Shown here piece by piece: positions 1 to 64,000 of a stretch of DNA of 64,000 bases. Numbering within the stretch: the first letter of the stretch is position 1; the number at the start of each line of letters is the position of its first letter. The notes under the pieces are model-generated. The model was not told where the DNA came from, searched no databases, and saw only the letters and a list, made by a program, of their open reading frames with translations. The DNA lies in contig LVBB01000121.1 of NCBI GenBank assembly GCA_001603075.1, positions 62,001 through 126,000 of the forward strand, written 5' to 3'. Source of the DNA: Phycisphaerales bacterium Planc_01. GTDB lineage: Bacteria > Planctomycetota > Phycisphaerae > Sedimentisphaerales > Anaerobacaceae. The translations under genes were made by a program, and so were the position numbers.

Positions 1-1488
1 TGCGGCATCGTGCTCCTGCAGGACTTGCACAACGCGCTCGGCCAGCCGGCGCGGGGCGCTTTCGACCTTGAGTTCGACGTTGAGCCCGATCCTGCCCTTG
101 GCCGTCGCCACAGCCTCGGACAGCAGCGGTACGCCTTCGCCTCGGAACTGCGGCGAAAACCAGCCTCCAACGTCCAAGGTCCGGACCTGCGCGTAGGGCA
201 TGTCGGACAGGTTCTTCTTCACGCCGGCGACGCGGTACAGGTCCCGGTCGTGCAGCAGGACGACGTATCCATCGGCGGTCAAACGCACGTCGATCTCGGC
301 ATAATCGGCACCGTCCTCGATGGCCTGGCGGATGGCCGCCAGCGTGTTCTCCGGCGCGCGGTACGAGCTGCCGCGATGCGCCGTGATCTTCACGTTGTCG
401 CGCAGCTCGAACTCGCTGAGGATTCCCGCCGCCACCGACACGGCCACGACGGCGCCCAGGAGCACCAGGACACCGATCTGCCGGGGGTGGACAGATCGCG
501 CCCCGTGGGGCGCCGGCAACGCGGCCACCTGCGAATCAAACATCTCCTCGACCTTCTCGTCGCCCCGAGCCCGACGCAGATGGGCATAGAGATGCGTGAT
601 TGTCAGGCTGCTGACCGAGACCGTCAGGAACTCGGCGAGGAACGACATCGCCAGATAGCCGGCCATCAGCGTCAGGACGACCGGCAGGACCAGCCGATGC
701 TCCTCCGGCAGGCGCGCGAAGACCCGGCCGCCGAGGCCGTGATAGCCCTGCGCCAGGGCGAACGGAAACAGGATGATGGCCATCCACAAGACGAGGACAA
801 CCGCCCCGATCCGACGACGCGTTCCCTTCAACAGGCCGTGCGTGTACGCCAGCGCCGAGGCCACCGAGCGGTCGTCAACGAGCAGGGCCGGCAGCGAGAA
901 CACCCAATGCAGATACACCGCGCCGTGCACGACCACGGCCGCCGCGACCACGAGTGATACAACGGCCAGACCCGCCCAGCGGGCCGCCGGATTCTCCAGA
1001 AAAAGGAAGTACACGCGCATCGACGAGAACGCCAGCCGGTAGATCAGGACGCCCAGCACGGCAAACGGGGCCAGCAGCAACACGTGGGCGGCCACGTGAT
1101 AGGAGCCGAGCAGCGTCAATCCGGGCAGCCTTCGCACGACCGCTCGGACCGCACGCAGCGCGCCGATCGGCCGTCCGGCCAGGGCCTCCCAGGCGATCAG
1201 GATCATCCCGGCGTGCTTGATGTAGAGCGAGACGGCCGTCAGAGACCCGACCAGCAGAACGAAAAGGACACCGCGAAACGAAAAAAGGAACGAGAGGACC
1301 TCCCCGTTGGTGATCGACAGCCGACCGTCCGACGACGCCATCGACGAGGCCGCCCACGACAGCAACGGACTGAGCACGAAGAAGCTCAGCACCGCCACGA
1401 TCGAATCGTACAGAAGCAGCGGCCAGAGACTCTTGCCCAGGTCGAAGAAGACCCGGCGAATCAGACGGTACAGCCACCTTGCACGCAC
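1..1488 (-). CDS. Membrane-anchored glycerophosphodiester phosphodiesterase, 3' end outside window
   Basis: This gene should hydrolyse glycerophosphodiesters to glycerol-3-phosphate and an alcohol. The reading frame is open from a GTG at 1488 to the window edge (496 codons). A stop lies four codons upstream and a TAGGAG Shine-Dalgarno about 8 nt before the GTG. The first ~270 residues are six or more hydrophobic segments, matching the membrane domain found ahead of the catalytic domain in long GDPDs. The catalytic domain follows with its usual motifs: AHRGSSYRAPENTLAA, GADYAEIDVRLTADG and VVLLHDRDLYR, giving the HRG, PENT, E-x-D and HD metal and acid/base residues. Only the C-terminal part of the barrel is missing. 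Family assignment is firm; the substrate is not visible from sequence. Confidence 0.9.
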   Translation of the reverse strand, partial: MRARWLYRLIRRVFFDLGKSLWPLLLYDSIVAVLSFFVLSPLLSWAASSMASSDGRLSITNGEVLSFLFSFRGVLFVLLVGSLTAVSLYIKHAGMILIAWEALAGRPIGALRAVRAVVRRLPGLTLLGSYHVAAHVLLLAPFAVLGVLIYRLAFSSMRVYFLFLENPAARWAGLAVVSLVVAAAVVVHGAVYLHWVFSLPALLVDDRSVASALAYTHGLLKGTRRRIGAVVLVLWMAIILFPFALAQGYHGLGGRVFARLPEEHRLVLPVVLTLMAGYLAMSFLAEFLTVSVSSLTITHLYAHLRRARGDEKVEEMFDSQVAALPAPHGARSVHPRQIGVLVLLGAVVAVSVAAGILSEFELRDNVKITAHRGSSYRAPENTLAAIRQAIEDGADYAEIDVRLTADGYVVLLHDRDLYRVAGVKKNLSDMPYAQVRTLDVGGWFSPQFRGEGVPLLSEAVATAKGRIGLNVELKVESAPRRLAERVVQVLQEHDAA

Positions 1489-1707
1489 GGCGACAGACTC
1501 CTATCGGCCCACGAAACGACGCCCATGGTACCGCTCGCCATGTCCCGCCGCAAGCGCCTCGCCGTCCCCGCCCCCGTCCCATCGAGCGTATCTGCAGGAA
1601 ACCTCCCTGGTGCGCACAGGGACTCCGATCGTCCCAAGAACCCGACACGACGTGACCGCCGAACCCCCAATGCCGATGCAAGACGGGACAGATGCTTCGG
1701 GCAACGC

Positions 1708-2166
1708 CTACTCTGTGATGCCGGCCTCGACCAGACGCTCCTTGAGGGCGGCCGATTCGACCACCAGCCGATCCCGTTCGGCCTGGAGGTTGTAGTATTC
1801 GACGGCCTGCGCAAGGACGGTCTTGAACTCTTGTTCCATCTTCCAGGGTTTGGTGATGAAGCGGAAGATTTCCCCCTGGTTGATCGCCGTCAGAAGCGTC
1901 GTCACCTGTGTGTAGCCCGAGAGAACCAGCCGGACGATGTGCGGATACTTCTCCTTCACGATCTTCAGCAGAGCCAGACCCGACATCTCCGGCATGCGCA
2001 TGTCGGTGACGATCACATGGACTTCATTCTCCTCAAGAAGCTTCAACGCCTCGGCGCCGCTTTCCGCGTAGAGGGTCTCATAGGGCTCGTCCAGCATCGC
2101 CTGCTCCAGCGAGCGCAACAGGCGCACCTCATCATCGACAAACAGTATGGTTCGTTTCTCATCCAT
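1708..2166 (-). CDS. Single-domain response regulator with C-terminal helix
   Basis: The 152-residue protein is a CheY-like receiver domain with the acidic pair D11/D12, phosphoacceptor D55 in VTDMRMPEMSG, S83 in LSGY, and K107 in ITKPW. The ITKPW loop and the charged C-terminal helix (about residues 115-150, probably coiled coil) are typical of receivers related to RpfG-type regulators, but no HD-GYP, DNA-binding or other output domain follows. It is translated from an ATG that overlaps the end of the histidine kinase gene by 8 nt, so the two are probably translationally coupled and form one phosphorelay. The output is therefore likely protein-protein contact or phosphotransfer. Confidence 0.93.
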   Translation of the reverse strand: MDEKRTILFVDDEVRLLRSLEQAMLDEPYETLYAESGAEALKLLEENEVHVIVTDMRMPEMSGLALLKIVKEKYPHIVRLVLSGYTQVTTLLTAINQGEIFRFITKPWKMEQEFKTVLAQAVEYYNLQAERDRLVVESAALKERLVEAGITE

Positions 2167-3904
2167 CGGCGGTTACTCCAGTCAGCAGATTGCGTGAATC
2201 CTCATCCCTTTTCTTGATCGGTTGCAGGGGCAGTCTGACGGTGAACAGGGTTCGCCGGCCGACTTCGCTCTCGACCGAGATATGGCCTTTGTGCTTGTTC
2301 ACGATGATGTCGTACGAGATGCTCAGTCCCATTCCGGTGCCTTTGCCCGCCGGTTTGGTCGTGAAGAAGGGATCGAAGACTTTGCGGCGGTCCTCCGGCG
2401 CGATCCCCGGCCCGTCGTCCTCGATCTCGCAAACGACGTGGGAATCGACGGCATACGTGCGAATCGTGATCCGGCCTCGTTCCCGCCGCTCCTGGGACTC
2501 GATGGCCTGGCCCGCGTTGACGATCAGGTTGAGAAGAACCTGGTTGACCTGGCCGGGGTGGCAGAAGACCTCCGGGATCTCGCCGAACTCCGTCACCACG
2601 TCGGCGTGGTACTTGATCGCATTTCGCGCCACGATCAGCGTGGCCGCCAGACCCTCATTGATGTTGTACCTGGCGAAATCGCTCGACTGATCCACACGCG
2701 AGAAGTCGCGGAGGTTCTGAATGATCTCGGTGACCCGTTCCAGCCCTTCGCGGGAATCCTCGAACAGAACGCCGAGGTTCTTCAGAATCGCGTCGATGCG
2801 CATCTTCTCCCGGAACTCCCGGATGGGCGCGACCAGGGCCGGACCTCCGGCGCCGGCGGGCGTCTCTATCTTCCGCTCCAGTTCGGCGTACAGCTCGATC
2901 AGGGCCAGGATCTTCTTCACGTGCTTCTCAAGTGTCTCGAAGTTGCAGGCCACGAAACCGATGGGCGTGTTCATCTCGTGGGCGACGCCGGCGGCGAGTT
3001 GACCGATCGAGGCGAGCTTCTCGCTCTGAATGAGATGCGACTGCAACTCCTTCAGCTTGTGGTCGGCGGCTTCCAGACGCTTGAATTCGCCGTACTTCTC
3101 CGCAATACGGCGGTCCGTAACATCGCTGGCGATCTCCATCACCGCCGTCGGGTGCCCCTCCTTGTCCCGAAGGGCAACGCTGGTGGTGCAATGGAAGAAC
3201 CGCCTGAGTCTGTCCCTGTCAACCATGCAAGCGTCACGACGGTGCGGCTTGCCATCCTGCAACGTCTGAGAGACGATACAGAGCGACCGTCCGCATGCGT
3301 CGTCCCGGCCGTCGCAAATCTGATGGCACTTCCTGCCGATCCGGTCGTCCCCGAAGATCTCGCGGGTCGCCTCGTTGCTCCAGATGACGTTCAGGTCCTT
3401 GTCGGTCATGACCATCGGGTCGCGGATGGACTCGAGCATGGCGTTCAGCTTGCCGCGACTGTGCCGCAGGTCCTCTTCCAGCTTCTTGCGCTCCACGGAA
3501 TAATGGACCACTCGCGTGATGGCATCGACGTTGAATCGGCCTTTGACCAGATAGTCCTGCGCTCCGGCGGCCACCGCCTGGAGCCCGAGTTCTTCGTCGT
3601 CGGCCCCGGTGACGACGACCTTGGCCACGTCGGGGTAGTCTCTTTCCAGAGCGACCAGCGTCTCGAGTCCGTGGCTGTCCGGGAGGTCCAGATCGAGCAG
3701 CAGAGCGTCGAACGAACCGTCGGCCAGCGTCGCCATCGCCTTGTCGAGATGGTCAACGAAAACGACGTGTTCGAGCGGCAGGGAAGAGCCGGCCAGCAAT
3801 CGCTGCATGGCCGTGCGGTCCACCGTGTCGTCTTCGACCACAAGAATACTGAGAGGCTTCGTACTGGCCAGATTCATGTTGTCGCTCGCCGCAATCGTAT
3901 CCAT
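2159..3904 (-). CDS. Hybrid sensor histidine kinase (receiver-PAS-HisKA-HATPase)
   Basis: This is a soluble 581-residue kinase with no membrane segment. An N-terminal receiver (about 18-135) has D71 in LLLDLDLPDSHG and K121 in YLVKG. A PAS domain (about 150-268) is unusually rich in cysteine (C193, C197, C204, C209, C226, C239), which could allow metal, haem or redox sensing. HisKA carries H309 in VAHEMNTPIGF. The HATPase domain has an N box around QVLLNLIVNAGQAIE, a G1 box DDGPGIAP, and GKGTGMGLS. The receiver at the N terminus suggests it is itself a target in a phosphorelay; the overlapping downstream gene is a receiver and the likely partner. ATG at 3904 is used because it opens the frame; ATG at codon 10 is an alternative. 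Confidence 0.92.
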   Translation of the reverse strand: MDTIAASDNMNLASTKPLSILVVEDDTVDRTAMQRLLAGSSLPLEHVVFVDHLDKAMATLADGSFDALLLDLDLPDSHGLETLVALERDYPDVAKVVVTGADDEELGLQAVAAGAQDYLVKGRFNVDAITRVVHYSVERKKLEEDLRHSRGKLNAMLESIRDPMVMTDKDLNVIWSNEATREIFGDDRIGRKCHQICDGRDDACGRSLCIVSQTLQDGKPHRRDACMVDRDRLRRFFHCTTSVALRDKEGHPTAVMEIASDVTDRRIAEKYGEFKRLEAADHKLKELQSHLIQSEKLASIGQLAAGVAHEMNTPIGFVACNFETLEKHVKKILALIELYAELERKIETPAGAGGPALVAPIREFREKMRIDAILKNLGVLFEDSREGLERVTEIIQNLRDFSRVDQSSDFARYNINEGLAATLIVARNAIKYHADVVTEFGEIPEVFCHPGQVNQVLLNLIVNAGQAIESQERRERGRITIRTYAVDSHVVCEIEDDGPGIAPEDRRKVFDPFFTTKPAGKGTGMGLSISYDIIVNKHKGHISVESEVGRRTLFTVRLPLQPIKKRDEDSRNLLTGVTADG

Positions 3905-3912
3905 GGGGCACC

Positions 3913-3933
3913 GTTCTTCCCGGACGGAAGAAC
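3913..3933. promoter_or_regulatory. Perfect hairpin in the leader of the kinase gene
   Basis: GTTCTTCC and GGAAGAAC form a perfect 8-bp inverted repeat with a 5-nt loop, ending 9 nt before the kinase ATG on the minus strand. The only purine-rich ribosome-binding candidate (GGGAAGAACGG) lies in the arm nearest the start codon, so folding could hide it. It could equally be a short protein operator. Confidence 0.4.
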
Positions 3934-4041
3934 CTCGTGCCGGTCAGAGATATTATGCTATCGGCTGAAATCACACCGGGCTTTGCATTCAAGCTGGTAC
4001 GCCGCCAGAAAGACTGCCTTCGGCGTCGTTCAAGACCAAGT

Positions 4042-4067
4042 GTGGGCGAATCATCATTCGCCCCTGC
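4042..4067. repeat. Dispersed palindrome, GGGGCGAAT family (imperfect copy)
   Basis: This intergenic imperfect palindrome (GGGCGAATcATCATTCGCCC core) is closely similar to the perfect 28-bp palindrome found inside addB at 19140-19167. It lies between the divergent kinase and membrane-protein genes. The rest of the 3905-4265 gap holds only the kinase leader hairpin and the promoter at 4158-4186. Confidence 0.6.
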
Positions 4068-4157
4068 CGTTATCGGTCCAGACACCGTCGAAACCGTCCG
4101 GCTTGCCGGAGACATACGATGCGAAGCACGACATGGACCGCTGATGAGACCCGCCGC

Positions 4158-4186
4158 TTGACAGCGTTGCGAGCCGATCTTAGAGT
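4158..4186 (+). promoter_or_regulatory. Sigma-70-type promoter for the 4266 gene
   Basis: A TTGACA -35 element (4158-4163) is followed by a 17-nt spacer and TAGAGT (4181-4186) as -10 element. The only downstream gene on this strand is the membrane protein starting at 4266, which gives a leader of about 70 nt. Confidence 0.6.
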
Positions 4187-4265
4187 CGATTCTCCATGAC
4201 CCGGCGGCGTATCCCGATGGACCATCGGGACCCGGCGGTCGTCTCACAGGAACGGACAGGGAATC

Positions 4266-6062
4266 GTGCCCTCGAACGAACCACAGTCAGTCGGCCTCTC
4301 GCCGGAGGAGGCCGAATACTCGGCCCCGGTGCGACGTCGCCACAGGCTCATCGCCTGGATCGCGCTGGCAGCCTATTCGACATTCCTTGTGTGCCGGGCC
4401 CTGCTGCGTCATCGGGCCGGCGATGCGGCGTACGTCCCCGTCTGGGAGCTGCAGGATTCACATCGCCTGGCCGCCTGGATCGGGGGCCTGGCCTTTGCCG
4501 GCTTCTCCGCCTTCGCGCATTTCGTCCCCGTCGGCTTTCTTGCGGCAATGGCTATCCCATGTCGTCGGCGCGGGTTGCGCGGCCTTGCGGTCCGTCTCGC
4601 GGCCCTGGCAATCGCCGGCGGTATTGCGGTTCTGGTGTTGACGATTGAAAACGGCTTGTTGTGGCGCCCGGCCGCAGCGGCCCGGCTGGTCCTGCCGGCG
4701 TTGGGCTGCCTCTTCGGAGCATGGGTCGCAACGACGTGGCTTCGCGGGCGGCGCGCCCGCTTGTGGCTGGCGCCGAAGATCGCGGCGATGGTCCTCGCAG
4801 CGACCCTGCTCGCTGGGCTGGTCCTGTGGCTGTCCATCGAATCGAAGCCCTTGCCTTTCGAGGCGGCGGACGTGACCTCGGCCGAGAAACGCGATCTCGT
4901 GCGCCTGATTCGCAGCAAGAATCCAAGGTCACTGGGCGACGGGCAGACCCACACGTTGCGGCTGACGCAGCACGACGTCAACGTCCTGTTGTCCTGGGGT
5001 CTTTCGCTTGGCTCGCCCGACCGAAAGGCGCAGGTGGAGTTCGCGCCCGAGGCGGCGTCGCTGGCCGTCTCCATCGGGGTGACGCCGGGCGGCAAGAGAG
5101 GCTATCTGAATCTCCAGTTGACCGGCACGGTGCGAATCGACGACGGGGACCTGACGGTGAGGGTGGACCGCTGCCGCCTGGGCCGCGTGCCGGTCCCGTC
5201 CTGGCTGATCAATCCCTGGTGCCCGGTCGTCGCGTCGCTTTTGCGTCACGACCGTCGTTCCAAGCCTTTTCTGGACGCGATCCAAACGGCGCAAACCGGG
5301 CCGGAATGGATCGAGGCGACCTATGCGCGTGTGGATCTGCCCCCCGGCTTCCGCGAGGACCTGTTCGGTCCGGCCGGCGCCGGCGAGGAGGTGCTGGCCT
5401 CCACGCGAGCCCAGGTCGAGCACCTGCTGGCTGCGGTCGAGCAACTGCCGCGCGGCCGGCGGCCGACGTTCGGGATGTGCCTGGAGACCGCTTTCGCCCT
5501 GGCTCGCGAACGTTCGACCGAGACAAGCGCCGTCACGGAGAATCGGGCGGCTATCTTCGCCCTCGGAGTGCTGCTGGGCCATTCGCGCATCGAGGAATTC
5601 CTGGGGCCGGTCCTGCCCGAGCCCCCTCGCGCCGCCGCCCGCCGGGCCCTGTGGCATGTGCAGGTTCGCGAGCGAGCCGACTGGACCAAGCACTTCTTCG
5701 TCAGCGCCGCCATCGCCCTGCTGTCCGACGCCGTCGTCAGTGACGCCGCCGGCCTGCTCAAGGAGGAGTTCGATGCCGATACAGGCGGCAGCGGCTTCTC
5801 GTTCGCCGACCTGCTGGCCGACCGGGCGGGCACGACCTTCGCCGTTCGGGCCACACGCGACGAGGCTTCCGCCCGTGCGATCCAGGACCGCCTCGCACGC
5901 GGGTTCCAGGTAGACGACTTCTTCCCGCCGGCCGACGATCTGCCCGAGGGCATTTCCGACAGCGAACTCGCATCGGACTATGGCGGGGTGGGCGGCGCGC
6001 GATACCTTCGCCTGATCGACGAGATCGAACGCCGCATCGCCGCCTGCCCCGCCTACCGCTGA
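4266..6062 (+). CDS. Conserved hypothetical membrane protein with large soluble C-terminal region
   Basis: I do not recognise a characterised family for the whole protein (598 aa, GTG start, AGGAACGG upstream). The first ~190 residues hold five predicted membrane segments (about 28-46, 68-97, 109-128, 137-158, 172-190). The segment around FAHFVPVGFLAAMAI faintly resembles the FVPLGF motif of VanZ-like proteins. The remaining ~400 residues look soluble: a beta-rich part (about 205-300) and a helical part containing DWTKHFFVSAAIALLSDAV and GGSGFSFADLLADRAGT, a well-ordered block that suggests a conserved fold. The gene stands alone after its own promoter. Membrane location is likely; function is unknown. 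Confidence 0.8.
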   Translation: MPSNEPQSVGLSPEEAEYSAPVRRRHRLIAWIALAAYSTFLVCRALLRHRAGDAAYVPVWELQDSHRLAAWIGGLAFAGFSAFAHFVPVGFLAAMAIPCRRRGLRGLAVRLAALAIAGGIAVLVLTIENGLLWRPAAAARLVLPALGCLFGAWVATTWLRGRRARLWLAPKIAAMVLAATLLAGLVLWLSIESKPLPFEAADVTSAEKRDLVRLIRSKNPRSLGDGQTHTLRLTQHDVNVLLSWGLSLGSPDRKAQVEFAPEAASLAVSIGVTPGGKRGYLNLQLTGTVRIDDGDLTVRVDRCRLGRVPVPSWLINPWCPVVASLLRHDRRSKPFLDAIQTAQTGPEWIEATYARVDLPPGFREDLFGPAGAGEEVLASTRAQVEHLLAAVEQLPRGRRPTFGMCLETAFALARERSTETSAVTENRAAIFALGVLLGHSRIEEFLGPVLPEPPRAAARRALWHVQVRERADWTKHFFVSAAIALLSDAVVSDAAGLLKEEFDADTGGSGFSFADLLADRAGTTFAVRATRDEASARAIQDRLARGFQVDDFFPPADDLPEGISDSELASDYGGVGGARYLRLIDEIERRIAACPAYR

Positions 6063-6284
6063 CCGCCGCAACACCAGAAACAGCCGCTGGTGCGATGCCT
6101 GGGATTGGCACGGTCTGCAACACCCGGTAGTCCGCGCGGCAGAACGACGGGACATGGCGGCCGGGGGCTTGTCTGGCGTAGGGTGGGTCAGTATGATGAG
6201 GGGGTCATGTGCGGCAGGCTCCCTTGCGGAGCCATGAGAGTGCGTCTGTAGGTCAGCGATCCAACGGTTTGCGGGAGTACAGTC

Positions 6285-7712
6285 ATGGCCATTCAGGCAG
6301 AGACGTGTCCCCAGTGCGGCGGGGCCATTGCATCGGGGTACGGCAACCAGGCAACATGTCAGTATTGCGGCTCGTCGCTGGTGCGCCTGTCGCCGCCGCC
6401 GGGGCCGGGACCGGCCGGCGCTGATCCGATGGAGGCGCACGATCCGGCGGCCGCCGCAGCCGGAGCGTGGGGCGTCCGCATGAAACGGGCCGCCTGCATG
6501 GACCCCAAGAGCGGCCTGATCGCCTTTCAGTCGCTGATCCCCGCCGACTGGGAGTTCACCGGCGACATCTGGTGGCGGGACAGCGCCACCATGCCCGCCA
6601 TCCCCGTCTTCCGCGCCTGGAACCCCAACGGCTCCGAGCAGATCGAGTGGCTGCCGACCATTCCCAACATGTGGTCGAAGAACATCCTCACCGAGGCGCT
6701 GGGCAAGTGGCGGATCAAGGCCTTTGCCTTCAAGCAGGACGGCATCGAGCAGCGGGCGCCCCTGACCCCGATCGAAACACTTCGGTCGCTGGTCATCCCG
6801 CGCTATCGCGGCCGGGTCGAGGGCCAGGAGCAGACCCGTCGCAGTCCGTGGTCGGGCCGGGGCAACCTGCTGGCCGGCCTGATCGGTCAGGAGACCTTCG
6901 AGCAGCGCGTCCAGACGCTCCGACGGTTCCTGCCGGGCCTCGACTCGGCCAAGAAGTTCCTCGCCAAGGCCACCGCACCGCGCTACAAGCCCTACGACGT
7001 GACCGTACGAGTCGTCGCCGAAGAGCCGCTGCCCAAACTGGCCGAGGCGCTGCGGGGCGGCCTCGAGGTGGGTGGACCGATGACCTCCGACGGCGCCCGC
7101 ATCCGCATCGCCTACACGCTGGACGGCAAACCCCTTGAAGAGGACCTGTTCTGCGTCGTCTCCCAGGTGGTCACGCGTACCGGCTCGCGGCTCAGCGCCC
7201 AGGAGAACATCTTCTGGACCGCCGAGGCCCTGTACGCCTTTCGCGCCTCCGCCGGCCACCTCGACGCGGTCGGCCAGGCCTGCATGGCCTCGGTCAAGTC
7301 GCTTCAGGTCAATCCGCAATGGCTCCAGGCCTGCCAGGCGGAGAGCCGACGGATCATGAACGAGCGGGCGATGATGGCCCGGGCCATGGCCCAGATGGCG
7401 GCCAGCCAGAGACAGGCCCTCCAGCGACTCGGCGACGTGTCGAAGTCGATCAGCGAAACCGGCGACATGATCATGGACGGCTACATGGCGCGTTCGGCCG
7501 CCTACGACCGGATGGGCGACATGCGCAGCGAGGCCATTCGCGGCGTCGATTCCTATATCGATCCGACATCCGACTTCAGCCCGCAACTGCCCGGCGGCTA
7601 CGACCACGCCTGGGGCAACGGTCTGGGCGAGTACATCGTCTCGAACGACCACCTGTTCGACCCGAACCAGCACTCGAATATGAATTGGCAGCAGTTGCAG
7701 AGGCGGTTCTGA
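6285..7712 (+). CDS. Zinc-ribbon protein paired with an SPFH protein
   Basis: The 475-residue protein starts with a treble-clef or ribbon-type zinc module (C8-x2-C11 and C25-x2-C28), then a Pro/Gly/Ala linker, then a long region of mixed structure that I cannot assign. No signal peptide or membrane segment is present. A GGGAG lies before the ATG. It ends 60 nt before an SPFH/GYF protein on the same strand, so the two are probably one operon. Zinc-ribbon proteins accompany YdjI-type SPFH proteins in other bacteria, which supports a shared role in membrane stress or membrane organisation. That role is inferred from the partner only. Confidence 0.82.
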   Translation: MAIQAETCPQCGGAIASGYGNQATCQYCGSSLVRLSPPPGPGPAGADPMEAHDPAAAAAGAWGVRMKRAACMDPKSGLIAFQSLIPADWEFTGDIWWRDSATMPAIPVFRAWNPNGSEQIEWLPTIPNMWSKNILTEALGKWRIKAFAFKQDGIEQRAPLTPIETLRSLVIPRYRGRVEGQEQTRRSPWSGRGNLLAGLIGQETFEQRVQTLRRFLPGLDSAKKFLAKATAPRYKPYDVTVRVVAEEPLPKLAEALRGGLEVGGPMTSDGARIRIAYTLDGKPLEEDLFCVVSQVVTRTGSRLSAQENIFWTAEALYAFRASAGHLDAVGQACMASVKSLQVNPQWLQACQAESRRIMNERAMMARAMAQMAASQRQALQRLGDVSKSISETGDMIMDGYMARSAAYDRMGDMRSEAIRGVDSYIDPTSDFSPQLPGGYDHAWGNGLGEYIVSNDHLFDPNQHSNMNWQQLQRRF

Positions 7713-7772
7713 CGGCGGCGGATCGACCGACGCGTCGGGATTTCAGGCATAACGTCTTGTTCGGAGATCGTC

Positions 7773-8852
7773 ATGGCACTGTTTGACAAGATACGCGGCG
7801 AATTCATCGACATCATCGAGTGGACCGATTCGTCCAGCGACACGATCGTCTACCGCTTCGAGCGGCACGACAATGAGATCAAGATGGGGGCGCGACTGAC
7901 GGTGCGCGAGGCCCAGAGGGCGATCTTCGTCAACAAGGGCCAGATCGCCGACGTCTTCGAGCCGGGCATGTACACGCTGGAAACGGACAACCTGCCGATC
8001 CTTTCGACCCTGATGGGCTGGCGTCACGGGTTCCACAGCCCGTTCAAAGCCGAGGTGTACTTCGTCAACATGCGGCGATTCACCGACCTGAAGTGGGGCA
8101 CGAAACACCCCATCACGCTGCGCGACGCGGAGTTCGGCCCGGTGCGACTGCGAGCGTTCGGGACCTATGTCATGCGAGTCTGCGATCCAAAGGTGCTCCT
8201 CCGCGAGATCGTCGGCACCGACGGGCACTTCACGACCGGCGAGATCACCGATCAGCTCCGCAACCTGATCGTCTCGCGCTTCGCCGACGTCCTGGCCGAG
8301 AGCAGGATCCCCGTGCTCGATCTGGCGGCCAACTATGAGGAACTGGGGCAGTTCGTCACCGAGCGGATCAAGCAGGAGTTCGCCAACTACGGGCTCGAAC
8401 TGACCACCATGCTGGTCGAGAACATCTCGCTGCCGCCGACGGTCGAAGAGGCGCTCGACAAGCGAACGAGCATGGGCGCGATCGGCGACCTGCACAAGTA
8501 TACGCAGTTCCAGGCGGCCAACGCGATGGAGGAGGCGGCCAAGAACCCCGGCGGCATGGCCGGCGGAGGCATGGGCATGGGCATGGGGTTCGCGATGGCC
8601 AATCAGATGGGCCAGGCGATGGCGGACCAGGGCGCCGCACCCCCGCCGCTGCCGCAGTCGGGCCCCTTCTACGCGGCGTTCGAGGGCCAGCAGGCCGGAC
8701 CGTTCGATCTGGCGGCGATGCAGCAGCACATCGAGAGCGGCCGGCTCACGCCGCAGACGCTCGTCTGGCATAAAGGCATGGCCGGCTGGGTCGCCGCCGA
8801 GCACGTCAAGGAACTCAAGGGCCTCTTCGACGGCCCGCCGCCCCTGCCGTGA
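7773..8852 (+). CDS. YdjI-like SPFH (band 7) protein with C-terminal GYF_2 domain
   Basis: Residues 1 to about 250 match the SPFH branch known as YdjI or virion-core-like proteins: DKIRGEFIDIIEWTD at the N terminus, then a stomatin-type core ending in a charged helix (VEEALDKRTSMGAIGDLHKY). A Met/Gly-rich linker (about 255-290) follows. Residues ~297-345 form a GYF_2 domain (FYAAFEGQQAGPFDLAAM, LVWHKGMAGW), which usually binds proline-rich peptides. There is no signal peptide, so it probably acts on the cytoplasmic face of the membrane as an oligomeric scaffold. GGAGATCGTC precedes the ATG. The upstream zinc-ribbon protein, which has a Pro-rich linker, is a plausible ligand of the GYF domain. 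Confidence 0.9.
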   Translation: MALFDKIRGEFIDIIEWTDSSSDTIVYRFERHDNEIKMGARLTVREAQRAIFVNKGQIADVFEPGMYTLETDNLPILSTLMGWRHGFHSPFKAEVYFVNMRRFTDLKWGTKHPITLRDAEFGPVRLRAFGTYVMRVCDPKVLLREIVGTDGHFTTGEITDQLRNLIVSRFADVLAESRIPVLDLAANYEELGQFVTERIKQEFANYGLELTTMLVENISLPPTVEEALDKRTSMGAIGDLHKYTQFQAANAMEEAAKNPGGMAGGGMGMGMGFAMANQMGQAMADQGAAPPPLPQSGPFYAAFEGQQAGPFDLAAMQQHIESGRLTPQTLVWHKGMAGWVAAEHVKELKGLFDGPPPLP

Positions 8853-8896
8853 CGCCGGCGACCGAGGGACGGTCTGAAGAGATACGGAGAAGATCG

Positions 8897-10723
8897 ATGA
8901 GACATTGGCATGTTGGCGTTGCGATTGGGATGGTCCTGCTGTCGGTCGGCACGGCTGGTGCACAGCAACCAAATCCACCGGGGCAGGCGGTAGGAATCGA
9001 ACCAGTCCATCAGGCGTACCTGTTCGCCCACATGGTGCACGAGGACTATGGGCGGCTGTATTACTCCGTCAGCCTCGACGGCCTGCACTGGACCGCTCTG
9101 AACGACGGGCGGCGCGTCTATGGCGACTACCGGGGCCATCCGGACATCTGCAAGGGCCACGACGGGCGGTATTACCTCGTGGGCAATCGCAACGACTCGG
9201 CGCCTGATATCAATTTCTGGGTCTCCGACGACCTGATCCGCTGGGAGCGTTACAGCGACGTGACGCCCGACCTGCCGCGTACGCCCGGCTACGCGCAGGC
9301 GCTGCCGCGAATCGGCGCGCCGAAGCTGTTCTATGACGTCGATTCGTCGCAGTACGTCCTCACCTGGCACACGCCGCACCAGCACGGCACGCCCGAGGAC
9401 CCCGAACGCTACTGGGCCAGCCAGCGGACGTTGTACCTGACGTCGAAGGACTTGCGGACCTTCTCCGATCCGCCGCGACGCCTCTTCGAATGGGACATGG
9501 CGACGATCGACGTCGTCATCCGCAAGCAACGCGATCGCTACTACGCCATCGTCAAGGATGAGCGCTATCCGACGCTCGACTGGCCGACCGGCAAGACCAT
9601 TCGCATCAGCTCGGCGCCGGCGCTGCTTGGGCCGTACAGCGAACCGGCGACGCCGATCAGCCCGAATTTCCGCGAGGCCCCGGCCCTGATCCCATCGCCC
9701 GACGGCACGGTCTGGTACCTGTACTACGAGCAGTATCCGGGCGTCTCCTACGGCTTGTCTGTGGCGGCCGACCTGGACGGGCCGTGGCACCAGATCTCCG
9801 GCTACACCTTCTTCAGCGATTGGGACAAGTACAGCCTGCCGCCCAAGGTCCGTCACGGCTGCATGATCGCCATCAGCCGGGCCGAGTACGATGCTCTGCT
9901 CGCCTGCCGGAGTTGGCCGGGCGCGGCCGAGGAACAGGCGCTGACGTTCTTTGGCTGGTCGGATCAGCACGTACAGGTCGACGGCAACGCCGATCACCTG
10001 ACCCCCGCCATCGACGCAATGAACGCCCTGCCCGGCCGGGCCTGGCCCGAATCCGTCGGCGGCGCCGTCGCCGAGCCGGCGTTCGTGTTCGGACTGGGCG
10101 ACCTCACCGAATGGCCCAGCCAGGCCGCCAGGGAAGCCTACGAGCAACGCGTCACCAGGCGGCTGAGATTCCCCAGCTACGACGTCGCGGGCAACCACGA
10201 CATCGGCGGCAATTCGCCGGTGCCGACCGTACTCGACTGGCTCATCGCGCGCCACGGCGCGCTGCGATACACGTTCGAGAAAGGCGGCGTCCTGTTCGTC
10301 GCGCTGTTCAGCGAATACGATGAGAGTCTCAACAACCCCGCGCAGCCCATCTCCAAAGAGGCGCTGAGCTACCTCCGCGAGACGCTGGCAAACGTGCCCA
10401 GGGACAAGCCCGTCATCGTCGCGACGCATCTGTGCTTCGACGCAATCACCAACCACGACGAATTGGTGGATGCCCTCGGCGACGCCAACATCCTCTGCGT
10501 CCTCGGCGGCCACTACCACAAGGCCAAGGTGACCCGCTACCGCCAGATCGACTTCGTCCAACTGCCCAGCCCCGCTCCGAACTCGTCCGACGAGTTCACC
10601 GTCTTCCGCATCACCGCCGACCGCCTCGTCGCCATCCCCTTCGACTACACCAGAAACGAATGGGCCACCGACAAAGGCAAGATCCTCGACAAACCCATCC
10701 ACGGCCCGATCAGAATAGAGTGA
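8897..10723 (+). CDS. Exported GH43-like beta-propeller fused to a metallophosphoesterase
   Basis: I chose ATG 8897 because GGAGA lies 6 nt upstream and a signal peptide (MRHWHVGVAIGMVLLSVGTAGAQ) follows at once. Residues ~30-340 form a five-bladed-propeller type repeat like GH43/GH32 enzymes (YYSVSLDGLHWT, HDGRYYLVGNRND, FWVSDDLIRWERY). Residues ~350-600 are a calcineurin-like phosphoesterase with all its metal motifs in order: D356-Q-H358, G401-D402, G-N433-H434-D435, H511, and G-H539-Y-H541. The joint is in frame with no stop or shift. The propeller may bind or trim a glycan while the second domain removes a phosphate or cleaves a phosphodiester, outside the cytoplasm. The exact substrate is unknown. 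Confidence 0.88.
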   Translation: MRHWHVGVAIGMVLLSVGTAGAQQPNPPGQAVGIEPVHQAYLFAHMVHEDYGRLYYSVSLDGLHWTALNDGRRVYGDYRGHPDICKGHDGRYYLVGNRNDSAPDINFWVSDDLIRWERYSDVTPDLPRTPGYAQALPRIGAPKLFYDVDSSQYVLTWHTPHQHGTPEDPERYWASQRTLYLTSKDLRTFSDPPRRLFEWDMATIDVVIRKQRDRYYAIVKDERYPTLDWPTGKTIRISSAPALLGPYSEPATPISPNFREAPALIPSPDGTVWYLYYEQYPGVSYGLSVAADLDGPWHQISGYTFFSDWDKYSLPPKVRHGCMIAISRAEYDALLACRSWPGAAEEQALTFFGWSDQHVQVDGNADHLTPAIDAMNALPGRAWPESVGGAVAEPAFVFGLGDLTEWPSQAAREAYEQRVTRRLRFPSYDVAGNHDIGGNSPVPTVLDWLIARHGALRYTFEKGGVLFVALFSEYDESLNNPAQPISKEALSYLRETLANVPRDKPVIVATHLCFDAITNHDELVDALGDANILCVLGGHYHKAKVTRYRQIDFVQLPSPAPNSSDEFTVFRITADRLVAIPFDYTRNEWATDKGKILDKPIHGPIRIE

Positions 10724-11147
10724 CCCTATGGGGATGCCCGCCGCCTCTTGTCATCCTGAGCGGAGCGGAGCGCAGTCGAAGGATCTGGCCAGAGACCAAG
10801 GTCGCGCCCGACTTGCAGCCATCCCCAAGGCCTCGCTGCGCTACGCCTTGAGGCTGCCACCCACCCGAAGAACAGGACCCGGGTGCCGGCCTCTGATATA
10901 GCGCAGCAGATGCACGTGATATTTCACCCCGCCTCGTTCACACAGGAGCATCCAGGTCACGACCTTGTCATTCCGAGCGTAGTCGAGGAATCTCGCGGCG
11001 AATCAGCCGCGTGCTTGTCTATGCCCAGACCCCTCGATCCGCCTGCGGCGGACTCGGGGTGACAAGAGCAGCCCGCGATGCTTCTGTCCAACTCTACCGT
11101 ATACGTCACTTCCGTCTCAACCATCGTCTCACTCATGGTTCCTACCT
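10724..11147. repeat. Gene-free gap with dispersed repeat copy (10965-11070)
   Basis: The gap lies between convergent genes. Positions 10965-11070 are an almost complete copy of the sequence at 12008-12114, beginning TTGTCATTCCGAGCG and ending GGGGTGACAAGAGCA, with ends that are inverted to each other (TTGTCA/TGACAA). A shorter relative (GTCATCCTGAGCGGAG) lies at 10749. No reading frame in the gap looks like a gene. Confidence 0.75.
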
Positions 11148-11891
11148 TCACCATGTGTACTTGATGGGATTCGCAGCGCCGGGCTTGCGGTATGCATCCG
11201 GCACGCGTTTGCCAACATACAACGACTTCATCTCCTTCGGGGCTTCTTTTCCGATAAAACCAAGGCGTCCAGGCGCATCCTCCCGGCCGGGGCTGGGAAA
11301 GTTAGCGGCCGTTGCCTCCAGCCAATCCTCTGCAATAAAAGCCCCGACGATCAGGCCGCGTATCGTGGCGAGAATAACTTCCGCCTTCCTGGCCTTGGTC
11401 CTGCTGACCTTCCAGGCGTAACGAGTGGCCTCGTACAGCGAGGTCTCGGCAGCACTTCTATTGACGCTAATCAACATTGCTCGGTGCTTGAATACCGCTG
11501 GCTCCGCACAATAGCGTTGGACGATCTCTTTCGCATGCATCACCCCATAGTCATCACTATGCACGCCGGCAACGTCGTTGAGAACCTCCGGGTATGCATC
11601 AATTAACGCAGCCTCGACCTCTAACGCCGTTTTGTCATCCATCGCATGCCGATGAATCACGTGAGCGACTTCAAAGCCAGCGATGCGTATCTCGCGGATA
11701 CGCTTCAACTTGTCGCTGAGTTCATCGCCATCGCCTCTCAGCTCAGCGCGGATGTGGGCAAACACACGATTCCCACGACCCTTGCCGACATAGGAGGTTT
11801 CGCCATTTCGCGGGTCGATCAGCCTGTAGACATAGGTCTTGAGCTGGCGTATCACCTCCTCTGGAAACGATTGAATCTCTGTTTTTGTCAT
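11148..11891 (-). CDS. GIY-YIG nuclease-domain protein (LEM-3-like)
   Basis: The 247-residue protein has a GIY-YIG domain in residues 19-130: VYRLIDPRNG gives the GIY strand, SYVGKGRGNRVFAH the YIG strand with the following Gly and Arg, and TALEVEAALIDAYPEVLNDVAG the helix with the metal-binding Glu. The K-G-x-G-N-R-V-F form is typical of the LEM-3/Ankle1-like branch. The C-terminal ~115 residues are unassigned. AAGGAGATCCAG precedes the ATG. A nicking or DNA-repair role is plausible from the family. The gene is alone, flanked on both sides by copies of the same ~107-bp intergenic repeat. Confidence 0.85.
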   Translation of the reverse strand: MTKTEIQSFPEEVIRQLKTYVYRLIDPRNGETSYVGKGRGNRVFAHIRAELRGDGDELSDKLKRIREIRIAGFEVAHVIHRHAMDDKTALEVEAALIDAYPEVLNDVAGVHSDDYGVMHAKEIVQRYCAEPAVFKHRAMLISVNRSAAETSLYEATRYAWKVSRTKARKAEVILATIRGLIVGAFIAEDWLEATAANFPSPGREDAPGRLGFIGKEAPKEMKSLYVGKRVPDAYRKPGAANPIKYTW

Positions 11892-12007
11892 CTGGATCTC
11901 CTTCTGTCTTCATTGCATGGCTCGCACACCATATTGTGGATTCAAGGATCGGAGCAAGCAAGCCGGAAGTGTGAGAAGTCACAGGATTGGCACGAATCGC
12001 AATTGAC

Positions 12008-12114
12008 TTTGTCATTCCGAGCGCAGTCGAGGAATCTGGCGGCGAATCAGCCGCGTGCTTGTCTATGGCCAGACCCCTCGATCCGCCTGCGGCGGACTCG
12101 GGGTGACAAGAGCA
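12008..12114. repeat. Second copy of the ~107-bp CATTCCGAGCGCAGTCGAGG repeat
   Basis: This copy is nearly identical to 10965-11070 and in the same orientation, so the GIY-YIG gene sits between two direct copies about 1 kb apart. A partial inverted copy lies at 47690-47719. The rest of the gap 11892-12212 shows nothing I can assign. Confidence 0.75.
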
Positions 12115-12212
12115 ACAGGCGCTGCATCCCGCGAACATCCTCCCAACGGCAAGCGCAGCAGCACTCAGGCCAACTCGACGTAACAGACAACAGAATCGGA
12201 TGCGCGACACCA

Positions 12213-13472
12213 TCACGCGGTGCTGCATGCGCGGCGGATTTCTTCGGCGATGAGGTCGAGGCCGGAGGCGACGGTGGCGTCGTCCTGGGCGTAGCTGATG
12301 CGGAGGCACTCGTCGGCGTGGGACCAGGGCTCGGCCAGGCCGGGGAAGAAGTAATGGCCGGGCACGACGATCACGTTGCGGGCCTTGAGCCGCTCGTAGA
12401 GCTGCCGACAGGAGATCGGCAGGCCCGGCAGCCACAGCCACAGGAAGAACGCCCCTTCCGGCCGATGCAGGTGGTAGTCGATCCCGTCGAGACGGCGGGC
12501 GAGGTGCTCAACGGCCCGGCGGGCCTTACACTCGTAGAACGGCGCGATCACCTCGCGACTGAGCCGAAGGATCTCGCCCGAGCGGACCAGATCGGTGACG
12601 ATCGCCGTGCCCAGGCCGCCCGGCGCCAGGCTCATCACGGCGTTGGCCCGCGCGACCGCTTCGACGATCTCCTCGCGTGCGATGACGATCCCCGTCCGCA
12701 CCGCCGGCAGCCCCAGCTTCGAGAGGCTCATGCACACGATCGTGTGCTCGTTCCAGACGGGCTCGGCCTCGCCAAAGACGATGTGCGGAAACGGCAGGCC
12801 GTAGGCGTTGTCCACGATCAGCGGAACGCCCTTGTCGCGGGCCAGGTCGCCCAGCCGGCGCAGCTCGTCGTTGGTCAGCACGTTGCCGCTCGGATTCGTC
12901 GGCCGCGAGACGCAGATCGCGCCGACGTCGTCGGTCACATCGAGCCGGTCGAAATCGACGTGGTATTTGAACAGGTGTTCGTCGAGCATCTCGATCCGAG
13001 GCCGAATCGCGACGAACGCATTCGGCGCCAGCATCACGTCGCAGTAGCCGATATACTCGGGCGTCAGCGGGAACAGCACCTTCTTCGTGGTCCCGTCGTC
13101 CTGCTCGCCCGCGAAGAGATTGAACAGAATGAAGAATGCCAACTGGCTGCCGTTGGTCAGCGCGATGTGGCGCGGGCCGATGTCCCAGCCGAATTGCTCG
13201 CGCAGCAGACCGGCCAGGGCTACGATGAATTCGCGGTCGCCTTCGGGCGGATCGTACTGCCCCACCGCCCGCTCGAAACGCCGCCCGTCCGCGAGCAACG
13301 CCGTCATGCCGGCGCGAAAGGCCCGTTCGACCTCAGGAATCTGCGCGGGATTGCCGCCGCCGAGCATGTGGACCGGCCCGGTCTGCGACGGCGCAGCGCC
13401 GAGATCGTCCATGAGCTGCCCGATGCCCGACTGGACCGCGATCTGCCGACCGAATTTCGAGAGCTGCATCAT
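12213..13472 (-). CDS. avtA: Valine-pyruvate aminotransferase
   Basis: This PLP enzyme transfers the amino group between valine and pyruvate (alanine/2-oxoisovalerate). The 419-residue product follows E. coli AvtA closely: SGIGQLMDDLG, MLGGGNPAQIPE, ALTNGSQLAFF, LFPLTPEYIGYCD, VSRPTNPSGNVLT, IVDNAYG (D221, Y224), and SLSKLGLPAVRTG with the PLP lysine K252, then PEGAFFLWLWLPGLPI and VVPGHYFFPGL. The frame is open further upstream, but I start at ATG 13472 because E. coli AvtA begins near here and this ATG overlaps the addA stop codon (ATGA), giving translational coupling. A biosynthetic gene riding at the end of addBA is unusual. Confidence 0.95.
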   Translation of the reverse strand: MMQLSKFGRQIAVQSGIGQLMDDLGAAPSQTGPVHMLGGGNPAQIPEVERAFRAGMTALLADGRRFERAVGQYDPPEGDREFIVALAGLLREQFGWDIGPRHIALTNGSQLAFFILFNLFAGEQDDGTTKKVLFPLTPEYIGYCDVMLAPNAFVAIRPRIEMLDEHLFKYHVDFDRLDVTDDVGAICVSRPTNPSGNVLTNDELRRLGDLARDKGVPLIVDNAYGLPFPHIVFGEAEPVWNEHTIVCMSLSKLGLPAVRTGIVIAREEIVEAVARANAVMSLAPGGLGTAIVTDLVRSGEILRLSREVIAPFYECKARRAVEHLARRLDGIDYHLHRPEGAFFLWLWLPGLPISCRQLYERLKARNVIVVPGHYFFPGLAEPWSHADECLRISYAQDDATVASGLDLIAEEIRRACSTA

Positions 13473-16400
13473 GTCGATACCGCCAAGGCCGTCCGTGGCG
13501 TCAGGAAATAGAGCCATTTCTGCCGGACGGGACATTGAAGGATGTCACTCGCCGCCCGACCATACAGGTCCAACTGGCCGCGATAGGCCTCGGCCCGCGA
13601 CGCGATCTGCTCGCCCGCGACGCGGTCGCTCTTGAAGTCGATCACAACGAGGCCGTCGGGCGTCTGCACCAGCATGTCGATGATCCCCTGCACGACGACC
13701 AGCTCGCTCGCGTCCGGCTCGCCGACCCGCAAGCCGAACGTGAAGGGCCACTCGCGATGGACGGCATGGTCCCCATCCAGCGCCAGCGCGCCAAGCTCGC
13801 TCTCGAAGAAAGACAGGATCGCATCGAGATCGATCGCGGCCGCGACGTCGGGCACGATCGCGCCGGCTTCGACGAGCCGGGCTCGGGTGCCTTCGAGGGA
13901 TTGACGCGTCACCGGCTGCGCCAGATCGACGCTGGAGATCACCAGATGCACGGCCGTGCCGATCTGCCGGGCCGAGCCCGGCGGCGTGGCGGCCGGATCG
14001 GATGCGACCAGCGCCAGCGGCCGGCGGTCCAGCGCGCGGGAGTAGTCCAGGCGCGCAAACTCATCGTCGTGGTGCGTCAGCGCGGTGACCGACTGCTTGG
14101 CCGCCTCGCGCATGGCCCAGGTGAACGGATACCGCCAGTCCAGCCGGTCCTTCAGCTCGGCCAGCAGTTCCCGGCTCTGCGCATCGGGGCGGGCTTTGGC
14201 CTTCGGCTTCGCAGCGGCCGACCGCTTGCGGTCGCGAAGGGCCCGGACCTGTTGCGTCAACTGCCCCATCGCGTCGACCCGGTGCACGTGCAATTCGAAC
14301 AAGGCCGCATCGTCGGCCGGTGCCGCCAGGTGCGTCTCGAACGCCTCGTGCAGCGCCCGCTGATCGGCCAGGCCGTACAGCAGCCACTCCATCGGGCTGC
14401 GCGCACTCTTGAGCAGCCACGACGGCACGGCGGGATCGCTCAGCAGCAGGCCCTTCGCCAGCACCCTGCCGCAATCGGTTCGCTTCTGCGAGGCGGTGAC
14501 GATCAGTCGATCCTTCGCCCGTGTCATCGCGACATAAAGAACCCGCATCTCCTCGGCCAGCGTCACGGCCCGCTTCTTCTCGGCGATCACCTGATGGGCC
14601 AGCGTCGGCAGCTTGGCGTTCGAGCGGGCGTCGATCACGCGCAAGCCGAGCGTGTAATCGGTATCGGCCACCAGGTCGTTCCGCACATCGCGCAGGTTGA
14701 ACTCGCTGTCCAGCTCGGCCAAGAACACGACGGGGAATTCGAGCCCTTTGCTCTTGTGGACGCTGAGGATGCGGACGGCGTTGCCCGCTCCGGCCGGTTC
14801 CGACGGCGTCCAGTCCTGGCCGGCCTCCTGGAGCTTCTCGACGAACGCGACGAACCGCGTCAGCGACGGCACGCCCGCGCTGCTGGCGAACCCCTCGAAC
14901 TGAATCGCCCGGTCGTGCAGTTCGAGCAGGTTGGCCTTGCGGGCCTGGCCGTTGGGCAGCGCGCAGACGAAGGCGACCAACTGCGTCTCGCGATAGATCC
15001 GCCAGAGCAGGTCGGCCAACTGGCCCCGCCGGGCCATCTGGCGCCAGCGTTCGAGCGTCGCTAAGGCCCGCCGCAACTTGTCGGCCAGCGCCGCGTCGGC
15101 GCCGCTGTCGCGATAACGAATCGCCAAAGCATAGAAATCAGCGGACGCCATCGTCTCGCGGGCAGCGATGCGCATCGTCGCCAGTTCGCTGTCGGTAAAT
15201 CGGAAGAACGGCCCCCGCAGCACGGCGGCCAGTTCGATGTCCCGCTTAGGATTGTCGAGGACCTTGAGCAGGCAAAGCACGTCGGCGATCTCGGTCGTCT
15301 CGAAGTAGCCGGCGGTCGCGTCGCAACTGACGGGGATGCCCGCCAGACGGAGGACCTCGACGTAATCGTTGGCCTTGACCGCCAGCGAGCGCATCAGCAC
15401 GACGATGTCACGATATTCGACATTGCGCAGGCCGCCGGCGTCCTTGTCGAAGATCCGCATCGCCGGCTGCCCCGGCTCGGCGCCGACGATCTGCCGAATC
15501 CGCTGGGCGATCAGCGCCGCCTGTCGCTGACGGGGTCGCACCACCTCGGTGCTGCCGGCTTCGCCATTCCCGTCGTCCTGGTTCGCGTTCGGGTCTTCAG
15601 CCTTCTCATCGAGGATGTGCAGTTCAACGAGCGGCGCCTCCGTCGAATCGGCGGCCTCGGGTCCCGGCCGCAGGCGGGCCGCCTCGTCGTAGTCGATGTT
15701 CGCCAGTTCGGCCGTCATGATCCGACCGAACACGAGATTGACGAAATCGAGAATCCCCTTGGCCGAGCGGAAGTTGTAGTTCAGGTCCACGCGAAGCCCG
15801 CGCGCCGCCTCGCTCGACGCCGAGGCCCGCAGCCGTTGCAGAAAGATCGTCGGCTCGGCCCCGCGAAAGGCGTAGATGCTCTGCTTGACGTCGCCGACGA
15901 CGAAGACATTGTCGCCGGAACTGAGGGCGTCGAGGATCGCCTGCTGGATGGGGTTGATGTCCTGGTACTCGTCGACGAAGATGTGCTTGTAGCGGTCGCG
16001 CAGGCCCAGGGCCGTCCCGGACGGCCCAGCGCCGTCGCCCGACTCGGCCGGCTTCGTCAGCACGCGAAGGGCGTAGTGCTCCAGGTCGGCGAAGTCCAGG
16101 CCGTTGAGCGCCCTCTTGCGTTGGGTGTAGAGCGCATCGAACCGGCGGACCATCTCAATCAGCGCCGTCGTCTGCCCCCCGACGGCCCGGCCCACCACAT
16201 CCATATAATCGGGGTGGACCATCGCCAGATCGCCCAGCGCCGCGAAGTCGTCCATCGCCTTGGTCCGTAAGGTCTTGATGAAGTCACCAAGGGCTTCGTC
16301 GAAACCTTTCAACGCAGGTGCTCGCGGCTTGACGAAGGTGCGAATCGCCTCGGCGCAGGCGTCCCAATCGCCGGCGGCCAGCCGGTCGCCACAGGCGGCG

Positions 16401-17179
16401 ATGGGCGCGATCACGTCCGCGTCGAGTGCTGCGCCCCAGTTGCCGCCGGGCGCTTCGGTTTCATAGAGCCGCTGCGCCGCGCGAAGGCGGACCAGGATCG
16501 ATTCGAGCGTCTCGGCGACGATCTGCTTCTGCGCCGTACCCAGGTCGCCGGCGCGCGGGTCGGTCGCCTCGGCCAGGAGCCGTGCCCGCTCGCACCAGGC
16601 GTCCCGCGAGGCGACGCCGTCGAGGAAGCCGTGCAGCCAGACCACGCTCGACAGGAAGCCGCCCCCATCGCGCACGTCACGACGCCGCAGCAACGCTTCG
16701 AGATTGGCAGCCAGGTGCGGCTGCGTCCACGCCCACGCCACCGTCTCGTCGAGCACTTCGGCCTTGAGCAGCATGGCCTCGTCGGCGTCGATCACGCGAA
16801 ACGCCGGATCGAGGGCGACCTCGTGAAAGTTCTCGCTGAGGACCCGCTTGCAGAACGCGTGGATCGTGCTGATGTCGGCACCCTGGAGCAGCACGAGCTG
16901 GCGGGCGAGCCGGCCATCCCGCGTCCGCTCGTATTCCTCCCGGAGCCGCCGGCCGATCCGCGAGCGCATCTGCTCGGCCGCCGCCTCGGTGAACGTCAGC
17001 ACGAGCACGTTCAGCACGTGCGGACACAGCGTCGCATCGGAGACGATCCGCACGCACCGGCCCGACAGCACCGCCGTCTTGCCCGTGCCCGCCGACGCCG
17101 TGACCAGCACGTTGGCGCCATGGGCCGCGATCGCCCGCCGTTGCTGGTCGGTCCATTGAATCTTCTCCTCGCCCGTCAT
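13469..17179 (-). CDS. addA: ATP-dependent helicase/nuclease subunit A
   Basis: AddA is the UvrD-like 3'-5' motor and nuclease of AddAB, which resects double-strand breaks for RecA loading. The 1236-residue product has Walker A TASAGTGKT (about 28-36), LTFTEAAAEQM (motif Ia), FVDEYQDINPIQ (motif II), GDVKQSIYAFRGAEP (III), SVHKSKGLEFPVVF (V) and YVAMTRAKDRLIV (VI). A C-terminal PD-(D/E)XK nuclease follows with GIIDMLVQ and LVVIDFKSDRV. The start ATG 17179 overlaps the addB stop (ATGA). The frame stays open upstream into addB, but that extension has no family similarity and is a shadow. avtA follows with the same kind of overlap. Confidence 0.96.
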   Translation of the reverse strand: MTGEEKIQWTDQQRRAIAAHGANVLVTASAGTGKTAVLSGRCVRIVSDATLCPHVLNVLVLTFTEAAAEQMRSRIGRRLREEYERTRDGRLARQLVLLQGADISTIHAFCKRVLSENFHEVALDPAFRVIDADEAMLLKAEVLDETVAWAWTQPHLAANLEALLRRRDVRDGGGFLSSVVWLHGFLDGVASRDAWCERARLLAEATDPRAGDLGTAQKQIVAETLESILVRLRAAQRLYETEAPGGNWGAALDADVIAPIAACGDRLAAGDWDACAEAIRTFVKPRAPALKGFDEALGDFIKTLRTKAMDDFAALGDLAMVHPDYMDVVGRAVGGQTTALIEMVRRFDALYTQRKRALNGLDFADLEHYALRVLTKPAESGDGAGPSGTALGLRDRYKHIFVDEYQDINPIQQAILDALSSGDNVFVVGDVKQSIYAFRGAEPTIFLQRLRASASSEAARGLRVDLNYNFRSAKGILDFVNLVFGRIMTAELANIDYDEAARLRPGPEAADSTEAPLVELHILDEKAEDPNANQDDGNGEAGSTEVVRPRQRQAALIAQRIRQIVGAEPGQPAMRIFDKDAGGLRNVEYRDIVVLMRSLAVKANDYVEVLRLAGIPVSCDATAGYFETTEIADVLCLLKVLDNPKRDIELAAVLRGPFFRFTDSELATMRIAARETMASADFYALAIRYRDSGADAALADKLRRALATLERWRQMARRGQLADLLWRIYRETQLVAFVCALPNGQARKANLLELHDRAIQFEGFASSAGVPSLTRFVAFVEKLQEAGQDWTPSEPAGAGNAVRILSVHKSKGLEFPVVFLAELDSEFNLRDVRNDLVADTDYTLGLRVIDARSNAKLPTLAHQVIAEKKRAVTLAEEMRVLYVAMTRAKDRLIVTASQKRTDCGRVLAKGLLLSDPAVPSWLLKSARSPMEWLLYGLADQRALHEAFETHLAAPADDAALFELHVHRVDAMGQLTQQVRALRDRKRSAAAKPKAKARPDAQSRELLAELKDRLDWRYPFTWAMREAAKQSVTALTHHDDEFARLDYSRALDRRPLALVASDPAATPPGSARQIGTAVHLVISSVDLAQPVTRQSLEGTRARLVEAGAIVPDVAAAIDLDAILSFFESELGALALDGDHAVHREWPFTFGLRVGEPDASELVVVQGIIDMLVQTPDGLVVIDFKSDRVAGEQIASRAEAYRGQLDLYGRAASDILQCPVRQKWLYFLTPRTALAVST

Positions 17180-20100
17180 GATGTCACCGGCCCTCCGATC
17201 ACGTCGAGCTTGCCCTTGGCGTCGAGAAAGCGATAGTCGTTGATCTGCCAGTCGAAGCGGCACACCGCCTTGAAGTCGCACGACGAGCAGGCCGACTCGG
17301 TGCCCAGCCGATAGGGATGCACGTCGATCCGCCCGGCCACGATCCCGCCGGCCAAGGCGACGATCGTTTCCCTCGCGAACGCCAGCACGCGTTTGAAGTC
17401 GTCGGGCCTCAGCGACCCGCTGGTGGCGTAATAGCCGTACTGCGCCTCCTTGCTCGTGACAGCGAAGTTGTAGAGCCGGCTCCAATGCGCGCCCGCCTCG
17501 GGGTCGAGCGCGCCGGCGTAGTCGCCGTCGAACAGGCCCCGGGCCTTGCGGATCGAGCGGTCGGCCTTCTGGGCCACCGTCACGATCGAGGCGCTGTCGG
17601 GGGTCTGCTCGATGGGCAGGCAGAAAGCCCCCGCGACGCCGTCGATGTCCCTCTCGCCGGCCAGGGCGAGCAGGTACATCGGAAGCTGGACGTTCAGGCC
17701 GTGGTAGAATTGGGACCAGTCGAACGTCGCGCCGGCCTTCGTCCGCTTGTAGTCGAAGACCAGGGCGATGTGTCGGGCGTCGATCTCGGCGATATCGAGT
17801 CGATCGATCTTGCCGCGCAGCGTCATCGCGCGGCCGTCGGGCAGGGACAACTCCAGCGGCTTGAGGCCCGCCTCGTCGGCAGCGTCGCCGAAGGGCAACT
17901 CGGAGCGGATCGGCCGGAACGCGCCGGCGCGGGCCATGCGCGCGATGTCGAGCACGCACTCGCCCAGAGTCTCGGCGGCGTTGGCGATGATGAACGCGTT
18001 GTGCTCGCAGCGCGCCCGGAACTTGGCGAGAAACGGGTCGTGCGAAGCGAAGGCCTCGACCTGTTCGGCCAGCAGCGCGCCCAGCCGGGCGTCGGCGACG
18101 GTGGCGAAATTCTGCCCGTCGGCGGCCAGGCGCTTGTGCAGGGTATCGAGCACGGCGTGATAGAAGTTGCCCAAGTCGAGCGGTTCGAGCTTGAACTCCC
18201 GACGAGGCCGCAAGTCGAGCGCGTAGCGGGCGAAGTGCTTGTAGGGACAGGCGGCGAAGGTCGCCAGCCGCGTCGCCGAGCCTTTGAGCGGGCCAGCGAA
18301 CAGCCGGGCGACGACCGGGCCGGCCAGCGCCGCGACGTTGTCATAGGCCAGCGCTGCGGCGACCGAATCGGCGGTGGCCCGATGGAGAGGGTCGACCGCC
18401 ATCGCGCCGAGCAGCCCTTCGAGCCGCGAATCGGCCTGCTCATCCCGCGCGAAGACATCGCGACCCAGGCCGCTGCACAACCACTCGGCCAACTCGGCCT
18501 CGGTGTGAATGTCCGCCGCCTCTGCCCCGTCGTCAACCGACAGGTCGGCGAACAGGTCCGCCAGATCATCGACGAACTGCGACCGCGTCACGGGCCCGCC
18601 CTTCTCATCGGCCGCTGGGTAGCTGATGCACAGAAACTGCGACGGCCGCGTGAAGGCGATATACGCCAGGTACTGCCGCTCGGCCAGCGTCTGCGTCGTC
18701 GCCGGGGCCAGGCGCACGCCCGCTGTTTCGGCCAGCGCGCGGTCGGCGTCGTTCAGCACGCCCGTCGCGGGCACCGGCACGGGGAACTGCTTCTGCGTGG
18801 CGCCCAGCAGGAAGACGGCCTTGAGATTCGGGTGCCGGCTGCGCTCGATTGAGCCGACCAGCACCTGGTCGAGGCTCGGCGGGATGAACGCCATCGTCAT
18901 CTGTGCGAATGCCGCCGTCACGATCGCGAGGAAGTCCTCCGGCGGCATCGGATCGGACCCGAAGACCTCGACCAGTTCGTCGAAGACGTCCACGAACCGC
19001 TCGAAGAACTGCCGATGCTCGTCGGCCGCCGCCAGATCGCCCGCCTCCTGCGCTTCCTCGACCCAGGCGGCCAGCGTCCGCTGGACCTTCAGCGTATCGA
19101 GCAGGCCGAAGACCGCCCGCGCAAAATCCGACGCCGTCCGTAGGGGCGAATGATCATTCGCCCCTACCAATAGTGCGGCCTGCAAATCGAGCAGCGGCGC
19201 GACGGCCTTCATACGCACCTGGTGGATCGCATCTTCGTCGAAGCTGGCGTCGTTGGGGCCTTTGAACCGCCACGGCTCGGCCTTGAGCCAGTCGCGGCCA
19301 TCGACGCCGAAGGCCAGGCAGTAGTTCTCCAGGGCATCGACCTGCGCGGGATCGACCGGGGCCAGCGGGCTCTTGAGATAGGCGAAGACGTCGGCGCCGG
19401 CGAACCCGCCGGTGGCCGCCGCCAGGGCCGATGTCACCAGCTCGACGACCGGGTGCCGGCTCAGCGGCTTGCGCCGGTCGATGAAGTAGGGAATGTCGTA
19501 ATCGTCGAAGCCGGCGACGAGGGCATGCTCGTAGCGGCCAAGGTCCGAAGCGACGACGGCAATGTCACGATAGCGATAGCCCTCGCGTTGGGCCAGCCTT
19601 CGGATCTGCCGGGCGACGAATCGCACCTCGCTCCGCACGTCGGCCGCCACCACCAGGCGGATGCGGCCGTCGGCTTTGATGCGGGCTGCGCCGGGGCGGA
19701 ACAGGTTCCTCTCGACGTGGGCCAGGGGCGGACAGTCGGCAAATCGCTTCGCCTCGTCGAGCAGCAGCGGCGTGCGAAGGTCGATCTCGAGCGCCTCGAT
19801 CCGCGCCAGCAACTCGCGGTACGTCCGCACCGTCGGCTCAAACAAACCGTCGGACAATCCGCAATCCGCCGTCCGCAATCCGCAATCGAGGGCCGGGTCG
19901 AGGTTCAGCGCGATCTCGGCGCGATCGACGACCTTGAGCAGCTCGACGAGCATCGCCATCTCGGCGCCGGTGAAGCCGGCGAAGCCGTCGACCCAGAGCC
20001 ACGCGCCATGAAGGAACTCGGCGTCGGCGATCCGCTTGCAGGCCAGCGATGCCCGGGCGTCGGGATCGACGAACCGCCCGCGAATCGACTCGGTGTACTC

Positions 20101-20586
20101 GCGGAAGACCAGGGCCAAATCGGCGAACTTCATCGCCGCCACGGGCGAGGCATGCCCCGTCCCCACAGCCTGGAGAATCTCGAAGTCTTCGGGCGTCGTA
20201 TCGTAGCGGTGCAGTTCGCGGATCGTCTCGGCGATCTGGCGGGCGAAGCCGGGCAATAGCGCCGTCGAGCGAAAGAGCAGCAACCGCTCGCGGCAGTCGC
20301 GCAGGACCTTGTGGACGATCATCTGCCGGCCGATGGACGAGACGGACCGCCCCGCCGCCGGGCCGGTGAGGAAGAATTGCAGGCGGTTGAACGACAGGAC
20401 CCGCAGCCGGTGGTAGCCCGCCGGGCCGCTCGAAAGGATCGCCCGCTCGGCCTCGTACGTCGCCTGCTCGGGCACCAGAAACAGCAGCGACGGCCCCGAC
20501 GGCTCGCGCAGCGCCCGCGCGACGGCCTCGACGCAGTGCGTCGTCTTGCCCGTGCCGCTTCTGCCCAGAATGAATCGAACCGCCAT
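17176..20586 (-). CDS. addB: ATP-dependent helicase/nuclease subunit B, with two repeat-derived insertions
   Basis: AddB is the second nuclease and Chi-recognition subunit of AddAB. The 1136-residue product begins with Walker A LGRSGTGKT (8-15) and has the C-terminal nuclease (GKIDRLD, LVFDYKRTKAG). It also has the cysteines of the nuclease-associated iron-sulfur cluster: one in FAACPYKHFARY and three in SACSSCDFKAVC. Two stretches look foreign. Residues ~233-245 (DCGLRTADCGLSD) are encoded by an AATCCGC-type tract, and ~473-482 (VGANDHSPL) by a perfect 28-bp palindrome also seen between genes. Both keep the frame. First gene of the addB-addA-avtA operon. Confidence 0.95.
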   Translation of the reverse strand: MAVRFILGRSGTGKTTHCVEAVARALREPSGPSLLFLVPEQATYEAERAILSSGPAGYHRLRVLSFNRLQFFLTGPAAGRSVSSIGRQMIVHKVLRDCRERLLLFRSTALLPGFARQIAETIRELHRYDTTPEDFEILQAVGTGHASPVAAMKFADLALVFREYTESIRGRFVDPDARASLACKRIADAEFLHGAWLWVDGFAGFTGAEMAMLVELLKVVDRAEIALNLDPALDCGLRTADCGLSDGLFEPTVRTYRELLARIEALEIDLRTPLLLDEAKRFADCPPLAHVERNLFRPGAARIKADGRIRLVVAADVRSEVRFVARQIRRLAQREGYRYRDIAVVASDLGRYEHALVAGFDDYDIPYFIDRRKPLSRHPVVELVTSALAAATGGFAGADVFAYLKSPLAPVDPAQVDALENYCLAFGVDGRDWLKAEPWRFKGPNDASFDEDAIHQVRMKAVAPLLDLQAALLVGANDHSPLRTASDFARAVFGLLDTLKVQRTLAAWVEEAQEAGDLAAADEHRQFFERFVDVFDELVEVFGSDPMPPEDFLAIVTAAFAQMTMAFIPPSLDQVLVGSIERSRHPNLKAVFLLGATQKQFPVPVPATGVLNDADRALAETAGVRLAPATTQTLAERQYLAYIAFTRPSQFLCISYPAADEKGGPVTRSQFVDDLADLFADLSVDDGAEAADIHTEAELAEWLCSGLGRDVFARDEQADSRLEGLLGAMAVDPLHRATADSVAAALAYDNVAALAGPVVARLFAGPLKGSATRLATFAACPYKHFARYALDLRPRREFKLEPLDLGNFYHAVLDTLHKRLAADGQNFATVADARLGALLAEQVEAFASHDPFLAKFRARCEHNAFIIANAAETLGECVLDIARMARAGAFRPIRSELPFGDAADEAGLKPLELSLPDGRAMTLRGKIDRLDIAEIDARHIALVFDYKRTKAGATFDWSQFYHGLNVQLPMYLLALAGERDIDGVAGAFCLPIEQTPDSASIVTVAQKADRSIRKARGLFDGDYAGALDPEAGAHWSRLYNFAVTSKEAQYGYYATSGSLRPDDFKRVLAFARETIVALAGGIVAGRIDVHPYRLGTESACSSCDFKAVCRFDWQINDYRFLDAKGKLDVIGGPVTS
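19140..19167. repeat. Perfect 28-bp palindrome inside addB
   Basis: GTAGGGGCGAATGA is followed directly by its exact reverse complement. A near copy lies between genes at 4042-4067. Inside addB it adds about nine codons in frame. Confidence 0.85.
19853..19889. repeat. AATCCGC-type tract inside addB
   Basis: ACAATCCGCAATCCGC and CCGCAATCCGCAATC-like units repeat over 37 bp. Related short-unit tracts occur between genes (45150-45310, 47466-47640). In addB the tract is read as two near-identical DCGL-containing peptides. Confidence 0.7.
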
Positions 20587-20890
20587 CGCCGCCTTCCCTC
20601 AGCGTCACATCGCACGTCCCGGCACCCTTGCACGGGGCGACACGAGACGCTCGGTCCCTCTCTACCCAACCGGCCACGATCTTTCAATCACTTTTCGCCC
20701 GTGTGAGTCTCTCATCCGCTCCAATATCCGGACGGGATGCAGGACTTCTCTGCCGGGACTCATGAAGAGGACTCCCTCCCTGGCCCGGTCCGGAAACAGG
20801 GCCGGTCGAATCGCCCGATATCTTCGTGACTTCGCCGGTTTCTGAACAACCGCGGCCCTCCATTACGACAGAATCTGGGATATTTCCATA

Positions 20891-20919
20891 TTGACTCCAC
20901 TGTTAAATTTCGGTAATAT
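20891..20919 (+). promoter_or_regulatory. Sigma-70-type promoter for the deacetylase-like gene
   Basis: TTGACT (20891-20896), a 17-nt AT-rich spacer and TAATAT (20914-20919) stand 58 nt before the chosen start at 20978. This is a locally AT-rich patch in a GC-rich region. The rest of the 20587-20977 gap has no gene or clear structure. Confidence 0.65.
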
Positions 20920-20977
20920 AGGGATATTGCACAGAAAAAGGGGAGGCATGTGCGGACGGTATCGTCAGAGGAGCGTG

Positions 20978-22159
20978 ATGAGAGATTGCGGCGGATCTGT
21001 TCACTGGAGAGTACTGGTTCTTCTGGTATTGGCTCTCGCGGCCACAGGCCCGGTACAGGCGGCGGAGGTGACCGTCGTATTTCGCTACGACGACTACTCG
21101 GCACGAAGCAACACCGACCTGGAAGTGCGATTGATTGATGCCTTCGGCCGTCGGGGCATCCCTCTGGTCATCGGGGCGATTCCCTGTTTCAGGGCCACGG
21201 GACCCGACGATGGCCAAACCCTTCCGTCCGATAAGGCCGACATCCTGCGAGAGGCGGCCAGGGCAGGCATCGTGGACGTGGGGGTCCACGGCTATTCGCA
21301 TCTCAAGACGGGCTGGTGGACCGAACTGGCCGGCTTGCCCTACGAAGAGCAGCTCTTCCGCCTGCGGCGGGGCCGCGAGTTGCTTCACGAGGCCGTCGGG
21401 ATCGAAGCCGAGACGTTCATCCCACCGTACAACGCCTACGATCACCTCACCCTGCGGGCCATGGAACAGTTGGGGTACACCTGCCTTTGCGCAGGCAAGC
21501 TCGGTCGCCTGGATGACGGCTCTCTGCGATTCCTGCCGTCAACATGCGGTCTTGCCGATGCCCGGCGAAGCATCGAATCGGCAACGAGGGCGGGTGACTC
21601 TCGGATCGTAGTGATCCTCTTTCATGGATTTGACCTCGTTCCATCGGCACCGGAATCACCCGATTTCCTTGGATGGACGGCCTTCGAAGAACTCCTCGAT
21701 TGGGTCGTCCGGAGACAGGACGTGGCCGTTCGCAGTATCCGCGAGCTTCTCGACAGCGACGTCGACTTGTCGATCCACCGGTTCGCCGCGAACAGACGTC
21801 TGAGTTCCATGCCCCGCCTTGTCCCCAGCTTCCTGGTCCATCTGTTCGGCACCGAGACGGGCGCCTATCTGTCCACCGATGAGGCCCGCCGCTTGCGTAC
21901 GGCCAAGACCGGGCTGTATCTTGCCACCGCCACCTTCTACGCGGTGCTGCTCGCGCTCGGCGCGGCTCTGACGACGGCTCTGCGAAGGCGGTTCGGACGC
22001 CCTCTCGTGCTGCTGCGACGGGCGGGGATCGCCCTGCTGGTCGCCGCGACGGCCTATGCCTGCCAGAACCTGACCATCGGCGTGCATGGCGCGATCGCGA
22101 CCTCCGTCATCGGCGGCGCCTGCCTGGGTCTGTACAGACAGCGTTTGTCGCGCCTGTAA
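20978..22159 (+). CDS. Exported polysaccharide-deacetylase-like protein (DUF2334 type) with C-terminal membrane segments
   Basis: I start at ATG 20978 because AGAGGAG lies 4 nt upstream and a signal peptide follows (WRVLVLLVLALAATGPVQA-A). The mature N-terminal domain has the NodB-like pattern: FRYDDYSARS with the metal-binding DD, VDVGVHGYSHLKTGW for the histidine motif, FIPPYNAYDH and ILFHGFD. This fits DUF2334 or related carbohydrate esterases acting on envelope polysaccharide. About 90 C-terminal residues form two or three membrane segments (ATFYAVLLALGAAL, GIALLVAATAYA, AIATSVIGGACLGLY), so the enzyme is probably membrane-held and faces outward. Total length is 393 aa. Confidence 0.85.
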   Translation: MRDCGGSVHWRVLVLLVLALAATGPVQAAEVTVVFRYDDYSARSNTDLEVRLIDAFGRRGIPLVIGAIPCFRATGPDDGQTLPSDKADILREAARAGIVDVGVHGYSHLKTGWWTELAGLPYEEQLFRLRRGRELLHEAVGIEAETFIPPYNAYDHLTLRAMEQLGYTCLCAGKLGRLDDGSLRFLPSTCGLADARRSIESATRAGDSRIVVILFHGFDLVPSAPESPDFLGWTAFEELLDWVVRRQDVAVRSIRELLDSDVDLSIHRFAANRRLSSMPRLVPSFLVHLFGTETGAYLSTDEARRLRTAKTGLYLATATFYAVLLALGAALTTALRRRFGRPLVLLRRAGIALLVAATAYACQNLTIGVHGAIATSVIGGACLGLYRQRLSRL

Positions 22160-22269
22160 CCCCCCACGATGTCGGCAAGGGAATTGCCGATCGCGCCTGG
22201 GAGCAGTTGCTTCGTTAGACCGTCGGCCATCGGCGGCTGTGCGGCTTTCTTTCTTGCCCGGCTCGACGG

Positions 22270-22680
22270 TCAGTATTCCACGGCGGCCGGCAGGGTCTTG
22301 GCCTGCTCGATCCACTCGGCCACAACGGCCTGCGTCGGCACGCGGCGGGTGAGCTTCTTCTGGGTGTTCACCTCGATCATCTTCTGCGTCAGGTTGGCCG
22401 GGACGCGGTGCTTGAGTTCCTTGACCGTATCGACCCCGGAGGCCTCCAGAAGCTCGGAAAACTCCGACCCGATGCCCTTGACGCGATAGAGGTCCACCAT
22501 GTTGACCCACTTGAGAATCAGCGACTCGCCGATCCCCGTCTTCTCGGCCAACTCGACTCGGCCCTTCTTCGTCTTGCCTGCCACCAGCAACTGGTCGGTG
22601 TTGCTGATCCCGGCGGCCCGGAGCTTCTCCCCATACGCCGGGCCGATTCCCTCTACATCTTCGATTTTGTACTGCGCCAT
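22270..22680 (-). CDS. DUF4332 helix-hairpin-helix protein
   Basis: The 136-residue protein starts YKIEDVEGIGPAYGEKLRAAGI and repeats a similar HhH unit at YRVKGIGSEFSELLEASGV, the two-unit arrangement of the DUF4332 family. HhH pairs normally give sequence-independent nucleic acid or protein contacts. AAAGGAG precedes the ATG. It is followed on the opposite strand by the deacetylase gene (convergent, 110-bp gap). The cellular role is unknown. Confidence 0.88.
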   Translation of the reverse strand: MAQYKIEDVEGIGPAYGEKLRAAGISNTDQLLVAGKTKKGRVELAEKTGIGESLILKWVNMVDLYRVKGIGSEFSELLEASGVDTVKELKHRVPANLTQKMIEVNTQKKLTRRVPTQAVVAEWIEQAKTLPAAVEY

Positions 22681-22820
22681 TTCAAGACTCCTTTCATCCA
22701 GATAACAGACGCTGCCCTCGATGGACAGTTCGCCTATCTCTCCACACGATCGCGTCTGCGTCCACTACAAGACCTGGGCGACGCGATGTTTCAACGGCCC
22801 TCGGTCGTGCGCCCGCCATC

Positions 22821-23522
22821 TCAGGCGTCGGAGGTCCTGGCCAACCACGGATAGACAACGCCGGCCGCCAAGGCGCCGAGAATGGGCGCCAGCCAGAAGA
22901 GCCACAGTTGACTCAGCGCCCAGCCGCCCACGATCACAGCAGGCCCCGTGCTCCGCGCAGGGTTCACCGACGTGTTCGTCACGGGAATGCTGATCAGGTG
23001 GATCAAAGTCAGCGCCAGGCCGATGGCAATCGGTGCGAATCCCTGGGGGGCCCGCTTGTCCGTGGCCCCAAGGATGATCATCAGGAACATGAAGGTCAGG
23101 ACCAGCTCGGCGACGAAGGCGGCGACAAGCGAATAGCCGCCCGGGGAATGATCGGCGTAACCGTTCGCGGCCAACCCGCCGCTAAGACTGAAGCCCTCCT
23201 TTCCGCTGGCAATCAGATAGAGGACCGCCGCCGCCGCGACGCCACCGACGACCTGGGCGGCGATATAGTGCGGCAGCTCCGATCCGGGGAACCGCCTGCC
23301 CGCCCACAGACCGAGCGAGACGGCCGGGTTCAGATGACAGCCGGAGATGTGGCCGATCGCAAAGGCCATCGTCAGCACCGTCAGGCCAAACGCCAGCGAG
23401 ACACCCAACAAACCGATTCCCACATTCGGAAAGGCGGCGGCCAGAACCGCGCTGCCGCAGCCGCCGAACACAAGCCAGAAGGTGCCCATGAATTCCGCCA
23501 CGGAACGCTTCAGCAACGACAT
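22821..23522 (-). CDS. aqpZ: Aquaporin Z
   Basis: This is a water channel in the inner membrane. The 233-residue protein has six membrane segments and both pore signatures: N65-P-A in [13 protein letters not shown] and N187-P-A in [13 protein letters not shown]190 and H175 fit the narrow aromatic/arginine filter of AqpZ, not that of glycerol channels. The stretch [20 protein letters not shown] is nearly the same as in E. coli AqpZ. GAAAGGAG precedes the ATG. It is a single-gene unit. Confidence 0.96.
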
Positions 23523-23696
23523 GGAAAGACTCCTTTCTCACCTGCCCTGACCGATTGGTTCCTGCGAGGTGGACCCCCATCGCCACGCACAGGAGCATGG
23601 GCCGGAATCCGGCGGGCAGACCAGAACCGGTCCCTCGCCCGCGCCTGCTGCGCAGGGCCGTGCCGCTCCCATTGTTGCCATGCCAAGGAGGCGACG

Positions 23697-25325
23697 TCAA
23701 TACTGTCGCGTCGCCTCGGTTTCTTCGACCGACCGACCCAGTTCCTGTGTGTTCATGATGGTATGGAAGCGGATGTCACCGGCTCGGAGGGCCCTGACGA
23801 CAACCTTCCACGTCGCCTTCTGGCCCACCGGCAGGACGCTCAGCGGCGCGAAGCGGATAGTCCGTCCCTCCACCGTCGCCCGGGTCGGGCCGTCCGAGGA
23901 GACATACTCCTGCGCATCTTCGAGCACGCAGGTGATTTGCACATTGTGGTCCGGGGCCGAACCCTGATTGGTGGCGGTGATGATATACGTTTCCTGGGCG
24001 CCGACCTCGATCGGGTCTTCAACGTCGATCACTTCCAGCAGCACGGCGGCGATCCCCTCGACGCTCGTCCTGACGGTCGCCGTCACCGCATCGGCGCACA
24101 CGGCGGCCGCCGAGGCGACGTTGGTGTATGCTCCGCCTTTGGCCGGCGTGTAGGTCACGCTGACCGTCTTGGAGGCGTTGATCGCCAGCGTGCCCAACTG
24201 CCAGACGATCTTCGAGCCGGACAGGGCCCCGCCCGACGACGCCTTCACCGCCTGGACGCCTTCGGGAATCGTATCCTCCACGATCGTCTCGACCGCCGGG
24301 GCGTCGCCCTTGTTCGTGACCGTGATCTGATACGTGGCCGGACGGCCGAGGAACAGCCTCTCCGGGCCCGTCTTGGTGATCGCCAGCACGGGTTGATGCA
24401 CGATCGTCCGCGTGGTGGCCTCGGCCTTCAGACCGCTGCTCGATGTGGCGATCGCCCGGTTGATATACTCACCCGTTCGGGCGGCCTTGAGGTTGACGGC
24501 GTACTTCTTCGATTGTCCGGATCCCAGCGTTCCGGCGTCCAGGCTGATCTGGGTCTTACCGTCGGCGGTCTGCAATCCGGGCGGCAGGTTGTCCAGGACG
24601 GTGACGCCCGGAATGTCGCCGGTGCCGCTGTTGGTCACAACGAAGCTGACCGGGATCGGATCGCACAGCACGGTCTCCTGCGGCGCCGTCTTGGTCAGCA
24701 CCAGCCGGGGCTCGACCACCTCGATATTGATGCAGGTGGGAACCACGAAATCCACCGTCGAACAATGCATGAGGCAGTCGGAGGTGATGGCCATGCCCAC
24801 GATCTTCAGGTCCAGACTCGTCCTGGGGCCCATCGCCCCCAGCGCCCAGACCAGGGTGCCGTCTCTCGGGGTGGCGGGCGGGTCGGCCCTCTCGAACCGA
24901 AAGTTTCGCGGCAGCCGTTCGGTCACGACAACATCACTGACCGACACCTCGCTGACGTTGGTGACCTGGATCGTGTACTCGAACGGCGCGTTCATCGGGA
25001 CCTGGCTGGGCGCCCGCGCATCGAGGCGAACCGCTCCCTGGGCCGGGTACGTCCGCGAGGCTACGGAGGAACCGCACCGATTCGGCGCAGCCGTCGTCGT
25101 CCGCGCCGGAGCCGCCGCCGGAGCCGGGGCGGGAGCCGGAGCGGTCGCAGCCACAGGTGCGACTGTCGTCCTCGTCTGCGCGGTGCTGTTCGACGACGAA
25201 GTCGTCGCCGGATGCACGGGATAGCTCGTTCGCGACGAAGACCGGCTCGATCCACAGCCGGCGCCGAATAGAATAACCGCAGCGCACAGAGCCAGAATCA
25301 ACCATACTCCCCTGCGTGGTGCCAT
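23697..25325 (-). CDS. Surface lipoprotein with repeated DUF11 domains
   Basis: I start at ATG 25325, 7 nt after AAAGGAG; an in-frame ATG six codons upstream lacks a site. A hydrophobic leader ends in FGAGC, a plausible lipobox. A Ser/Thr then Ala/Pro-rich spacer (about 25-80) probably spans the envelope. Four or more Ig-like units of the DUF11 type follow, each with a form of PFEYTIQVTNVS, PVSFVVTNSGTG, PATYQITVTNKGDAP or ETYIITATNQGSAPD. Such proteins are structural or adhesive parts of planctomycete surfaces. Length is 542 aa, single-gene unit. Confidence 0.85.
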   Translation of the reverse strand: MAPRRGVWLILALCAAVILFGAGCGSSRSSSRTSYPVHPATTSSSNSTAQTRTTVAPVAATAPAPAPAPAAAPARTTTAAPNRCGSSVASRTYPAQGAVRLDARAPSQVPMNAPFEYTIQVTNVSEVSVSDVVVTERLPRNFRFERADPPATPRDGTLVWALGAMGPRTSLDLKIVGMAITSDCLMHCSTVDFVVPTCINIEVVEPRLVLTKTAPQETVLCDPIPVSFVVTNSGTGDIPGVTVLDNLPPGLQTADGKTQISLDAGTLGSGQSKKYAVNLKAARTGEYINRAIATSSSGLKAEATTRTIVHQPVLAITKTGPERLFLGRPATYQITVTNKGDAPAVETIVEDTIPEGVQAVKASSGGALSGSKIVWQLGTLAINASKTVSVTYTPAKGGAYTNVASAAAVCADAVTATVRTSVEGIAAVLLEVIDVEDPIEVGAQETYIITATNQGSAPDHNVQITCVLEDAQEYVSSDGPTRATVEGRTIRFAPLSVLPVGQKATWKVVVRALRAGDIRFHTIMNTQELGRSVEETEATRQY

Positions 25326-25582
25326 GATGTGACTCCTTTCCATAGGATGGGTCGCCGTTCACATGACCGGCTTGAATGACAAGAAATGAAGACGCACCTC
25401 CATGAACCTCTCCACCATCTGTCCCATCGATCCACACAGCCGGCACAATCCCGGCAGCCCCTATCTCTCTTGTAGAACGGCTCCGTGCTCGGCGATATAA
25501 GGGAAATGCTCGATTTCAGGTCACGGCCGCAGCGTCCGACAGCCTCGCACTGCCGCCGGGACAGGGGCCACTCTCCCCGCAA

Positions 25583-25604
25583 AAATACGTAGTTCTACGT
25601 ATTT
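25583..25604. promoter_or_regulatory. Perfect 22-bp palindrome, operator candidate
   Basis: Arms AAATACGTAG and CTACGTATTT flank a TT centre with no mismatch. It is the only AT-rich dyad of this kind in the gap 25344-25721. A possible -10 (TATACT, 25626-25631) lies 22 nt downstream with no good -35, which would suit an activator bound at the dyad. The TACGTA half-sites resemble targets of LuxR/NarL-type regulators. Confidence 0.55.
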
Positions 25605-25721
25605 ATAGACCGCCGACGTCGTATGTATACTGATGGCGTGCCATGGTGGTGTTCGCACGGCATTGGCCCACATGCGTCGGGCTACGCGTCGATACGCTGC
25701 CACGAAGCGATGGAGGATCGG

Positions 25722-26408
25722 ATGATGAAAGACCTGTCGATTGCGCTGTTGGCGTCGCTTGTGCTGATTCTGAACGTCGGCCCCGGTTGCCTCGCCGACA
25801 TCGCCGTCAACATGACCCTGACAGACCCGGCGTACTGCGGGGCGAAGCCTGATGCAGGGACGACAATGGGGTGGCAGTTTGCAGTTGCCAGCCCGATCGT
25901 CGTGACCCATCTGGGTCTCTATGACTTCTACTACGAGCTTGTCTATAGCTCGGGCTGGACACAGATCACCGCCGACGGGTTCAACAGCACCCATCCGATC
26001 GGTCTTTGGCGTCTCAGCGATGGGACACTGCTGGCCTCGGGAACGGTCCCGGCGGGAACGGCTGCACCGCAGATCGGCCGCTTCCGTTACATCGAGGTAT
26101 CCGAAACCACATTGATCCCCAACGAGGAGTACGTTGTCGGTTTCTACACAGAATCCAGTGCCACATCGGACCCGGTGGCCACCAACCCCTATGACGTTAC
26201 ATGGAATACAGACCCACTGATCGACTACGTGACTGCCCTCCAGGGCTCATCGTCCGGCTTGACGATGCCGACACAGGCCCTTGGAAGCGATCTTCGGTTC
26301 GGTCCGAATTTCCAGTTCACGGCCGTGCCCGTCCCAGCGTCCGCAGTTCTCGGCCTGATTGGTCTTGGCGCCGCCGTTGACCGGCTGCGCCGACATCGGA
26401 CGCGATAG
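25722..26408 (+). CDS. Exported DUF4082-like protein with PEP-CTERM-like VPxPAS sorting tail
   Basis: The start ATG 25722 has GGAGG 5 nt upstream; ATG 25725 is equally possible. A signal peptide (LSIALLASLVLILNVGPGCLA) leads into one beta-rich domain (WQFAVASPIVVTHLGLYDFYY, HPIGLWRLSDGTLLASGTVP, GRFRYIEVSETTLIPNEEYVVGFY), similar to DUF4082-type sheets. The last residues show the sorting signal VPVPASAVLGLIGLG, a hydrophobic helix and an Arg-rich end (RLRRHRTR). This tail is processed by an exosortase, which must be encoded elsewhere. A perfect palindrome about 120 bp upstream is the likely control site. Confidence 0.85.
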   Translation: MMKDLSIALLASLVLILNVGPGCLADIAVNMTLTDPAYCGAKPDAGTTMGWQFAVASPIVVTHLGLYDFYYELVYSSGWTQITADGFNSTHPIGLWRLSDGTLLASGTVPAGTAAPQIGRFRYIEVSETTLIPNEEYVVGFYTESSATSDPVATNPYDVTWNTDPLIDYVTALQGSSSGLTMPTQALGSDLRFGPNFQFTAVPVPASAVLGLIGLGAAVDRLRRHRTR

Positions 26409-26504
26409 GCAGACGTTGACCGACAGCAAGCAGCCCTCGATCTTTTAGTCACGGCCTCTGTGTGCACCCGCTCCTGCCAACTCGCCGGGCCGTTCGCGCT
26501 GGGA

Positions 26505-27422
26505 TCAGGCGATGCCGATGAGGTCGAGGTTGGCGGCGACGGGGACGGGGGCCAGACGGCGGACGTCGGCAAGCCGACGGGCGTAGGCGCGGTCCGCATC
26601 GCCGACCGTCTCGCGCACGGTCTCATCGGCCGCTTCGTCCCGCAGGCGGCGCATCACCGCCCCGCCGATCCAGAGGAAGGGATTGTAGAAGTACACCACC
26701 TGAACGACATTCTGGATGCAGTTTACCCATAGATCGTAACGTTTGACATGGGCCAGCTCGTGAAACAGCACGTCGCGCAGGTGCCGTGAGCCAAGCTGGG
26801 GCACAAGATCGCGCGGGACCACGATGACGGGCCGCCACAGCCCGCACACCGCCGGCCGCGTGCCTTCCTCGGAGATCCTCAGACGCACCTTGCCCTTGAT
26901 CCCCATGCGCTTGCGGCAGTAGCAGAGGATATCGGTCATCAGGAAATTGGCATCCTCGGACCGACCGACGTCGCGGCAGGCCGCACGGGCGCGCCAGAGC
27001 GCCACGCCCGCCATCCCGACGACACCGCCCAGCCACAGCAGCAGCAACCCGCCCTGCCAGGTGATCGCGTGGGGCGGCTCCCCTATCCCAGCCGTGGTGG
27101 TCTGGGACTGTCCGGTGAAGGGCCGGGATAGGGAAGCACGCGGGTGATCCGCTGCCTGGTGTGTGGTCGGGTCTGCGAAGGCAGCGTTGCCCGAAGGCAA
27201 GAAGGTGAGAGGAGGATAGACAAGAAGAAAAGGGCTCAGCGCCAGATACGCGAGCACCAGAGCGATCCACCCGCACCGCAGGGCGGCCCGGACACGCCGG
27301 CGAAGCACAAAAACCACCAGCAGGGCCAACCCGATCAGAAGGGCCGACTCGATCAACAGCGGCAAAGCCAGCGCCACAAAGGCTTTGCCCATCGTATTGA
27401 GTTGTCCAAACATCCATTCCAT
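26505..27422 (-). CDS. M56-family (BlaR1/MecR1-like) membrane metallopeptidase, short C terminus
   Basis: The 305-residue protein has four membrane segments (about 16-40, 50-75, 122-143, and near 235-250). The zinc motif H221-E-L-A-H225 lies in VLFHELAHVKRYDLW, and the second Glu in RRLRDEAADE. BlaR1-like proteins normally cleave a BlaI-type repressor. Here the frame stops after LDLIGIA, where relatives usually continue with a conserved ESKS-type segment and a sensor domain, so the protein looks truncated. No BlaI-type repressor gene is adjacent. Start ATG 27422 follows GAGGTGAGGACC. Confidence 0.82.
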   Translation of the reverse strand: MEWMFGQLNTMGKAFVALALPLLIESALLIGLALLVVFVLRRRVRAALRCGWIALVLAYLALSPFLLVYPPLTFLPSGNAAFADPTTHQAADHPRASLSRPFTGQSQTTTAGIGEPPHAITWQGGLLLLWLGGVVGMAGVALWRARAACRDVGRSEDANFLMTDILCYCRKRMGIKGKVRLRISEEGTRPAVCGLWRPVIVVPRDLVPQLGSRHLRDVLFHELAHVKRYDLWVNCIQNVVQVVYFYNPFLWIGGAVMRRLRDEAADETVRETVGDADRAYARRLADVRRLAPVPVAANLDLIGIA

Positions 27423-27573
27423 TGGTGGTCCTCACCTCTAAAGACGCGCGAAAGTGGAATCCATTACAGCCAAAGAGCCATATTTTCTTCGAGTATCCTG
27501 ATGCCGGGAGGGTGGAAACGCCCTTGGGGGTGGTTACAGCCGAGGTCGCAGGCACGAAGGCTTTTTTCGGTTC

Positions 27574-27664
27574 GTAGTGGCGTCGCAAGACGCTGCCCCG
27601 TTTGTAGTGACGCCGTCAGGCGTTGCCGCGTTTGTGGGTGGTATGCCCTTACGGGCACACTACA
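27574..27664. repeat. Three tandem ~30-bp hairpin units
   Basis: Three adjacent units begin GTAGTGGCGTC, GTAGTGACGCC and GTGGGTGGTATG. Each carries its own small inverted repeat (GCGTCGCAAGACGC, GACGCCGTCAGGCGTT, TGCCCTTACGGGCA). They fill the gap between two minus-strand genes and have no coding potential. Confidence 0.7.
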
Positions 27665-27705
27665 AACCGCTTTGTTACGGTTGTGTTACGGTCGCGCGGT
27701 CGGAA

Positions 27706-30700
27706 TCACTCTCGGGACATGGAGATCACCATCGGTTCGAGGATCTCCTGTATCGTGCGGCCTTCTCTCCTCTTGAGTTCGACGCGGCGATGCACGGATC
27801 GGAAACCCGGATAGTGCACGCAAAGCGTGTACGTCCCCGGCGCGGCGGCAAATGCCGTGGTGTCATCGTTGTTGTAGACCGGCTCGACCACGCGCCCGTC
27901 GCGTTCGAGCCAGATGTCGGGCGTCGCCAGCGGCAGCCCCTCGTCCGTGACGATCAGCACGCGGAGATAGCCATGTTCGTCGACCGGATTCGCCTCGATG
28001 CGAACCGTCTCATGCCCCCCGGGCGCGAGCTTCACGCGCGCCAGCGGTGCGTCCAGTCGGGAAAACGAGAAGGAGTACTCCCCTTCCGGCAAGTGCGCGA
28101 TCTCAAAGACGCCGTCGGCGCCGGGCGTAACCGACATCTCGATGCGGCCATCGGCGCTCTGCAGCGTCAAAGGCCAGGGCTCGGAATCGGACCAGGACAC
28201 CAACTCCCCCGAGATGCGCCCATTGCCCGACGGAATCGTCACGACAGTCCTCGCGTGCGATTGTCCCGGCGCAATCTCAAGTCGGTCGCGAATCGTAGGA
28301 TACCCTTCCCGGCTGACCACGACGTCATACTGCCCCGCACTCAGCGCGTCGAAGACGAAAGGCTCCGAAGGCTCGCGACGGAATCGCAGTTGCCCCACCT
28401 GCCGACTCAGAGAACTCTTCTCATATCGTTCACAGAGCGACACGTCCCAGCGGTCAACCGGAAGGGTCTCATCGGCGAAGAGCAACTCCACCGTCGCCTC
28501 CGCCGCCACGGCTTCCAGGTCGCCCAGGTCCACATCCACGCCTCGTGCGAAATCTACGGCGGTCAACTCAAACCACTGTCTCGTGCCGCGACCGCCGGGA
28601 ACAGACCAATAGAGCGTCCGCCGACCCGTCGGCAATCCGTAGAAACTGAACCGCCCGAGCGAATCGCTGAGTGCATACGCCTCGAACCCCTGCGACACAC
28701 CCGCCTGAACCATCACCAGCAGCTTTGTATTCGCCACCGGCTCGCCCTTGCACATCAAGCGCCCCGTCGTCTTCCAGGGTCCTGCGATATCCAGACGCAC
28801 CGTCTGCCCCGCGCGCGGCAATATGGACGTAAGCACAACGCCCAACTCCGTATCGGGATCGCCCCGAAAGACGTAACACAGCTCGTCGGGCAGGTGCTTG
28901 ATCCGGTAGTATCCAAAGGCATCGGTCGTGACTTTGCCCAGCCGGGCGCGGTTCTCCGCCCAATAGGAGAAGCTCTTCTCATCCATGAAGTACACATCCG
29001 CCTCAGGCAGAGGGCTCCCCTGCCAGTCGTACACAATCCCCTCGACCGCCCCGCCCTTCCTCAGGACGATCTGCGCCTCCGTCGCCCCCTCCGCCGCCAT
29101 CTCGATGCACCGCAATGTGCGCGCATGATCCGGATGGCGAAACACAAACCATCGTTCTGTTTCACTCCCTGAGAGATTGCCAATCGTGAAACACCCCTCG
29201 GTGTCGGTCGTCGCCAGTCGCATGGCCTCTGCGGTTCTCGCTTGCGTATAGCGATTGCTGACCGTGACCCCCTCGACGGGCCGTCCCGCTTCATCGACTA
29301 CGATGCCGGAAAGGACTCGTGTAGGAAGCTCCTCTATCGGTGCCGCCCAGCCCATCATTCCGTCCTGATGCCCAACCGGTATCTCCAGCACCAGCCCTTC
29401 GCTCGGCGCCTTGATGTTCTTGAACCGCTTGACGCCCCCCACCCGGACATCCACATCGTACAGACCTGGAACCAGATCGGTCAGCGTGAACTCCGTCTGT
29501 CCGGCGTCGAGATGCGTCCTGCCGAAATGCCCCCTGTCGCTGAACGCATGAATCCAACCCCCTCCCTCATAGTGCCCTTCCGTAAAGACAAGGGTCCCCG
29601 AGATGCTCGCGCGACCGTATGCCGAAGGCCGGGGAATCCGCAGATCGAGCAGGCCCGACTCCGGCGGCAGATTGGCGTCCGTCGACCAGACGCCACGCGC
29701 CCCGCCACCGACGGCAATATGCACTTCCACACGGTACAGACCAGGCACTACGTGCGGAAGAACGAACGTCCCGTCTTCCGCCACGCGATCTTCACCGGGC
29801 CAGGAATAGATGCTGTGCCACCATTTGGGCTTGGCCTCGATTCGCCAGCCCGCCGCCGGCAAACCATCCGAACAAGTGGCGACGCCGACCACCTCGATCC
29901 CTTTCTCCAGGACAAATTCAACCAGCTCCACCTGTTCCGCTTTTCCCAGGACCACCGAGCGCCCCGCCAACGCATAGTCGGGGTGGGAGACGGTCACCCA
30001 ATATTCATCGGCGAGCAAGCCGCCCAGCGTAGCGATACCGTCCTCTTTCGAGTGAATTGGCCGCTTCGGTCCCTTGCCCCACTCGTCCGAAACATACGCC
30101 GCGAACACCCTGGCGCCGGACACAGGCTCGCCGCCTTCATTCACGATCGTCGCGAGAATCGCAACCCCCCTGGATAGAGCGAAGTCTCTCACGACCCGAC
30201 GGCCCCGGCGCAACTCAACCGTCTGGACGTTGCCCTCCAGTTCCCAATCCGCCAGCGTCACGTGCTCGGGGGCAAGCAACTGGATACGACACGAACCTTC
30301 CTTCTCGACGGTGTCAAAGACATAGAGACCGTTGCTGTCCGTCGTGGTCTCGTAGAACCGAGGGGCATGCAACTGAACCTGCACGCCTTCGAGCGGTTCG
30401 CCCGAATCGATGTCGGTAATAGTCCCGCTGAGAGCCGGAACCGCCTCCATTTGCGGAACGACCTGCGAGAGCGGCGCATCGTTCACGTCCGACACATTGG
30501 GCTCATTCGGCTCGCTCTCTTCGCTTCGCCCGCTGATCTGGTCGATCGCCTGGGCGAAGGGATTGTCGTCCGGATCGCCCTCCCACTGCTGGGCCAGTCG
30601 CGACAGCGCCGGCAGCGCCCGCGCATCGCCGATCGCCCCCAGCGACTCGGCCGCCAGTCGTCGGCTCGCCGGCAACCCCGTTTCCAGCATCGTCACCAGT

Positions 30701-31071
30701 CCCCCGATATTCCGCGCCGCTGTCATCGTCTCGATCTCACCCCGCTCTTTCACCAGCCGCCTGGCGGTCATCGCCGCGCTGTCCGATGGATCGGGCCCGG
30801 GCTCGCTGGTCGTCCGCTGCCGCTGCGTCCCCGTCGGCACCCACACCACGAACGCCACGAACATCACCACCGCCGCCACCGCCAGACCCGCCGCGATCCG
30901 CACCACGCGCCCGACGTCGCCCTCGTACCACGCCCCCGCCGCCCCCGCCGCACGCGACGTCGCCTGCTCCATCGCCGTGCCCGCCTCGTCCAGGATCCGC
31001 TGGTCCAGCGTGATCGTCGTCGTCACGCGAAACTGCGCCAGTCGCACTTCGATGCCGTCCATCCGCCTCAT
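27706..31071 (-). CDS. Anti-sigma-like membrane protein with HEAT-like region and many carboxypeptidase-regulatory domains
   Basis: ATG 31071 overlaps the stop of the ECF sigma gene (ATGA). The N terminus (about 1-55) is short, charged and cytoplasmic; one membrane segment follows (about 58-80, IAAGLAVAAVVMFVAFVVW). Next is a HEAT-like stretch (LAAESLGAIGDARALPALSRLA) and then about eight CarboxypepD_reg/Big-type beta units (SGTITDIDSGEPLEGVQV, LSGIVVDEAGRPVEGVTV, VEGIVYDWQGSPLPEADV and similar) to residue 1121. I infer an anti-sigma factor whose outer region senses or binds envelope material, but the N terminus lacks the zinc HxxxCxxC motif. The frame is open further upstream, inside the sigma gene; that part is a shadow. 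Confidence 0.85.
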   Translation of the reverse strand: MRRMDGIEVRLAQFRVTTTITLDQRILDEAGTAMEQATSRAAGAAGAWYEGDVGRVVRIAAGLAVAAVVMFVAFVVWVPTGTQRQRTTSEPGPDPSDSAAMTARRLVKERGEIETMTAARNIGGLVTMLETGLPASRRLAAESLGAIGDARALPALSRLAQQWEGDPDDNPFAQAIDQISGRSEESEPNEPNVSDVNDAPLSQVVPQMEAVPALSGTITDIDSGEPLEGVQVQLHAPRFYETTTDSNGLYVFDTVEKEGSCRIQLLAPEHVTLADWELEGNVQTVELRRGRRVVRDFALSRGVAILATIVNEGGEPVSGARVFAAYVSDEWGKGPKRPIHSKEDGIATLGGLLADEYWVTVSHPDYALAGRSVVLGKAEQVELVEFVLEKGIEVVGVATCSDGLPAAGWRIEAKPKWWHSIYSWPGEDRVAEDGTFVLPHVVPGLYRVEVHIAVGGGARGVWSTDANLPPESGLLDLRIPRPSAYGRASISGTLVFTEGHYEGGGWIHAFSDRGHFGRTHLDAGQTEFTLTDLVPGLYDVDVRVGGVKRFKNIKAPSEGLVLEIPVGHQDGMMGWAAPIEELPTRVLSGIVVDEAGRPVEGVTVSNRYTQARTAEAMRLATTDTEGCFTIGNLSGSETERWFVFRHPDHARTLRCIEMAAEGATEAQIVLRKGGAVEGIVYDWQGSPLPEADVYFMDEKSFSYWAENRARLGKVTTDAFGYYRIKHLPDELCYVFRGDPDTELGVVLTSILPRAGQTVRLDIAGPWKTTGRLMCKGEPVANTKLLVMVQAGVSQGFEAYALSDSLGRFSFYGLPTGRRTLYWSVPGGRGTRQWFELTAVDFARGVDVDLGDLEAVAAEATVELLFADETLPVDRWDVSLCERYEKSSLSRQVGQLRFRREPSEPFVFDALSAGQYDVVVSREGYPTIRDRLEIAPGQSHARTVVTIPSGNGRISGELVSWSDSEPWPLTLQSADGRIEMSVTPGADGVFEIAHLPEGEYSFSFSRLDAPLARVKLAPGGHETVRIEANPVDEHGYLRVLIVTDEGLPLATPDIWLERDGRVVEPVYNNDDTTAFAAAPGTYTLCVHYPGFRSVHRRVELKRREGRTIQEILEPMVISMSRE

Positions 31072-31607
31072 TCCAGCGACCCTCCCGGCAACAGCGCCCG
31101 CAATTTCTCGATCCCGTACCGATACCGCGCCTGCACCGTCGGCACCGACGTCCCCTGCAGACGCGCGATCTCCTTGAACCGCAGCCCCCCATTCAAACGC
31201 AGCGTAACGACCTCCCGTTGTTCGGCCGGCAACTCCGCCAGCGCCCCCGTCAACCGCTCCGCTTCCTCCGCGAAAGCCGCCTCCTCCTCGGGCCCCGCCG
31301 CCGTCGCCTCCCCTGGACCGTTGCCCTCCGTCCGCTCCGCCTGCGTCTTGAGCCGACGGAACCGGTCCCGCGCCCGATTCAGCACGCACGTCGTCAGATA
31401 CTGCCGCAGGCCCGTCCGCAGCGTCAGCGTCCCCGCCGCCCCCGCGAACGAGACGAACACATCGTGCAAAATGTCCTCAGCCGTACTCATATCATGCACC
31501 AGCGAATAGGCGAGCGTCAGCAACTGGTCCTTATGGGCCAGGTAGATCTCGCGCAGGGCGTCGGTATCGCCTCGCCTGAGTCGCTGAATCAGTCGCCGCT
31601 CGCTCAA
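31068..31607 (-). CDS. ECF-type RNA polymerase sigma factor
   Basis: The 179-residue protein has region 2 (LIQRLRRGDTDALREIYLAH, AEDILHDVFVSF) and region 4 (LAELPAEQREVVTLRLNGGLRFKEIARLQG with the helix-turn-helix, ending VQARYRYGIEKLRALL). Start TTG 31607 directly follows GAGGTGGAG. The downstream overlapping gene encodes the probable anti-sigma factor, so the pair forms a signalling unit. Targets cannot be seen from sequence. Confidence 0.93.
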   Translation of the reverse strand: MSERRLIQRLRRGDTDALREIYLAHKDQLLTLAYSLVHDMSTAEDILHDVFVSFAGAAGTLTLRTGLRQYLTTCVLNRARDRFRRLKTQAERTEGNGPGEATAAGPEEEAAFAEEAERLTGALAELPAEQREVVTLRLNGGLRFKEIARLQGTSVPTVQARYRYGIEKLRALLPGGSLE

Positions 31608-31831
31608 ATCTCCACCTCAATCCAACTGCGTCACAGAACGGTCGGTTCATTGGGTAGGACGCGGGAGATGGTATTCTAATGTGGTAAACCCGCCGGCGGG
31701 ACTGATTTTCCTGATCGACAGCAAAACCGGGCCATCGGCACTGGATATCTTCCGGCGTTCGTGGTCAAATAGGGTGTTCAGCAACAAGGCACAGACCGGC
31801 GGACACAGGCCGTGATATACGATGGAAGGCG

Positions 31832-31951
31832 ATGGGACACGAGCAGAGCATGAACGTAGTCAGTATGTTCCTGATGGGGCCGCGCGAGGTCCTGGTCATC
31901 GTCATCATCACGGCGGTCGTCGTGTGGTTGCGGACGCGGCGACGCAAGTGA
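31832..31951 (+). CDS. Small single-span membrane protein (39 aa)
   Basis: A short frame encodes a possible small membrane protein: MFLMGPREVLVIVIITAVVVW followed by the basic end LRTRRRK and a stop. The first half recalls the start of TatA-like proteins (GPxELLxI), but the amphipathic helix of TatA is missing. GGAAGG lies close before ATG 31832; ATG 31850 is an alternative. It stands alone in the 31608-32015 gap. Real translation is uncertain. Confidence 0.4.
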   Translation: MGHEQSMNVVSMFLMGPREVLVIVIITAVVVWLRTRRRK

Positions 31952-32015
31952 GGCCCCCCGGCCTGTACCGAATCGATCTTGATCCGGGGGTCATCCCGAT
32001 ACCGGTCGGGATGCT

Positions 32016-32444
32016 CTATGGCCAGTCCTTGCCGCTGCGCTGCTGTTTGAGCCGGCTGCGATGCTTCTTGTCGTCCAGACGCCTCTGCCGGGCGCCGGCG
32101 GGTGCCTTTGTCTTGCGGCGCACCGGACGGGGCGCCAACACATCGGCCAGCAACTGAACGAATCGCCCGATCGCCGCCTGGCGGTTGGCCTGCTGGGTGC
32201 GGAACCGCTGCGAGACCACCCGAAGCACCCCCTGCTTGTCGATCCGCGTCGAAAGCGATTGGAGGACCCTGTGCTTCTGCTCGTCCGACAAGCCGGGTGA
32301 GCCGACCACGTCGAACAGCAGCGTCACGCGCGTGTTGAGCTTGTTGACGTTCTGCCCGCCGGGCCCGCCGCTGCGCGAGGCCTTGAAGAGCAGTTCGCTT
32401 TCGTCGATCTGCGTGTTGGCGACAATCTCCAGCATGGGCCGCAT
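32016..32444 (-). CDS. arfB: Alternative ribosome-rescue factor, peptidyl-tRNA hydrolase ArfB
   Basis: ArfB (YaeJ/ICT1 type) enters the A site of stalled ribosomes and hydrolyses the peptidyl-tRNA. The protein has the catalytic loop SGGPGGQNVNKLNTRV with G29-G30-Q31, then the helical linker and the very basic tail (KKHRSRLKQQRSGKD) that occupies the mRNA channel. With a start at ATG 32444 it is 142 residues, the usual size. ATG 32435 is an alternative; no clear Shine-Dalgarno helps. The further upstream extension lacks family similarity. Confidence 0.92.
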   Translation of the reverse strand: MRPMLEIVANTQIDESELLFKASRSGGPGGQNVNKLNTRVTLLFDVVGSPGLSDEQKHRVLQSLSTRIDKQGVLRVVSQRFRTQQANRQAAIGRFVQLLADVLAPRPVRRKTKAPAGARQRRLDDKKHRSRLKQQRSGKDWP

Positions 32445-33164
32445 GGTAGGACGCGAATCGAAGATTGGGAAGTTTTTTTTGCGTCCGATAGCCCCTGTCA
32501 ATGCAGGCCGTCACTATGTTATCGGGTTTAAGACGGGAAGACGAATCAGCCTGGGACGAGTGCCCTCAGCCCATCCAATGCGGCTGGGGACCTGTGGGGA
32601 TCGCCGGAAGACGGCGGCGAGCCGATGGGCGCTTTCCCCTTCGCGCGCCTGCAACGAGCGGCCGCCGCACGGCAGCCAAAAAGCCTCAAGCCCTCGCGAT
32701 GCGGATGCCGATCAACACATGCAGATGACCGGCGTCTGAAAGCACCGAAGGTCGCCGGAATTCTTTGACAACGACAAGAGGTCTCCCGGACAAGCAAAGA
32801 CTTGGAGTGGAGTTCGCGCCCCTGCGCGAAACAGCAGACAGGTATTTCAAACACACCCAAAATTGATGTAAGGGAATACTCTCGCGCTGGCCCGGCAGGG
32901 GCCCTTTTTTTGCTTGGACCGTCGATCTCCTGGGGGACCTCTTCGCCCTGTGCCCTGTTGTCGCTCCCTCCGTCACCCATTCGACTCCCTCGATTCCCCG
33001 GTTCGCCGTCGGGAAGATCGGGGAATTTGCCTACTTGCCTGCCCGTCGGCCCATCTCTACGATGGCTCTCTGTCGGATCATGTCCCGGATCCTGTCAACG
33101 ATCCGAGCGTGGTGGCGGCCGTGGGCCGTTGGACCGAATCGAGAGTCTTTGAAAGGAGCATGCG
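32445..33164. other. Gene-free stretch
   Basis: No reading frame on either strand looks like a protein over this 720-bp gap. The only clear structure is a terminator-like hairpin at 32889-32911. Nothing recognisable as tmRNA, 6S, SRP or RNase P RNA was found by eye. Confidence 0.5.
32889..32911 (+). terminator. Intrinsic-terminator-like hairpin with no assigned upstream gene
   Basis: GGCCC and GGGCC pair around a five-base loop and are followed by seven Ts. Upstream on this strand there is no gene for about 900 bp (other than the 39-aa candidate), so it may end a small RNA or be fortuitous. Confidence 0.45.
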
Positions 33165-33713
33165 ATGAAGACTGCTGTGTTGACCTGTGCCTCTGTGGCC
33201 CTGCTGGGGCTGTTTCTGAGCGGCTGTTCGACCACACCGGAATCGGCCGACGACCGGATCGCGATGACCGCCAAGGTCCAGGACACGATCGACCGCGCCA
33301 AGACCGCCGACTCCGGGCTGGGCGAATTCTTTGAAAAATCGGTCGGCTATGCCGTATTCCCGACGGTCGGCAAGGGCGCCATCGGCGTCGGAGGCGCTTA
33401 CGGAAAGGGACAGTTGTTCGAGAACGGCCGCCTGGTCGGCTACTGCACGCTGACCCAGGCCACAATCGGACTGGCTCTCGGGGGACAGAGCTACACCGAG
33501 TTCATCTTCTTCGAGACGGCCGAGGCGCTGGAGCGATTCAAGTCGGGCAACTTCGCCTTTGCCGCTCAGGCCTCGGCGGTGGCCCTCAAATCGGGCGCGG
33601 CCGCCAACGCCAAGTACGAGAACGGCGTCGCCGTCTTCACGATGGGCGAGGCGGGTCTGATGTACGAGGCCTCCATCGGCGGACAGAAGTTCACCTACGA
33701 ACCGATCCTGTAG
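33165..33713 (+). CDS. SYLF/YSC84-domain lipoprotein
   Basis: The 182-residue protein has a lipoprotein leader ending LFLSGC (Cys 21) and a SYLF domain: DSGLGEFFEKSVGYAVFPTVGKGAIGVG, GRLVGYCTLTQATIGLALGGQ, FIFFETAEALERFKSGNF. SYLF domains bind lipids. In bacteria they are small periplasmic or membrane-attached proteins of unclear function. GAAAGGAG precedes the ATG, and a strong terminator follows at 33731, so it is a one-gene unit. Confidence 0.93.
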   Translation: MKTAVLTCASVALLGLFLSGCSTTPESADDRIAMTAKVQDTIDRAKTADSGLGEFFEKSVGYAVFPTVGKGAIGVGGAYGKGQLFENGRLVGYCTLTQATIGLALGGQSYTEFIFFETAEALERFKSGNFAFAAQASAVALKSGAAANAKYENGVAVFTMGEAGLMYEASIGGQKFTYEPIL

Positions 33714-33730
33714 TGACACAGCGGTCCAAC

Positions 33731-33772
33731 CCGCTCCTCGGAGACGTTCGCATTCGGGGAGCGGTTCTCTTT
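33731..33772 (+). terminator. Rho-independent terminator after the SYLF gene
   Basis: CCGCTCCTCG pairs with CGGGGAGCGG (one G-U), with a 14-nt loop followed by TTCTCTTT, 17 nt after the stop codon. Confidence 0.75.
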
Positions 33773-33903
33773 CGTTGCCGCACGTGCCTGCACGGGAGGG
33801 GTCTGTCGTTTGCGCTTGCCAACCGCCGGTCGAGCCATATAGTGTCCGGTGGTGATCTCCAACAGTGGCCACAACCGATTCACAGCTTTGAAGGAGGCCG
33901 ATC

Positions 33904-34797
33904 ATGACGCAGCAGACTCCCCCGACGAGAACGACGATCGCATTGGCCCTCATTCTCGTCCTGGTCATGTCCGCCTGGTTGTCGCTGGCACCCGACGTGG
34001 AGCAGGCCGCAGCCCAGGCGACTCGACCATCCGACGCCGAGGACCTGCGGAGCGGCAGAAACTACATCGAAACGAAGGTCTACAGCGAGCGGGAGGACCG
34101 CGAGCTTCTGAGGCACTTCGACGGACTGCGCGTCGCCGATGTCTCCGACGGGATGGACAAGGTCGGCCTGGCCGACGTGGGCCTGATGTCGCCGCAGATC
34201 CATCCCGCCTGGAAAGACACGCAAGAGTACAAGCACCGCTTCATCGGCATCGCGGTGACGGCCCGCTATGTGCCGGCCAACGAGGGACCCGCCCCCGCCA
34301 TGGAGACCGAGGCGTTCGACACGTGGGTGGGCAAGACCTACAACGAGGTGACGCCGGAGCCGTTCGTGCCGCTGATCCGCGAGGGCACGGCCCTGGTGAT
34401 CGACGACGTGCAGGACGCCGACGTCGGGACGATCGGATCGAACAACATCATGGGCTGGAAACTTCGCGGCATGGTCGGCGTGGTGACCGACGCCGGGGCC
34501 CGTGACACCGATGAGGTGGCCACACAGCAGGTCCCGTTGTACTTTCGGCGAGTCAGCCGAGGCATCCGCCCTGGACGCAATCGGATCGAGTCGGTCAACC
34601 GGCCCATCGAGTGCGGCGGCGTGCTGGTCCGGCCCGGTGACGTTATCGTCGCCGACGGCGACGGCGTGATCTGCGTGCCCCGAGAGAAGGCCCGAGAGGT
34701 TGCCGCATACGCCCGCGCCACGATGGAAGGCGACAAGGCCGGCCGACGCAACCTCTACCAGAAGCTCGGCCTGCCCGAAGACGCCTCTATCCGCTGA
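33904..34797 (+). CDS. Exported RraA/HMG-aldolase-like protein
   Basis: The first ~40 residues form a clear export signal (TIALALILVLVMSAWLSLA...AAAQA). The rest is the RraA/CHA aldolase fold: GLRVADVSDGMDKVG at its start, then GSNNIMGWKLRGMVGVVTDAGARD (the usual GxxN...GxVtDGgxRD), and the C-terminal VRPGDVIVADGDGVICVP. Members are usually cytoplasmic, either RNase E regulators or class II pyruvate aldolases. Conservation of the Arg-Asp pair argues for a lyase. The exported form suggests a periplasmic sugar- or oxoacid-related role; the true substrate is unknown. GAAGGAGG precedes the ATG. Confidence 0.85.
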   Translation: MTQQTPPTRTTIALALILVLVMSAWLSLAPDVEQAAAQATRPSDAEDLRSGRNYIETKVYSEREDRELLRHFDGLRVADVSDGMDKVGLADVGLMSPQIHPAWKDTQEYKHRFIGIAVTARYVPANEGPAPAMETEAFDTWVGKTYNEVTPEPFVPLIREGTALVIDDVQDADVGTIGSNNIMGWKLRGMVGVVTDAGARDTDEVATQQVPLYFRRVSRGIRPGRNRIESVNRPIECGGVLVRPGDVIVADGDGVICVPREKAREVAAYARATMEGDKAGRRNLYQKLGLPEDASIR

Positions 34798-34809
34798 CGG
34801 GGATCTCGC

Positions 34810-35073
34810 TCATCCAAAGAACCGCTCGTAGTCGTCATGGCCGCCGACCCAGAACCAAGTCACTGTGTCCCCGTCCAGAACGCCCAGAGCACGATAGCCC
34901 AGCGACAGACGCACGGACCGGATATTCTCTTCCCGGTTGATGCACTTGAACCGCAGGGATGGATGAAACGGGTCCTCGTTCCATAGGCGGTACGCCTTCT
35001 ACACGCCAGCCTTGACCTTGCCGTCTATACGGCGATAGGCGTGCCAGAACGATGGTACGGCAGCCGATTTCAC
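34810..35073 (-). pseudogene. RelE/ParE-superfamily (HigB-like) toxin with in-frame stop
   Basis: Starting at a GTG that overlaps the antitoxin stop (GTGA), the frame reads FWHAYRRIDGKVKAGV, then TAG at codon 25 (34999-35001), then continues without shift: KAYRLWNEDPFHPSLRFKC, SVRLSLGYRALGVLDGDTVTWFWVGGHDDYERF. This matches a common ParE/HigB-type toxin family along its whole length, with relatives usually carrying Glu, Asp or Lys-like residues near the stop. One GAG-to-TAG change would explain it. The toxin is therefore inactivated unless the stop is read through or is a sequencing error. I see no start after the stop that would give a full toxin. Confidence 0.78.
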
Positions 35074-35300
35074 AGGCTTTCAGGGTCCAGAGGGGTCGCC
35101 CTGCCCTCTGCGACCTCCTTGCGGGCCTGGCGGGCCGCGGCGGCAAGATTGCCTTCCGTCCGAGAGAAAGACTCATTCCAGGAAGCCTCGTCGCGCAGGT
35201 CCTTGATGTATTCGCGCAGGTGCTCCACCACTCGATCCTGGATAGGCTCGGGCAGTGTCTCAAGCATCTTGAGGATGGTCACGCTCGCGTCCAAACCCAT
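35070..35300 (-). CDS. Antitoxin of the broken ParE/HigB-like module
   Basis: The 76-residue protein (ILKMLETLPEPIQDRVVEHLREYI, DEASWNESFSRTEGNLAAAA, then KEVAEGRATPLDPESL) resembles the small helical antitoxins encoded just ahead of this toxin type. GGAG lies before ATG 35300; the frame runs further upstream, but that extension shows no family pattern. It remains intact although its toxin carries a stop, as expected if the toxin was lost first. Confidence 0.75.
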   Translation of the reverse strand: MGLDASVTILKMLETLPEPIQDRVVEHLREYIKDLRDEASWNESFSRTEGNLAAAARQARKEVAEGRATPLDPESL

Positions 35301-35460
35301 ACGTCTCCTCGTCGATGCCGTGCCATACACGATCTGCCAATCGCCGACAGCCACTATAACAACCCGACCCCTCTCTCCATACAAGGGAAAGAAGGGCCGT
35401 CGTGCGCACCCATTGCCGGCGCACAAGCCTTGCAGGGTCGTGCTCGGCACACCCCCTCGA

Positions 35461-35916
35461 CTACGCCCGGTGCAGGTTGAGCACGCGGGGACGGGCGAGC
35501 TGGCGGTAGTCGGCCATCTTCAGGCGGACGGCCTTCGTGTGGCTGCCGGCGCGGAAGAGGATGTGGTCGTCCTTCTCCAGGGCCTTGTCCATGACCGTCT
35601 CCAGATGGAAGAGGCTGCCGAACGGCGGCTCGGCCCCCACCTCGCAGTCGGGAAACAGCCCGGCGAAGTCCTCCTCGTCGGCCAGCTCGACAGACTTGGC
35701 GTCGAGTTGGCCCTTGAGGGCCTCCAGGTCGATCTTGGCGTCGGCGGGCAGGACGCACATGAGAAACCGCCCGTCGGCCTTGACGATCACCGGCTTGGCA
35801 ACGAACCGGCCCGGCTCGTGCTCGATCTGGGCCAGCCGCTGGGCGCTGAAGACCGGCCTGTGCTCCACGACATCGTACTTCACCCCGGACTTGTCGAGAT
35901 ACTCGGTGATTTGCAT
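35461..35916 (-). CDS. YbaK/ProX-type aminoacyl-tRNA deacylase
   Basis: The 151-residue protein has the YbaK/EbsC fold: N-terminal YLDKSGVKYDVVEHRPVFSAQRLAQIEHEP, VAKPVIVKADGRFLMCVLPA with the catalytic-type lysine, then GAEPPFGSLFHLETVMDKAL (the GxxxPxG loop) and the C-terminal LFRAGSHTKAVRLKMADY. Such free-standing enzymes hydrolyse wrongly charged tRNA, for example Ala-tRNAPro or Cys-tRNAPro. GGGAGG stands 7 nt before ATG 35916. The specificity within the family cannot be fixed from sequence. Confidence 0.9.
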   Translation of the reverse strand: MQITEYLDKSGVKYDVVEHRPVFSAQRLAQIEHEPGRFVAKPVIVKADGRFLMCVLPADAKIDLEALKGQLDAKSVELADEEDFAGLFPDCEVGAEPPFGSLFHLETVMDKALEKDDHILFRAGSHTKAVRLKMADYRQLARPRVLNLHRA

Positions 35917-36200
35917 CGGACACCTCCCTGCATCATCCCCGTTGCGGATCCACCGGAGGCTTCGAGTGCCCACGCCCGAACGAGACACCGAGCCCCTCAG
36001 GCACGTACCTTCCTTCATTACGGGCCTCAGGCCGTCCCGGTTTGCACAAAACCCGCCGGGCGATGCAGGATGGGCCTTGGCCCATCGCCCCCAATGGCGC
36101 AAGGCCTGCAATACGGCAAAAAAGGGCTAACCTCATCGGCGGAAAGACCGTTAGAATGGGCACAGAGAGTTGATTCCGGGTGATCTGGGAGATATCAGGT

Positions 36201-39200
36201 ATGGGAAGAACGTCGATCTTGCACGTATTTGTTCTGGCAGTCATGGCCGGTCTATTGGCCGGCACGGGGTCGGTCTTCGCCCAGGCGGGCGAGGGCGACC
36301 AATTCCTCGACGGCATCGGGGAAACGGCGCTGATTGCACGCTATCTGTTCAACGGCAGCGCCGAGGATTGGTCGCGGAACAACTACCACGCGACCGTACA
36401 CGGAGCCGAGGCCGGATACGTCGAGGACAGCCGGTTCGGCACGGTTCTGTCGCTGCCGGGGGGCATCAACGGCGGCCACGTCCAGATTCCCGGAGAAGCC
36501 CTCTTGGGCAGCGATACGATCAGCGTTACGGGCTGGGTCTACCTCCGGTCCACCACGGCCTGGCAGAGGTTCTTCGATTTCGGACAGGACGCCACACGGC
36601 ACTTCTTCTGCACGCCGATCGGCGAGACGGCCTCCGAGGGCTACCGCGCCCGCATCACCGCCGGAGGTCGGCCCAATGAACGGGGCCCCGCCGCCGGGCG
36701 TGTGGCTACGGGCAAATGGACTCATCTGGCCGTCGTGCTCGATCCGGCCACGCAGACCCTGACCAGCTATCTCGACGGCGTCCAGGTCGGACAGGCCGCA
36801 GGTGTGGCCTCGACTCTTGAACAGGTGCTTCACCAGCAGAATGCCGAGGCGAACCGGCTGTATATCGGCAAGTCCCAATACGACGACCCGGACCTCAACG
36901 CCAAGATTTACGACGTACGCCTGTACCGCATCGCCCTGACCGCCCGGCAGGTGGCCACGATCCGCAAGAATGCCCTGCCGGATGGCGAGCCGCCGGTTGC
37001 AGGCGACAGACCGCGCGACTCGGACGAGCCGGCCGCGCCGACCGAAGACGTCACACTACCCCTCGCATCGCGGCTGACAGCCGTGCCTGATATCACGGTC
37101 GAAACGACGGTGGGTCATCTGCCGCGGTTGCCCTACACCGTCCCGGCCGTGTACCGCGACGAGGTCGCCGGTCCGTTGGTCCGCGTGATCTGGCCGGCCC
37201 CCACAGACAACAGTCAGGTTCGCGCGCCCGGCGTCTACACCGTCACCGGCACGGTGCCCGGCACGCCGTACAAGCCCAGGGCTACCGTGACCGTCAAGCC
37301 GGCGTCCGGCAGCGACGTCGATCGTCCAGAACACGAATTGAGGCCGTTCGATCTGGGCCAGGTCGTGCTCAACCGGGACGAAAACGGGCGGGACACGCCG
37401 TTCATCAGGAACCGCGACAAGTTCGTCCGGACGCTCGCCCAGACCGACCCGGACAGCTTTCTGTACAACTTCCGCGACGCCTTCGGCCAGACCCAGCCCG
37501 AAGGCGCCCGCCCGCTGCGAGGTTGGGACAGCCAGACCACGCGTCTGCGCGGCCATGCCAGCGGCCACTATCTCTCCGCCATCGCCCAGGCCTATGCCGG
37601 CACGACCTACGACCCGGACCTGCACGCGAACTTCCACAAGAAGATGGACTACATGATCGACACGCTCTACGAGCTGTCCCGCAAATCGGGCACGCCGGCC
37701 GAGGAAGGCGGACCGGCCAATGCCGATCCGACGACGGTCCCGCCGGGACCGGGCAAGGACGGCTACGATTCCGATCTGAGCCGGGACGGCATCCGCACCG
37801 ACTACTGGAACTGGGGCAAGGGCTTCATCAGCGGCTATCCCCCGGACCAGTTCCTCATGCTGGAAAAGGGCGCCACCTACGGCGGCAGGAACGACCAGGT
37901 CTGGGCCCCCTACTACACACTGCACAAGATTCTCGCCGGACTGCTCGACTGCTATGAGGTCGGCGGCAACGAGAAGGCTCTGCAGGTCGCCAAAGACATG
38001 GGCCTCTGGGTCCACGCCCGCCTGAGACGCGTGCCGACCGAGACGCGGATCCACATGTGGAATCGGTACATCGCCGGCGAGTACGGCGGCATGAATGAGG
38101 TCATGGCGCGCCTGCACGGGATCACGGGCGATCCACGTTTCCTCGACGGCGCCCGAATGTTCGACAACATCGACTTCTTCTTCGGCAACGCCGAGCACGA
38201 CCACGGCCTGGCCAAGAACGTCGACACCATCCGCGGCAAGCACGCCAACCAGCACATCCCGCAGATCATCGGCGCCCTGGAAACCTACGAAGGCACCCAG
38301 GACCCCGCGTACTATCGCGTGGCGAGCAACTTCTGGGACATGTGCACGCACGGCTATATGTACAGCATCGGCGGGGTCGCCGGAGCGAAGAATCCCAACA
38401 ACGCCGAGTGCTTCACCGCCCAGCCCGACACGCTGTTCGCCAATGGGTTCACCCCCGGCGGACAGAACGAGACCTGCGCGACCTACAATCTCCTCAAGCT
38501 CAGCCGCCGGCTCTTCATGTTCGGCCCGGACGGCAAGTACATGGACTATTACGAGCAGGCCCTGTACAACCACATCCTCGCCTCCGTCGCCGAGGACAAT
38601 CCGGGCAATACGTATCACGTCCCCCTGAACCCCGGCTCGCGCAAGGACTTCGGCAATGCCAACATGACGGGCTTCACCTGCTGCAACGGCACCGCCCTCG
38701 AGAGCAGCACCAAGCTGCAGGATTCCATCTACTTCCGCAGCGCCGACGACAGGACGCTCTACGTCAATCTCTACATCCCCTCGACGCTGACCTGGTCCGA
38801 CCGCAACGTGGTCGTCACACAGAGCACGAACTTCCCGTATGCCGACACTACGAAGCTGACCTTCACCGGCGGCGGCGCGTTCGACGTCAAGGTGCGCGTG
38901 CCGAGGTGGGCGACCCGTGGCTTCTTCGTCACGATCAACGGCCGGACCCCGACCGTCGAGCCGGTGCCGGGCACGTATCTGACCCTCAGCCGAGTCTGGC
39001 AAACCGGCGACACCATCGAGCTGAAGATGCCGTTCTCCTTCCACCTGTCCCCGGTCATGGACCAGCCCAACATCGCCAGCATCTTCTACGGCCCGGTCCT
39101 GCTGGCCGTGCAGGAGCCCGCTCCCAGGTCCGACTGGCGCGCCGTCTCGCTCGATGCCGACGACATCGGCAAGTCCATCACCGGCGACCCGAGCACCCTG

Positions 39201-39293
39201 CGTTTCCGCACCAACGGCGCGGACCTCAAACCCTTCTTCGAGACCTACGACCGCCACTCCGTCTACTTGGACGTAATGCGGCCGAGAAATTAG
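36201..39293 (+). CDS. Exported LamG / Ig-like / GH127 beta-L-arabinofuranosidase-like enzyme
   Basis: The product is 1030 residues with a signal peptide (SILHVFVLAVMAGLLAGTGSVFAQ). Residues ~45-260 are a LamG jelly roll (ALIARYLFNGSAEDWSRNNY, GKWTHLAVVLDPATQTLTSYLDG, IYDVRLYRIALT). A bacterial Ig-like unit follows (about 290-370, DITVETTVGHLPRLP). The catalytic part is GH127 (DUF1680): GWDSQTTRLRGHASGHYL, GGVAGAKNPNNAECF, GGQNETCATYNLLKLSRRLF and GFTCCNGTALESSTKL. The Glu and Cys of NETC and the CC pair correspond to the zinc-Cys site including the cysteine nucleophile of HypBA1. It likely removes L-arabinofuranose from plant or algal glycans. ATG 36201 is preferred to the GTG at 36180 because the signal peptide begins there. 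Confidence 0.92.
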   Translation: MGRTSILHVFVLAVMAGLLAGTGSVFAQAGEGDQFLDGIGETALIARYLFNGSAEDWSRNNYHATVHGAEAGYVEDSRFGTVLSLPGGINGGHVQIPGEALLGSDTISVTGWVYLRSTTAWQRFFDFGQDATRHFFCTPIGETASEGYRARITAGGRPNERGPAAGRVATGKWTHLAVVLDPATQTLTSYLDGVQVGQAAGVASTLEQVLHQQNAEANRLYIGKSQYDDPDLNAKIYDVRLYRIALTARQVATIRKNALPDGEPPVAGDRPRDSDEPAAPTEDVTLPLASRLTAVPDITVETTVGHLPRLPYTVPAVYRDEVAGPLVRVIWPAPTDNSQVRAPGVYTVTGTVPGTPYKPRATVTVKPASGSDVDRPEHELRPFDLGQVVLNRDENGRDTPFIRNRDKFVRTLAQTDPDSFLYNFRDAFGQTQPEGARPLRGWDSQTTRLRGHASGHYLSAIAQAYAGTTYDPDLHANFHKKMDYMIDTLYELSRKSGTPAEEGGPANADPTTVPPGPGKDGYDSDLSRDGIRTDYWNWGKGFISGYPPDQFLMLEKGATYGGRNDQVWAPYYTLHKILAGLLDCYEVGGNEKALQVAKDMGLWVHARLRRVPTETRIHMWNRYIAGEYGGMNEVMARLHGITGDPRFLDGARMFDNIDFFFGNAEHDHGLAKNVDTIRGKHANQHIPQIIGALETYEGTQDPAYYRVASNFWDMCTHGYMYSIGGVAGAKNPNNAECFTAQPDTLFANGFTPGGQNETCATYNLLKLSRRLFMFGPDGKYMDYYEQALYNHILASVAEDNPGNTYHVPLNPGSRKDFGNANMTGFTCCNGTALESSTKLQDSIYFRSADDRTLYVNLYIPSTLTWSDRNVVVTQSTNFPYADTTKLTFTGGGAFDVKVRVPRWATRGFFVTINGRTPTVEPVPGTYLTLSRVWQTGDTIELKMPFSFHLSPVMDQPNIASIFYGPVLLAVQEPAPRSDWRAVSLDADDIGKSITGDPSTLRFRTNGADLKPFFETYDRHSVYLDVMRPRN

Positions 39294-39322
39294 AGCGATC
39301 CGCCACGAACGGCACGAAGACC

Positions 39323-39350
39323 GGCGGTTGCGCCTCATTCCGCAACCGCC
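39323..39350 (+). terminator. Perfect 10-bp hairpin after the GH127 gene
   Basis: GGCGGTTGCG pairs exactly with CGCAACCGCC around an 8-nt loop, 30 nt after the stop codon. There is no T run, so it may be a rho-independent end of weak type, an mRNA-stabilising hairpin, or a repeat. Confidence 0.5.
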
Positions 39351-39444
39351 TCTCGCCGCCCACCTCCCGCCGGACCGGTCGTCCTGTCGGATGGGCGCGG
39401 CCCCATGCGCCCTCAAAAAAACCGCCTTGCCCGCAAGATTTCCC

Positions 39445-39472
39445 TTGACTGCAACCGAGGCCGTTATATGCT
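39445..39472 (+). promoter_or_regulatory. Sigma-70-type promoter for the HNH gene
   Basis: TTGACT (39445-39450), a 16-nt spacer and TATGCT (39467-39472) lie 60 nt before the HNH start, at the edge of an AT-rich patch (39465-39515) that contrasts with the GC-rich surroundings. Confidence 0.6.
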
Positions 39473-39531
39473 ATTCATACAACATAATTTATATCATTAG
39501 CGAGCATATGATGAATATGGAGGGTAGGCCC

Positions 39532-40257
39532 ATGACGACGAAAGCCGAGTTGACGGCGGCGGTCCGGCGGCCGCTGACCTGCCACGATTGCATGTTCTGC
39601 CGCTGGGACGGCGGCCTGTGGCTGCGGACGATCGTTTCGGGGTTCCCCGTGCTGGGAATGTGCGCCAATCATCCGGACACGCCCGGACAGTGGCGCGAGA
39701 TCCCGGCCGGAGGGCCCTGCCGCAACTTCCGCCCGAAGCCCCGCCTCGCCGCCGAGCCGCCCCAGCCGCCCGCCGACGACGTGCGCTACATCCCGCTGAC
39801 CCGAGGCCTGTACGCCCTCGTCGACGCCAAGAACTACGACTGGCTCAGCCGCCACAAATGGTCCATCCAGGACGGCGCCGCCGGCAAGGCCCTGTACGCC
39901 GTCCGGGGATGCAAGGGCCGCAAGATCTTCATGCACCGCGAGATCATGAAGACCCCGCCCGACATGGTCGTCGATCATATCAACCGCAACGGACTGGACA
40001 ACCGCGAGGCCAACATGCGCAACTGCACCCGCCTGCAGAACCTCCAGAACCGCTACTGGAAGGCGGGCCGCTCCCAATATCGCGGCGTCAGCCCCCAGGG
40101 CGACAAGTGGATGGCCCTGGTCGGCTACAACGGCGAGACGATCTACGTCGGCCTCTTCGAAGACGAGGTCGAGGCCGCCAAGGCCCGCGACCGCAAGGCC
40201 TACGAGCTCGCCGGCGAGTTCGCCTGGCTCAACTTCCCCGACGAAATCCACCGATGA
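39532..40257 (+). CDS. HNH endonuclease with AP2-like DNA-binding domain
   Basis: I start at ATG 39532, 8 nt after GGAGG; ATGs 24 and 21 nt upstream are alternatives. The N terminus has a cysteine-rich module (C17, C20, C23, C44, C63), probably zinc binding. An HNH_3-type nuclease follows (about 90-170: KIFMHREIMKTPPDMVVDHINRNGLDNREANMRNC). The C-terminal ~65 residues are AP2/ERF-like (SQYRGVSPQGDKWMALVGY, YVGLFEDEVEAAKARDRKA). This is the architecture of homing-endonuclease-like free-standing HNH proteins. The AT-rich upstream patch and isolation suggest it arrived by transfer. Confidence 0.9.
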   Translation: MTTKAELTAAVRRPLTCHDCMFCRWDGGLWLRTIVSGFPVLGMCANHPDTPGQWREIPAGGPCRNFRPKPRLAAEPPQPPADDVRYIPLTRGLYALVDAKNYDWLSRHKWSIQDGAAGKALYAVRGCKGRKIFMHREIMKTPPDMVVDHINRNGLDNREANMRNCTRLQNLQNRYWKAGRSQYRGVSPQGDKWMALVGYNGETIYVGLFEDEVEAAKARDRKAYELAGEFAWLNFPDEIHR

Positions 40258-40262
40258 TCTCG

Positions 40263-40330
40263 TAAAATGGGCTTTCGCCCATGCCGCTTGTCCAAGCGTT
40301 GAAGGGTGGATGCGCAGATGCCGACCGCCG
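40263..40330. repeat. REP-like repeat (copy near HNH gene)
   Basis: The palindrome ATGGGCTTTCGCCCAT is followed by GCCGCTTGTCCAAGCG and a tail ending AGATGCCGACCGCC. The same arrangement occurs at 41605-41672, in the same orientation, on the other side of the lipoprotein gene. Confidence 0.8.
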
Positions 40331-40358
40331 CTCGCGTTCCCGCGTCAACGGTGGCCGC

Positions 40359-41423
40359 TCACTTCGTCGTCAGTCGAAACGAATCGAGCATGGGGGTGAT
40401 CTCTTCCTTGTCACGATCGAAGCCATTCGGCTCACTGACGGAAGAGACCAGAATCATCGTTCGTCCATCCAGGTAGTAGTCCGTCACGGAGTGATGCGTC
40501 ACGGCTCCCAGGCGGTACCCGTACTGCCACCGCACGCCCGTCGCGCCGTCGCGCATAAACGGCCGAGGCGCGCGCAGCTCGGTCCCTCGTCCGCTCGAAC
40601 GCGCCAGATCAACGTAGTCCATCGCGCTCTGAATGGCCGGATACCCGGACACGTCATAGGTTTGAATCGTCAGATTCGGCAAGGACGCGCTGCCGGACCG
40701 CTTGAAGAAGGCGATCAGATGCGTTTTCGCATCGCGGGCCGTGGACACAACCGATGGGTGCTGCGAGCGATCCTCCCAGTTCCCATCAAGCAGAATCTCA
40801 TATCGTCTGACATCGTCCTCGTACCGAATGGCCGCCAGTCCCCCACGTCCCGGCACGCCGGAGTCGATCGCTTTCGGCCTTCCAAAGAAGGCGACCGTGT
40901 GAAGAGGTCCCCATCCTTTGCTCTGAACGCGCCAGCAGTCTCCTTCCCGGACCATGAGAATCCAGCTCAAGGGGACCTCCATGATTCGTTTCTGACCGGG
41001 CGGAGTCACACCATCGTCCTTCACGGCCTCCAACTTCAGCATTCCCGCCGGCACGAGAAAGGGAGAATACTTCTTGTACTTCTCCTTGATGTCCGGCTCA
41101 GGTTCTGCGACGCCCGTGACTTCGTATGCGGAAAGACGAATCGATCCGGCCTGATACCCTTCGGCAAACTCACCGAACGACACTTCGTCCCGCTGGGTGC
41201 GGCTGAGGTAGTCATAGGCGGCCTCCAACTGCCTGTGCTGAACCGCCTGCAGAAAGCCCTCCAGCGACCGCCGCGCCTCGGTCTTTGCGTCGCGGCCCGA
41301 CTGCGGCGACTTCCCGCGGCATCCTGCTCCCAGTGCCGTCGCCAGCATCACCAGAACGCTCGCGCAGAGCCACCCGGCCTCTCGGGTGAGATGTGACGCT
41401 TGCTGCTCACGCACGCTGCCCAT
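40359..41423 (-). CDS. Lipoprotein of unknown function
   Basis: No characterised family is recognised over the whole 354 residues. A leader (WLCASVLVMLATALGAGC) ends in a lipobox with Cys 35. Residues ~45-75 (EARRSLEGFLQAVQHRQLEAAYDYLS) recall the NTF2-like DUF4878 start. The C-terminal half has beta-rich segments and ends ITPMLDSFRLT, a pattern seen in proteins carrying a PsbP/DUF1795-like fold. AGGAGGGG precedes the ATG. The gene is bracketed by two direct copies of a REP-like repeat. Confidence 0.75.
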   Translation of the reverse strand: MGSVREQQASHLTREAGWLCASVLVMLATALGAGCRGKSPQSGRDAKTEARRSLEGFLQAVQHRQLEAAYDYLSRTQRDEVSFGEFAEGYQAGSIRLSAYEVTGVAEPEPDIKEKYKKYSPFLVPAGMLKLEAVKDDGVTPPGQKRIMEVPLSWILMVREGDCWRVQSKGWGPLHTVAFFGRPKAIDSGVPGRGGLAAIRYEDDVRRYEILLDGNWEDRSQHPSVVSTARDAKTHLIAFFKRSGSASLPNLTIQTYDVSGYPAIQSAMDYVDLARSSGRGTELRAPRPFMRDGATGVRWQYGYRLGAVTHHSVTDYYLDGRTMILVSSVSEPNGFDRDKEEITPMLDSFRLTTK

Positions 41424-41604
41424 GAGATCGCCCCTCCTATAGATGGCAGAACGACGATGTTATAGGAGGGTCCACCGGTCTGTTGCGCCCTCCGCCGCTT
41501 TGCGCTACCGAAACGGTGCGTGGCACCATCCAAACCATACAATACCCGTCCACCCTTCTGCAAATCACCCTTCGGCCCCGACGAAATCGAGCGATAGGCC
41601 GCAG

Positions 41605-41672
41605 ATCTTGTAGGATGGGCTTTCGCCCATGCCGCTTGTCCAAGCGCAGAAGAGTAGACGCGTAGATGCCGA
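41605..41672. repeat. REP-like repeat (second direct copy)
   Basis: TAGGATGGGCTTTCGCCCATG, then CCGCTTGTCCAAGCG and the tail AGATGCCGACCGCC match 40263-40330. The rest of the 41424-41849 gap shows no gene. Confidence 0.8.
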
Positions 41673-41849
41673 CCGCCTTCTTACCACCTCCGCCCTGCAC
41701 CTTTTCCCGCGATTTCCTTGCCATCCGCTGCCCCTGAGCATAGAATAGGTGCCGCGGACCTCTGATGTGCGACTTCTCCGACAGAGCCTCTCCGGCTCCC
41801 GGAGGCCGGCGCGACGCAAGAGGCCTGTCACCGTTGAAGGGGACGGCAC

Positions 41850-42305
41850 ATGAAACGAACGGGCTTCAGCCTCCTGGAACTGCTGGTCGTCATGTCGATC
41901 ATCGTCGTCCTGCTGAGCATCTCCCTGCCCTCCCTGCTCGGCGCCAAAGACAGCGCCTTGGCCCTGGTCGCGATGGGAGCCCGGCCCGATGACGAGGGCA
42001 AGGTCTTCCTGGAAATCAACGACCGCCCGAATCGAAAGGCAACCGACGACATCTACATGATCGCGATCGACCACCCGATCAAGTCCAGCGTCCGCCTGAA
42101 GAAGCCCCTCCCTTCCGGCCTGAAACTGCGACGACGCGACGGCTGCGATTACATCTTCTGGCAACCCAAACCCCGCCACGTCGGCAGGCACCCCGTCACC
42201 GTCATTCTCGAAGGCGAAGAAACCTCCCGGAAAGAAATCACCATCTACGTCTACACCAGGGAGCAATTGGAAGCCCAGCGAGCACAAAAGAACAACCCCC
42301 ACTAA
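41850..42305 (+). CDS. Type II/IV pseudopilin-like protein
   Basis: The N terminus MKRTG|FSLLELLVVMSIIVVLLSI is a prepilin signal: cleavage after G5, methylated F6 and E10 at +5. The rest (151 aa in total) is basic and beta-rich without a known domain, and lacks the usual globular pilin head motifs. It could be a minor pseudopilin of a type II secretion system. Other components of such a system (a GspE-like ATPase) lie about 18 kb away at 59632. AAGGGGA precedes the ATG. Confidence 0.85.
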   Translation: MKRTGFSLLELLVVMSIIVVLLSISLPSLLGAKDSALALVAMGARPDDEGKVFLEINDRPNRKATDDIYMIAIDHPIKSSVRLKKPLPSGLKLRRRDGCDYIFWQPKPRHVGRHPVTVILEGEETSRKEITIYVYTREQLEAQRAQKNNPH

Positions 42306-42402
42306 CCCTCCCCATCCCCCGCCACCCGTAGGGCCGAGGCATGCCTCGCCCGGATGCCCATACGACAAGCCCGATCCCCCCAGAAAATGGACCTGACACC
42401 GT

Positions 42403-42819
42403 TTCGTTTCCCTCGTCACCTGCGTGGATCGGGCCAGCCGCTATGTGATCGCACGCAAAGTCCACGCCTGCGCCGCCAAGCCGGTCGCCGAGCAACTCCA
42501 GCGAACCCTTCGCAGACTGCCCGCCGAGAAACGCCGGAGCCTGACCCTGGACAACGGCCGCGAGTTCGCCCGTCCGATCGAGCTGGAACGCAAGCTCGAT
42601 CTACCGATCTACTTCGCCCATCCCTACCATTCCTGGGAACGAGGCACCAACGAAAACACCAACGGCCTGCTACGGCAGTACCTGCCCAAGGCCACGGACC
42701 TCACCCAAGTGCCCCCCAAGCAACTGCGTTCCATTGTCCACGCCCTGAACCATCGGCCGCGTAAATGTCTCAACTTCCAGAGCCCCTTCGAGGTCTTCCA
42801 CGCCAAACCGCCGGGATAG
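42403..42819 (+). pseudogene. IS30-family transposase remnant (C-terminal half)
   Basis: The frame encodes only the second half of an IS30 transposase: FVSLVTCVDRASRYVIARKV, SLTLDNGREFARP (catalytic D of the DDE triad), YFAHPYHSWERGTNENTNGLLRQYLPK with the catalytic Glu, and LNHRPRKCLNFQSPFEVF. The helix-turn-helix N-terminal half and first Asp are absent. The remnant begins directly after a GGTGTC-type motif (ATGGACCTGACACCGTTTCG, 42387-42406) that also occurs inverted at 53590-53612, so the junction may mark the insertion that cut it. No terminal inverted repeats are recognisable. Confidence 0.85.
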
Positions 42820-42982
42820 CTCTTGAGGCCACTCATTCTATCGGATACACTGAAATCGTCGTGGCGGAGGATAGGGCTCTGCTGGGAAGCAACCCGAGCG
42901 CCGTCGCGACCCGGGGACATGGGCGACGTTGTGGGTACCCAGCGTCGCCTTCCCTTCACCATGTTCCTGGTCCAAAGCGAAA

Positions 42983-43094
42983 AATCCCAGGGGTCTGGGG
43001 GCAGAGCCCCCAGTCTCAAGAAGCTCACTGTCCTGCCGGATCGCTCGCGATGACTCCGAACGGCCGTGTTGCGCTTCGCGTGTTAATGCGCCAT
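42983..43094. repeat. ~110-bp repeat, copy A
   Basis: Starts AATCCCAGGGGTCTGGGG, contains the palindrome CTGGGGGCAGAGCCCCCAG, and ends TTCGCGTGTTAATGCGCCAT. Copy B at 43701-43814 is similar throughout. A 3' fragment occurs inverted at 58062-58095. It supplies the stop codon of the reading frame that ends at 43083. Confidence 0.8.
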
Positions 43095-43616
43095 ACTGCC
43101 TGACCGGCTGAACACCACCTGCCCATCGACCCAGAACGTGAACGTATCGCCCGCCGCCGCGGAGAGCTTGTAGTCGAAGGTGATCGTGCCGGGCCCGTCG
43201 ACCGTCGCTTCCATCCAGGTGGCCTGGCTGTCGCCGATGGCGCCGCTCCGGGCGGCGTCGAAGTCGTAGCTGTATTCGGCGTTCTGGGCGAACCACTGGG
43301 CGTCCCGTTCGCCGGGCTCAGGGCAGGCTGCGGCGGGCTTGTGGCGGCCGTCGCGGGTGGTGTGGGCTGGGTTGTCGTTGGTGTCATTCACATTCGCCCC
43401 GTCCGTGTACTGGTTCCACTCATTCGCAGTATACACGTCGGTCCGGCCGGAGTCAACCCCGGCAGTGCCGGCGACAACGCGGAGCCCCTCTGCATGCCGA
43501 TTGCCGGACGGCCTCGCCGGAGCAATAAAGAACCCGCCCCGTTCCGCTGGGCAGGCGCTGCCTCCACGGAACCTCACCGGGGCGGGCTTGTGAACCCTTC
43601 GTTCCCCCGCACCCAA
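43083..43616 (-). pseudogene. Truncated end of a secreted surface protein
   Basis: The convincing part is residues ~60-175: DVYTANEWNQYTDGANVNDT, WFAQNAEYSYDFDAARSGAIGDSQATWMEATVDGPGTITFDYKLS, and TFTFWVDGQVVFSRSGS. This resembles jelly-roll or MAM-like adhesion segments of planctomycete surface proteins. It has no signal peptide and ends in Met-Ala-His-stop, bases that belong to repeat copy A, so its natural C terminus was lost. The start of the frame is not trustworthy. Confidence 0.45.
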
Positions 43617-43700
43617 CCCGCTGCGGCACGAAATGCTACAAGTACAAATAGCGGCACGTCCCCGGTAAACGTCCCTATCCTATCTCTGGCTCAATGCGAT

Positions 43701-43814
43701 GAATCCCAGGGGTCTGGGGACAGAGTCCCCAGGAGACGCAAACGAGAAACGTGCTGCCGGACAACTCGCGACTGTCACAATCTACTCTGTTGCACTTCGC
43801 ATGTTAATGCGCCA
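43701..43814. repeat. ~110-bp repeat, copy B
   Basis: GAATCCCAGGGGTCTGGGG, the palindrome CTGGGGACAGAGTCCCCAG, then TTGCACTTCGCATGTTAATG. It has the same orientation as copy A, about 720 bp away, and the truncated surface-protein frame lies between them. Confidence 0.8.
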
Positions 43815-43829
43815 CTATGTTGGCGACAA

Positions 43830-44018
43830 CTAGGGACAGCCACCTATTTCTGGCTGGACCTTGTTCTTCTTGAGACTCTGCTGGCGTGTTATGAGTTCTT
43901 CGGTCCCTTTCTGCCAGTATTCCAGTTGCTCCTGAACGGTCTTTCCCTCCAATCGCTTCATCACCTGCTCGGCCCCCTGCCGCTTCATCCGGACGCAATC
44001 AAAGCTCTTCGTCTTCAT
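43830..44018 (-). CDS. Small partner protein of a PIN-domain gene
   Basis: The 62-residue protein starts MKTKSFDCVRMKRQGAEQVM and continues EGKTVQEQLEYWQKGTEELI. It matches a recurring type of small helical protein encoded next to PIN-domain genes. Its ATG 44018 lies inside the end of the PIN gene (20-nt overlap). It has the size and context of a partner or antitoxin, although here it is the second gene; that role is inferred. Confidence 0.65.
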   Translation of the reverse strand: MKTKSFDCVRMKRQGAEQVMKRLEGKTVQEQLEYWQKGTEELITRQQSLKKNKVQPEIGGCP

Positions 44019-44478
44019 ATCCGACAACCTCCAGCGGCGAATAGATGGCGATCTCGCCATAGCCGTGCAGCTTGTTCACCGCGTTATATTTGGGAATCTT
44101 CTGGAAATTCACGATGTGGCGAAAGTTCCAACTGACAATCATGGACGTCTCTGCCACCGTCGCCAAGGCAACGTGCAGCGCATCAGTGGCGTATCGCTCA
44201 GAGACAATACGCGCACCGAGATACGCCTGCTGCAACCGCAGCGTCTCGTCGGTAACCGAGGCGACGCGTGCGATGAGCAGGAGGTCGTCAAACAGTCGAC
44301 GGACCGCGTCGGGGGCCGCTGCGATCTCCTGGCTGACCACTTCTGATGTGACAAGTCCAAAGCTGCCCGCGACCACAGCGTCAACGAACGCCCTGCTCGG
44401 CTCGCTGAACTCGTCGTCAAACACGCCGCCAAACACGGACGTATCCGCGTATACCGAGATGGTCCTTTGCCCTGCCAT
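43999..44478 (-). CDS. PIN-domain protein (VapC-like)
   Basis: ATG 44478 opens 159 residues with the PIN pattern: VYADTSVFGGVFDDEF with the first acidic residue D12, TSEVVSQEI for the second, RYATDALHVALATVAETSMIVSWNFRHIVN for the third acidic cluster. The end (KIPKYNAVNKLHGYGEIAIYSP) is typical of one PIN subfamily. Such proteins usually cleave RNA and act as toxins. The overlapping small gene downstream is the likely partner. Confidence 0.85.
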   Translation of the reverse strand: MAGQRTISVYADTSVFGGVFDDEFSEPSRAFVDAVVAGSFGLVTSEVVSQEIAAAPDAVRRLFDDLLLIARVASVTDETLRLQQAYLGARIVSERYATDALHVALATVAETSMIVSWNFRHIVNFQKIPKYNAVNKLHGYGEIAIYSPLEVVGYEDEEL

Positions 44479-44483
44479 ACCAC

Positions 44484-44708
44484 CTATGATAACGGTATGT
44501 CGGTCTTGCGACAAAAGGAAAACCAAGCCAGACGGTTGGCAAGCACGGAGGAAAAGCCCCTGCGCGGCATCTGCCGTCTCGTCTGGTCCCAGGCGATGTG
44601 CAGACACTCGCGGGCCAGAGGATCGGCGAAGATCGCGCGCCGGTCGTGCGTCACGACCGTGAAGTAATAGTACCCGCCCGGGAAATTCGCCCGCCGGTAA
44701 TCCGTCAT
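44484..44708 (-). pseudogene. REP-associated tyrosine transposase (RAYT) N-terminal remnant
   Basis: The start MTDYRRANFPGGYYYFTVVTHDRRAIF, then LARECLHIAWDQTRRQ, is the first ~50 residues of a RAYT (TnpA_REP) protein. The HxH motif and the rest are missing, and the sequence changes at once into unrelated residues and a stop just before the PIN gene. A cluster of REP-like palindromes begins about 50 bp upstream of its start, as expected for this transposase family. Confidence 0.75.
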
Positions 44709-44760
44709 CGCGATGCCTCCTCCGCATTTTACGCAGCATGGGCTCAACACTCGAAAGGTC

Positions 44761-45030
44761 CGCATGGGCTGAAGCCCATCCTACATTCTCCCTGGCGCAC
44801 GCGGCGATCCCTCCTGAGCTCGAACCAGGGATCTATTCTATCTCGGACCCGCCGAAAATGCAAACGGACCGTCGGTATCGCGATTCGGTAGGATGGGCTT
44901 GAGCCCATGCGGTATGCCTATTACAGAATCTGCTCGGCCGCAATTCACCCTTACCCGAGAGACGGCTGAAGCCTCGAAGGGTCCGCATGGGCTGAAGCCC
45001 ATCCTACAATCTCTGAAGCCCATCCTACGG
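44761..45030. repeat. Cluster of REP-like palindromes
   Basis: At least four copies of CATGGGCTGAAGCCCATCCTAC or its inverse lie at 44764-44785, 44889-44911, 44988-45007 and (half copy) 45013-45027. Two of them face each other (44764 and 44889), as in REP doublets. More copies are at 36067, 40263, 41605, 45880 and 55455. The 45031-45320 stretch is non-coding and made of short AATCCGAAA-type units. Confidence 0.85.
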
Positions 45031-45321
45031 GGTATGGGGGCGTACCGGTTTCGCCTCGCTCAGGACGCCCAGGTCAGGGCGGGCTTTCCTTCGGCTTCGC
45101 TCGGGACAAGCTTGGCGGCGTGGGCGCATTGGCGAAGGTAGAGTGGGCCAAATCCGAACCACGCAATCCGAAGCTCGAAACAAACACGAATGACCGAAGA
45201 TTCAATGTCCAAAAACGGCCCATTGAAGGCCGATCCGCAGATGCGGGTTTCTGTCATCTGGATTTCGGCCCTTGAGGTTTGTTTCGGATTTCGCCTTTGA
45301 GATTTCGCATTTTCCGCCGCA

Positions 45322-45512
45322 CGGCCATACCGGTCTCTTCGGCCAGGGCCTTGAAGCACTCGATCCCGTCGACGCCCAGCCGCAACGTGACCTGTTTTTT
45401 GAGCCCCTTGGCATAGGGGTTCCGGCGGCCCGCGCCTGCGCTTCGCCGTGGGCCTCGTCGTTCTCGAACAAGCGGCAATGAAGAAATACGTATCGGCGAA
45501 ACACGCGCTCAT
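45322..45512 (-). pseudogene. Frameshifted PIN toxin start joined to a CopG/BrnA-like antitoxin fragment
   Basis: From ATG 45512 the frame reads MSACFADTYFFIA, the start of a PIN domain. A shift at about 45473 moves the sequence to another frame that reads LFENDEAHGEAQARAAG, the expected continuation. At about 45421 a third frame gives NPYAKGLKKQVTLRLGVDGI then ECFKALAEETGMAV, the ribbon-helix-helix part of a BrnA/CopG-like antitoxin; it runs directly into an AATCCGAAA-type repeat at 45320. Both genes are therefore incomplete. Confidence 0.65.
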
Positions 45513-45748
45513 GCTCGCGGCGTTCCATGGAGATAGTTGTCGTGATTTCGAGCCAGATCGGAAGGCCCCTCCTTGACGACACCCGAAAAGGACAGGAGCC
45601 CTTCGCGCAGGTGCTGTGTCTCCTGCGAATCGGGCGAGACGTCTTTATTCGAGTCCAGCGGCTCAACGCGCACGTCGGCCCCCTCGCGCAGGCGCACGCC
45701 CGATTCCAGCACGATCACCCCGTTCCTGACCCGGCCTCGATACGTCAT
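45509..45748 (-). CDS. DUF104/AF2212-type antitoxin
   Basis: The 79-residue protein starts MTYRGRVRNGVIVLESGVRLREGADVRVEPL, the beta-barrel N terminus of this antitoxin family, and ends DLARNHDNYLHGTPRA as in relatives. AGGTGG lies before ATG 45748. Its stop overlaps the start of the frameshifted PIN gene (ATGA), the normal antitoxin-toxin order. It is intact while the toxin is broken. Confidence 0.75.
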   Translation of the reverse strand: MTYRGRVRNGVIVLESGVRLREGADVRVEPLDSNKDVSPDSQETQHLREGLLSFSGVVKEGPSDLARNHDNYLHGTPRA

Positions 45749-46051
45749 ACACCACCTCATGCATCGCTTGTCTTCACGATCTGAGCGTAGCTTTTCCAGG
45801 GGGATATGCCAAGACAGATCGGGTACAGAGAAATGGACAGGGGTAACCCGCATCTTACGTATTGCCGGGCCTTGGGCGGCATGGGCTGAAGCCCATCCTA
45901 CGACTTCCAGCATTCCAATCGTTTCGCGGGCGGGACGCCCACGGAACCCAAGGGCGGAGCCTGTCCCGTTCGGCAATGCTCAGGGCAAGCTCTGAGCGCA
46001 GTCGAAGGAACGCCCTCGCCGCGGGTTAGAACTGGTCGAGGAAACGGTCAT
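45749..46051. repeat. Gap with one REP-like copy
   Basis: Contains the palindrome CATGGGCTGAAGCCCATCC at 45881-45899 and a CTGAGCGCAGTCGAAGGAAC motif at 45993-46012 related to the ~107-bp repeat family. No gene seen. Confidence 0.6.
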
Positions 46052-46273
46052 TTATCCGCGCTGGCTGTTGCTGCCGTTGTAGTCAAGCGAAACGACCATG
46101 AGAGGCTCGATGACGGACCAGGAATCGTCAGGCTGCACAACGATGACTCGGCGTCCGCCAACCGCGACCATCTCCGGATGCCGGACGGCCAGCGACCGCC
46201 CGTCTGCCAGGCGCATCGAAAATGGCTCGAACGGCCGATGCTGTAATGCTTCACGAATACCTGCCAAGTCCAT
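46052..46273 (-). CDS. Small conserved hypothetical protein
   Basis: The 73-residue protein (MDLAGIREALQHRPFEPFSM, RLADGRSLAVRHPEMVAV, RVIVVQPDD, then LMVVSLDY) matches a pattern I recall for short planctomycete and related proteins: an N-terminal helix, then a small beta sheet. Its function is unknown. GGAGCGGAAG precedes the ATG. It follows pheS on the same strand by about 140 bp and may be read with that operon. A longer frame in another phase (46048-46338) is a shadow. Confidence 0.65.
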   Translation of the reverse strand: MDLAGIREALQHRPFEPFSMRLADGRSLAVRHPEMVAVGGRRVIVVQPDDSWSVIEPLMVVSLDYNGSNSQRG

Positions 46274-46414
46274 CTTCCGCTCCTATCTCTGGTACCGTCA
46301 ATACGCACAGTATAGGCCGTTGGTGCTGCCGCTGTCAAACCGAACCGGCCGAAATCCAGGGACGCAGGCAGGCACGGAGGCCTGCCCCTATGCGATGTTC
46401 AGGCATATGGGCGG

Positions 46415-47404
46415 TTAGAACTGGTCGAGGAAGCGGAGGTCGTTTTCGAAGAGCCAGCGGATGTCGGTGATTTCGTACTTGCGCATGGCGAGTCGTTCGA
46501 TGCCGAATCCGAAGGCCCAGCCGGTGTACTTTTCGCTGTCGATACCGACGGCGTCGAAGACGTTGGGGTCGACCATGCCGCAACCGCCCATCTCGACCCA
46601 GGTCTCGTTGCCGGCCTTGTCGGTCAGCAATAGATCGACTTCGGCGCTGGGCTCGGTGAACGGGAAGAAGCTCGGCCGGAAGCGCCACTGCGTCTCGGGG
46701 CCGAAGAAGACGTGGATGAACTGCTCGATGGTGGTCTTCATGTCCACCATGCTGACGCCTTCATCGACGACGAGGGCTTCGAGCTGGTGGAACATGTACA
46801 TGTGCGTGGCGTCGACGGTGTCGGGGCGGTAGACGCGGCCGGGGGCGACGACGCGGATCGGCGGCCTGGTGTTCTCCATGACGCGGATCTGGATCGTCGA
46901 GGTCTGGCTGCGCAGCAGGACGTTGTCCTCGATGTAGAAGTTATCCAGCGGGTCGCGGGCGGGGTGCTCCGGCGGGATGTTCAGGGCGACGAAGTTGTGC
47001 CACTCGTCCTCGACCTCGGGGCCGTAGGCGACGGCGAACCCCATCCGGCCGAAGATGTCGAGCAGCTCGGAGATCGTCTGGCTGATGACGTGGGGCTTGC
47101 CCCGGCTGACGGGCAGGCCGGGAAGCGTCACGTCGATGCGCGGTCGCTTGGGCTTCTGGGTCTGTTCGAGGGCGGCCTTACGCTGCTCGAAAGCGGCGGC
47201 GACGTCCTTCTTGATGCGGTTGGCGAGCTGGCCGGCCTTGGGCTTGTCTTCCTTGGGCAGCGAACCGATCCGGCTGAGCAGGTCGGTGACCGTACCCTTG
47301 CGGCCGAGGTACCGGATGCGGTAGTCCTCGAGGGCCTTGAGGTCGGCGACGGCCTCCAGGTCCGCCAGGGCCTGCCGCCCGATTTGTTCAAACTGCTCCA
47401 GCAT
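46415..47404 (-). CDS. pheS: Phenylalanine-tRNA ligase alpha subunit
   Basis: PheS is the catalytic half of the (alpha-beta)2 enzyme that charges tRNAPhe. The 329-residue protein has the N-terminal coiled coil (about 1-85), then class II motifs: HPARDPLDNFYIE, LLRSQTSTIQIRVM and APGRVYRPDTVDATHMYMFHQLEAL (motif 2), WRFRPSFFPFTEPSAEVDL, EMGGCGMVDPNVF, and GWAFGFGIERLAMRKY (motif 3). It ends the thrS-infC-rpmI-rplT-pheS cluster. pheT, which usually follows directly, is absent: the next frame is a small hypothetical protein and then repeats. Confidence 0.97.
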   Translation of the reverse strand: MLEQFEQIGRQALADLEAVADLKALEDYRIRYLGRKGTVTDLLSRIGSLPKEDKPKAGQLANRIKKDVAAAFEQRKAALEQTQKPKRPRIDVTLPGLPVSRGKPHVISQTISELLDIFGRMGFAVAYGPEVEDEWHNFVALNIPPEHPARDPLDNFYIEDNVLLRSQTSTIQIRVMENTRPPIRVVAPGRVYRPDTVDATHMYMFHQLEALVVDEGVSMVDMKTTIEQFIHVFFGPETQWRFRPSFFPFTEPSAEVDLLLTDKAGNETWVEMGGCGMVDPNVFDAVGIDSEKYTGWAFGFGIERLAMRKYEITDIRWLFENDLRFLDQF

Positions 47405-47465
47405 GGTCCGTGCCTCGTGGCTCGTTGCTCGTGTCTCGTCAAGCGTCTCCGCCGCTGGCGGAGGA

Positions 47466-47719
47466 CGTCAAATCCGAATGCCGAAACCCGAAATCCGAAA
47501 CAAGCACGAATTGCGAAAGCCCAAATCCGAAACCATCGCTTCGCAGCCAGAAGGCTCCTTGTTTAGGGCATTCGAACCTGGCTATTTCGAATTTGCCTCG
47601 GATTTCGTACTTCGAAATTCGAATTCTCTGAACGCTGGCACCCACCGGAGGGGCCAACTCCCATTCACACGCCAACCCGGTCCCGGCCAGATTCCTCGAC
47701 TGCGCTCGGAATGACAAAG
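47466..47719. repeat. Short-unit repeat tract and inverted fragment of the ~107-bp repeat
   Basis: Positions 47466-47640 are built from degenerate CCGAAATCCGAAA and CGAATT-like units. 47690-47719 (ATTCCTCGACTGCGCTCGGA) is an inverted piece of the repeat seen at 10965 and 12008. The tract separates rplT from pheS. Confidence 0.7.
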
Positions 47720-47734
47720 TACGGCAGGCGACCG

Positions 47735-48091
47735 TCAGGCCAAGGCGGCTTTGACGGCTGCGGCGATCTTGTCGAAGCCGTCGGGGTCGGCGATGGCGAT
47801 CTCGCTGAGCATCTTGCGGTTCAGCGCGATGTTGGCCTTCTTGCAGCCGTTGATGAACTCGCTGTAGCGCAGTTGCCTGGCTCGGCAGGCGGCGTTCAGA
47901 CGTACGACCCACAGGCCGCGGAACTCGCGTTTTCGTCGGCGGCGATCGGTCTTGGCGTTGACTTCCGCCCGTGTGGCGGCCTCTTTGGCCAGGCGAATGA
48001 GGCGGCCGGCGGCACCGCGATGGCCGCTGACCGATTTGAGGATTCGTTTCTTGGCCTGCCGTGCGGCGGCGCCTTTGCGAACTCGTGGCAT
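47735..48091 (-). CDS. rplT: 50S ribosomal protein L20
   Basis: The 118-residue protein is typical L20: MPRVRKGAAARQAKKRILK, then RGLWVVRLNAACRARQLRYSEFINGCKKANIALNRKMLSEIA and a C-terminal domain. It binds 23S rRNA early in 50S assembly and, in other bacteria, represses its own operon. It follows rpmI by about 107 bp. Confidence 0.98.
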   Translation of the reverse strand: MPRVRKGAAARQAKKRILKSVSGHRGAAGRLIRLAKEAATRAEVNAKTDRRRRKREFRGLWVVRLNAACRARQLRYSEFINGCKKANIALNRKMLSEIAIADPDGFDKIAAAVKAALA

Positions 48092-48198
48092 ATCAGCTTT
48101 TCCTTACAAATCGTCGTTCCGGCCCGCTGCGGCAGCTGATGGGCGCCGAGAAGCAGGACGTGCAATATGAAATCGACCCCGCAGGGGCGTACGTTGGC

Positions 48199-48396
48199 CT
48201 ATTTGGCGCCCAGCTTGAGCTTCATGGTCTCGGCGGTCTTGATCCCCGTCACGGACGGACTGCTCAGCCGGCGGCGACGCTTGGCGTTCTTGCTGCTCAT
48301 CAGGTGACCGGAGCCGGCACGACGGTGCTTGACCTTGCCTGTGGCGGTCACTTTGACTCGTTTGGCGAGCCCTTTATGGGTTTTCTGCTTCGGCAT
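48199..48396 (-). CDS. rpmI: 50S ribosomal protein L35
   Basis: The 65-residue protein ([42 protein letters not shown]) matches L35 along its length. It lies between infC and rplT in the standard order. Confidence 0.97.
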
Positions 48397-48555
48397 CTGC
48401 CCTGAACCTCACAACCATGGATGCAATTCGCTCTATACGGATAAAAGTGGGAGTATACCCTCGCCGATGCGAGCGGTCAAGCCGCATTGAGGAACTTTGC
48501 GAAAAATAGCTGCCCTGCCGGCCCGCCGACACCGCCGGGCCTGGGGCCGCCCCGG

Positions 48556-49071
48556 CTACAGCTTCGGGACCACCAGAAGTGTCATGCGCCGCCCGGACAT
48601 CATCGACGGCCGCTCCACCTTGGCCAGGTCTTCCAGCGTTTCGGTCACCTGCGTCAGAAGATCGTAGCCGTGCTCCTTGTGAAGCATCTGACGGCCCCGG
48701 AACATGACGGTGAACTGCACCTTATGACCCTTCTCCAGGAACTCGCGGGCGTGTTTGACCTTGATCTCCAGGTCGTGCGTATCGGTTTCGGGCCGCAACC
48801 GGATTTCCTTCAGCGTCGCAACGTGATGCTGGCTCTTCTTGTGTGAGTCCCTCATCCGCCGCTTCTGCTGGTATAACCACTTGCCGTAGTCCATTATCCG
48901 GCAGACGGGCGGATCGCTCGTCGGGGCCACCTCGACCAAGTCCAGGCCAACCTCGCGGGCCCTGGCCAGCGCATCGTCCTTGCGAACGACCCCCACCTGA
49001 TTGTCTTCCTCGTCAATAAGCCGAATGGTATCGGCCTTGACTCCCCCGTTTACACGTAGGCCTTTTTTCAC
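48556..49071 (-). CDS. infC: Translation initiation factor IF-3
   Basis: IF-3 checks the initiator codon and keeps the ribosomal subunits apart. The 171-residue product has the N domain (VNGGVKADTIRLIDEEDNQVG, ALARAREVGLDLVEVAPTSDPPVCRIMDYGKWLYQ) and the C domain (EIRLRPETDTHDLEIKVKHAREFLEKGHKVQFTVMFRGR). The start used is GTG 49071. A non-AUG start is common for infC and often serves autoregulation, because IF-3 rejects such codons. GC-rich inverted repeats lie between infC and rpmI (48480-48550), with no clear T-run terminator. Confidence 0.97.
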   Translation of the reverse strand: MKKGLRVNGGVKADTIRLIDEEDNQVGVVRKDDALARAREVGLDLVEVAPTSDPPVCRIMDYGKWLYQQKRRMRDSHKKSQHHVATLKEIRLRPETDTHDLEIKVKHAREFLEKGHKVQFTVMFRGRQMLHKEHGYDLLTQVTETLEDLAKVERPSMMSGRRMTLLVVPKL

Positions 49072-49164
49072 GTGTTAGGACCACCTTACCTTTCTCAAAA
49101 GAACATCAAAACGAGCGATTTCGCGGCCCACCGGTCGCACGAGCCACCGACCGCGAAGATCGTC

Positions 49165-51081
49165 TCAGAACTCGACACTCAGGTCTTTATCGGCGATTTT
49201 CCGCGTGACCGTTGCCAAAAACTCCACTACGGGCATGGTTCGGGTCTCCTGGCTGTTCCGGACCCGCACGCTGACCGCATCGGCCTCGGCCTCCTTGGGC
49301 CCGACCACGAGCATATACGGCACCTTTTCCCCATGGGTTTTGGCGATTTTGGCGCCGATCTTCTCGTCCGACAGATCGGCCCCACAACGGAGCCCGGCCG
49401 CAAAGAGCCGCTGCTGCACCGCCCGCCCGTACTCGCTGGTCTTCTCGCTGATCGGCAGCACCCTCGCCTGCTCCGGCGACAGCCACACCGGCATCGCCCC
49501 GGCGTAGTGCTCGATCAGAATCCCCATAAACCGCTCGAACGACCCCAGCACCGCCCGATGGATCATTACCGGAACCTTCTCCGTGTTGTCCTCGGCCGTA
49601 TAGACCAGCTCGAACCGCTGCGGCATCGAAAAATCAAGCTGGATCGTCCCAAGCTGCCACGACCGCTTGAGGCAGTCGCGGATATGGAAGTCGATCTTCG
49701 GCCCGTAAAACGCCCCATCCCCCTCGTTGATCTTGTAGTCGATCCCCTTGTGCTCCAGGGCCGCCTTCAGCGCGCCGGTCGCAACGTCCCAGATCTCGTC
49801 CGAGCCGATGTGCTTGATCGGCTTGGTGCTCAGCTCGATCGCGAAATCCTCGAAGCCGAACGACCGGTACGTCTCGAAAATCAGGTTGATCACCCCGACG
49901 ATCTCCGCCTCGATCTGCTCGGGCATGCAGAAAATATGGGCGTCGTCCTGCGTAAACTGTCGCACCCGGAACAGCCCGTGCATCACCCCGCTGGCCTCGT
50001 GCCGGTGCACCATGCCGAACTCGGCGATCCGCATCGGAAACTCGCGATACGAGTGCTTCGTGGTCTTGTAGACCAGGCAGCCGCCGGGGCAGTTCATCGG
50101 CTTGACGGCATACGTGACGTCGTCGATCTCGCAGAAGTACATGTTCTCTTTGTAGTTGTCCCAGTGCCCGCTGCGGTGCCACAGCTCCTCGTTCAGGATG
50201 ATCGGCGTGCGGATCTCCTTGTACCCGTACTTGCGGTTCAGCCCGCTCATGAACCCCACGATCTGGTTCCAGATGACCATGCCCTTGGGGTGCATGAACG
50301 CGAAGCCCGGGCCCATCTCGCTGAAGCTGAACAGGTCCAGTTGCCGGCCCAGGACGCGATGGTCTCGCCTCTTGGCCTCTTCGAGCCGGTTGAGGTACTC
50401 GTCAAGCTCCTTCTGGGTCGGCCAGGCGGTGCCGTAGACCCGCTGGAGCATCTTCTGGGTGGGGTCGCCGTGCCAGTAGGCCCCGGCTACGCTCATCACC
50501 TTGAAGGCCCCGACCTTGCCGGTGCTGGGCACGTGCGGCCCGCGACAGAGGTCCTCGAAACCGTCCCCATGCGAGTAGAAGCTGATCGTCGCACTATCGA
50601 CCCGCTGGATATTATCGGTCTTGTACCGGTCGCCCGCCAGCTTCGCCAAGGCCTCGTCCCGGCTCATCTGGGTGCGGACGAACGGCTCGTCGGCCTTGGC
50701 GATCTCGGCCATCTCGGCCTCGATCCGGGCAAAATCGTCCGGGCGAATGGGCTCGTCCAGATCGATATCGTAGTAGAAACCGTCCTCGACCGTCGGCCCG
50801 TAGACCAACCTGGTCTGCGGCCACAGCCGGCAGATCGCCTCGGCCATCACGTGGGCACAGCTATGGCGCATCGCGTCGAGGCCCTCGGCGTCCTTCGCCG
50901 TAACGATCTGGACCCGGTCGCCGTCCTTGACCGTCGCGGCAAGATCCACCAACTCGCCGTCCACGCGGCCCACGAGGGCCGCCCTGGCCAGTCCCGGCCC
51001 GATCTGCTCGGCCACCTGCCGGACCGTCGCACCGTCGGCGACCGCCAACACCCGGCCGTCGGGAAGAGTAATGTTCGCCAT
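49165..51081 (-). CDS. thrS: Threonine-tRNA ligase
   Basis: ThrRS charges tRNAThr and edits mischarged serine. I start at ATG 51081 (MANITLPDGRVLAV), not four codons upstream, because the TGS domain begins here (1-62). The editing domain follows with MRHSCAHVMAEAICRLW, the zinc-like HxxxH motif. The catalytic core has MNCPGGCLVYKTTKHSYREFPMRIAEFGMVHRHE and VRQFTQDDAHIFC, then the C-terminal anticodon domain from VWLSPEQARVLPISE. Total length is 638 aa, normal for the family. It is the first gene of the cluster. The gap upstream has no recognisable T-box or hairpin operator. Confidence 0.97.
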   Translation of the reverse strand: MANITLPDGRVLAVADGATVRQVAEQIGPGLARAALVGRVDGELVDLAATVKDGDRVQIVTAKDAEGLDAMRHSCAHVMAEAICRLWPQTRLVYGPTVEDGFYYDIDLDEPIRPDDFARIEAEMAEIAKADEPFVRTQMSRDEALAKLAGDRYKTDNIQRVDSATISFYSHGDGFEDLCRGPHVPSTGKVGAFKVMSVAGAYWHGDPTQKMLQRVYGTAWPTQKELDEYLNRLEEAKRRDHRVLGRQLDLFSFSEMGPGFAFMHPKGMVIWNQIVGFMSGLNRKYGYKEIRTPIILNEELWHRSGHWDNYKENMYFCEIDDVTYAVKPMNCPGGCLVYKTTKHSYREFPMRIAEFGMVHRHEASGVMHGLFRVRQFTQDDAHIFCMPEQIEAEIVGVINLIFETYRSFGFEDFAIELSTKPIKHIGSDEIWDVATGALKAALEHKGIDYKINEGDGAFYGPKIDFHIRDCLKRSWQLGTIQLDFSMPQRFELVYTAEDNTEKVPVMIHRAVLGSFERFMGILIEHYAGAMPVWLSPEQARVLPISEKTSEYGRAVQQRLFAAGLRCGADLSDEKIGAKIAKTHGEKVPYMLVVGPKEAEADAVSVRVRNSQETRTMPVVEFLATVTRKIADKDLSVEF

Positions 51082-51657
51082 ACGCCCTTTCACAATTCAC
51101 ACGCCATGCCAGGCGGTGTCCGGCACACCCCCTCGCATGCCGTATCCAGTCCGTGCCGCCCGAACCAGCCGCACGCCCCCATCGCGCAGCCCGGCCCCCG
51201 GCTACCCCAAGAGAGTACTACCCCCCACCCAACATTGTCAACCCCCATCCCACAGCCACAGAATCCGGAAATCCGCAGGTCGTGCGTCCCCTTCGACGTT
51301 GCTCAGAGCCCACCCTGAATCCGGCTGAAGGGCAGACCCGCGCACACCCCCAACGCCACACCTCGCGGCGCGCCGAGTCTGCCTCCTATATGGCCCGAAA
51401 GTGGACCTGCCAGGCAAACGCCCCCGCCCTCGCGGCCCACCGAAGAAGGAACCCGAAGACTGGGCGCATCCGCAGTGAATCCGTGTATCTCCAGGAAAGC
51501 CACCTCTTTCTTAACTACCACCGCGAACTGGCCGACAGAACGAGAGGATGGGAGCATCCTTGATGGGGTCCACGGAAGCGCACGGCCCCAAGGACAGGAA
51601 GTCGCCCGATGAGACGCGGTGCAAGGACCATTGTCCTGCAAGGGAAAGGAGACTGCC
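51082..51657. other. Gene-free stretch upstream of thrS
   Basis: No reading frame looks real over this 575-bp gap between the divergent thrS and dual-OB genes. It should hold both promoters. I could not identify a convincing -35/-10 pair. Confidence 0.45.
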
Positions 51658-52353
51658 ATGAAGATCATCGTCACCGACCTGACGAGGTTCAACAACCAAG
51701 ATGTCTGCATCGCAGGCATTTGCCCCGATACCGGGGCTTGTATCCGGCCCCTGCCCTACCTTTCCAAGGCCAGGTGTCTGGAACTCAACATCCTGCCAGG
51801 CGCGATTCTCGCGGGGCAGTTCACCCCAAGACGGTGCTCACCCCCTCATGGGGAGGATCACTCCTACAAGAATCTGGTCTTTTGCGGGCCTTGTTCTTCA
51901 GCAGCGTTCCGTAACATACTGGCGGAGAGTGCGACTGAGTCCGTGGAAGACGGGTTCTCCGTTCGGATTCCACAAGGCCAGAAGTACATACCCACAGAAA
52001 CGCCACCGAATATCTCTATCATCACACTCCGCATCGACCCACAGGGTTTGCAGATCGTCAAAGATTGCTATAATGACACCAAGCTCCGAGTCCATATCAT
52101 GGAGAACTCCGGCAGAGAACTCAGGTACATATCGATAACGGATTTGGGGTTCTATGAATGTGCCATGAGTCATGTTGCCGAGCGTGGTGCATTGGACAGG
52201 CTGAATGATTTTCTCCACTCGCAGGAGGAGGTGTTCGTCCGGGTGGGATTGAGCCGAGAACATGAGTCTCAGGGGAGAAAAGGTTTTTGGATACAGGCGA
52301 ACGGGATTTATACTTTTCCGGATTGCCCAAAGGATATAAGGTCCTACCATTGA
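51658..52353 (+). CDS. Dual-OB-like protein in a DUF488 operon
   Basis: I start at ATG 51658, 7 nt after AAAGGAG. The 231-residue protein begins MKIIVTDLTRFNNQDVCIAG then GICPDTGACIRPL. This pattern (an N-terminal beta strand, CIAGI, DTG, IRP) is what I recall for proteins named dual-OB-domain proteins, with two OB-type barrels expected in residues ~1-90 and ~100-220. There is no signal peptide or membrane segment. OB folds suggest nucleic-acid binding. It is followed at 13 nt by a DUF488 gene and then a second one, an arrangement too tight to be chance. The family call is from memory of the motif and is moderate. Confidence 0.65.
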   Translation: MKIIVTDLTRFNNQDVCIAGICPDTGACIRPLPYLSKARCLELNILPGAILAGQFTPRRCSPPHGEDHSYKNLVFCGPCSSAAFRNILAESATESVEDGFSVRIPQGQKYIPTETPPNISIITLRIDPQGLQIVKDCYNDTKLRVHIMENSGRELRYISITDLGFYECAMSHVAERGALDRLNDFLHSQEEVFVRVGLSREHESQGRKGFWIQANGIYTFPDCPKDIRSYH

Positions 52354-52366
52354 AGGTGGTGTTGAC

Positions 52367-52993
52367 GTGGGCCATATCTTCACAATCGGATACGCACCTC
52401 ACACGATCGCATCCTTCTGCGGCGTCTTGAAGCAACACGGTATTACGGCCGTCGCCGACGTGCGATCGAATCCTCACAGCAGGTTCAAGCCCGAGTTCAA
52501 CCGAGAGAACCTCACGGTGGCTCTACGCAAGATGGGTATTGCCTACGTCTTCATCGGCGACTTGTGCGGCGCCAGGCCGGACATACCGGCATGCTACGTC
52601 GATGGCGTTGTCCGTCTTGACATTCTCGCCAACCGCTCGGAGTTTCGGCAGGGCATCGAACGTCTCCAGCAAGGAATGGGACGTTTCCGCGTGGCCGTAA
52701 TGTGCGCCGAAAAGGACCCCATTGCATGCCATCGCATGGTGTTGATATCGCGTCATCTGCACCACGCGTCACACATGACGGTCCAACACATCCTGAGCGA
52801 CGGATCGTGCGAAGACCAGCGAGAGGCCGAAGCCCGTCTGTTACGGATCTACGACCTGGCATCGGAAGAACTCCCCGGGTTTGGAAGGTCTTATGAGGAA
52901 CGCCTTGACGAAGCCTACAGGCGGCAAGCCGAGCGAATCGCGCATCACGCCGACGAGGACGCGGAAGAGACTGTTCGGGTGAAGCATGCGTGA
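52367..52993 (+). CDS. DUF488 family protein (first copy, 208 aa)
   Basis: The N terminus has the DUF488 signature FTIGYAPHTIASFCGVLKQHGITAVADVRSNPHSRF, then GIAYVFIGDLCGARP, and VAVMCAEKDPIACHRMVL, in which Cys and CHR are the conserved presumed active-site residues. A C-terminal extension of ~70 charged residues (EARLLRIYDLASEELPGF and RRQAERIAHHADEDAEE) is extra compared with the second copy. GTG 52367 is the start, with AAGGTGG before it. It sits 13 nt after the dual-OB gene, and its stop overlaps the next gene by 8 nt. The biochemical activity of DUF488 is not established to my knowledge. Confidence 0.9.
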   Translation: MGHIFTIGYAPHTIASFCGVLKQHGITAVADVRSNPHSRFKPEFNRENLTVALRKMGIAYVFIGDLCGARPDIPACYVDGVVRLDILANRSEFRQGIERLQQGMGRFRVAVMCAEKDPIACHRMVLISRHLHHASHMTVQHILSDGSCEDQREAEARLLRIYDLASEELPGFGRSYEERLDEAYRRQAERIAHHADEDAEETVRVKHA

Positions 52994-53429
52994 GGTCAGG
53001 CTGTACACTATCGGCTTCACGAAGAAGACGGCCGAGGAGTTCTTCACGGTTCTCCGAGGAGTCCATGTCAAGACTCTGATCGATGTCCGTCTCAATAACG
53101 TATCCCAACTGGCCGGTTTCGCAAAACGAGATGACTTGGCCTTCTTCTTGCATGAGATCTGCCAGTGCAACTACCGACACGAACCGGTTCTTGCACCTTC
53201 AGCGGCTATTCTCGACGCCTATAAGAAGAAGGCGATGGACTGGACCGAATACGAAGCGAGGTTCGGCGCGCTCTTGAGAGAACGACAGCCGGAGGACCAC
53301 ATCGATCTGGCCACACTGGACCAGGCTTGCCTGTTATGCAGTGAGCCAAAAGCGGACAAATGCCATCGCCGTCTGGTCGCCGAATATTTCAGAAGTAAGC
53401 TCGGCCACATCCGAATCGTACACCTCTGA
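52986..53429 (+). CDS. DUF488 family protein (second copy, 147 aa)
   Basis: A shorter paralogue of the preceding gene: LYTIGFTKKTAEEFFTVLRG, then VKTLIDVRLNNVSQLAGFAK, YRHEPVLAPSAAILDAYKKK and ACLLCSEPKADKCHRRLVAEYF with the same Cys and CHR motif. It overlaps the first copy by 8 nt, so the two are cotranslated. The two copies are clearly different in sequence (little identity outside the motifs), so they are old paralogues kept as a pair and may form a heterodimer. Confidence 0.9.
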   Translation: MREVRLYTIGFTKKTAEEFFTVLRGVHVKTLIDVRLNNVSQLAGFAKRDDLAFFLHEICQCNYRHEPVLAPSAAILDAYKKKAMDWTEYEARFGALLRERQPEDHIDLATLDQACLLCSEPKADKCHRRLVAEYFRSKLGHIRIVHL

Positions 53430-53470
53430 CATCTGCTCTGCGGCATAGCCATCGTCCAGACGAGGAAATA

Positions 53471-53530
53471 AAGGTGTCCGGTGCTTTTCTGGGTCTTCGT
53501 CCGGGGCGGATGGCGGATTGGGGCGGCGTC
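53471..53530 (+). repeat. 60-bp direct repeat, left copy
   Basis: AAGGTGTCCGGTGCTTTTC leads into GGGTCTTCGTC and GGATGGCGGATTGGGGCGG. A near copy in the same orientation is at 55386-55446. Between 53531 and 53968 there is no convincing gene; the stretch holds CGTGAAGCG microsatellite units, a motif GAACGAAACGGTGTCCGG (inverted relative of the sequence at the IS30 remnant), and a TATAATCT at 53750. Confidence 0.85.
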
Positions 53531-53968
53531 TTTTTCACGTGAAGCGGCGTTCGTGAAGCGTGAAGCGGGCGGTCGGGGGGAACGAAACGGTGTCCGGTAC
53601 ATTTTCTGGAGGGGGTCGGGTTTGTCGCGAGGGCATCCGGGCGAGGACGTTCGTGGTAGCGCAGACCGATCGCGCCGGCGGCGTGGGGCGGGCGCGCCGC
53701 TGGGGGGTGGGTGGAGGTGTTTTTTGGTGGTGTGGGAGGCGGTGCGGGGGTATAATCTACTGGTTGCCGGTTGTTCATCATCGTATCGGTTGCGGCGGTT
53801 CTTCGGGGGCCTGCACGGCGCGGATATCGACGAGATCCTGGGCATGAACCTGGTGGCGGTCTGGCAACACCGGGCTCAGGGCCGGGCACGATTCCGCTGA
53901 CGGCATCGCGTTGACGCACCGCATATTTCCCGAGCCGGACCAAGCCACTCGGGGAGAAGGAGAAGACC

Positions 53969-55339
53969 TTGGCCGAGAGAGCTGAGATACCGAAAAGCAA
54001 GGGACCGCTCCAGCGTCCGGTGGACAAGCGCCACGCGCTGTTGCGGGTGGAGGGAAAGAACGCCTGGATTCGGAGTCTGGATCGGGGGCTGGCGGAGACG
54101 TTCTGCAGGCTGGTGACGCGGGGGGATCGCGTGACCGGGGCACGGAGCGTGGGGGTGGTCTCGTGGGGGATTTACGCGGGGCAGCCCGACCAGACGGGCA
54201 CGATTCTTCTCGATCGCAAGTCGGACGGTCGGTTCAAGCTCGTGGCATTGGACGATGCGGCGAACGAGCTGCTGGAACAGGTGGCGCGGCTCGTGGGACG
54301 CGAGGGCAGCGTGAGCGGCGAAGAGGGCAAGCATGGACGGGTTCTTCGCGGCGAGATGCGGAAGCCGAACGGGTCGATCGGGACGGAGGCGACGGCTCTG
54401 GAAGTGGAATCCGGAGTCGGAGCGGGCGAAGAGAAGGCGAGGAAGGGGAAGATCCCCAAGAGCAAAGGACCGCTCCAGCGTCCGGTGGACAAGCGTCACG
54501 CGCTGTTGCGGGTGGAGGGAAAGAACGCCTGGATTCGGAGTCTGGACCGCGAGTTGGCGGAAACGCTTTGCACGCTGGTGACGGAGGGGGCCCCCGTGAC
54601 CGGGGCGCGGAGCGTGGGGGTGGTCTCGTGGGGGATTTACGCGGGGCAGCCCGACCAGACGGGCACGATCCTTCTCGATCGCAAGTCGGACGGTCGGTTC
54701 AAGCTCGTGGCATTGGACGATGCGGCGGACGAGCTGCTGGAAGAGGTGGCGCGGCTCGTGGGACGCGAGGGCAGCGTGAGCGGCGAAGAAGGCAAGCATG
54801 GACGGGTTCTTCGCGGCGAGATGCGGAAGCCGGACGAAGCGGCCCGGACGCAGGGGACGGGTGCGGCATCGGAGGCGGAGGGCGCGCCGGGCAACGAGGC
54901 GCCGGCAGGTGAATTCGAGACGATTACGGGGGAAGATGCCATCGCGGCCATTGGGCAGAAGGTCGCCATGGAGTTCATCGAGCGTGGCATCAAGATCCGC
55001 ATCCGGGGCAAGCAGGCGGACTGCGAGATGACGGCGAAGCGCATTCTCAAGGGCAGCCCGACGGTGGCTTCGCAGCAGGGTGCGAAATACATGATCGAAG
55101 GCAACCTGAGTAAGTCCTATCTGAGGAAAGGAGCCCACCAGCAGGGTCCCGATGCCAACGGTGTGTGTACCAGGGAGGACGGCCCGGAGCGTAGCGTCAC
55201 GGCGTTCGGAGAGAACCTGCGGGCGGTGGAGGCGGCATGCCTTACCGGCTGCAAGAAGGAGACGATGTTCACGATCGTGGTCAACGACCGCTCGACGGGT
55301 TACGTCGTGATCAGTTCGGGCAGGCGGCGCATGGTGTGA
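53969..55339 (+). CDS. Unrecognised protein with two nearly identical 155-residue units
   Basis: I do not recognise this family. A TTG at 53969 follows AAGGAG by 6 nt and gives 456 residues without signal peptide or membrane segment. Residues ~6-135 and ~161-290 are repeats with a period of exactly 465 bp (155 codons), each from IPKSKGPLQRPVDKRHALLRV through SVGVVSWGIYAGQPDQTG to GKHGRVLRGEMRKP. Differences are mostly in one short block. The final ~145 residues are unique (FETITGEDAIAAIGQKVAME, FIERGIKIRIRGKQADCE, CLTGCKKETMFTIVVNDRS). Coding is supported by codon use and in-frame duplication. The opposite strand is also open, but the product there is a shadow. The gene lies inside a pair of 60-bp direct repeats. 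Confidence 0.7.
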   Translation: MAERAEIPKSKGPLQRPVDKRHALLRVEGKNAWIRSLDRGLAETFCRLVTRGDRVTGARSVGVVSWGIYAGQPDQTGTILLDRKSDGRFKLVALDDAANELLEQVARLVGREGSVSGEEGKHGRVLRGEMRKPNGSIGTEATALEVESGVGAGEEKARKGKIPKSKGPLQRPVDKRHALLRVEGKNAWIRSLDRELAETLCTLVTEGAPVTGARSVGVVSWGIYAGQPDQTGTILLDRKSDGRFKLVALDDAADELLEEVARLVGREGSVSGEEGKHGRVLRGEMRKPDEAARTQGTGAASEAEGAPGNEAPAGEFETITGEDAIAAIGQKVAMEFIERGIKIRIRGKQADCEMTAKRILKGSPTVASQQGAKYMIEGNLSKSYLRKGAHQQGPDANGVCTREDGPERSVTAFGENLRAVEAACLTGCKKETMFTIVVNDRSTGYVVISSGRRRMV

Positions 55340-55385
55340 TGGGGGCTGCAGACGGTAGGCTGCAGGGCGGAGGGATTCCGAATTC

Positions 55386-55446
55386 AAGGTGTCCGGTGCT
55401 TTTCGGGGGTCTTCGTCTGGGGTGGATGGTGGATTGGGGCGGTGGC
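55386..55446 (+). repeat. 60-bp direct repeat, right copy
   Basis: Matches 53471-53530 with a few substitutions and one extra base, same orientation. A REP-like palindrome (GGATGGGCTTTGGCCCAT) follows at 55458-55475. Confidence 0.85.
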
Positions 55447-55483
55447 CAGCAATGCCGGATGGGCTTTGGCCCATGCTGCCTGA

Positions 55484-57940
55484 CTAGCGGTCACGTTGCA
55501 TCTGGCGGACCTTCTCCAGTGACAGCGCGCCGCGCCCTCCCAGACGGCTCGCATGAATCTGCAGCCCGCGGATGCGACCGCGGAACTGGCGGTCCAGCCC
55601 GGCGCCTTGAAGGGTCTTGTTGAAGTTGCCAATCACCAAATCGCCGCTGCCTTCGTCCACCGGTCCGTTGTTGTAGGTGTTGCGACGATCGAGTTGGGCC
55701 GGAGTGCTCTCGTCGCCGAAATACCAGCAGACGTTGTCGCTCTGCCTGGCTGCGTCGTATGTGACGGCGAAGAAGACCCAGGCACCGACCTTGACCCTGC
55801 CGGGCGAACTGTCGTTGCGAATCCCATCCGGCCACTCGTTGACCGCCAGACGCATCCGACCGTCCGCATGATGGACCACGTCGATCCCCGCCCGATTGTG
55901 CTGGAGGCTGAAGAGGATGCGATTGCCGCCGGAGCCCACGTCCATACTCGCCGCGTTCAGCCAACCCGACACCGTGAACGACTGCGCGCCCTCCAGGTCG
56001 CGGATGGGTCCATCCCCCACCTTGATCCATGAGAACGGCTGGCCAGATCCGAGATCGTACGTGCCGTCGGACGCCCGGTCGATCTTGCCGCCGTGAAGCG
56101 TGACATCGGGTCGGTCGCCCCGGGCGAAACCGAATCGCACGACAGGCTCATCCGAGCGGCGATCCACCAGAATCGGCAACAGGGCGCAACCCGATGCGCC
56201 GTCGTCGTCCACAACGGTCAGGGCAACCGTGTACACCCCCGGCTGTTCGAACGTGAATGCAGGCGATCTTTCCGTGGAACTGCCCAGTTCGCCGAACTCC
56301 CAGCGGCACTGCCCCGTCCACGGCGTCGAGAACCGGACCGTCAGCGGCGCGATCCCCTCGGCCTTGTCGGCTGTGGCTTGCGCGGTCGGACGCCTCGTCT
56401 CGCCCGGCGCATAGCGCGTCAGCCGAATCGCGTAGTCCTGCCTGGGCGGCGTGAAGCGGAAGTCGCCCCCCTCGGCCGAACCGATGGGAAGGACTTTCAT
56501 CTCCCACGGATCGATCGCATCCAGCTTGTACGGACCGCCGGACAGATCGAGCGCAACGGGCTTCCTCTCGGCGAAGTACATCAGGTAACAGTCACCCGGC
56601 TTGGCCAGGATATAGACGCCGGGATAGTGGCCGAAGTCCGGCTGCATCTGCTGGTACGGCAGCGCCTCGATGAGGTCCTTCATGAACTGAATCCGCACGG
56701 GACTCCGCCCCCGCAACACTCCGCCCTTGGACCACCAGAGCAGATCGTCGGGGTGTTTGTACGTCTCGCCGTGCCCGACGTAGCAGCCCGCCAGCGAACC
56801 CATCCAGAAGTATCGCACCATCTGCTCGGCGCTGATGTTGCCCCAGCCCTGCGGGATATCGCCCTCGTAGCGGCACTCGTCGTAAACCACCGGTTTGCCG
56901 TACGTGTCGCGGAACTCCTTTGCCCGATGGAAGTCGCTGGTCTGGATGCTGCAATGGGTCACCCACGGCTTGGTGTGGTCGTACCAACCCCGGCAGTTGT
57001 GGATGCCACGCAGCCGTTGGTGCGGGTCTTCGTTCTGCAGGATCTGGAAGAAGCGGTCCCAATCGGCCATCGCCTTATCGCCGCGATGACCGGCCATGGC
57101 GCCGGGGGCCATCAGGTCATACTCGTTGGCCAGCGACCACCAGACGTTCCGGTACGCGCTGAGCCGGGCGATGGCATAGCGAAGATACCGATCGTCGTTC
57201 TCGGCGCCCATCTCGGCGAATCCCCAGCGATCATAGGGATGCCACAGGATGATGTCCGCCTCGATCCCCAGGTCCCGCAACTGCCCGACGCGTTTCTCGA
57301 AATGCCGCCAGAACGCCGGGTTGAAGCGTGTGAAGTCCCATTCCTTCAGGGGCTTGCCTTCGTAGGGATAGTACTGGGGCTCGTTCTTGTTGTAGGTGTA
57401 GCTCTTGGGGAATACGCACATCCGCATCTTGTTGAAGGGGCCATTCTTGAGGGTCGCCAGCGTCTGCTCCTCCATCGCATCGCCCTGGTGCGCCCAGGCA
57501 TAGCAGGTGGTCCCCACGGAAAAGTGCGGCGTGCCGTCGGCGTAGGCCAGTTGGAACCGGTTGTGAACGCGCACCGGTCCGTGATTGCCGGGCCCGGCCT
57601 GGACACAGGTGAACGCCCCTCGCTTGCCGTCCAACTCCTGGCGGTTGCTCTCGGTGACATAGGTCCACTGGCCGGGGGCATCGGGCATGAAGCGAATCTT
57701 GTACAGGCCCTCACCATCGTAGAAACCTTCGGGCGTGAACACCTTGTCGCCCTGGCGGAACCGGGCACGGAGACGAACGTCCACAAACGGATTGCCGGAC
57801 GAAGGCCCCTGGAGGGAGACTTCAAAGATGTCCCAGCATTCGATCCGGCCGCCGCTCGCCTGATTCCCCACAGCGGTCGAACCTGTCAGCAGAACCACGC
57901 ACAGCCAGAAGATGGCACCTCGTGTTTCGATTCGAGCCAT
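55484..57940 (-). CDS. Exported DUF5060/DUF4038-type glycoside hydrolase with PKD and LamG domains
   Basis: I start at ATG 57940, about 9 nt after AAGGAG, where a signal peptide begins (AIFWLCVVLLTGSTAVG). The frame continues upstream without similarity. Residues ~30-115 match DUF5060 (CWDIFEVSLQG, GFYDGEGLYKIRFMPDAPGQW). Then a TIM-barrel region of the DUF4038/GH140 type follows (about 130-440: HFSVGTTCYAWAHQGD, FNKMRMCVFPKSY, NVWWSLANEYDLM, KPVVYDECRYEGD with probable acid/base and nucleophile Glu), then a DUF5605-like sheet, a PKD-like unit (PLTVRFSTPW, FTFEQPGVYTVALTVVDDDG) and a C-terminal LamG. It probably degrades pectin-like or other complex glycans. Confidence 0.88.
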   Translation of the reverse strand: MARIETRGAIFWLCVVLLTGSTAVGNQASGGRIECWDIFEVSLQGPSSGNPFVDVRLRARFRQGDKVFTPEGFYDGEGLYKIRFMPDAPGQWTYVTESNRQELDGKRGAFTCVQAGPGNHGPVRVHNRFQLAYADGTPHFSVGTTCYAWAHQGDAMEEQTLATLKNGPFNKMRMCVFPKSYTYNKNEPQYYPYEGKPLKEWDFTRFNPAFWRHFEKRVGQLRDLGIEADIILWHPYDRWGFAEMGAENDDRYLRYAIARLSAYRNVWWSLANEYDLMAPGAMAGHRGDKAMADWDRFFQILQNEDPHQRLRGIHNCRGWYDHTKPWVTHCSIQTSDFHRAKEFRDTYGKPVVYDECRYEGDIPQGWGNISAEQMVRYFWMGSLAGCYVGHGETYKHPDDLLWWSKGGVLRGRSPVRIQFMKDLIEALPYQQMQPDFGHYPGVYILAKPGDCYLMYFAERKPVALDLSGGPYKLDAIDPWEMKVLPIGSAEGGDFRFTPPRQDYAIRLTRYAPGETRRPTAQATADKAEGIAPLTVRFSTPWTGQCRWEFGELGSSTERSPAFTFEQPGVYTVALTVVDDDGASGCALLPILVDRRSDEPVVRFGFARGDRPDVTLHGGKIDRASDGTYDLGSGQPFSWIKVGDGPIRDLEGAQSFTVSGWLNAASMDVGSGGNRILFSLQHNRAGIDVVHHADGRMRLAVNEWPDGIRNDSSPGRVKVGAWVFFAVTYDAARQSDNVCWYFGDESTPAQLDRRNTYNNGPVDEGSGDLVIGNFNKTLQGAGLDRQFRGRIRGLQIHASRLGGRGALSLEKVRQMQRDR

Positions 57941-58061
57941 GTTTTCTGCTCCTTCTGTCACATCGGGTCTGACGTCGTACCACGCGAACATTCTTGCGAG
58001 CCTCTCATCATATCTCATGGACGTCCCGAAGCAATGGTATGTCAAGGATCGGCTGCGGTCT

Positions 58062-58095
58062 TGGCGCATCAACATGCGAAGTGCAACACAGTAGG
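58062..58095. repeat. Inverted 3' fragment of the ~110-bp repeat
   Basis: GGCGCATCAACATGCGAAGT and the following GCAACACAGTAG are the reverse complement of the end of the repeat at 43701-43814. Confidence 0.7.
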
Positions 58096-58131
58096 TTGAC
58101 AACAGCATGGCGAGAGGTGTAGGCTCGGGGG

Positions 58132-58824
58132 ATGGCAAGGGCTTCGCGTATTGTGATCGCCGGTTGCGCCCATCATGTGACGCAGCGGGGCAACAACTGG
58201 CAGGAGGTGTTCGAGGCGGATGAGGACCGGGAGGTCTTTCTGGCCTATCTGCGGGAGGCGTCGCAGCGGTTCGACCTGACGGTCGAGGGATACTGTCTGA
58301 TGGGCAACCACGTCCATCTGATCGCCACGCCGCAGCAGGAGGAGTCCCTGGCCCTGGCGCTGAAGCGGACGAACCAGTTATACGCCCAATACGCCAACCG
58401 CCGGCACGGGCGCAGCGGCCATCTCTGGCAGGACCGCTTCTTCTCCTGCGCGCTCGACGACAGTCATTTCTGGAAGGCCCTGGCGTACGTGGAGCGGAAT
58501 CCCGTTCGCGCGGGGCTGTGTCGCAAGCCGTGGCGGTGGGTCTGGAGCAGCGCCGCGTCCCACTGCGGCGGGCGGGACGGCTCCGCCCTGCTGGACCTGG
58601 ACGCCTGGAGCGAGCAGATCGACCCGGCGTGGTGGAAGGACCACATCGACGAGCCCGAGGACGAAACGGATGTGCGCGAGCTTCGCCTCTGGACCAGCCG
58701 GGGCCGGCCCTGGGGCAGCGATCGGTTCGTCCGAAAGATCGAGGTCCGCCTGGGCAAACGCCTCCGCCCCCGCCCCCCCGGCCGACCGAAGAAGAACCCC
58801 AGGAGAGGGGTGCGTCCCCGCTGA
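58132..58824 (+). CDS. REP-associated tyrosine transposase (RAYT), intact
   Basis: The 230-residue protein is a Y1/HuH transposase of the RAYT type. It has AGCAHHVTQRGNN at the start, H60-V-H62 in LMGNHVHLIA (the HuH metal site), and NQLYAQYANRRHGRSGHLWQDRF with candidate catalytic Y84. The conserved tail includes YVERNPVRAGLCRKPWRWVWSS. No complete IS200-like ends are visible. RAYTs move or spread REP palindromes, and this window holds about ten such palindromes, so it is the candidate enzyme. ATG 58132 follows a purine-rich GGGGG run. The Arg/Pro-rich C terminus is probably for nucleic-acid contact. Confidence 0.9.
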   Translation: MARASRIVIAGCAHHVTQRGNNWQEVFEADEDREVFLAYLREASQRFDLTVEGYCLMGNHVHLIATPQQEESLALALKRTNQLYAQYANRRHGRSGHLWQDRFFSCALDDSHFWKALAYVERNPVRAGLCRKPWRWVWSSAASHCGGRDGSALLDLDAWSEQIDPAWWKDHIDEPEDETDVRELRLWTSRGRPWGSDRFVRKIEVRLGKRLRPRPPGRPKKNPRRGVRPR

Positions 58825-58944
58825 GCCGCGGGCGGCCGGGAGACATCTCGCGTCTATGGAAAAGGCAAACCATTGCTGCGTAGAGACTTACACACATCCT
58901 TCGATGCGTCGGCTCGTGAGGGGGCTGTTTGGCGGATTATATCG

Positions 58945-58973
58945 TTGTTATGGGACGGCTCGCATGGTATAAT
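58945..58973 (+). promoter_or_regulatory. Strong sigma-70-type promoter for the FHA gene
   Basis: TTGTTA (58945-58950), exactly 17 nt spacer, consensus TATAAT (58968-58973), 45 nt before the FHA start codon. Confidence 0.7.
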
Positions 58974-59017
58974 GGGTACATTGTAGTGTTCGGTGAACTT
59001 CTGTGGAGGCAGGCCGG

Positions 59018-59497
59018 ATGAACGCCGATCTGGTGCTTCTCAAGAAAGGCGGAGCACACAAAACCTTCTCACTTCGCAGCGCTGTCACGATCCTCGGACG
59101 GCGGCACGACTGCGACCTGCGGATCCCCCTGCCCACGGTGTCACGGCGGCATTGCGAGATTCAACAGAACGGCGAAGCCCTGAAGATTCGTGACCTCGAT
59201 TCGACGTGCGGGACGTTTGTCAACGACAAGCGAGTCAACGGGGACAGTCCCGTCAAGGCCGGCGATTACATCCGGATCGGTCCGCTGATCTTCGTCTGCC
59301 AGATCGACGGCAAGCCGGAGAAGATCGTGCCGCCCAAAAAGGCCGCACCGGCCAAGCCGAAGAAGGCCGCCCCCAAGCCCGCCAAGAGCGCGCCCGCCGA
59401 CGGACTCGACGACAGCTTCGCCGACCTGGACGCCTCCGACAGCGCCATCGATCTCGACGGACTCGATTCGGACCTGGAAGACCTCGAAAAGCTCTGA
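59018..59497 (+). CDS. FHA-domain protein with acidic C-terminal tail
   Basis: ATG 59018 is 8 nt after GGAGG. Residues 1-90 form an FHA domain with the phosphothreonine-binding residues G27-R28 (TILGRRHDCDL), S42 and H45 (VSRRHCEIQQNG), and DLDSTCGTFVND, where a Cys replaces the usual Asn of STNGT. A Lys/Ala/Pro-rich linker (about 100-128) and an acidic Asp/Leu tail (DDSFADLDASDSAIDLDGLD and on) follow. It likely recognises a phosphorylated partner; no Ser/Thr kinase lies nearby. The gene may be read with the downstream GspE-like gene 134 bp later. Confidence 0.9.
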   Translation: MNADLVLLKKGGAHKTFSLRSAVTILGRRHDCDLRIPLPTVSRRHCEIQQNGEALKIRDLDSTCGTFVNDKRVNGDSPVKAGDYIRIGPLIFVCQIDGKPEKIVPPKKAAPAKPKKAAPKPAKSAPADGLDDSFADLDASDSAIDLDGLDSDLEDLEKL

Positions 59498-59631
59498 TCC
59501 CGACGCAAACGCCATCCGGGGACATGCGCGGAAGATTCCCGACGGCGAGACTTGCCAAGACCGGGGGCGTTCCTGTATTCTGCATGCAGGATCAGTGGTT
59601 CACCCAGCGCGAGCGGATGGTGCGAGGTTGA

Positions 59632-61239
59632 GTGTTGATGCTCGATTCATTCTCTGTTATCGGAGTCCTGTTTCCTGAGGCGGGCGGCGAGGCCGTTTCC
59701 ATGCCTGCGGCCCTGTCCCTTCCGTTTGCCCCTCTGCGGCTATTGCTGCTGGTGGCGTGGGTCTATCTGTGCCTGTACTGCGTCCTGCAGGTGCAGTTCG
59801 GTCTGCTGGTGCCGGAGAAGTATAAGACGCTGGCCAACATCGTCTCGCTGGTGGCCGGGCCGATCGTGCTGCTGAGTCTGGTCATCGTCGAGACGGCCCG
59901 AAAGAGCCGTTCGAGCCGGAGCCCCTTCTTCGATCTGCTCAAGCAGCAGCTTCGACATGCGGTGGCCGGGCTGCGGGCGATGCGCGCCGCCGGCGAGCAG
60001 GACGACGCGGCGCTGCATCTGCTCGATTCGTCCGGCCGGACGATGGACGAGATCTACGGGCACGGCCAGGGCAAACGCGAAGAGGCCCGCATCCTCGACC
60101 TGACCGAATCCATCGTCGCCGACGCGCTGGAACGCCGGGCCAGCGATATTCTGATCGATCCGACGAGTGAATCGACGTACAGTATCCGCCTGCGAATCGA
60201 TGGCGTCCTCCGCAACGCGCAGGAGCTGGACGCCCAGACGTGCCAGGCCGTCGTCAACAGCATCAAGGCCGTCGCAGGGATGGACATCTCCGAACGGCGG
60301 CGGCCCCAGGACGGGGCGTTCATGGCCCGGCAAGGCGATCGGACCGCCTCGTTTCGCATCGCCAGCAGCGGCACGCTGCACGGGGAGAAGCTCTCGATCC
60401 GCGTGCTGAATCGCAACGCCGCCACGCAGACGCTGACGGACCTGGGCCTGACCGACAAGCAGAACGGCATCATCCAGCAGACCCTGCGCAGACCCTCGGG
60501 GATGATCCTGATCTGCGGGCCGACGGGCAGCGGCAAAACCACGACGATGTACGCCATGCTCAACGCGATCGACCGGCTCACGCGAAACGTCATCACCGTC
60601 GAGGACCCGATCGAGGCGATGCTGCCGCAGACGAGCCAGATCGAGATCAATCCCAAGGCGGAGATCACCTTCGCCAACACGCTGCGCAGCGTCCTGCGTC
60701 AGGACCCGAACGTGATCTGCGTCGGGGAGATCCGCGACGAGGAGACGGCCGAGATCGCCCTGCGCGCCGCCCAGACCGGGCACCTGGTCCTGGCGACGCT
60801 GCACTGCGACAGCAATGCCAGCGCGATCGCCCGGCTGATGGACCTGGGCGTCTCACGGTTGCTGCTGTCGCTGGGCCTGAACCTGATTTTGTCGCAGCGG
60901 CTGCTTCGCTGCCTGTGCCCACGGTGTCGGCGGCCTGCGGCGCTCAGCGACACACAGATCGCCGAATTCAAACGAAAACGCATCGACTGTTCCGGCATCT
61001 ACGAGGCCGGGCGATGTCGGCACTGCGACGGGACGGGCTACGTCGGACGGACCGCCATCAGCGACATCCTGATCGTTGACGAAGAGGTGAAGGCCCGGAT
61101 CGCCGCCGGCGAGTCGTTCGGCGCCACCGCCCAGGGCGACGGGAACCGAGAAGGCCGAATCCATCTCCGAAAGCAGGGACTCAAGAAGGTGGTCGCCGGG
61201 GTCACGAGCCTGGAAGAACTCAAGCGGGTCGTGGGGTAG
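59632..61239 (+). CDS. GspE/PilB-family secretion ATPase with N-terminal membrane segments
   Basis: The C-terminal ~400 residues are a typical type II/IV secretion ATPase: an N1-like linker (ASDILIDPTSESTYSIRLRIDGVL), ERRRPQDGAF, Walker A LICGPTGSGKTTTMYAML, the Asp box ITVEDPIE, Walker B NVICVGEIRDEETAEIAL and the His box ATLHCDSNASAIAR. It also has the zinc-binding CLCPRC and CRHCDGTGY pairs. The N terminus is unusual. In place of soluble N domains it has two hydrophobic segments (about 24-46 and 62-80, LRLLLLVAWVYLCLYCVL and SLVAGPIVLLSLVIV). GTG 59632, TTG 59635 and ATG 59638 are all possible starts. It is followed at 4 nt by a membrane protein. Confidence 0.9.
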   Translation: MLMLDSFSVIGVLFPEAGGEAVSMPAALSLPFAPLRLLLLVAWVYLCLYCVLQVQFGLLVPEKYKTLANIVSLVAGPIVLLSLVIVETARKSRSSRSPFFDLLKQQLRHAVAGLRAMRAAGEQDDAALHLLDSSGRTMDEIYGHGQGKREEARILDLTESIVADALERRASDILIDPTSESTYSIRLRIDGVLRNAQELDAQTCQAVVNSIKAVAGMDISERRRPQDGAFMARQGDRTASFRIASSGTLHGEKLSIRVLNRNAATQTLTDLGLTDKQNGIIQQTLRRPSGMILICGPTGSGKTTTMYAMLNAIDRLTRNVITVEDPIEAMLPQTSQIEINPKAEITFANTLRSVLRQDPNVICVGEIRDEETAEIALRAAQTGHLVLATLHCDSNASAIARLMDLGVSRLLLSLGLNLILSQRLLRCLCPRCRRPAALSDTQIAEFKRKRIDCSGIYEAGRCRHCDGTGYVGRTAISDILIVDEEVKARIAAGESFGATAQGDGNREGRIHLRKQGLKKVVAGVTSLEELKRVVG

Positions 61240-61243
61240 CTCT

Positions 61244-61870
61244 ATGGTGTTCTGGATCGCCATCCTGGTCGGCGGGGCATTCGTGTGGCTGGCGGTGCGC
61301 ATGGGTTTCTATCAGAGCTGGTGCCTTCTGTTCAACATCGTGGTCTCGATCTATCTGGCGATCTTCCTGGCGCCGCTGGTTGCCGACCGTGTCCCGACCG
61401 GCGGCGAGGCTTCGGCTTACGGCATGATGCTGAGCCTGGCGGCGCTGGCGGGCGGGTGCTTCGCGCTGCTCTACGGGGTGTCCTATGTGTTCCTGACGGG
61501 CCAGTTCAGCGTCCCGTTCCCCAAGGTGATGGACATCCTCGTCGCAGGTCTGCTGGGATTCGTGTCGGGGTTTCTGGTCACGAGCTTCGTGGCCCTCGTG
61601 GTCGTCGTCGGCCCGTTGGCCCAACACAAGGTCCTCCGTACGCTTGGATTCGACCTGCCGAGCCAGAAGGCCAACCTCGCCTGCATGGCCTGGTGCTGCG
61701 ACCTGATCCACTCCGTGGCCCGTTCCGAGCCGGCCGACCAGGCCGCAAGCAGGGCCATCGACCGGCTCCTGGACAGGTCCCTGCCCGCCGCCGCAAGCGG
61801 CGACAGCGGGCGAGAGGCCTCCCCCCCGCCGGCACGGCCTCCGGAAGATCCATGCGTGGGTCCGAACTGA
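61244..61870 (+). CDS. CvpA-like membrane protein
   Basis: The 208-residue protein has four membrane segments (about 3-20, 26-47, 58-82, 93-122) with the arrangement of CvpA/colicin V production family proteins (GFYQSWCLLFNIVVSIYLAIFLAP). A soluble tail rich in Ser, Ala and Pro follows. It starts 4 nt after the ATPase stop with only GGGG as ribosome site, so it is translationally coupled. The pair suggests that the ATPase works at a dedicated membrane site; function is unknown. Confidence 0.75.
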   Translation: MVFWIAILVGGAFVWLAVRMGFYQSWCLLFNIVVSIYLAIFLAPLVADRVPTGGEASAYGMMLSLAALAGGCFALLYGVSYVFLTGQFSVPFPKVMDILVAGLLGFVSGFLVTSFVALVVVVGPLAQHKVLRTLGFDLPSQKANLACMAWCCDLIHSVARSEPADQAASRAIDRLLDRSLPAAASGDSGREASPPPARPPEDPCVGPN

Positions 61871-61967
61871 GACACTGGCAGCCCCGGACGGCCTGCGACA
61901 CGGCCACCAAGGAGCATCTCGCCGCTGCCCGGAGCAAAGACCAGACGCGAATGGAAGAAGCACCGCT

Positions 61968-63023
61968 ATGAGCGTGAGACCCTACGAGCCCCAGGATGAA
62001 GAGCGGCAGAGCGATCTGGACCTGCACTTCACCGCAGGTCCGGGCGTTCGCGTCCGGCGCAAGTACGCTCAACTGGCCGCCCACAGCCGGATGCACCGCC
62101 GCTGCCACACATTCGTCGCCGACGATGGGAGCCGAATCGTCGGCGTCCTGTCCGCCGCGATCAAGGACGTGCGTCTTGGCGGCTACTCCGCCAAGGTGGC
62201 CTACCTGTTCGGCCTGCGGGTAGCGCCTGAGGCGAGGCGCCGCGGCATCGCGTCGGCCCTGCACGTCCGGGCCGAACAGGCGGCGAGGGACGATGGTGCG
62301 GCGGCGGTGTACGCCATCGTCATAACCGACAACGCATCCGTGATGCCGCTGACCCACAGGTTCGCCCTGCAACCGATCGGGCGCATCGAGACGCTGATCG
62401 TGCCCGTCACCCGACAACGTCCCGGTCGCGTGGATGTCACGACCGAGCGTTCCGCCGAGACCATCGCGCAGCGCGTCGACCCGTTCTTCGAGACGTGCGA
62501 CCTGTTCGCACCGGGTCCCGAACGCTATCCGGCCGCCGGCCGCTTTGCCCTGCACTTTGCCGCGCAGGGGTCGTCGTTCGCTGCTGTGACACAGTCCAGC
62601 CACAGCGCCGTCCTTCAGGACATCGCCGAATCCGTTCCCGCCTTCCTCCGTCCCCTTCGCTGCTTCTGGGACGCCATCCGGCCGCTGATCGCCCTGCCTC
62701 ATCTTCCCGCACGAGGAGAGACGATCTCGACATGGTGGATCGGCGAGCCCGTCTTGAAGGGCCCGGAGGCGCCCCGGCTGTTGCGTGACGTGTTCCGCCA
62801 CATCCACAACATGGCCCAGGAAGAGAACGTGCACTGGCTGACGATGCCGATGCGTCCGTCGGACCGCCAGTATCCGGCTATCCGCGAGGCGTTCTCGGTC
62901 GGCAGACTCGCACGCCTGCTGCGCGCAGAAGCCTGTGTCCCGTCCCTGCTGCTGTTCAAGCCGCTGGTCGAACCGCGCGCCATCGACCCCGAACAACTGT
63001 ACCTCGACACGAGGGACTTCTGA
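61968..63023 (+). CDS. GNAT-family N-acetyltransferase
   Basis: Residues 1-150 form a GNAT domain: the start SVRPYEPQDEE, then YSAKVAYLFGLRVAPEARRRGIASAL (motif A with the R/Q-x-x-G-x-A acetyl-CoA loop) and VYAIVITDNASVMPLTHRFAL. Residues ~150-351 form a second domain with a pattern often seen in two-domain GNAT proteins (RFALHFAAQGSSFAAV, HIHNMAQEENVHWLTMPM), perhaps a degenerate second GNAT fold. The substrate is not visible. It follows the CvpA-like gene by 97 bp on the same strand and faces the hydrolase gene at its 3' end. Confidence 0.88.
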   Translation: MSVRPYEPQDEERQSDLDLHFTAGPGVRVRRKYAQLAAHSRMHRRCHTFVADDGSRIVGVLSAAIKDVRLGGYSAKVAYLFGLRVAPEARRRGIASALHVRAEQAARDDGAAAVYAIVITDNASVMPLTHRFALQPIGRIETLIVPVTRQRPGRVDVTTERSAETIAQRVDPFFETCDLFAPGPERYPAAGRFALHFAAQGSSFAAVTQSSHSAVLQDIAESVPAFLRPLRCFWDAIRPLIALPHLPARGETISTWWIGEPVLKGPEAPRLLRDVFRHIHNMAQEENVHWLTMPMRPSDRQYPAIREAFSVGRLARLLRAEACVPSLLLFKPLVEPRAIDPEQLYLDTRDF

Positions 63024-63044
63024 CGAAGCCCCTGCGCCTTCCGT

Positions 63045-64000
63045 TCAGTTGGCCGAAACGGGCCTGGCGTCGGGGCCCCACGGTTCGATCTGTCGCAGTC
63101 GCTTGGGCGCCAGGACGCGGTAGCAGTCGGGCAGGTCGAACGACGCCAGGATGTTCGGCACCAGCGTCGAGAGCGGCCAGGCGTAGGTCTTCGATTCGGC
63201 GATCTCGGAATACGATCTCGGCGCGTTCTTGAGCGTCACCTGCACGACACGGTCGCTCAGCACGGCGGCAAACGTCGCGGGGATCGCGCCCCAGCCCTTG
63301 CCCGCCAGATGGACCTCGTCATGGCCGGCTTCGCCGAGCCAATCGAGGACGCGCAGAACGTCGTGCGTTCGCTGTCCAATGTACGGCCGATCCAGCATGA
63401 TCGAGTGGATGGCATAGAAGTAGTCGCTGCCGTAGGGATTGAAGTAGGAATTCTCGTCGCAGGTGTCGGGCCTCGATTCGCCGATCCCGCGGACGTCGAC
63501 CGTATAGAAATCCGTGTCGGGACCAGCCGCGATCAGTTCGGCGATCAGTGGTTCCTCTCGCAACTCGGCGTCGCTGGACAGATGCGAGACATACAGGACT
63601 GCCCGCTTCGTCGTCGCGCGCGGGCGCGAGAGCAGTTGCTCGCGGCCCAGGCGATAGACCACGGCATGAATCCCCGGCTCGGTTTCGACGAGATAGGCCG
63701 TCCATCGCGGCTTCGGATAGCCCCGCGACCGCCAGTTTCGCAGGATGCGATACTCGGGGGCGGACCTGCCGTCGGACTCGCCCAGACCCAGCACGTCGCG
63801 GACGCGGGGCTGCAACTGGCTCAGGGGCAATTCGCTCGGCCGCTGCTTGGCAAGCGCCTGGGACCTGGCCCTTGTGAACTCGTAGATGGGCCGCGAATCC
63901 AGTTCGCAGACCTGGCCGCGAGGCGTACACCGCAGTGTTTCGTCCTTCTCAATCGTCAGGTCCGGCTCGCTTTGTGCATCGCTGATGCCCGTGACACCGT
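63045..64000 (-). CDS. Alpha/beta-hydrolase-like protein without the usual nucleophile, 5' end outside window
   Basis: The frame is open to the window edge; the visible part has 317 sense codons. The fold shows in KRAVLYVSHLSSDAELREE, DFYTVDVRGIGESRP (the oxyanion strand), DYFYAIHSIMLDRPYIGQRTHDVLRVLDWL and VHLAGKGWGAIPATFAAVLSDRV. The nucleophile elbow should read GxSxG but reads G-K-G-W-G, so the catalytic Ser is missing. The protein may be inactive or a variant of the acetyl-xylan-esterase/AXE1-related family common in planctomycetes. The N terminus with its likely signal peptide is not in the window. Confidence 0.8.
   Translation of the reverse strand, partial: GVTGISDAQSEPDLTIEKDETLRCTPRGQVCELDSRPIYEFTRARSQALAKQRPSELPLSQLQPRVRDVLGLGESDGRSAPEYRILRNWRSRGYPKPRWTAYLVETEPGIHAVVYRLGREQLLSRPRATTKRAVLYVSHLSSDAELREEPLIAELIAAGPDTDFYTVDVRGIGESRPDTCDENSYFNPYGSDYFYAIHSIMLDRPYIGQRTHDVLRVLDWLGEAGHDEVHLAGKGWGAIPATFAAVLSDRVVQVTLKNAPRSYSEIAESKTYAWPLSTLVPNILASFDLPDCYRVLAPKRLRQIEPWGPDARPVSAN

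What the first reader, a model, noticed from the sequence alone, without database searches (positions are those of the whole stretch)
51658..53429. Compact operon: dual-OB-like protein plus two diverged DUF488 proteins
Three genes within 1.8 kb on one strand are spaced 13 nt apart and then overlap by 8 nt. Seen: both DUF488 copies keep the Cys and CHR motifs but differ widely elsewhere, and one has a ~70-residue charged tail. The first gene has a CIAGI-DTG-IRP start as in dual-OB proteins. Inference: OB folds would bind a nucleic acid, and the two DUF488 subunits could form a heteromeric enzyme acting on it. This could be a nucleic-acid modification, damage-response or defence unit. It sits beside a transposase-rich stretch, which fits an accessory role.
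Basis: partly seen in the sequence, partly recalled or inferred. Interest (0 to 1): 0.75.

Follow-up and report, generated by a model that had tools for sequence, protein, structure and literature searches.

The report
Mobile DNA-binding plus twin-enzyme gene trio
Three adjacent genes encode a protein predicted to grip single-stranded DNA and two related cysteine enzymes; the trio recurs intact across many bacterial phyla, plasmids and prophages, is listed by a defence database only as an untested anti-virus candidate, and here carries a divergent DNA-binding partner which that database's models miss.

Summary
In detail: three + strand genes, A 51658-52353, B 52367-52993 and C 52986-53429, with a 13-nt gap and an 8-nt overlap. 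A is a divergent dual-OB (DuOB) protein. B and C are DUF488 paralogues with intact motifs (C-x-E-x5-CHR; C-x-LCSE-x5-CHRR). B and C match PADLOC's untested candidate PDC-M45B and PDC-M45C (E 3e-70, 2e-64); A escapes PDC-M45A. The trio recurs in 68 of 80 loci from many phyla and in 10 of 11 viral contigs. Starting from DuOB instead, all 10 hits with enough flank carry both DUF488 genes. The cassette is patchy (DuOB in 13 of 294 genomes) and absent at this site in a sister genome; B falls among Desulfobacterota sequences. Also: DuOB is fused to RecQ in relatives, is exchanged under a conserved B/C pair, and on small plasmids B is replaced by mSLOG-DUF4326. AlphaFold gives A an RPA/telomere-end-binding-like OB fold and B a cysteine-phosphatase-like fold sharing the Cys/His-Arg motif of RapZ's phosphate pocket. 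Best reading: a mobile nucleic-acid-end-processing unit, probably defensive. The chemistry is inferred; a published prediction of this kind is recalled but was not readable here.

The parts
51658..52353 (+). Gene A: divergent dual-OB (DuOB) protein, 231 aa, predicted single-stranded nucleic-acid binder
   Evidence: Pfam DuOB E 4e-5, 24.1 bits, below the curated 27; AlphaFold pLDDT 93.5, pTM 0.90; Foldseek best matches are tandem-OB ssDNA binders
52367..52993 (+). Gene B: DUF488 paralogue with a conserved helical C-terminal extension, 208 aa, GTG start
   Evidence: Pfam DUF488 E 4e-22; PADLOC PDC-M45B E 2.7e-70; AlphaFold pLDDT 93.0; cysteine-phosphatase-like fold
52986..53429 (+). Gene C: DUF488 paralogue, 147 aa, overlapping the end of B by 8 nt
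   Evidence: Pfam DUF488 E 1e-19 and DUF488-N3a E 3e-10; PADLOC PDC-M45C E 2.4e-64
52457..52465 (+). DVR motif of B (residues 31-33)
   Evidence: Invariant in 42 homologues; collinear with DVR of RapZ-CTD
52703..52735 (+). Putative active-site loop of B (C113 to R123, C-x-E-x5-CHR)
   Evidence: Invariant in 98 of 98 B proteins; aligns with the C247...H252-R253 pocket of RapZ
53082..53090 (+). DVR motif of C (residues 33-35)
   Evidence: D33 and R35 invariant in 46 homologues
53328..53372 (+). Putative active-site loop of C (C115 to R129, C-x-LCSE-x5-CHRR)
   Evidence: Motif kept in 81 of 83 C proteins

Best explanation
A mobile three-subunit nucleic-acid-end-processing unit of the DuOB-DUF488-DUF488 kind (PADLOC candidate PDC-M45), most likely an anti-invader (defence) system. 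Proposed mechanism: A, a tandem-OB protein, grips single-stranded DNA or a DNA end (in relatives the RecQ helicase fused to it would make that single strand) and sets the target. B and C, related Rossmann-like cysteine proteins that probably pair, take a nucleic-acid phosphate into a Cys / His-Arg pocket and do a cysteine-dependent phosphate or sugar-phosphate reaction that blocks, opens or marks the end. Shown here: gene order, families, motif conservation, cross-phylum co-inheritance of the trio, patchy occurrence, horizontal signal, RecQ fusion, exchange of A. Inferred: DNA rather than RNA, B-C pairing, the chemistry, and the defensive role.
For: B and C match PDC-M45B/C. Trio in 68 of 80 loci, next to DuOB in all 10 DuOB-first loci with enough flank, and in 10 of 11 viral contigs. 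A: tandem-OB model, best matches RPA70, Teb1, TEBP alpha, SSB. B: cysteine-phosphatase-like fold with RapZ-collinear motifs; in RapZ the matching residues contact the RNA backbone and C247 is essential (PMC9841335). DuOB fused to RecQ. Patchy and horizontal. Plasmid copies inside type III-B CRISPR or beside CBASS. A is the fastest-changing and exchanged subunit.
Against: No experiment. The RapZ link is statistically weak (p 0.0037, probability 9%). Fold scores are middling (Z about 8). The most frequent chromosomal neighbours are housekeeping genes, and no defence gene was recognised beside the window cassette. RecQ fusion fits repair equally well. The A model of PADLOC does not match the window protein.
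Confidence: 0.5

Rival explanations
1. An accessory DNA-repair or recombination module: DuOB and RecQ open damaged DNA and the DUF488 pair cleans blocked ends of the cell's own DNA; defence neighbours are hitch-hikers on mobile DNA.
For: RecQ-DuOB fusions; housekeeping neighbours in chromosomes; both cysteine motifs kept almost everywhere.
Against: Very patchy occurrence (13 of 294 genomes), horizontal signal, plasmid and prophage carriage beside CRISPR, CBASS, R-M and viperin, fast and exchanged A subunit.
Confidence: 0.25
2. An RNA-directed unit, RapZ-like: the DuOB and DUF488 pair binds or processes RNA ends (for example tRNA or phage RNA), in regulation or defence.
For: RapZ-CTD, the nearest characterised relative by motif, binds RNA with the matching pocket (PMC9841335); OB folds bind RNA too (tRNA synthetase OB domains are among the structural matches).
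Against: RecQ, a DNA helicase, is fused to DuOB in relatives; the highest-ranked matches of A are ssDNA binders.
Confidence: 0.15
3. A selfish or counter-defence unit of plasmids and prophages that protects the element's own DNA ends from host nucleases or from competing elements.
For: Carried by 10-67 kb plasmids, some mobilizable, and by contigs with terminase, portal and integrase genes.
Against: Most copies found are in contigs of cellular genomes; several plasmid copies lie next to host-type defence systems.
Confidence: 0.1

Closest known systems
PADLOC phage-defence candidate PDC-M45 (A = DuOB, B and C = DUF488)
   Same: Same three families; B and C match its models at E 2.7e-70 and 2.4e-64; DuOB proteins of homologous loci match PDC-M45A
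   Different: The window's A belongs to another DuOB subtype that the PDC-M45A models do not detect; the candidate itself has no experimental test that I could find
RapZ C-terminal domain (E. coli RNase adaptor protein)
   Same: Collinear motifs: G near the first strand, DVR, Cys followed by His-Arg at a helix start; in RapZ this is a phosphate/backbone pocket (PMC9841335)
   Different: Longer loop with two extra conserved residues (Glu, second Cys), no kinase-like N-terminal domain, partnered with DuOB; profile similarity not significant by itself
DuOB-DUF488-DUF4326 sets on small plasmids (L184-L188)
   Same: Same DuOB and the same C-type DUF488 (PDC-M45C E about 1e-64 or better)
   Different: An mSLOG-DUF4326 protein with a C-x-C-K-P-x2-C-H-G motif stands in the place of B
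Burroughs and Aravind 2023, Rhodanese-phosphatase superfamily (doi 10.1093/nargab/lqad029)
   Same: As recalled from its abstract, it predicts DNA-end-processing enzymes of a RapZ-C-DUF488-DUF4326 clade in conflict systems; its existence and title are confirmed by a citation in PMC12419801
   Different: Text not held, so overlap with the RecQ fusion, DuOB exchange and DUF4326 replacement found here could not be checked

Membership tests
PADLOC PDC-M45 | PDC-M45B protein | tested here: met
   E 2.7e-70 over residues 3-201
PADLOC PDC-M45 | PDC-M45C protein | tested here: met
   E 2.4e-64 over residues 5-147
PADLOC PDC-M45 | PDC-M45A protein by PADLOC's own models | tested here: not met
   No match for window A nor for L038 A of the same subtype; so filed as a variant, not a strict member
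Pfam DuOB (PF22557) | Score over the curated cut-off | tested here: inconclusive
   24.1 bits against 27, E 4e-5, 12-207 covered; same-subtype homologue L038 passes with 33.1 bits
Pfam DuOB (PF22557) | Two OB folds | tested here: met
   Predicted model with Foldseek matches to tandem-OB proteins over the whole length; only the first OB was well covered in the second look
Pfam DUF488 (PF04343) | Score over the curated cut-off in B and C | tested here: met
   79.5 and 71.9 bits against 22.2
Rhodanese-phosphatase superfamily / RapZ-C-DUF488-DUF4326 clade | Rossmann-like fold with a conserved Cys after a strand and His-Arg at the next helix start | tested here: met
   B model: strand 109-113, helix 122-135; C113, H122, R123 invariant
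Rhodanese-phosphatase superfamily / RapZ-C-DUF488-DUF4326 clade | Significant profile similarity to RapZ-C | tested here: inconclusive
   p 0.0037, probability 9%; motifs collinear
Rhodanese-phosphatase superfamily / RapZ-C-DUF488-DUF4326 clade | Cysteine-dependent phosphate or sugar-phosphate chemistry | not testable with these tools
   Needs biochemistry
Anti-phage defence system | Defence-gene neighbourhood | tested here: inconclusive
   Clear on plasmids (type III-B CRISPR, CBASS, NotI R-M, viperin), mixed in chromosomes, not seen at the window itself (by ORF inspection only)
Anti-phage defence system | Protection against phage or other invading DNA | not testable with these tools
   Needs a challenge experiment

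The most novel reading that the evidence does not exclude
A defence family with an exchangeable DNA-recognition subunit: DuOB is the recognition part, swapped between unrelated-looking versions under one conserved pair of cysteine enzymes (much as specificity subunits are exchanged in type I restriction), and the enzyme pair itself can be re-paired (DUF488-B or mSLOG-DUF4326 with the same DUF488-C). It would attack or cap DNA ends by cysteine-based phosphate chemistry not known in any tested defence system.
Probability: 0.25. Interest if true: 0.8.

Novelty: new variant of a known kind. Interest (0 to 1): 0.5.

Why it matters
DUF488 is a widespread family of unknown function, and no solved relative of these subunits was found here. 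The cassette gives it a constant partner set, a testable pocket (C113, E115, H122, R123 of B) and a testable substrate class (ssDNA or DNA ends). If defensive, it adds a cysteine-phosphatase-like chemistry to bacterial immunity, and the exchange of DuOB under a fixed enzyme pair would show which part faces the invader. PADLOC's A models need a second DuOB subtype, or such loci will be missed.

Tried and rejected
Chance neighbours: rejected by the recurrence of the trio. Solved relatives by sequence: none for A, B or C. RapZ or DUF4326 proteins were not among the listed Foldseek rows of B; absence there proves nothing. The fusion alignment (A3) put A rows on the DUF488 half, so it was dropped and the A-B interface was not modelled. 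RapZ_C in the window's taxonomic family: 0 of 60 genomes, so RapZ was taken from E. coli and from genomes of other cassette carriers. DuOB of the window's subtype on plasmids: no match. Phage records: one weak DUF488 match. Promoter and terminator scan: nothing convincing at the cassette's borders. Papers: no report on DuOB or PDC-M45 in the held library. Recurrent neighbour families in chromosomes are mostly housekeeping, so a strict defence-island claim was not made.

Full report
WHAT IS THERE. Pfam: A is DuOB, the dual-OB domain (E 4e-5, residues 12-207, but 24.1 bits against a curated 27); B and C are DUF488 (E 4e-22 and 1e-19), C also DUF488-N3a. PADLOC: B is PDC-M45B (E 2.7e-70), C is PDC-M45C (E 2.4e-64), A has no match. 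PDC-M45 is a candidate system; no experimental report was found in the held papers.

IT IS A REAL UNIT. Starting from B, 80 loci of named genomes were fetched; 68 hold all three genes side by side: 57 in the order A-B-C, 9 as B-C-A, 2 with A and B fused. Starting from DuOB instead, 13 of 294 genomes of the phylum have one; in all ten where enough flanking DNA was held (the window included) both DUF488 genes adjoin it; an eleventh has diverged DUF488 genes nearby on the other strand, and two lie on short stretches. Of 11 viral contigs with B, 10 have the whole trio, and genes near them include terminase, portal, endolysin and integrase. The C-x-E-x5-C-H-R motif is in 98 of 98 B proteins and the corresponding motif in 81 of 83 C proteins, so neither paralogue looks like a dead scaffold. 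B's 'charged tail' is a conserved helical extension.

IT IS ACCESSORY AND MOBILE. In the window's genus 2 of 6 genomes have B. In sister genome G002 the thrS gene is there (85.5% DNA identity over the stretch that holds it), but the 1.2 kb upstream, all that the contig holds, shows no trace of the cassette, whose first gene starts 565 bp upstream of thrS in the window. On a tree of B, the window and its one sister sit in a starred clade of mostly Desulfobacterota sequences, apart from the 18-row group that holds the other members of its own taxonomic family and order; those relatives with a full trio carry it as B-C-A, the window as A-B-C. This points to horizontal acquisition.

THE PARTS. A: AlphaFold pLDDT 93.5, pTM 0.90. 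Foldseek ranks tandem-OB proteins first (Teb1, RPA70, TEBP alpha, HIN domains; E from 0.002); the first OB aligns with TEBP alpha at Z 7.8 over 75 residues, rmsd 2.0. These are middling scores, but the top 24 Foldseek rows and most of the VIA rows are OB or other nucleic-acid-binding folds. B: pLDDT 93.0, pTM 0.87; best folds are cysteine phosphatases (KAP, laforin, PRL, archaeal PTP) and CbiL-type methylases, best Z 8.0-8.6. The loop from C113 to H122-R123 lies between a strand end and a helix start, as in that superfamily. No DUF488 relative with a solved structure was found by sequence.

LINK TO RapZ. E. coli RapZ-CTD and 17 further RapZ-C sequences show SFGFK, DVR, GCTGGxHRS and a final HR in the order in which DUF488 shows TIG, DVR, C...CHR and HI/HL; profile comparison gives p 0.0037, probability 9%, which is suggestive only. 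In RapZ, C247, T248, G249, H252 and R253 lie at a sulphate/malonate pocket that meets the RNA backbone; C247A and C247S abolish activity, and the authors wondered about a catalytic thiol (PMC9841335). By analogy (inference) the DUF488 pocket takes a nucleic-acid phosphate.

FUSIONS, EXCHANGE AND REPLACEMENT. In ten loci DuOB is the C-terminal part of a 724-1050 aa protein; the two scanned are RecQ helicases (DEAD, Helicase_C, RQC, HRDC). A exists in at least two subtypes: in Desulfobacterota L038 and L040, B is 79-80% and C 84% identical while the A proteins cannot be aligned beyond about 25 residues; the subtype changes at least six times on the B tree. Over 72 loci mean identity is 34% for A, 49% for B, 58% for C, and B-C distances correlate (r 0.68) better than A-B (0.47) or A-C (0.38). 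The window's A is of the rarer subtype, which PADLOC's A models miss. On small plasmids of Klebsiella, Acinetobacter, Citrobacter and Moraxella, DuOB and C stand with an mSLOG-DUF4326 protein in place of B; DUF4326 has been proposed to act on ribose-linked phosphates of ADP-ribose (PMC9503650).

DEFENCE OR NOT. For: the PADLOC listing; a plasmid copy inside a type III-B CRISPR locus, one beside CBASS and an integrase, others near a NotI-type R-M, viperin and Abi/DUF262/Dcm (B alone); PADLOC models hit by 139 neighbours: 108, by 121 random proteins: 7 (models overlap and the samples differ in taxa, so only a trend). Against: the most frequent chromosomal neighbours are housekeeping, and the window cassette sits upstream of thrS with no defence gene recognised beside it. 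RecQ fusion fits both repair and defence.

VERDICT. A divergent variant of a known but untested candidate system. My best reading is a mobile nucleic-acid-end-processing unit, probably defensive (0.5). From memory, Burroughs and Aravind 2023 (doi 10.1093/nargab/lqad029) already predict DNA-end-processing roles for the RapZ-C-DUF488-DUF4326 clade in conflict systems; I could confirm only that the paper exists, not its contents, so I claim no priority for that idea. What may be new here is the second DuOB subtype and the evidence that DuOB is exchanged under a conserved enzyme pair.

Noticed in passing
window 58132-58824 (+): ORF of 230 aa with the HHVTQRGNN motif of REP-associated tyrosine transposases (named from memory of the motif, not scanned); the only such ORF that a simple motif search found in the window.
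   Followed up: no
window 53462-53546 and 55380-55445: Dispersed repeats of 60-80 bp just downstream of the cassette; copies in sister genome G005 at 8347-8415, 10666-10729 and 12641-12718 bound a segment of about 2.4 kb that the window lacks, and a copy lies upstream of thrS in G002. Possibly REP-like elements moved by the nearby transposase.
   Followed up: partly
window 53985-54284 and 54450-54749: A 300-nt direct repeat (93%) inside the ORF 53969-55339, an internally duplicated protein of unknown kind next to the cassette.
   Followed up: no
L020, L021, L031, L034, L056 and others: Loci that keep B alone; in L020, L021 and L056 the same neighbours as in L026, which has the full trio, are still there, so A and C seem to have been lost while B was kept.
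   Followed up: partly
L184-L188 (small plasmids): DuOB, C-type DUF488 and mSLOG-DUF4326 in a row on 25-47 kb plasmids of Klebsiella, Acinetobacter, Citrobacter and Moraxella: a sister architecture in well-studied genera.
   Followed up: partly
L182 9719-16558: On plasmid RHOApe of Rhodovastum the cassette is followed by a small zinc-finger protein and then a very large SNF2-related protein gene of 9.3 kb.
   Followed up: no
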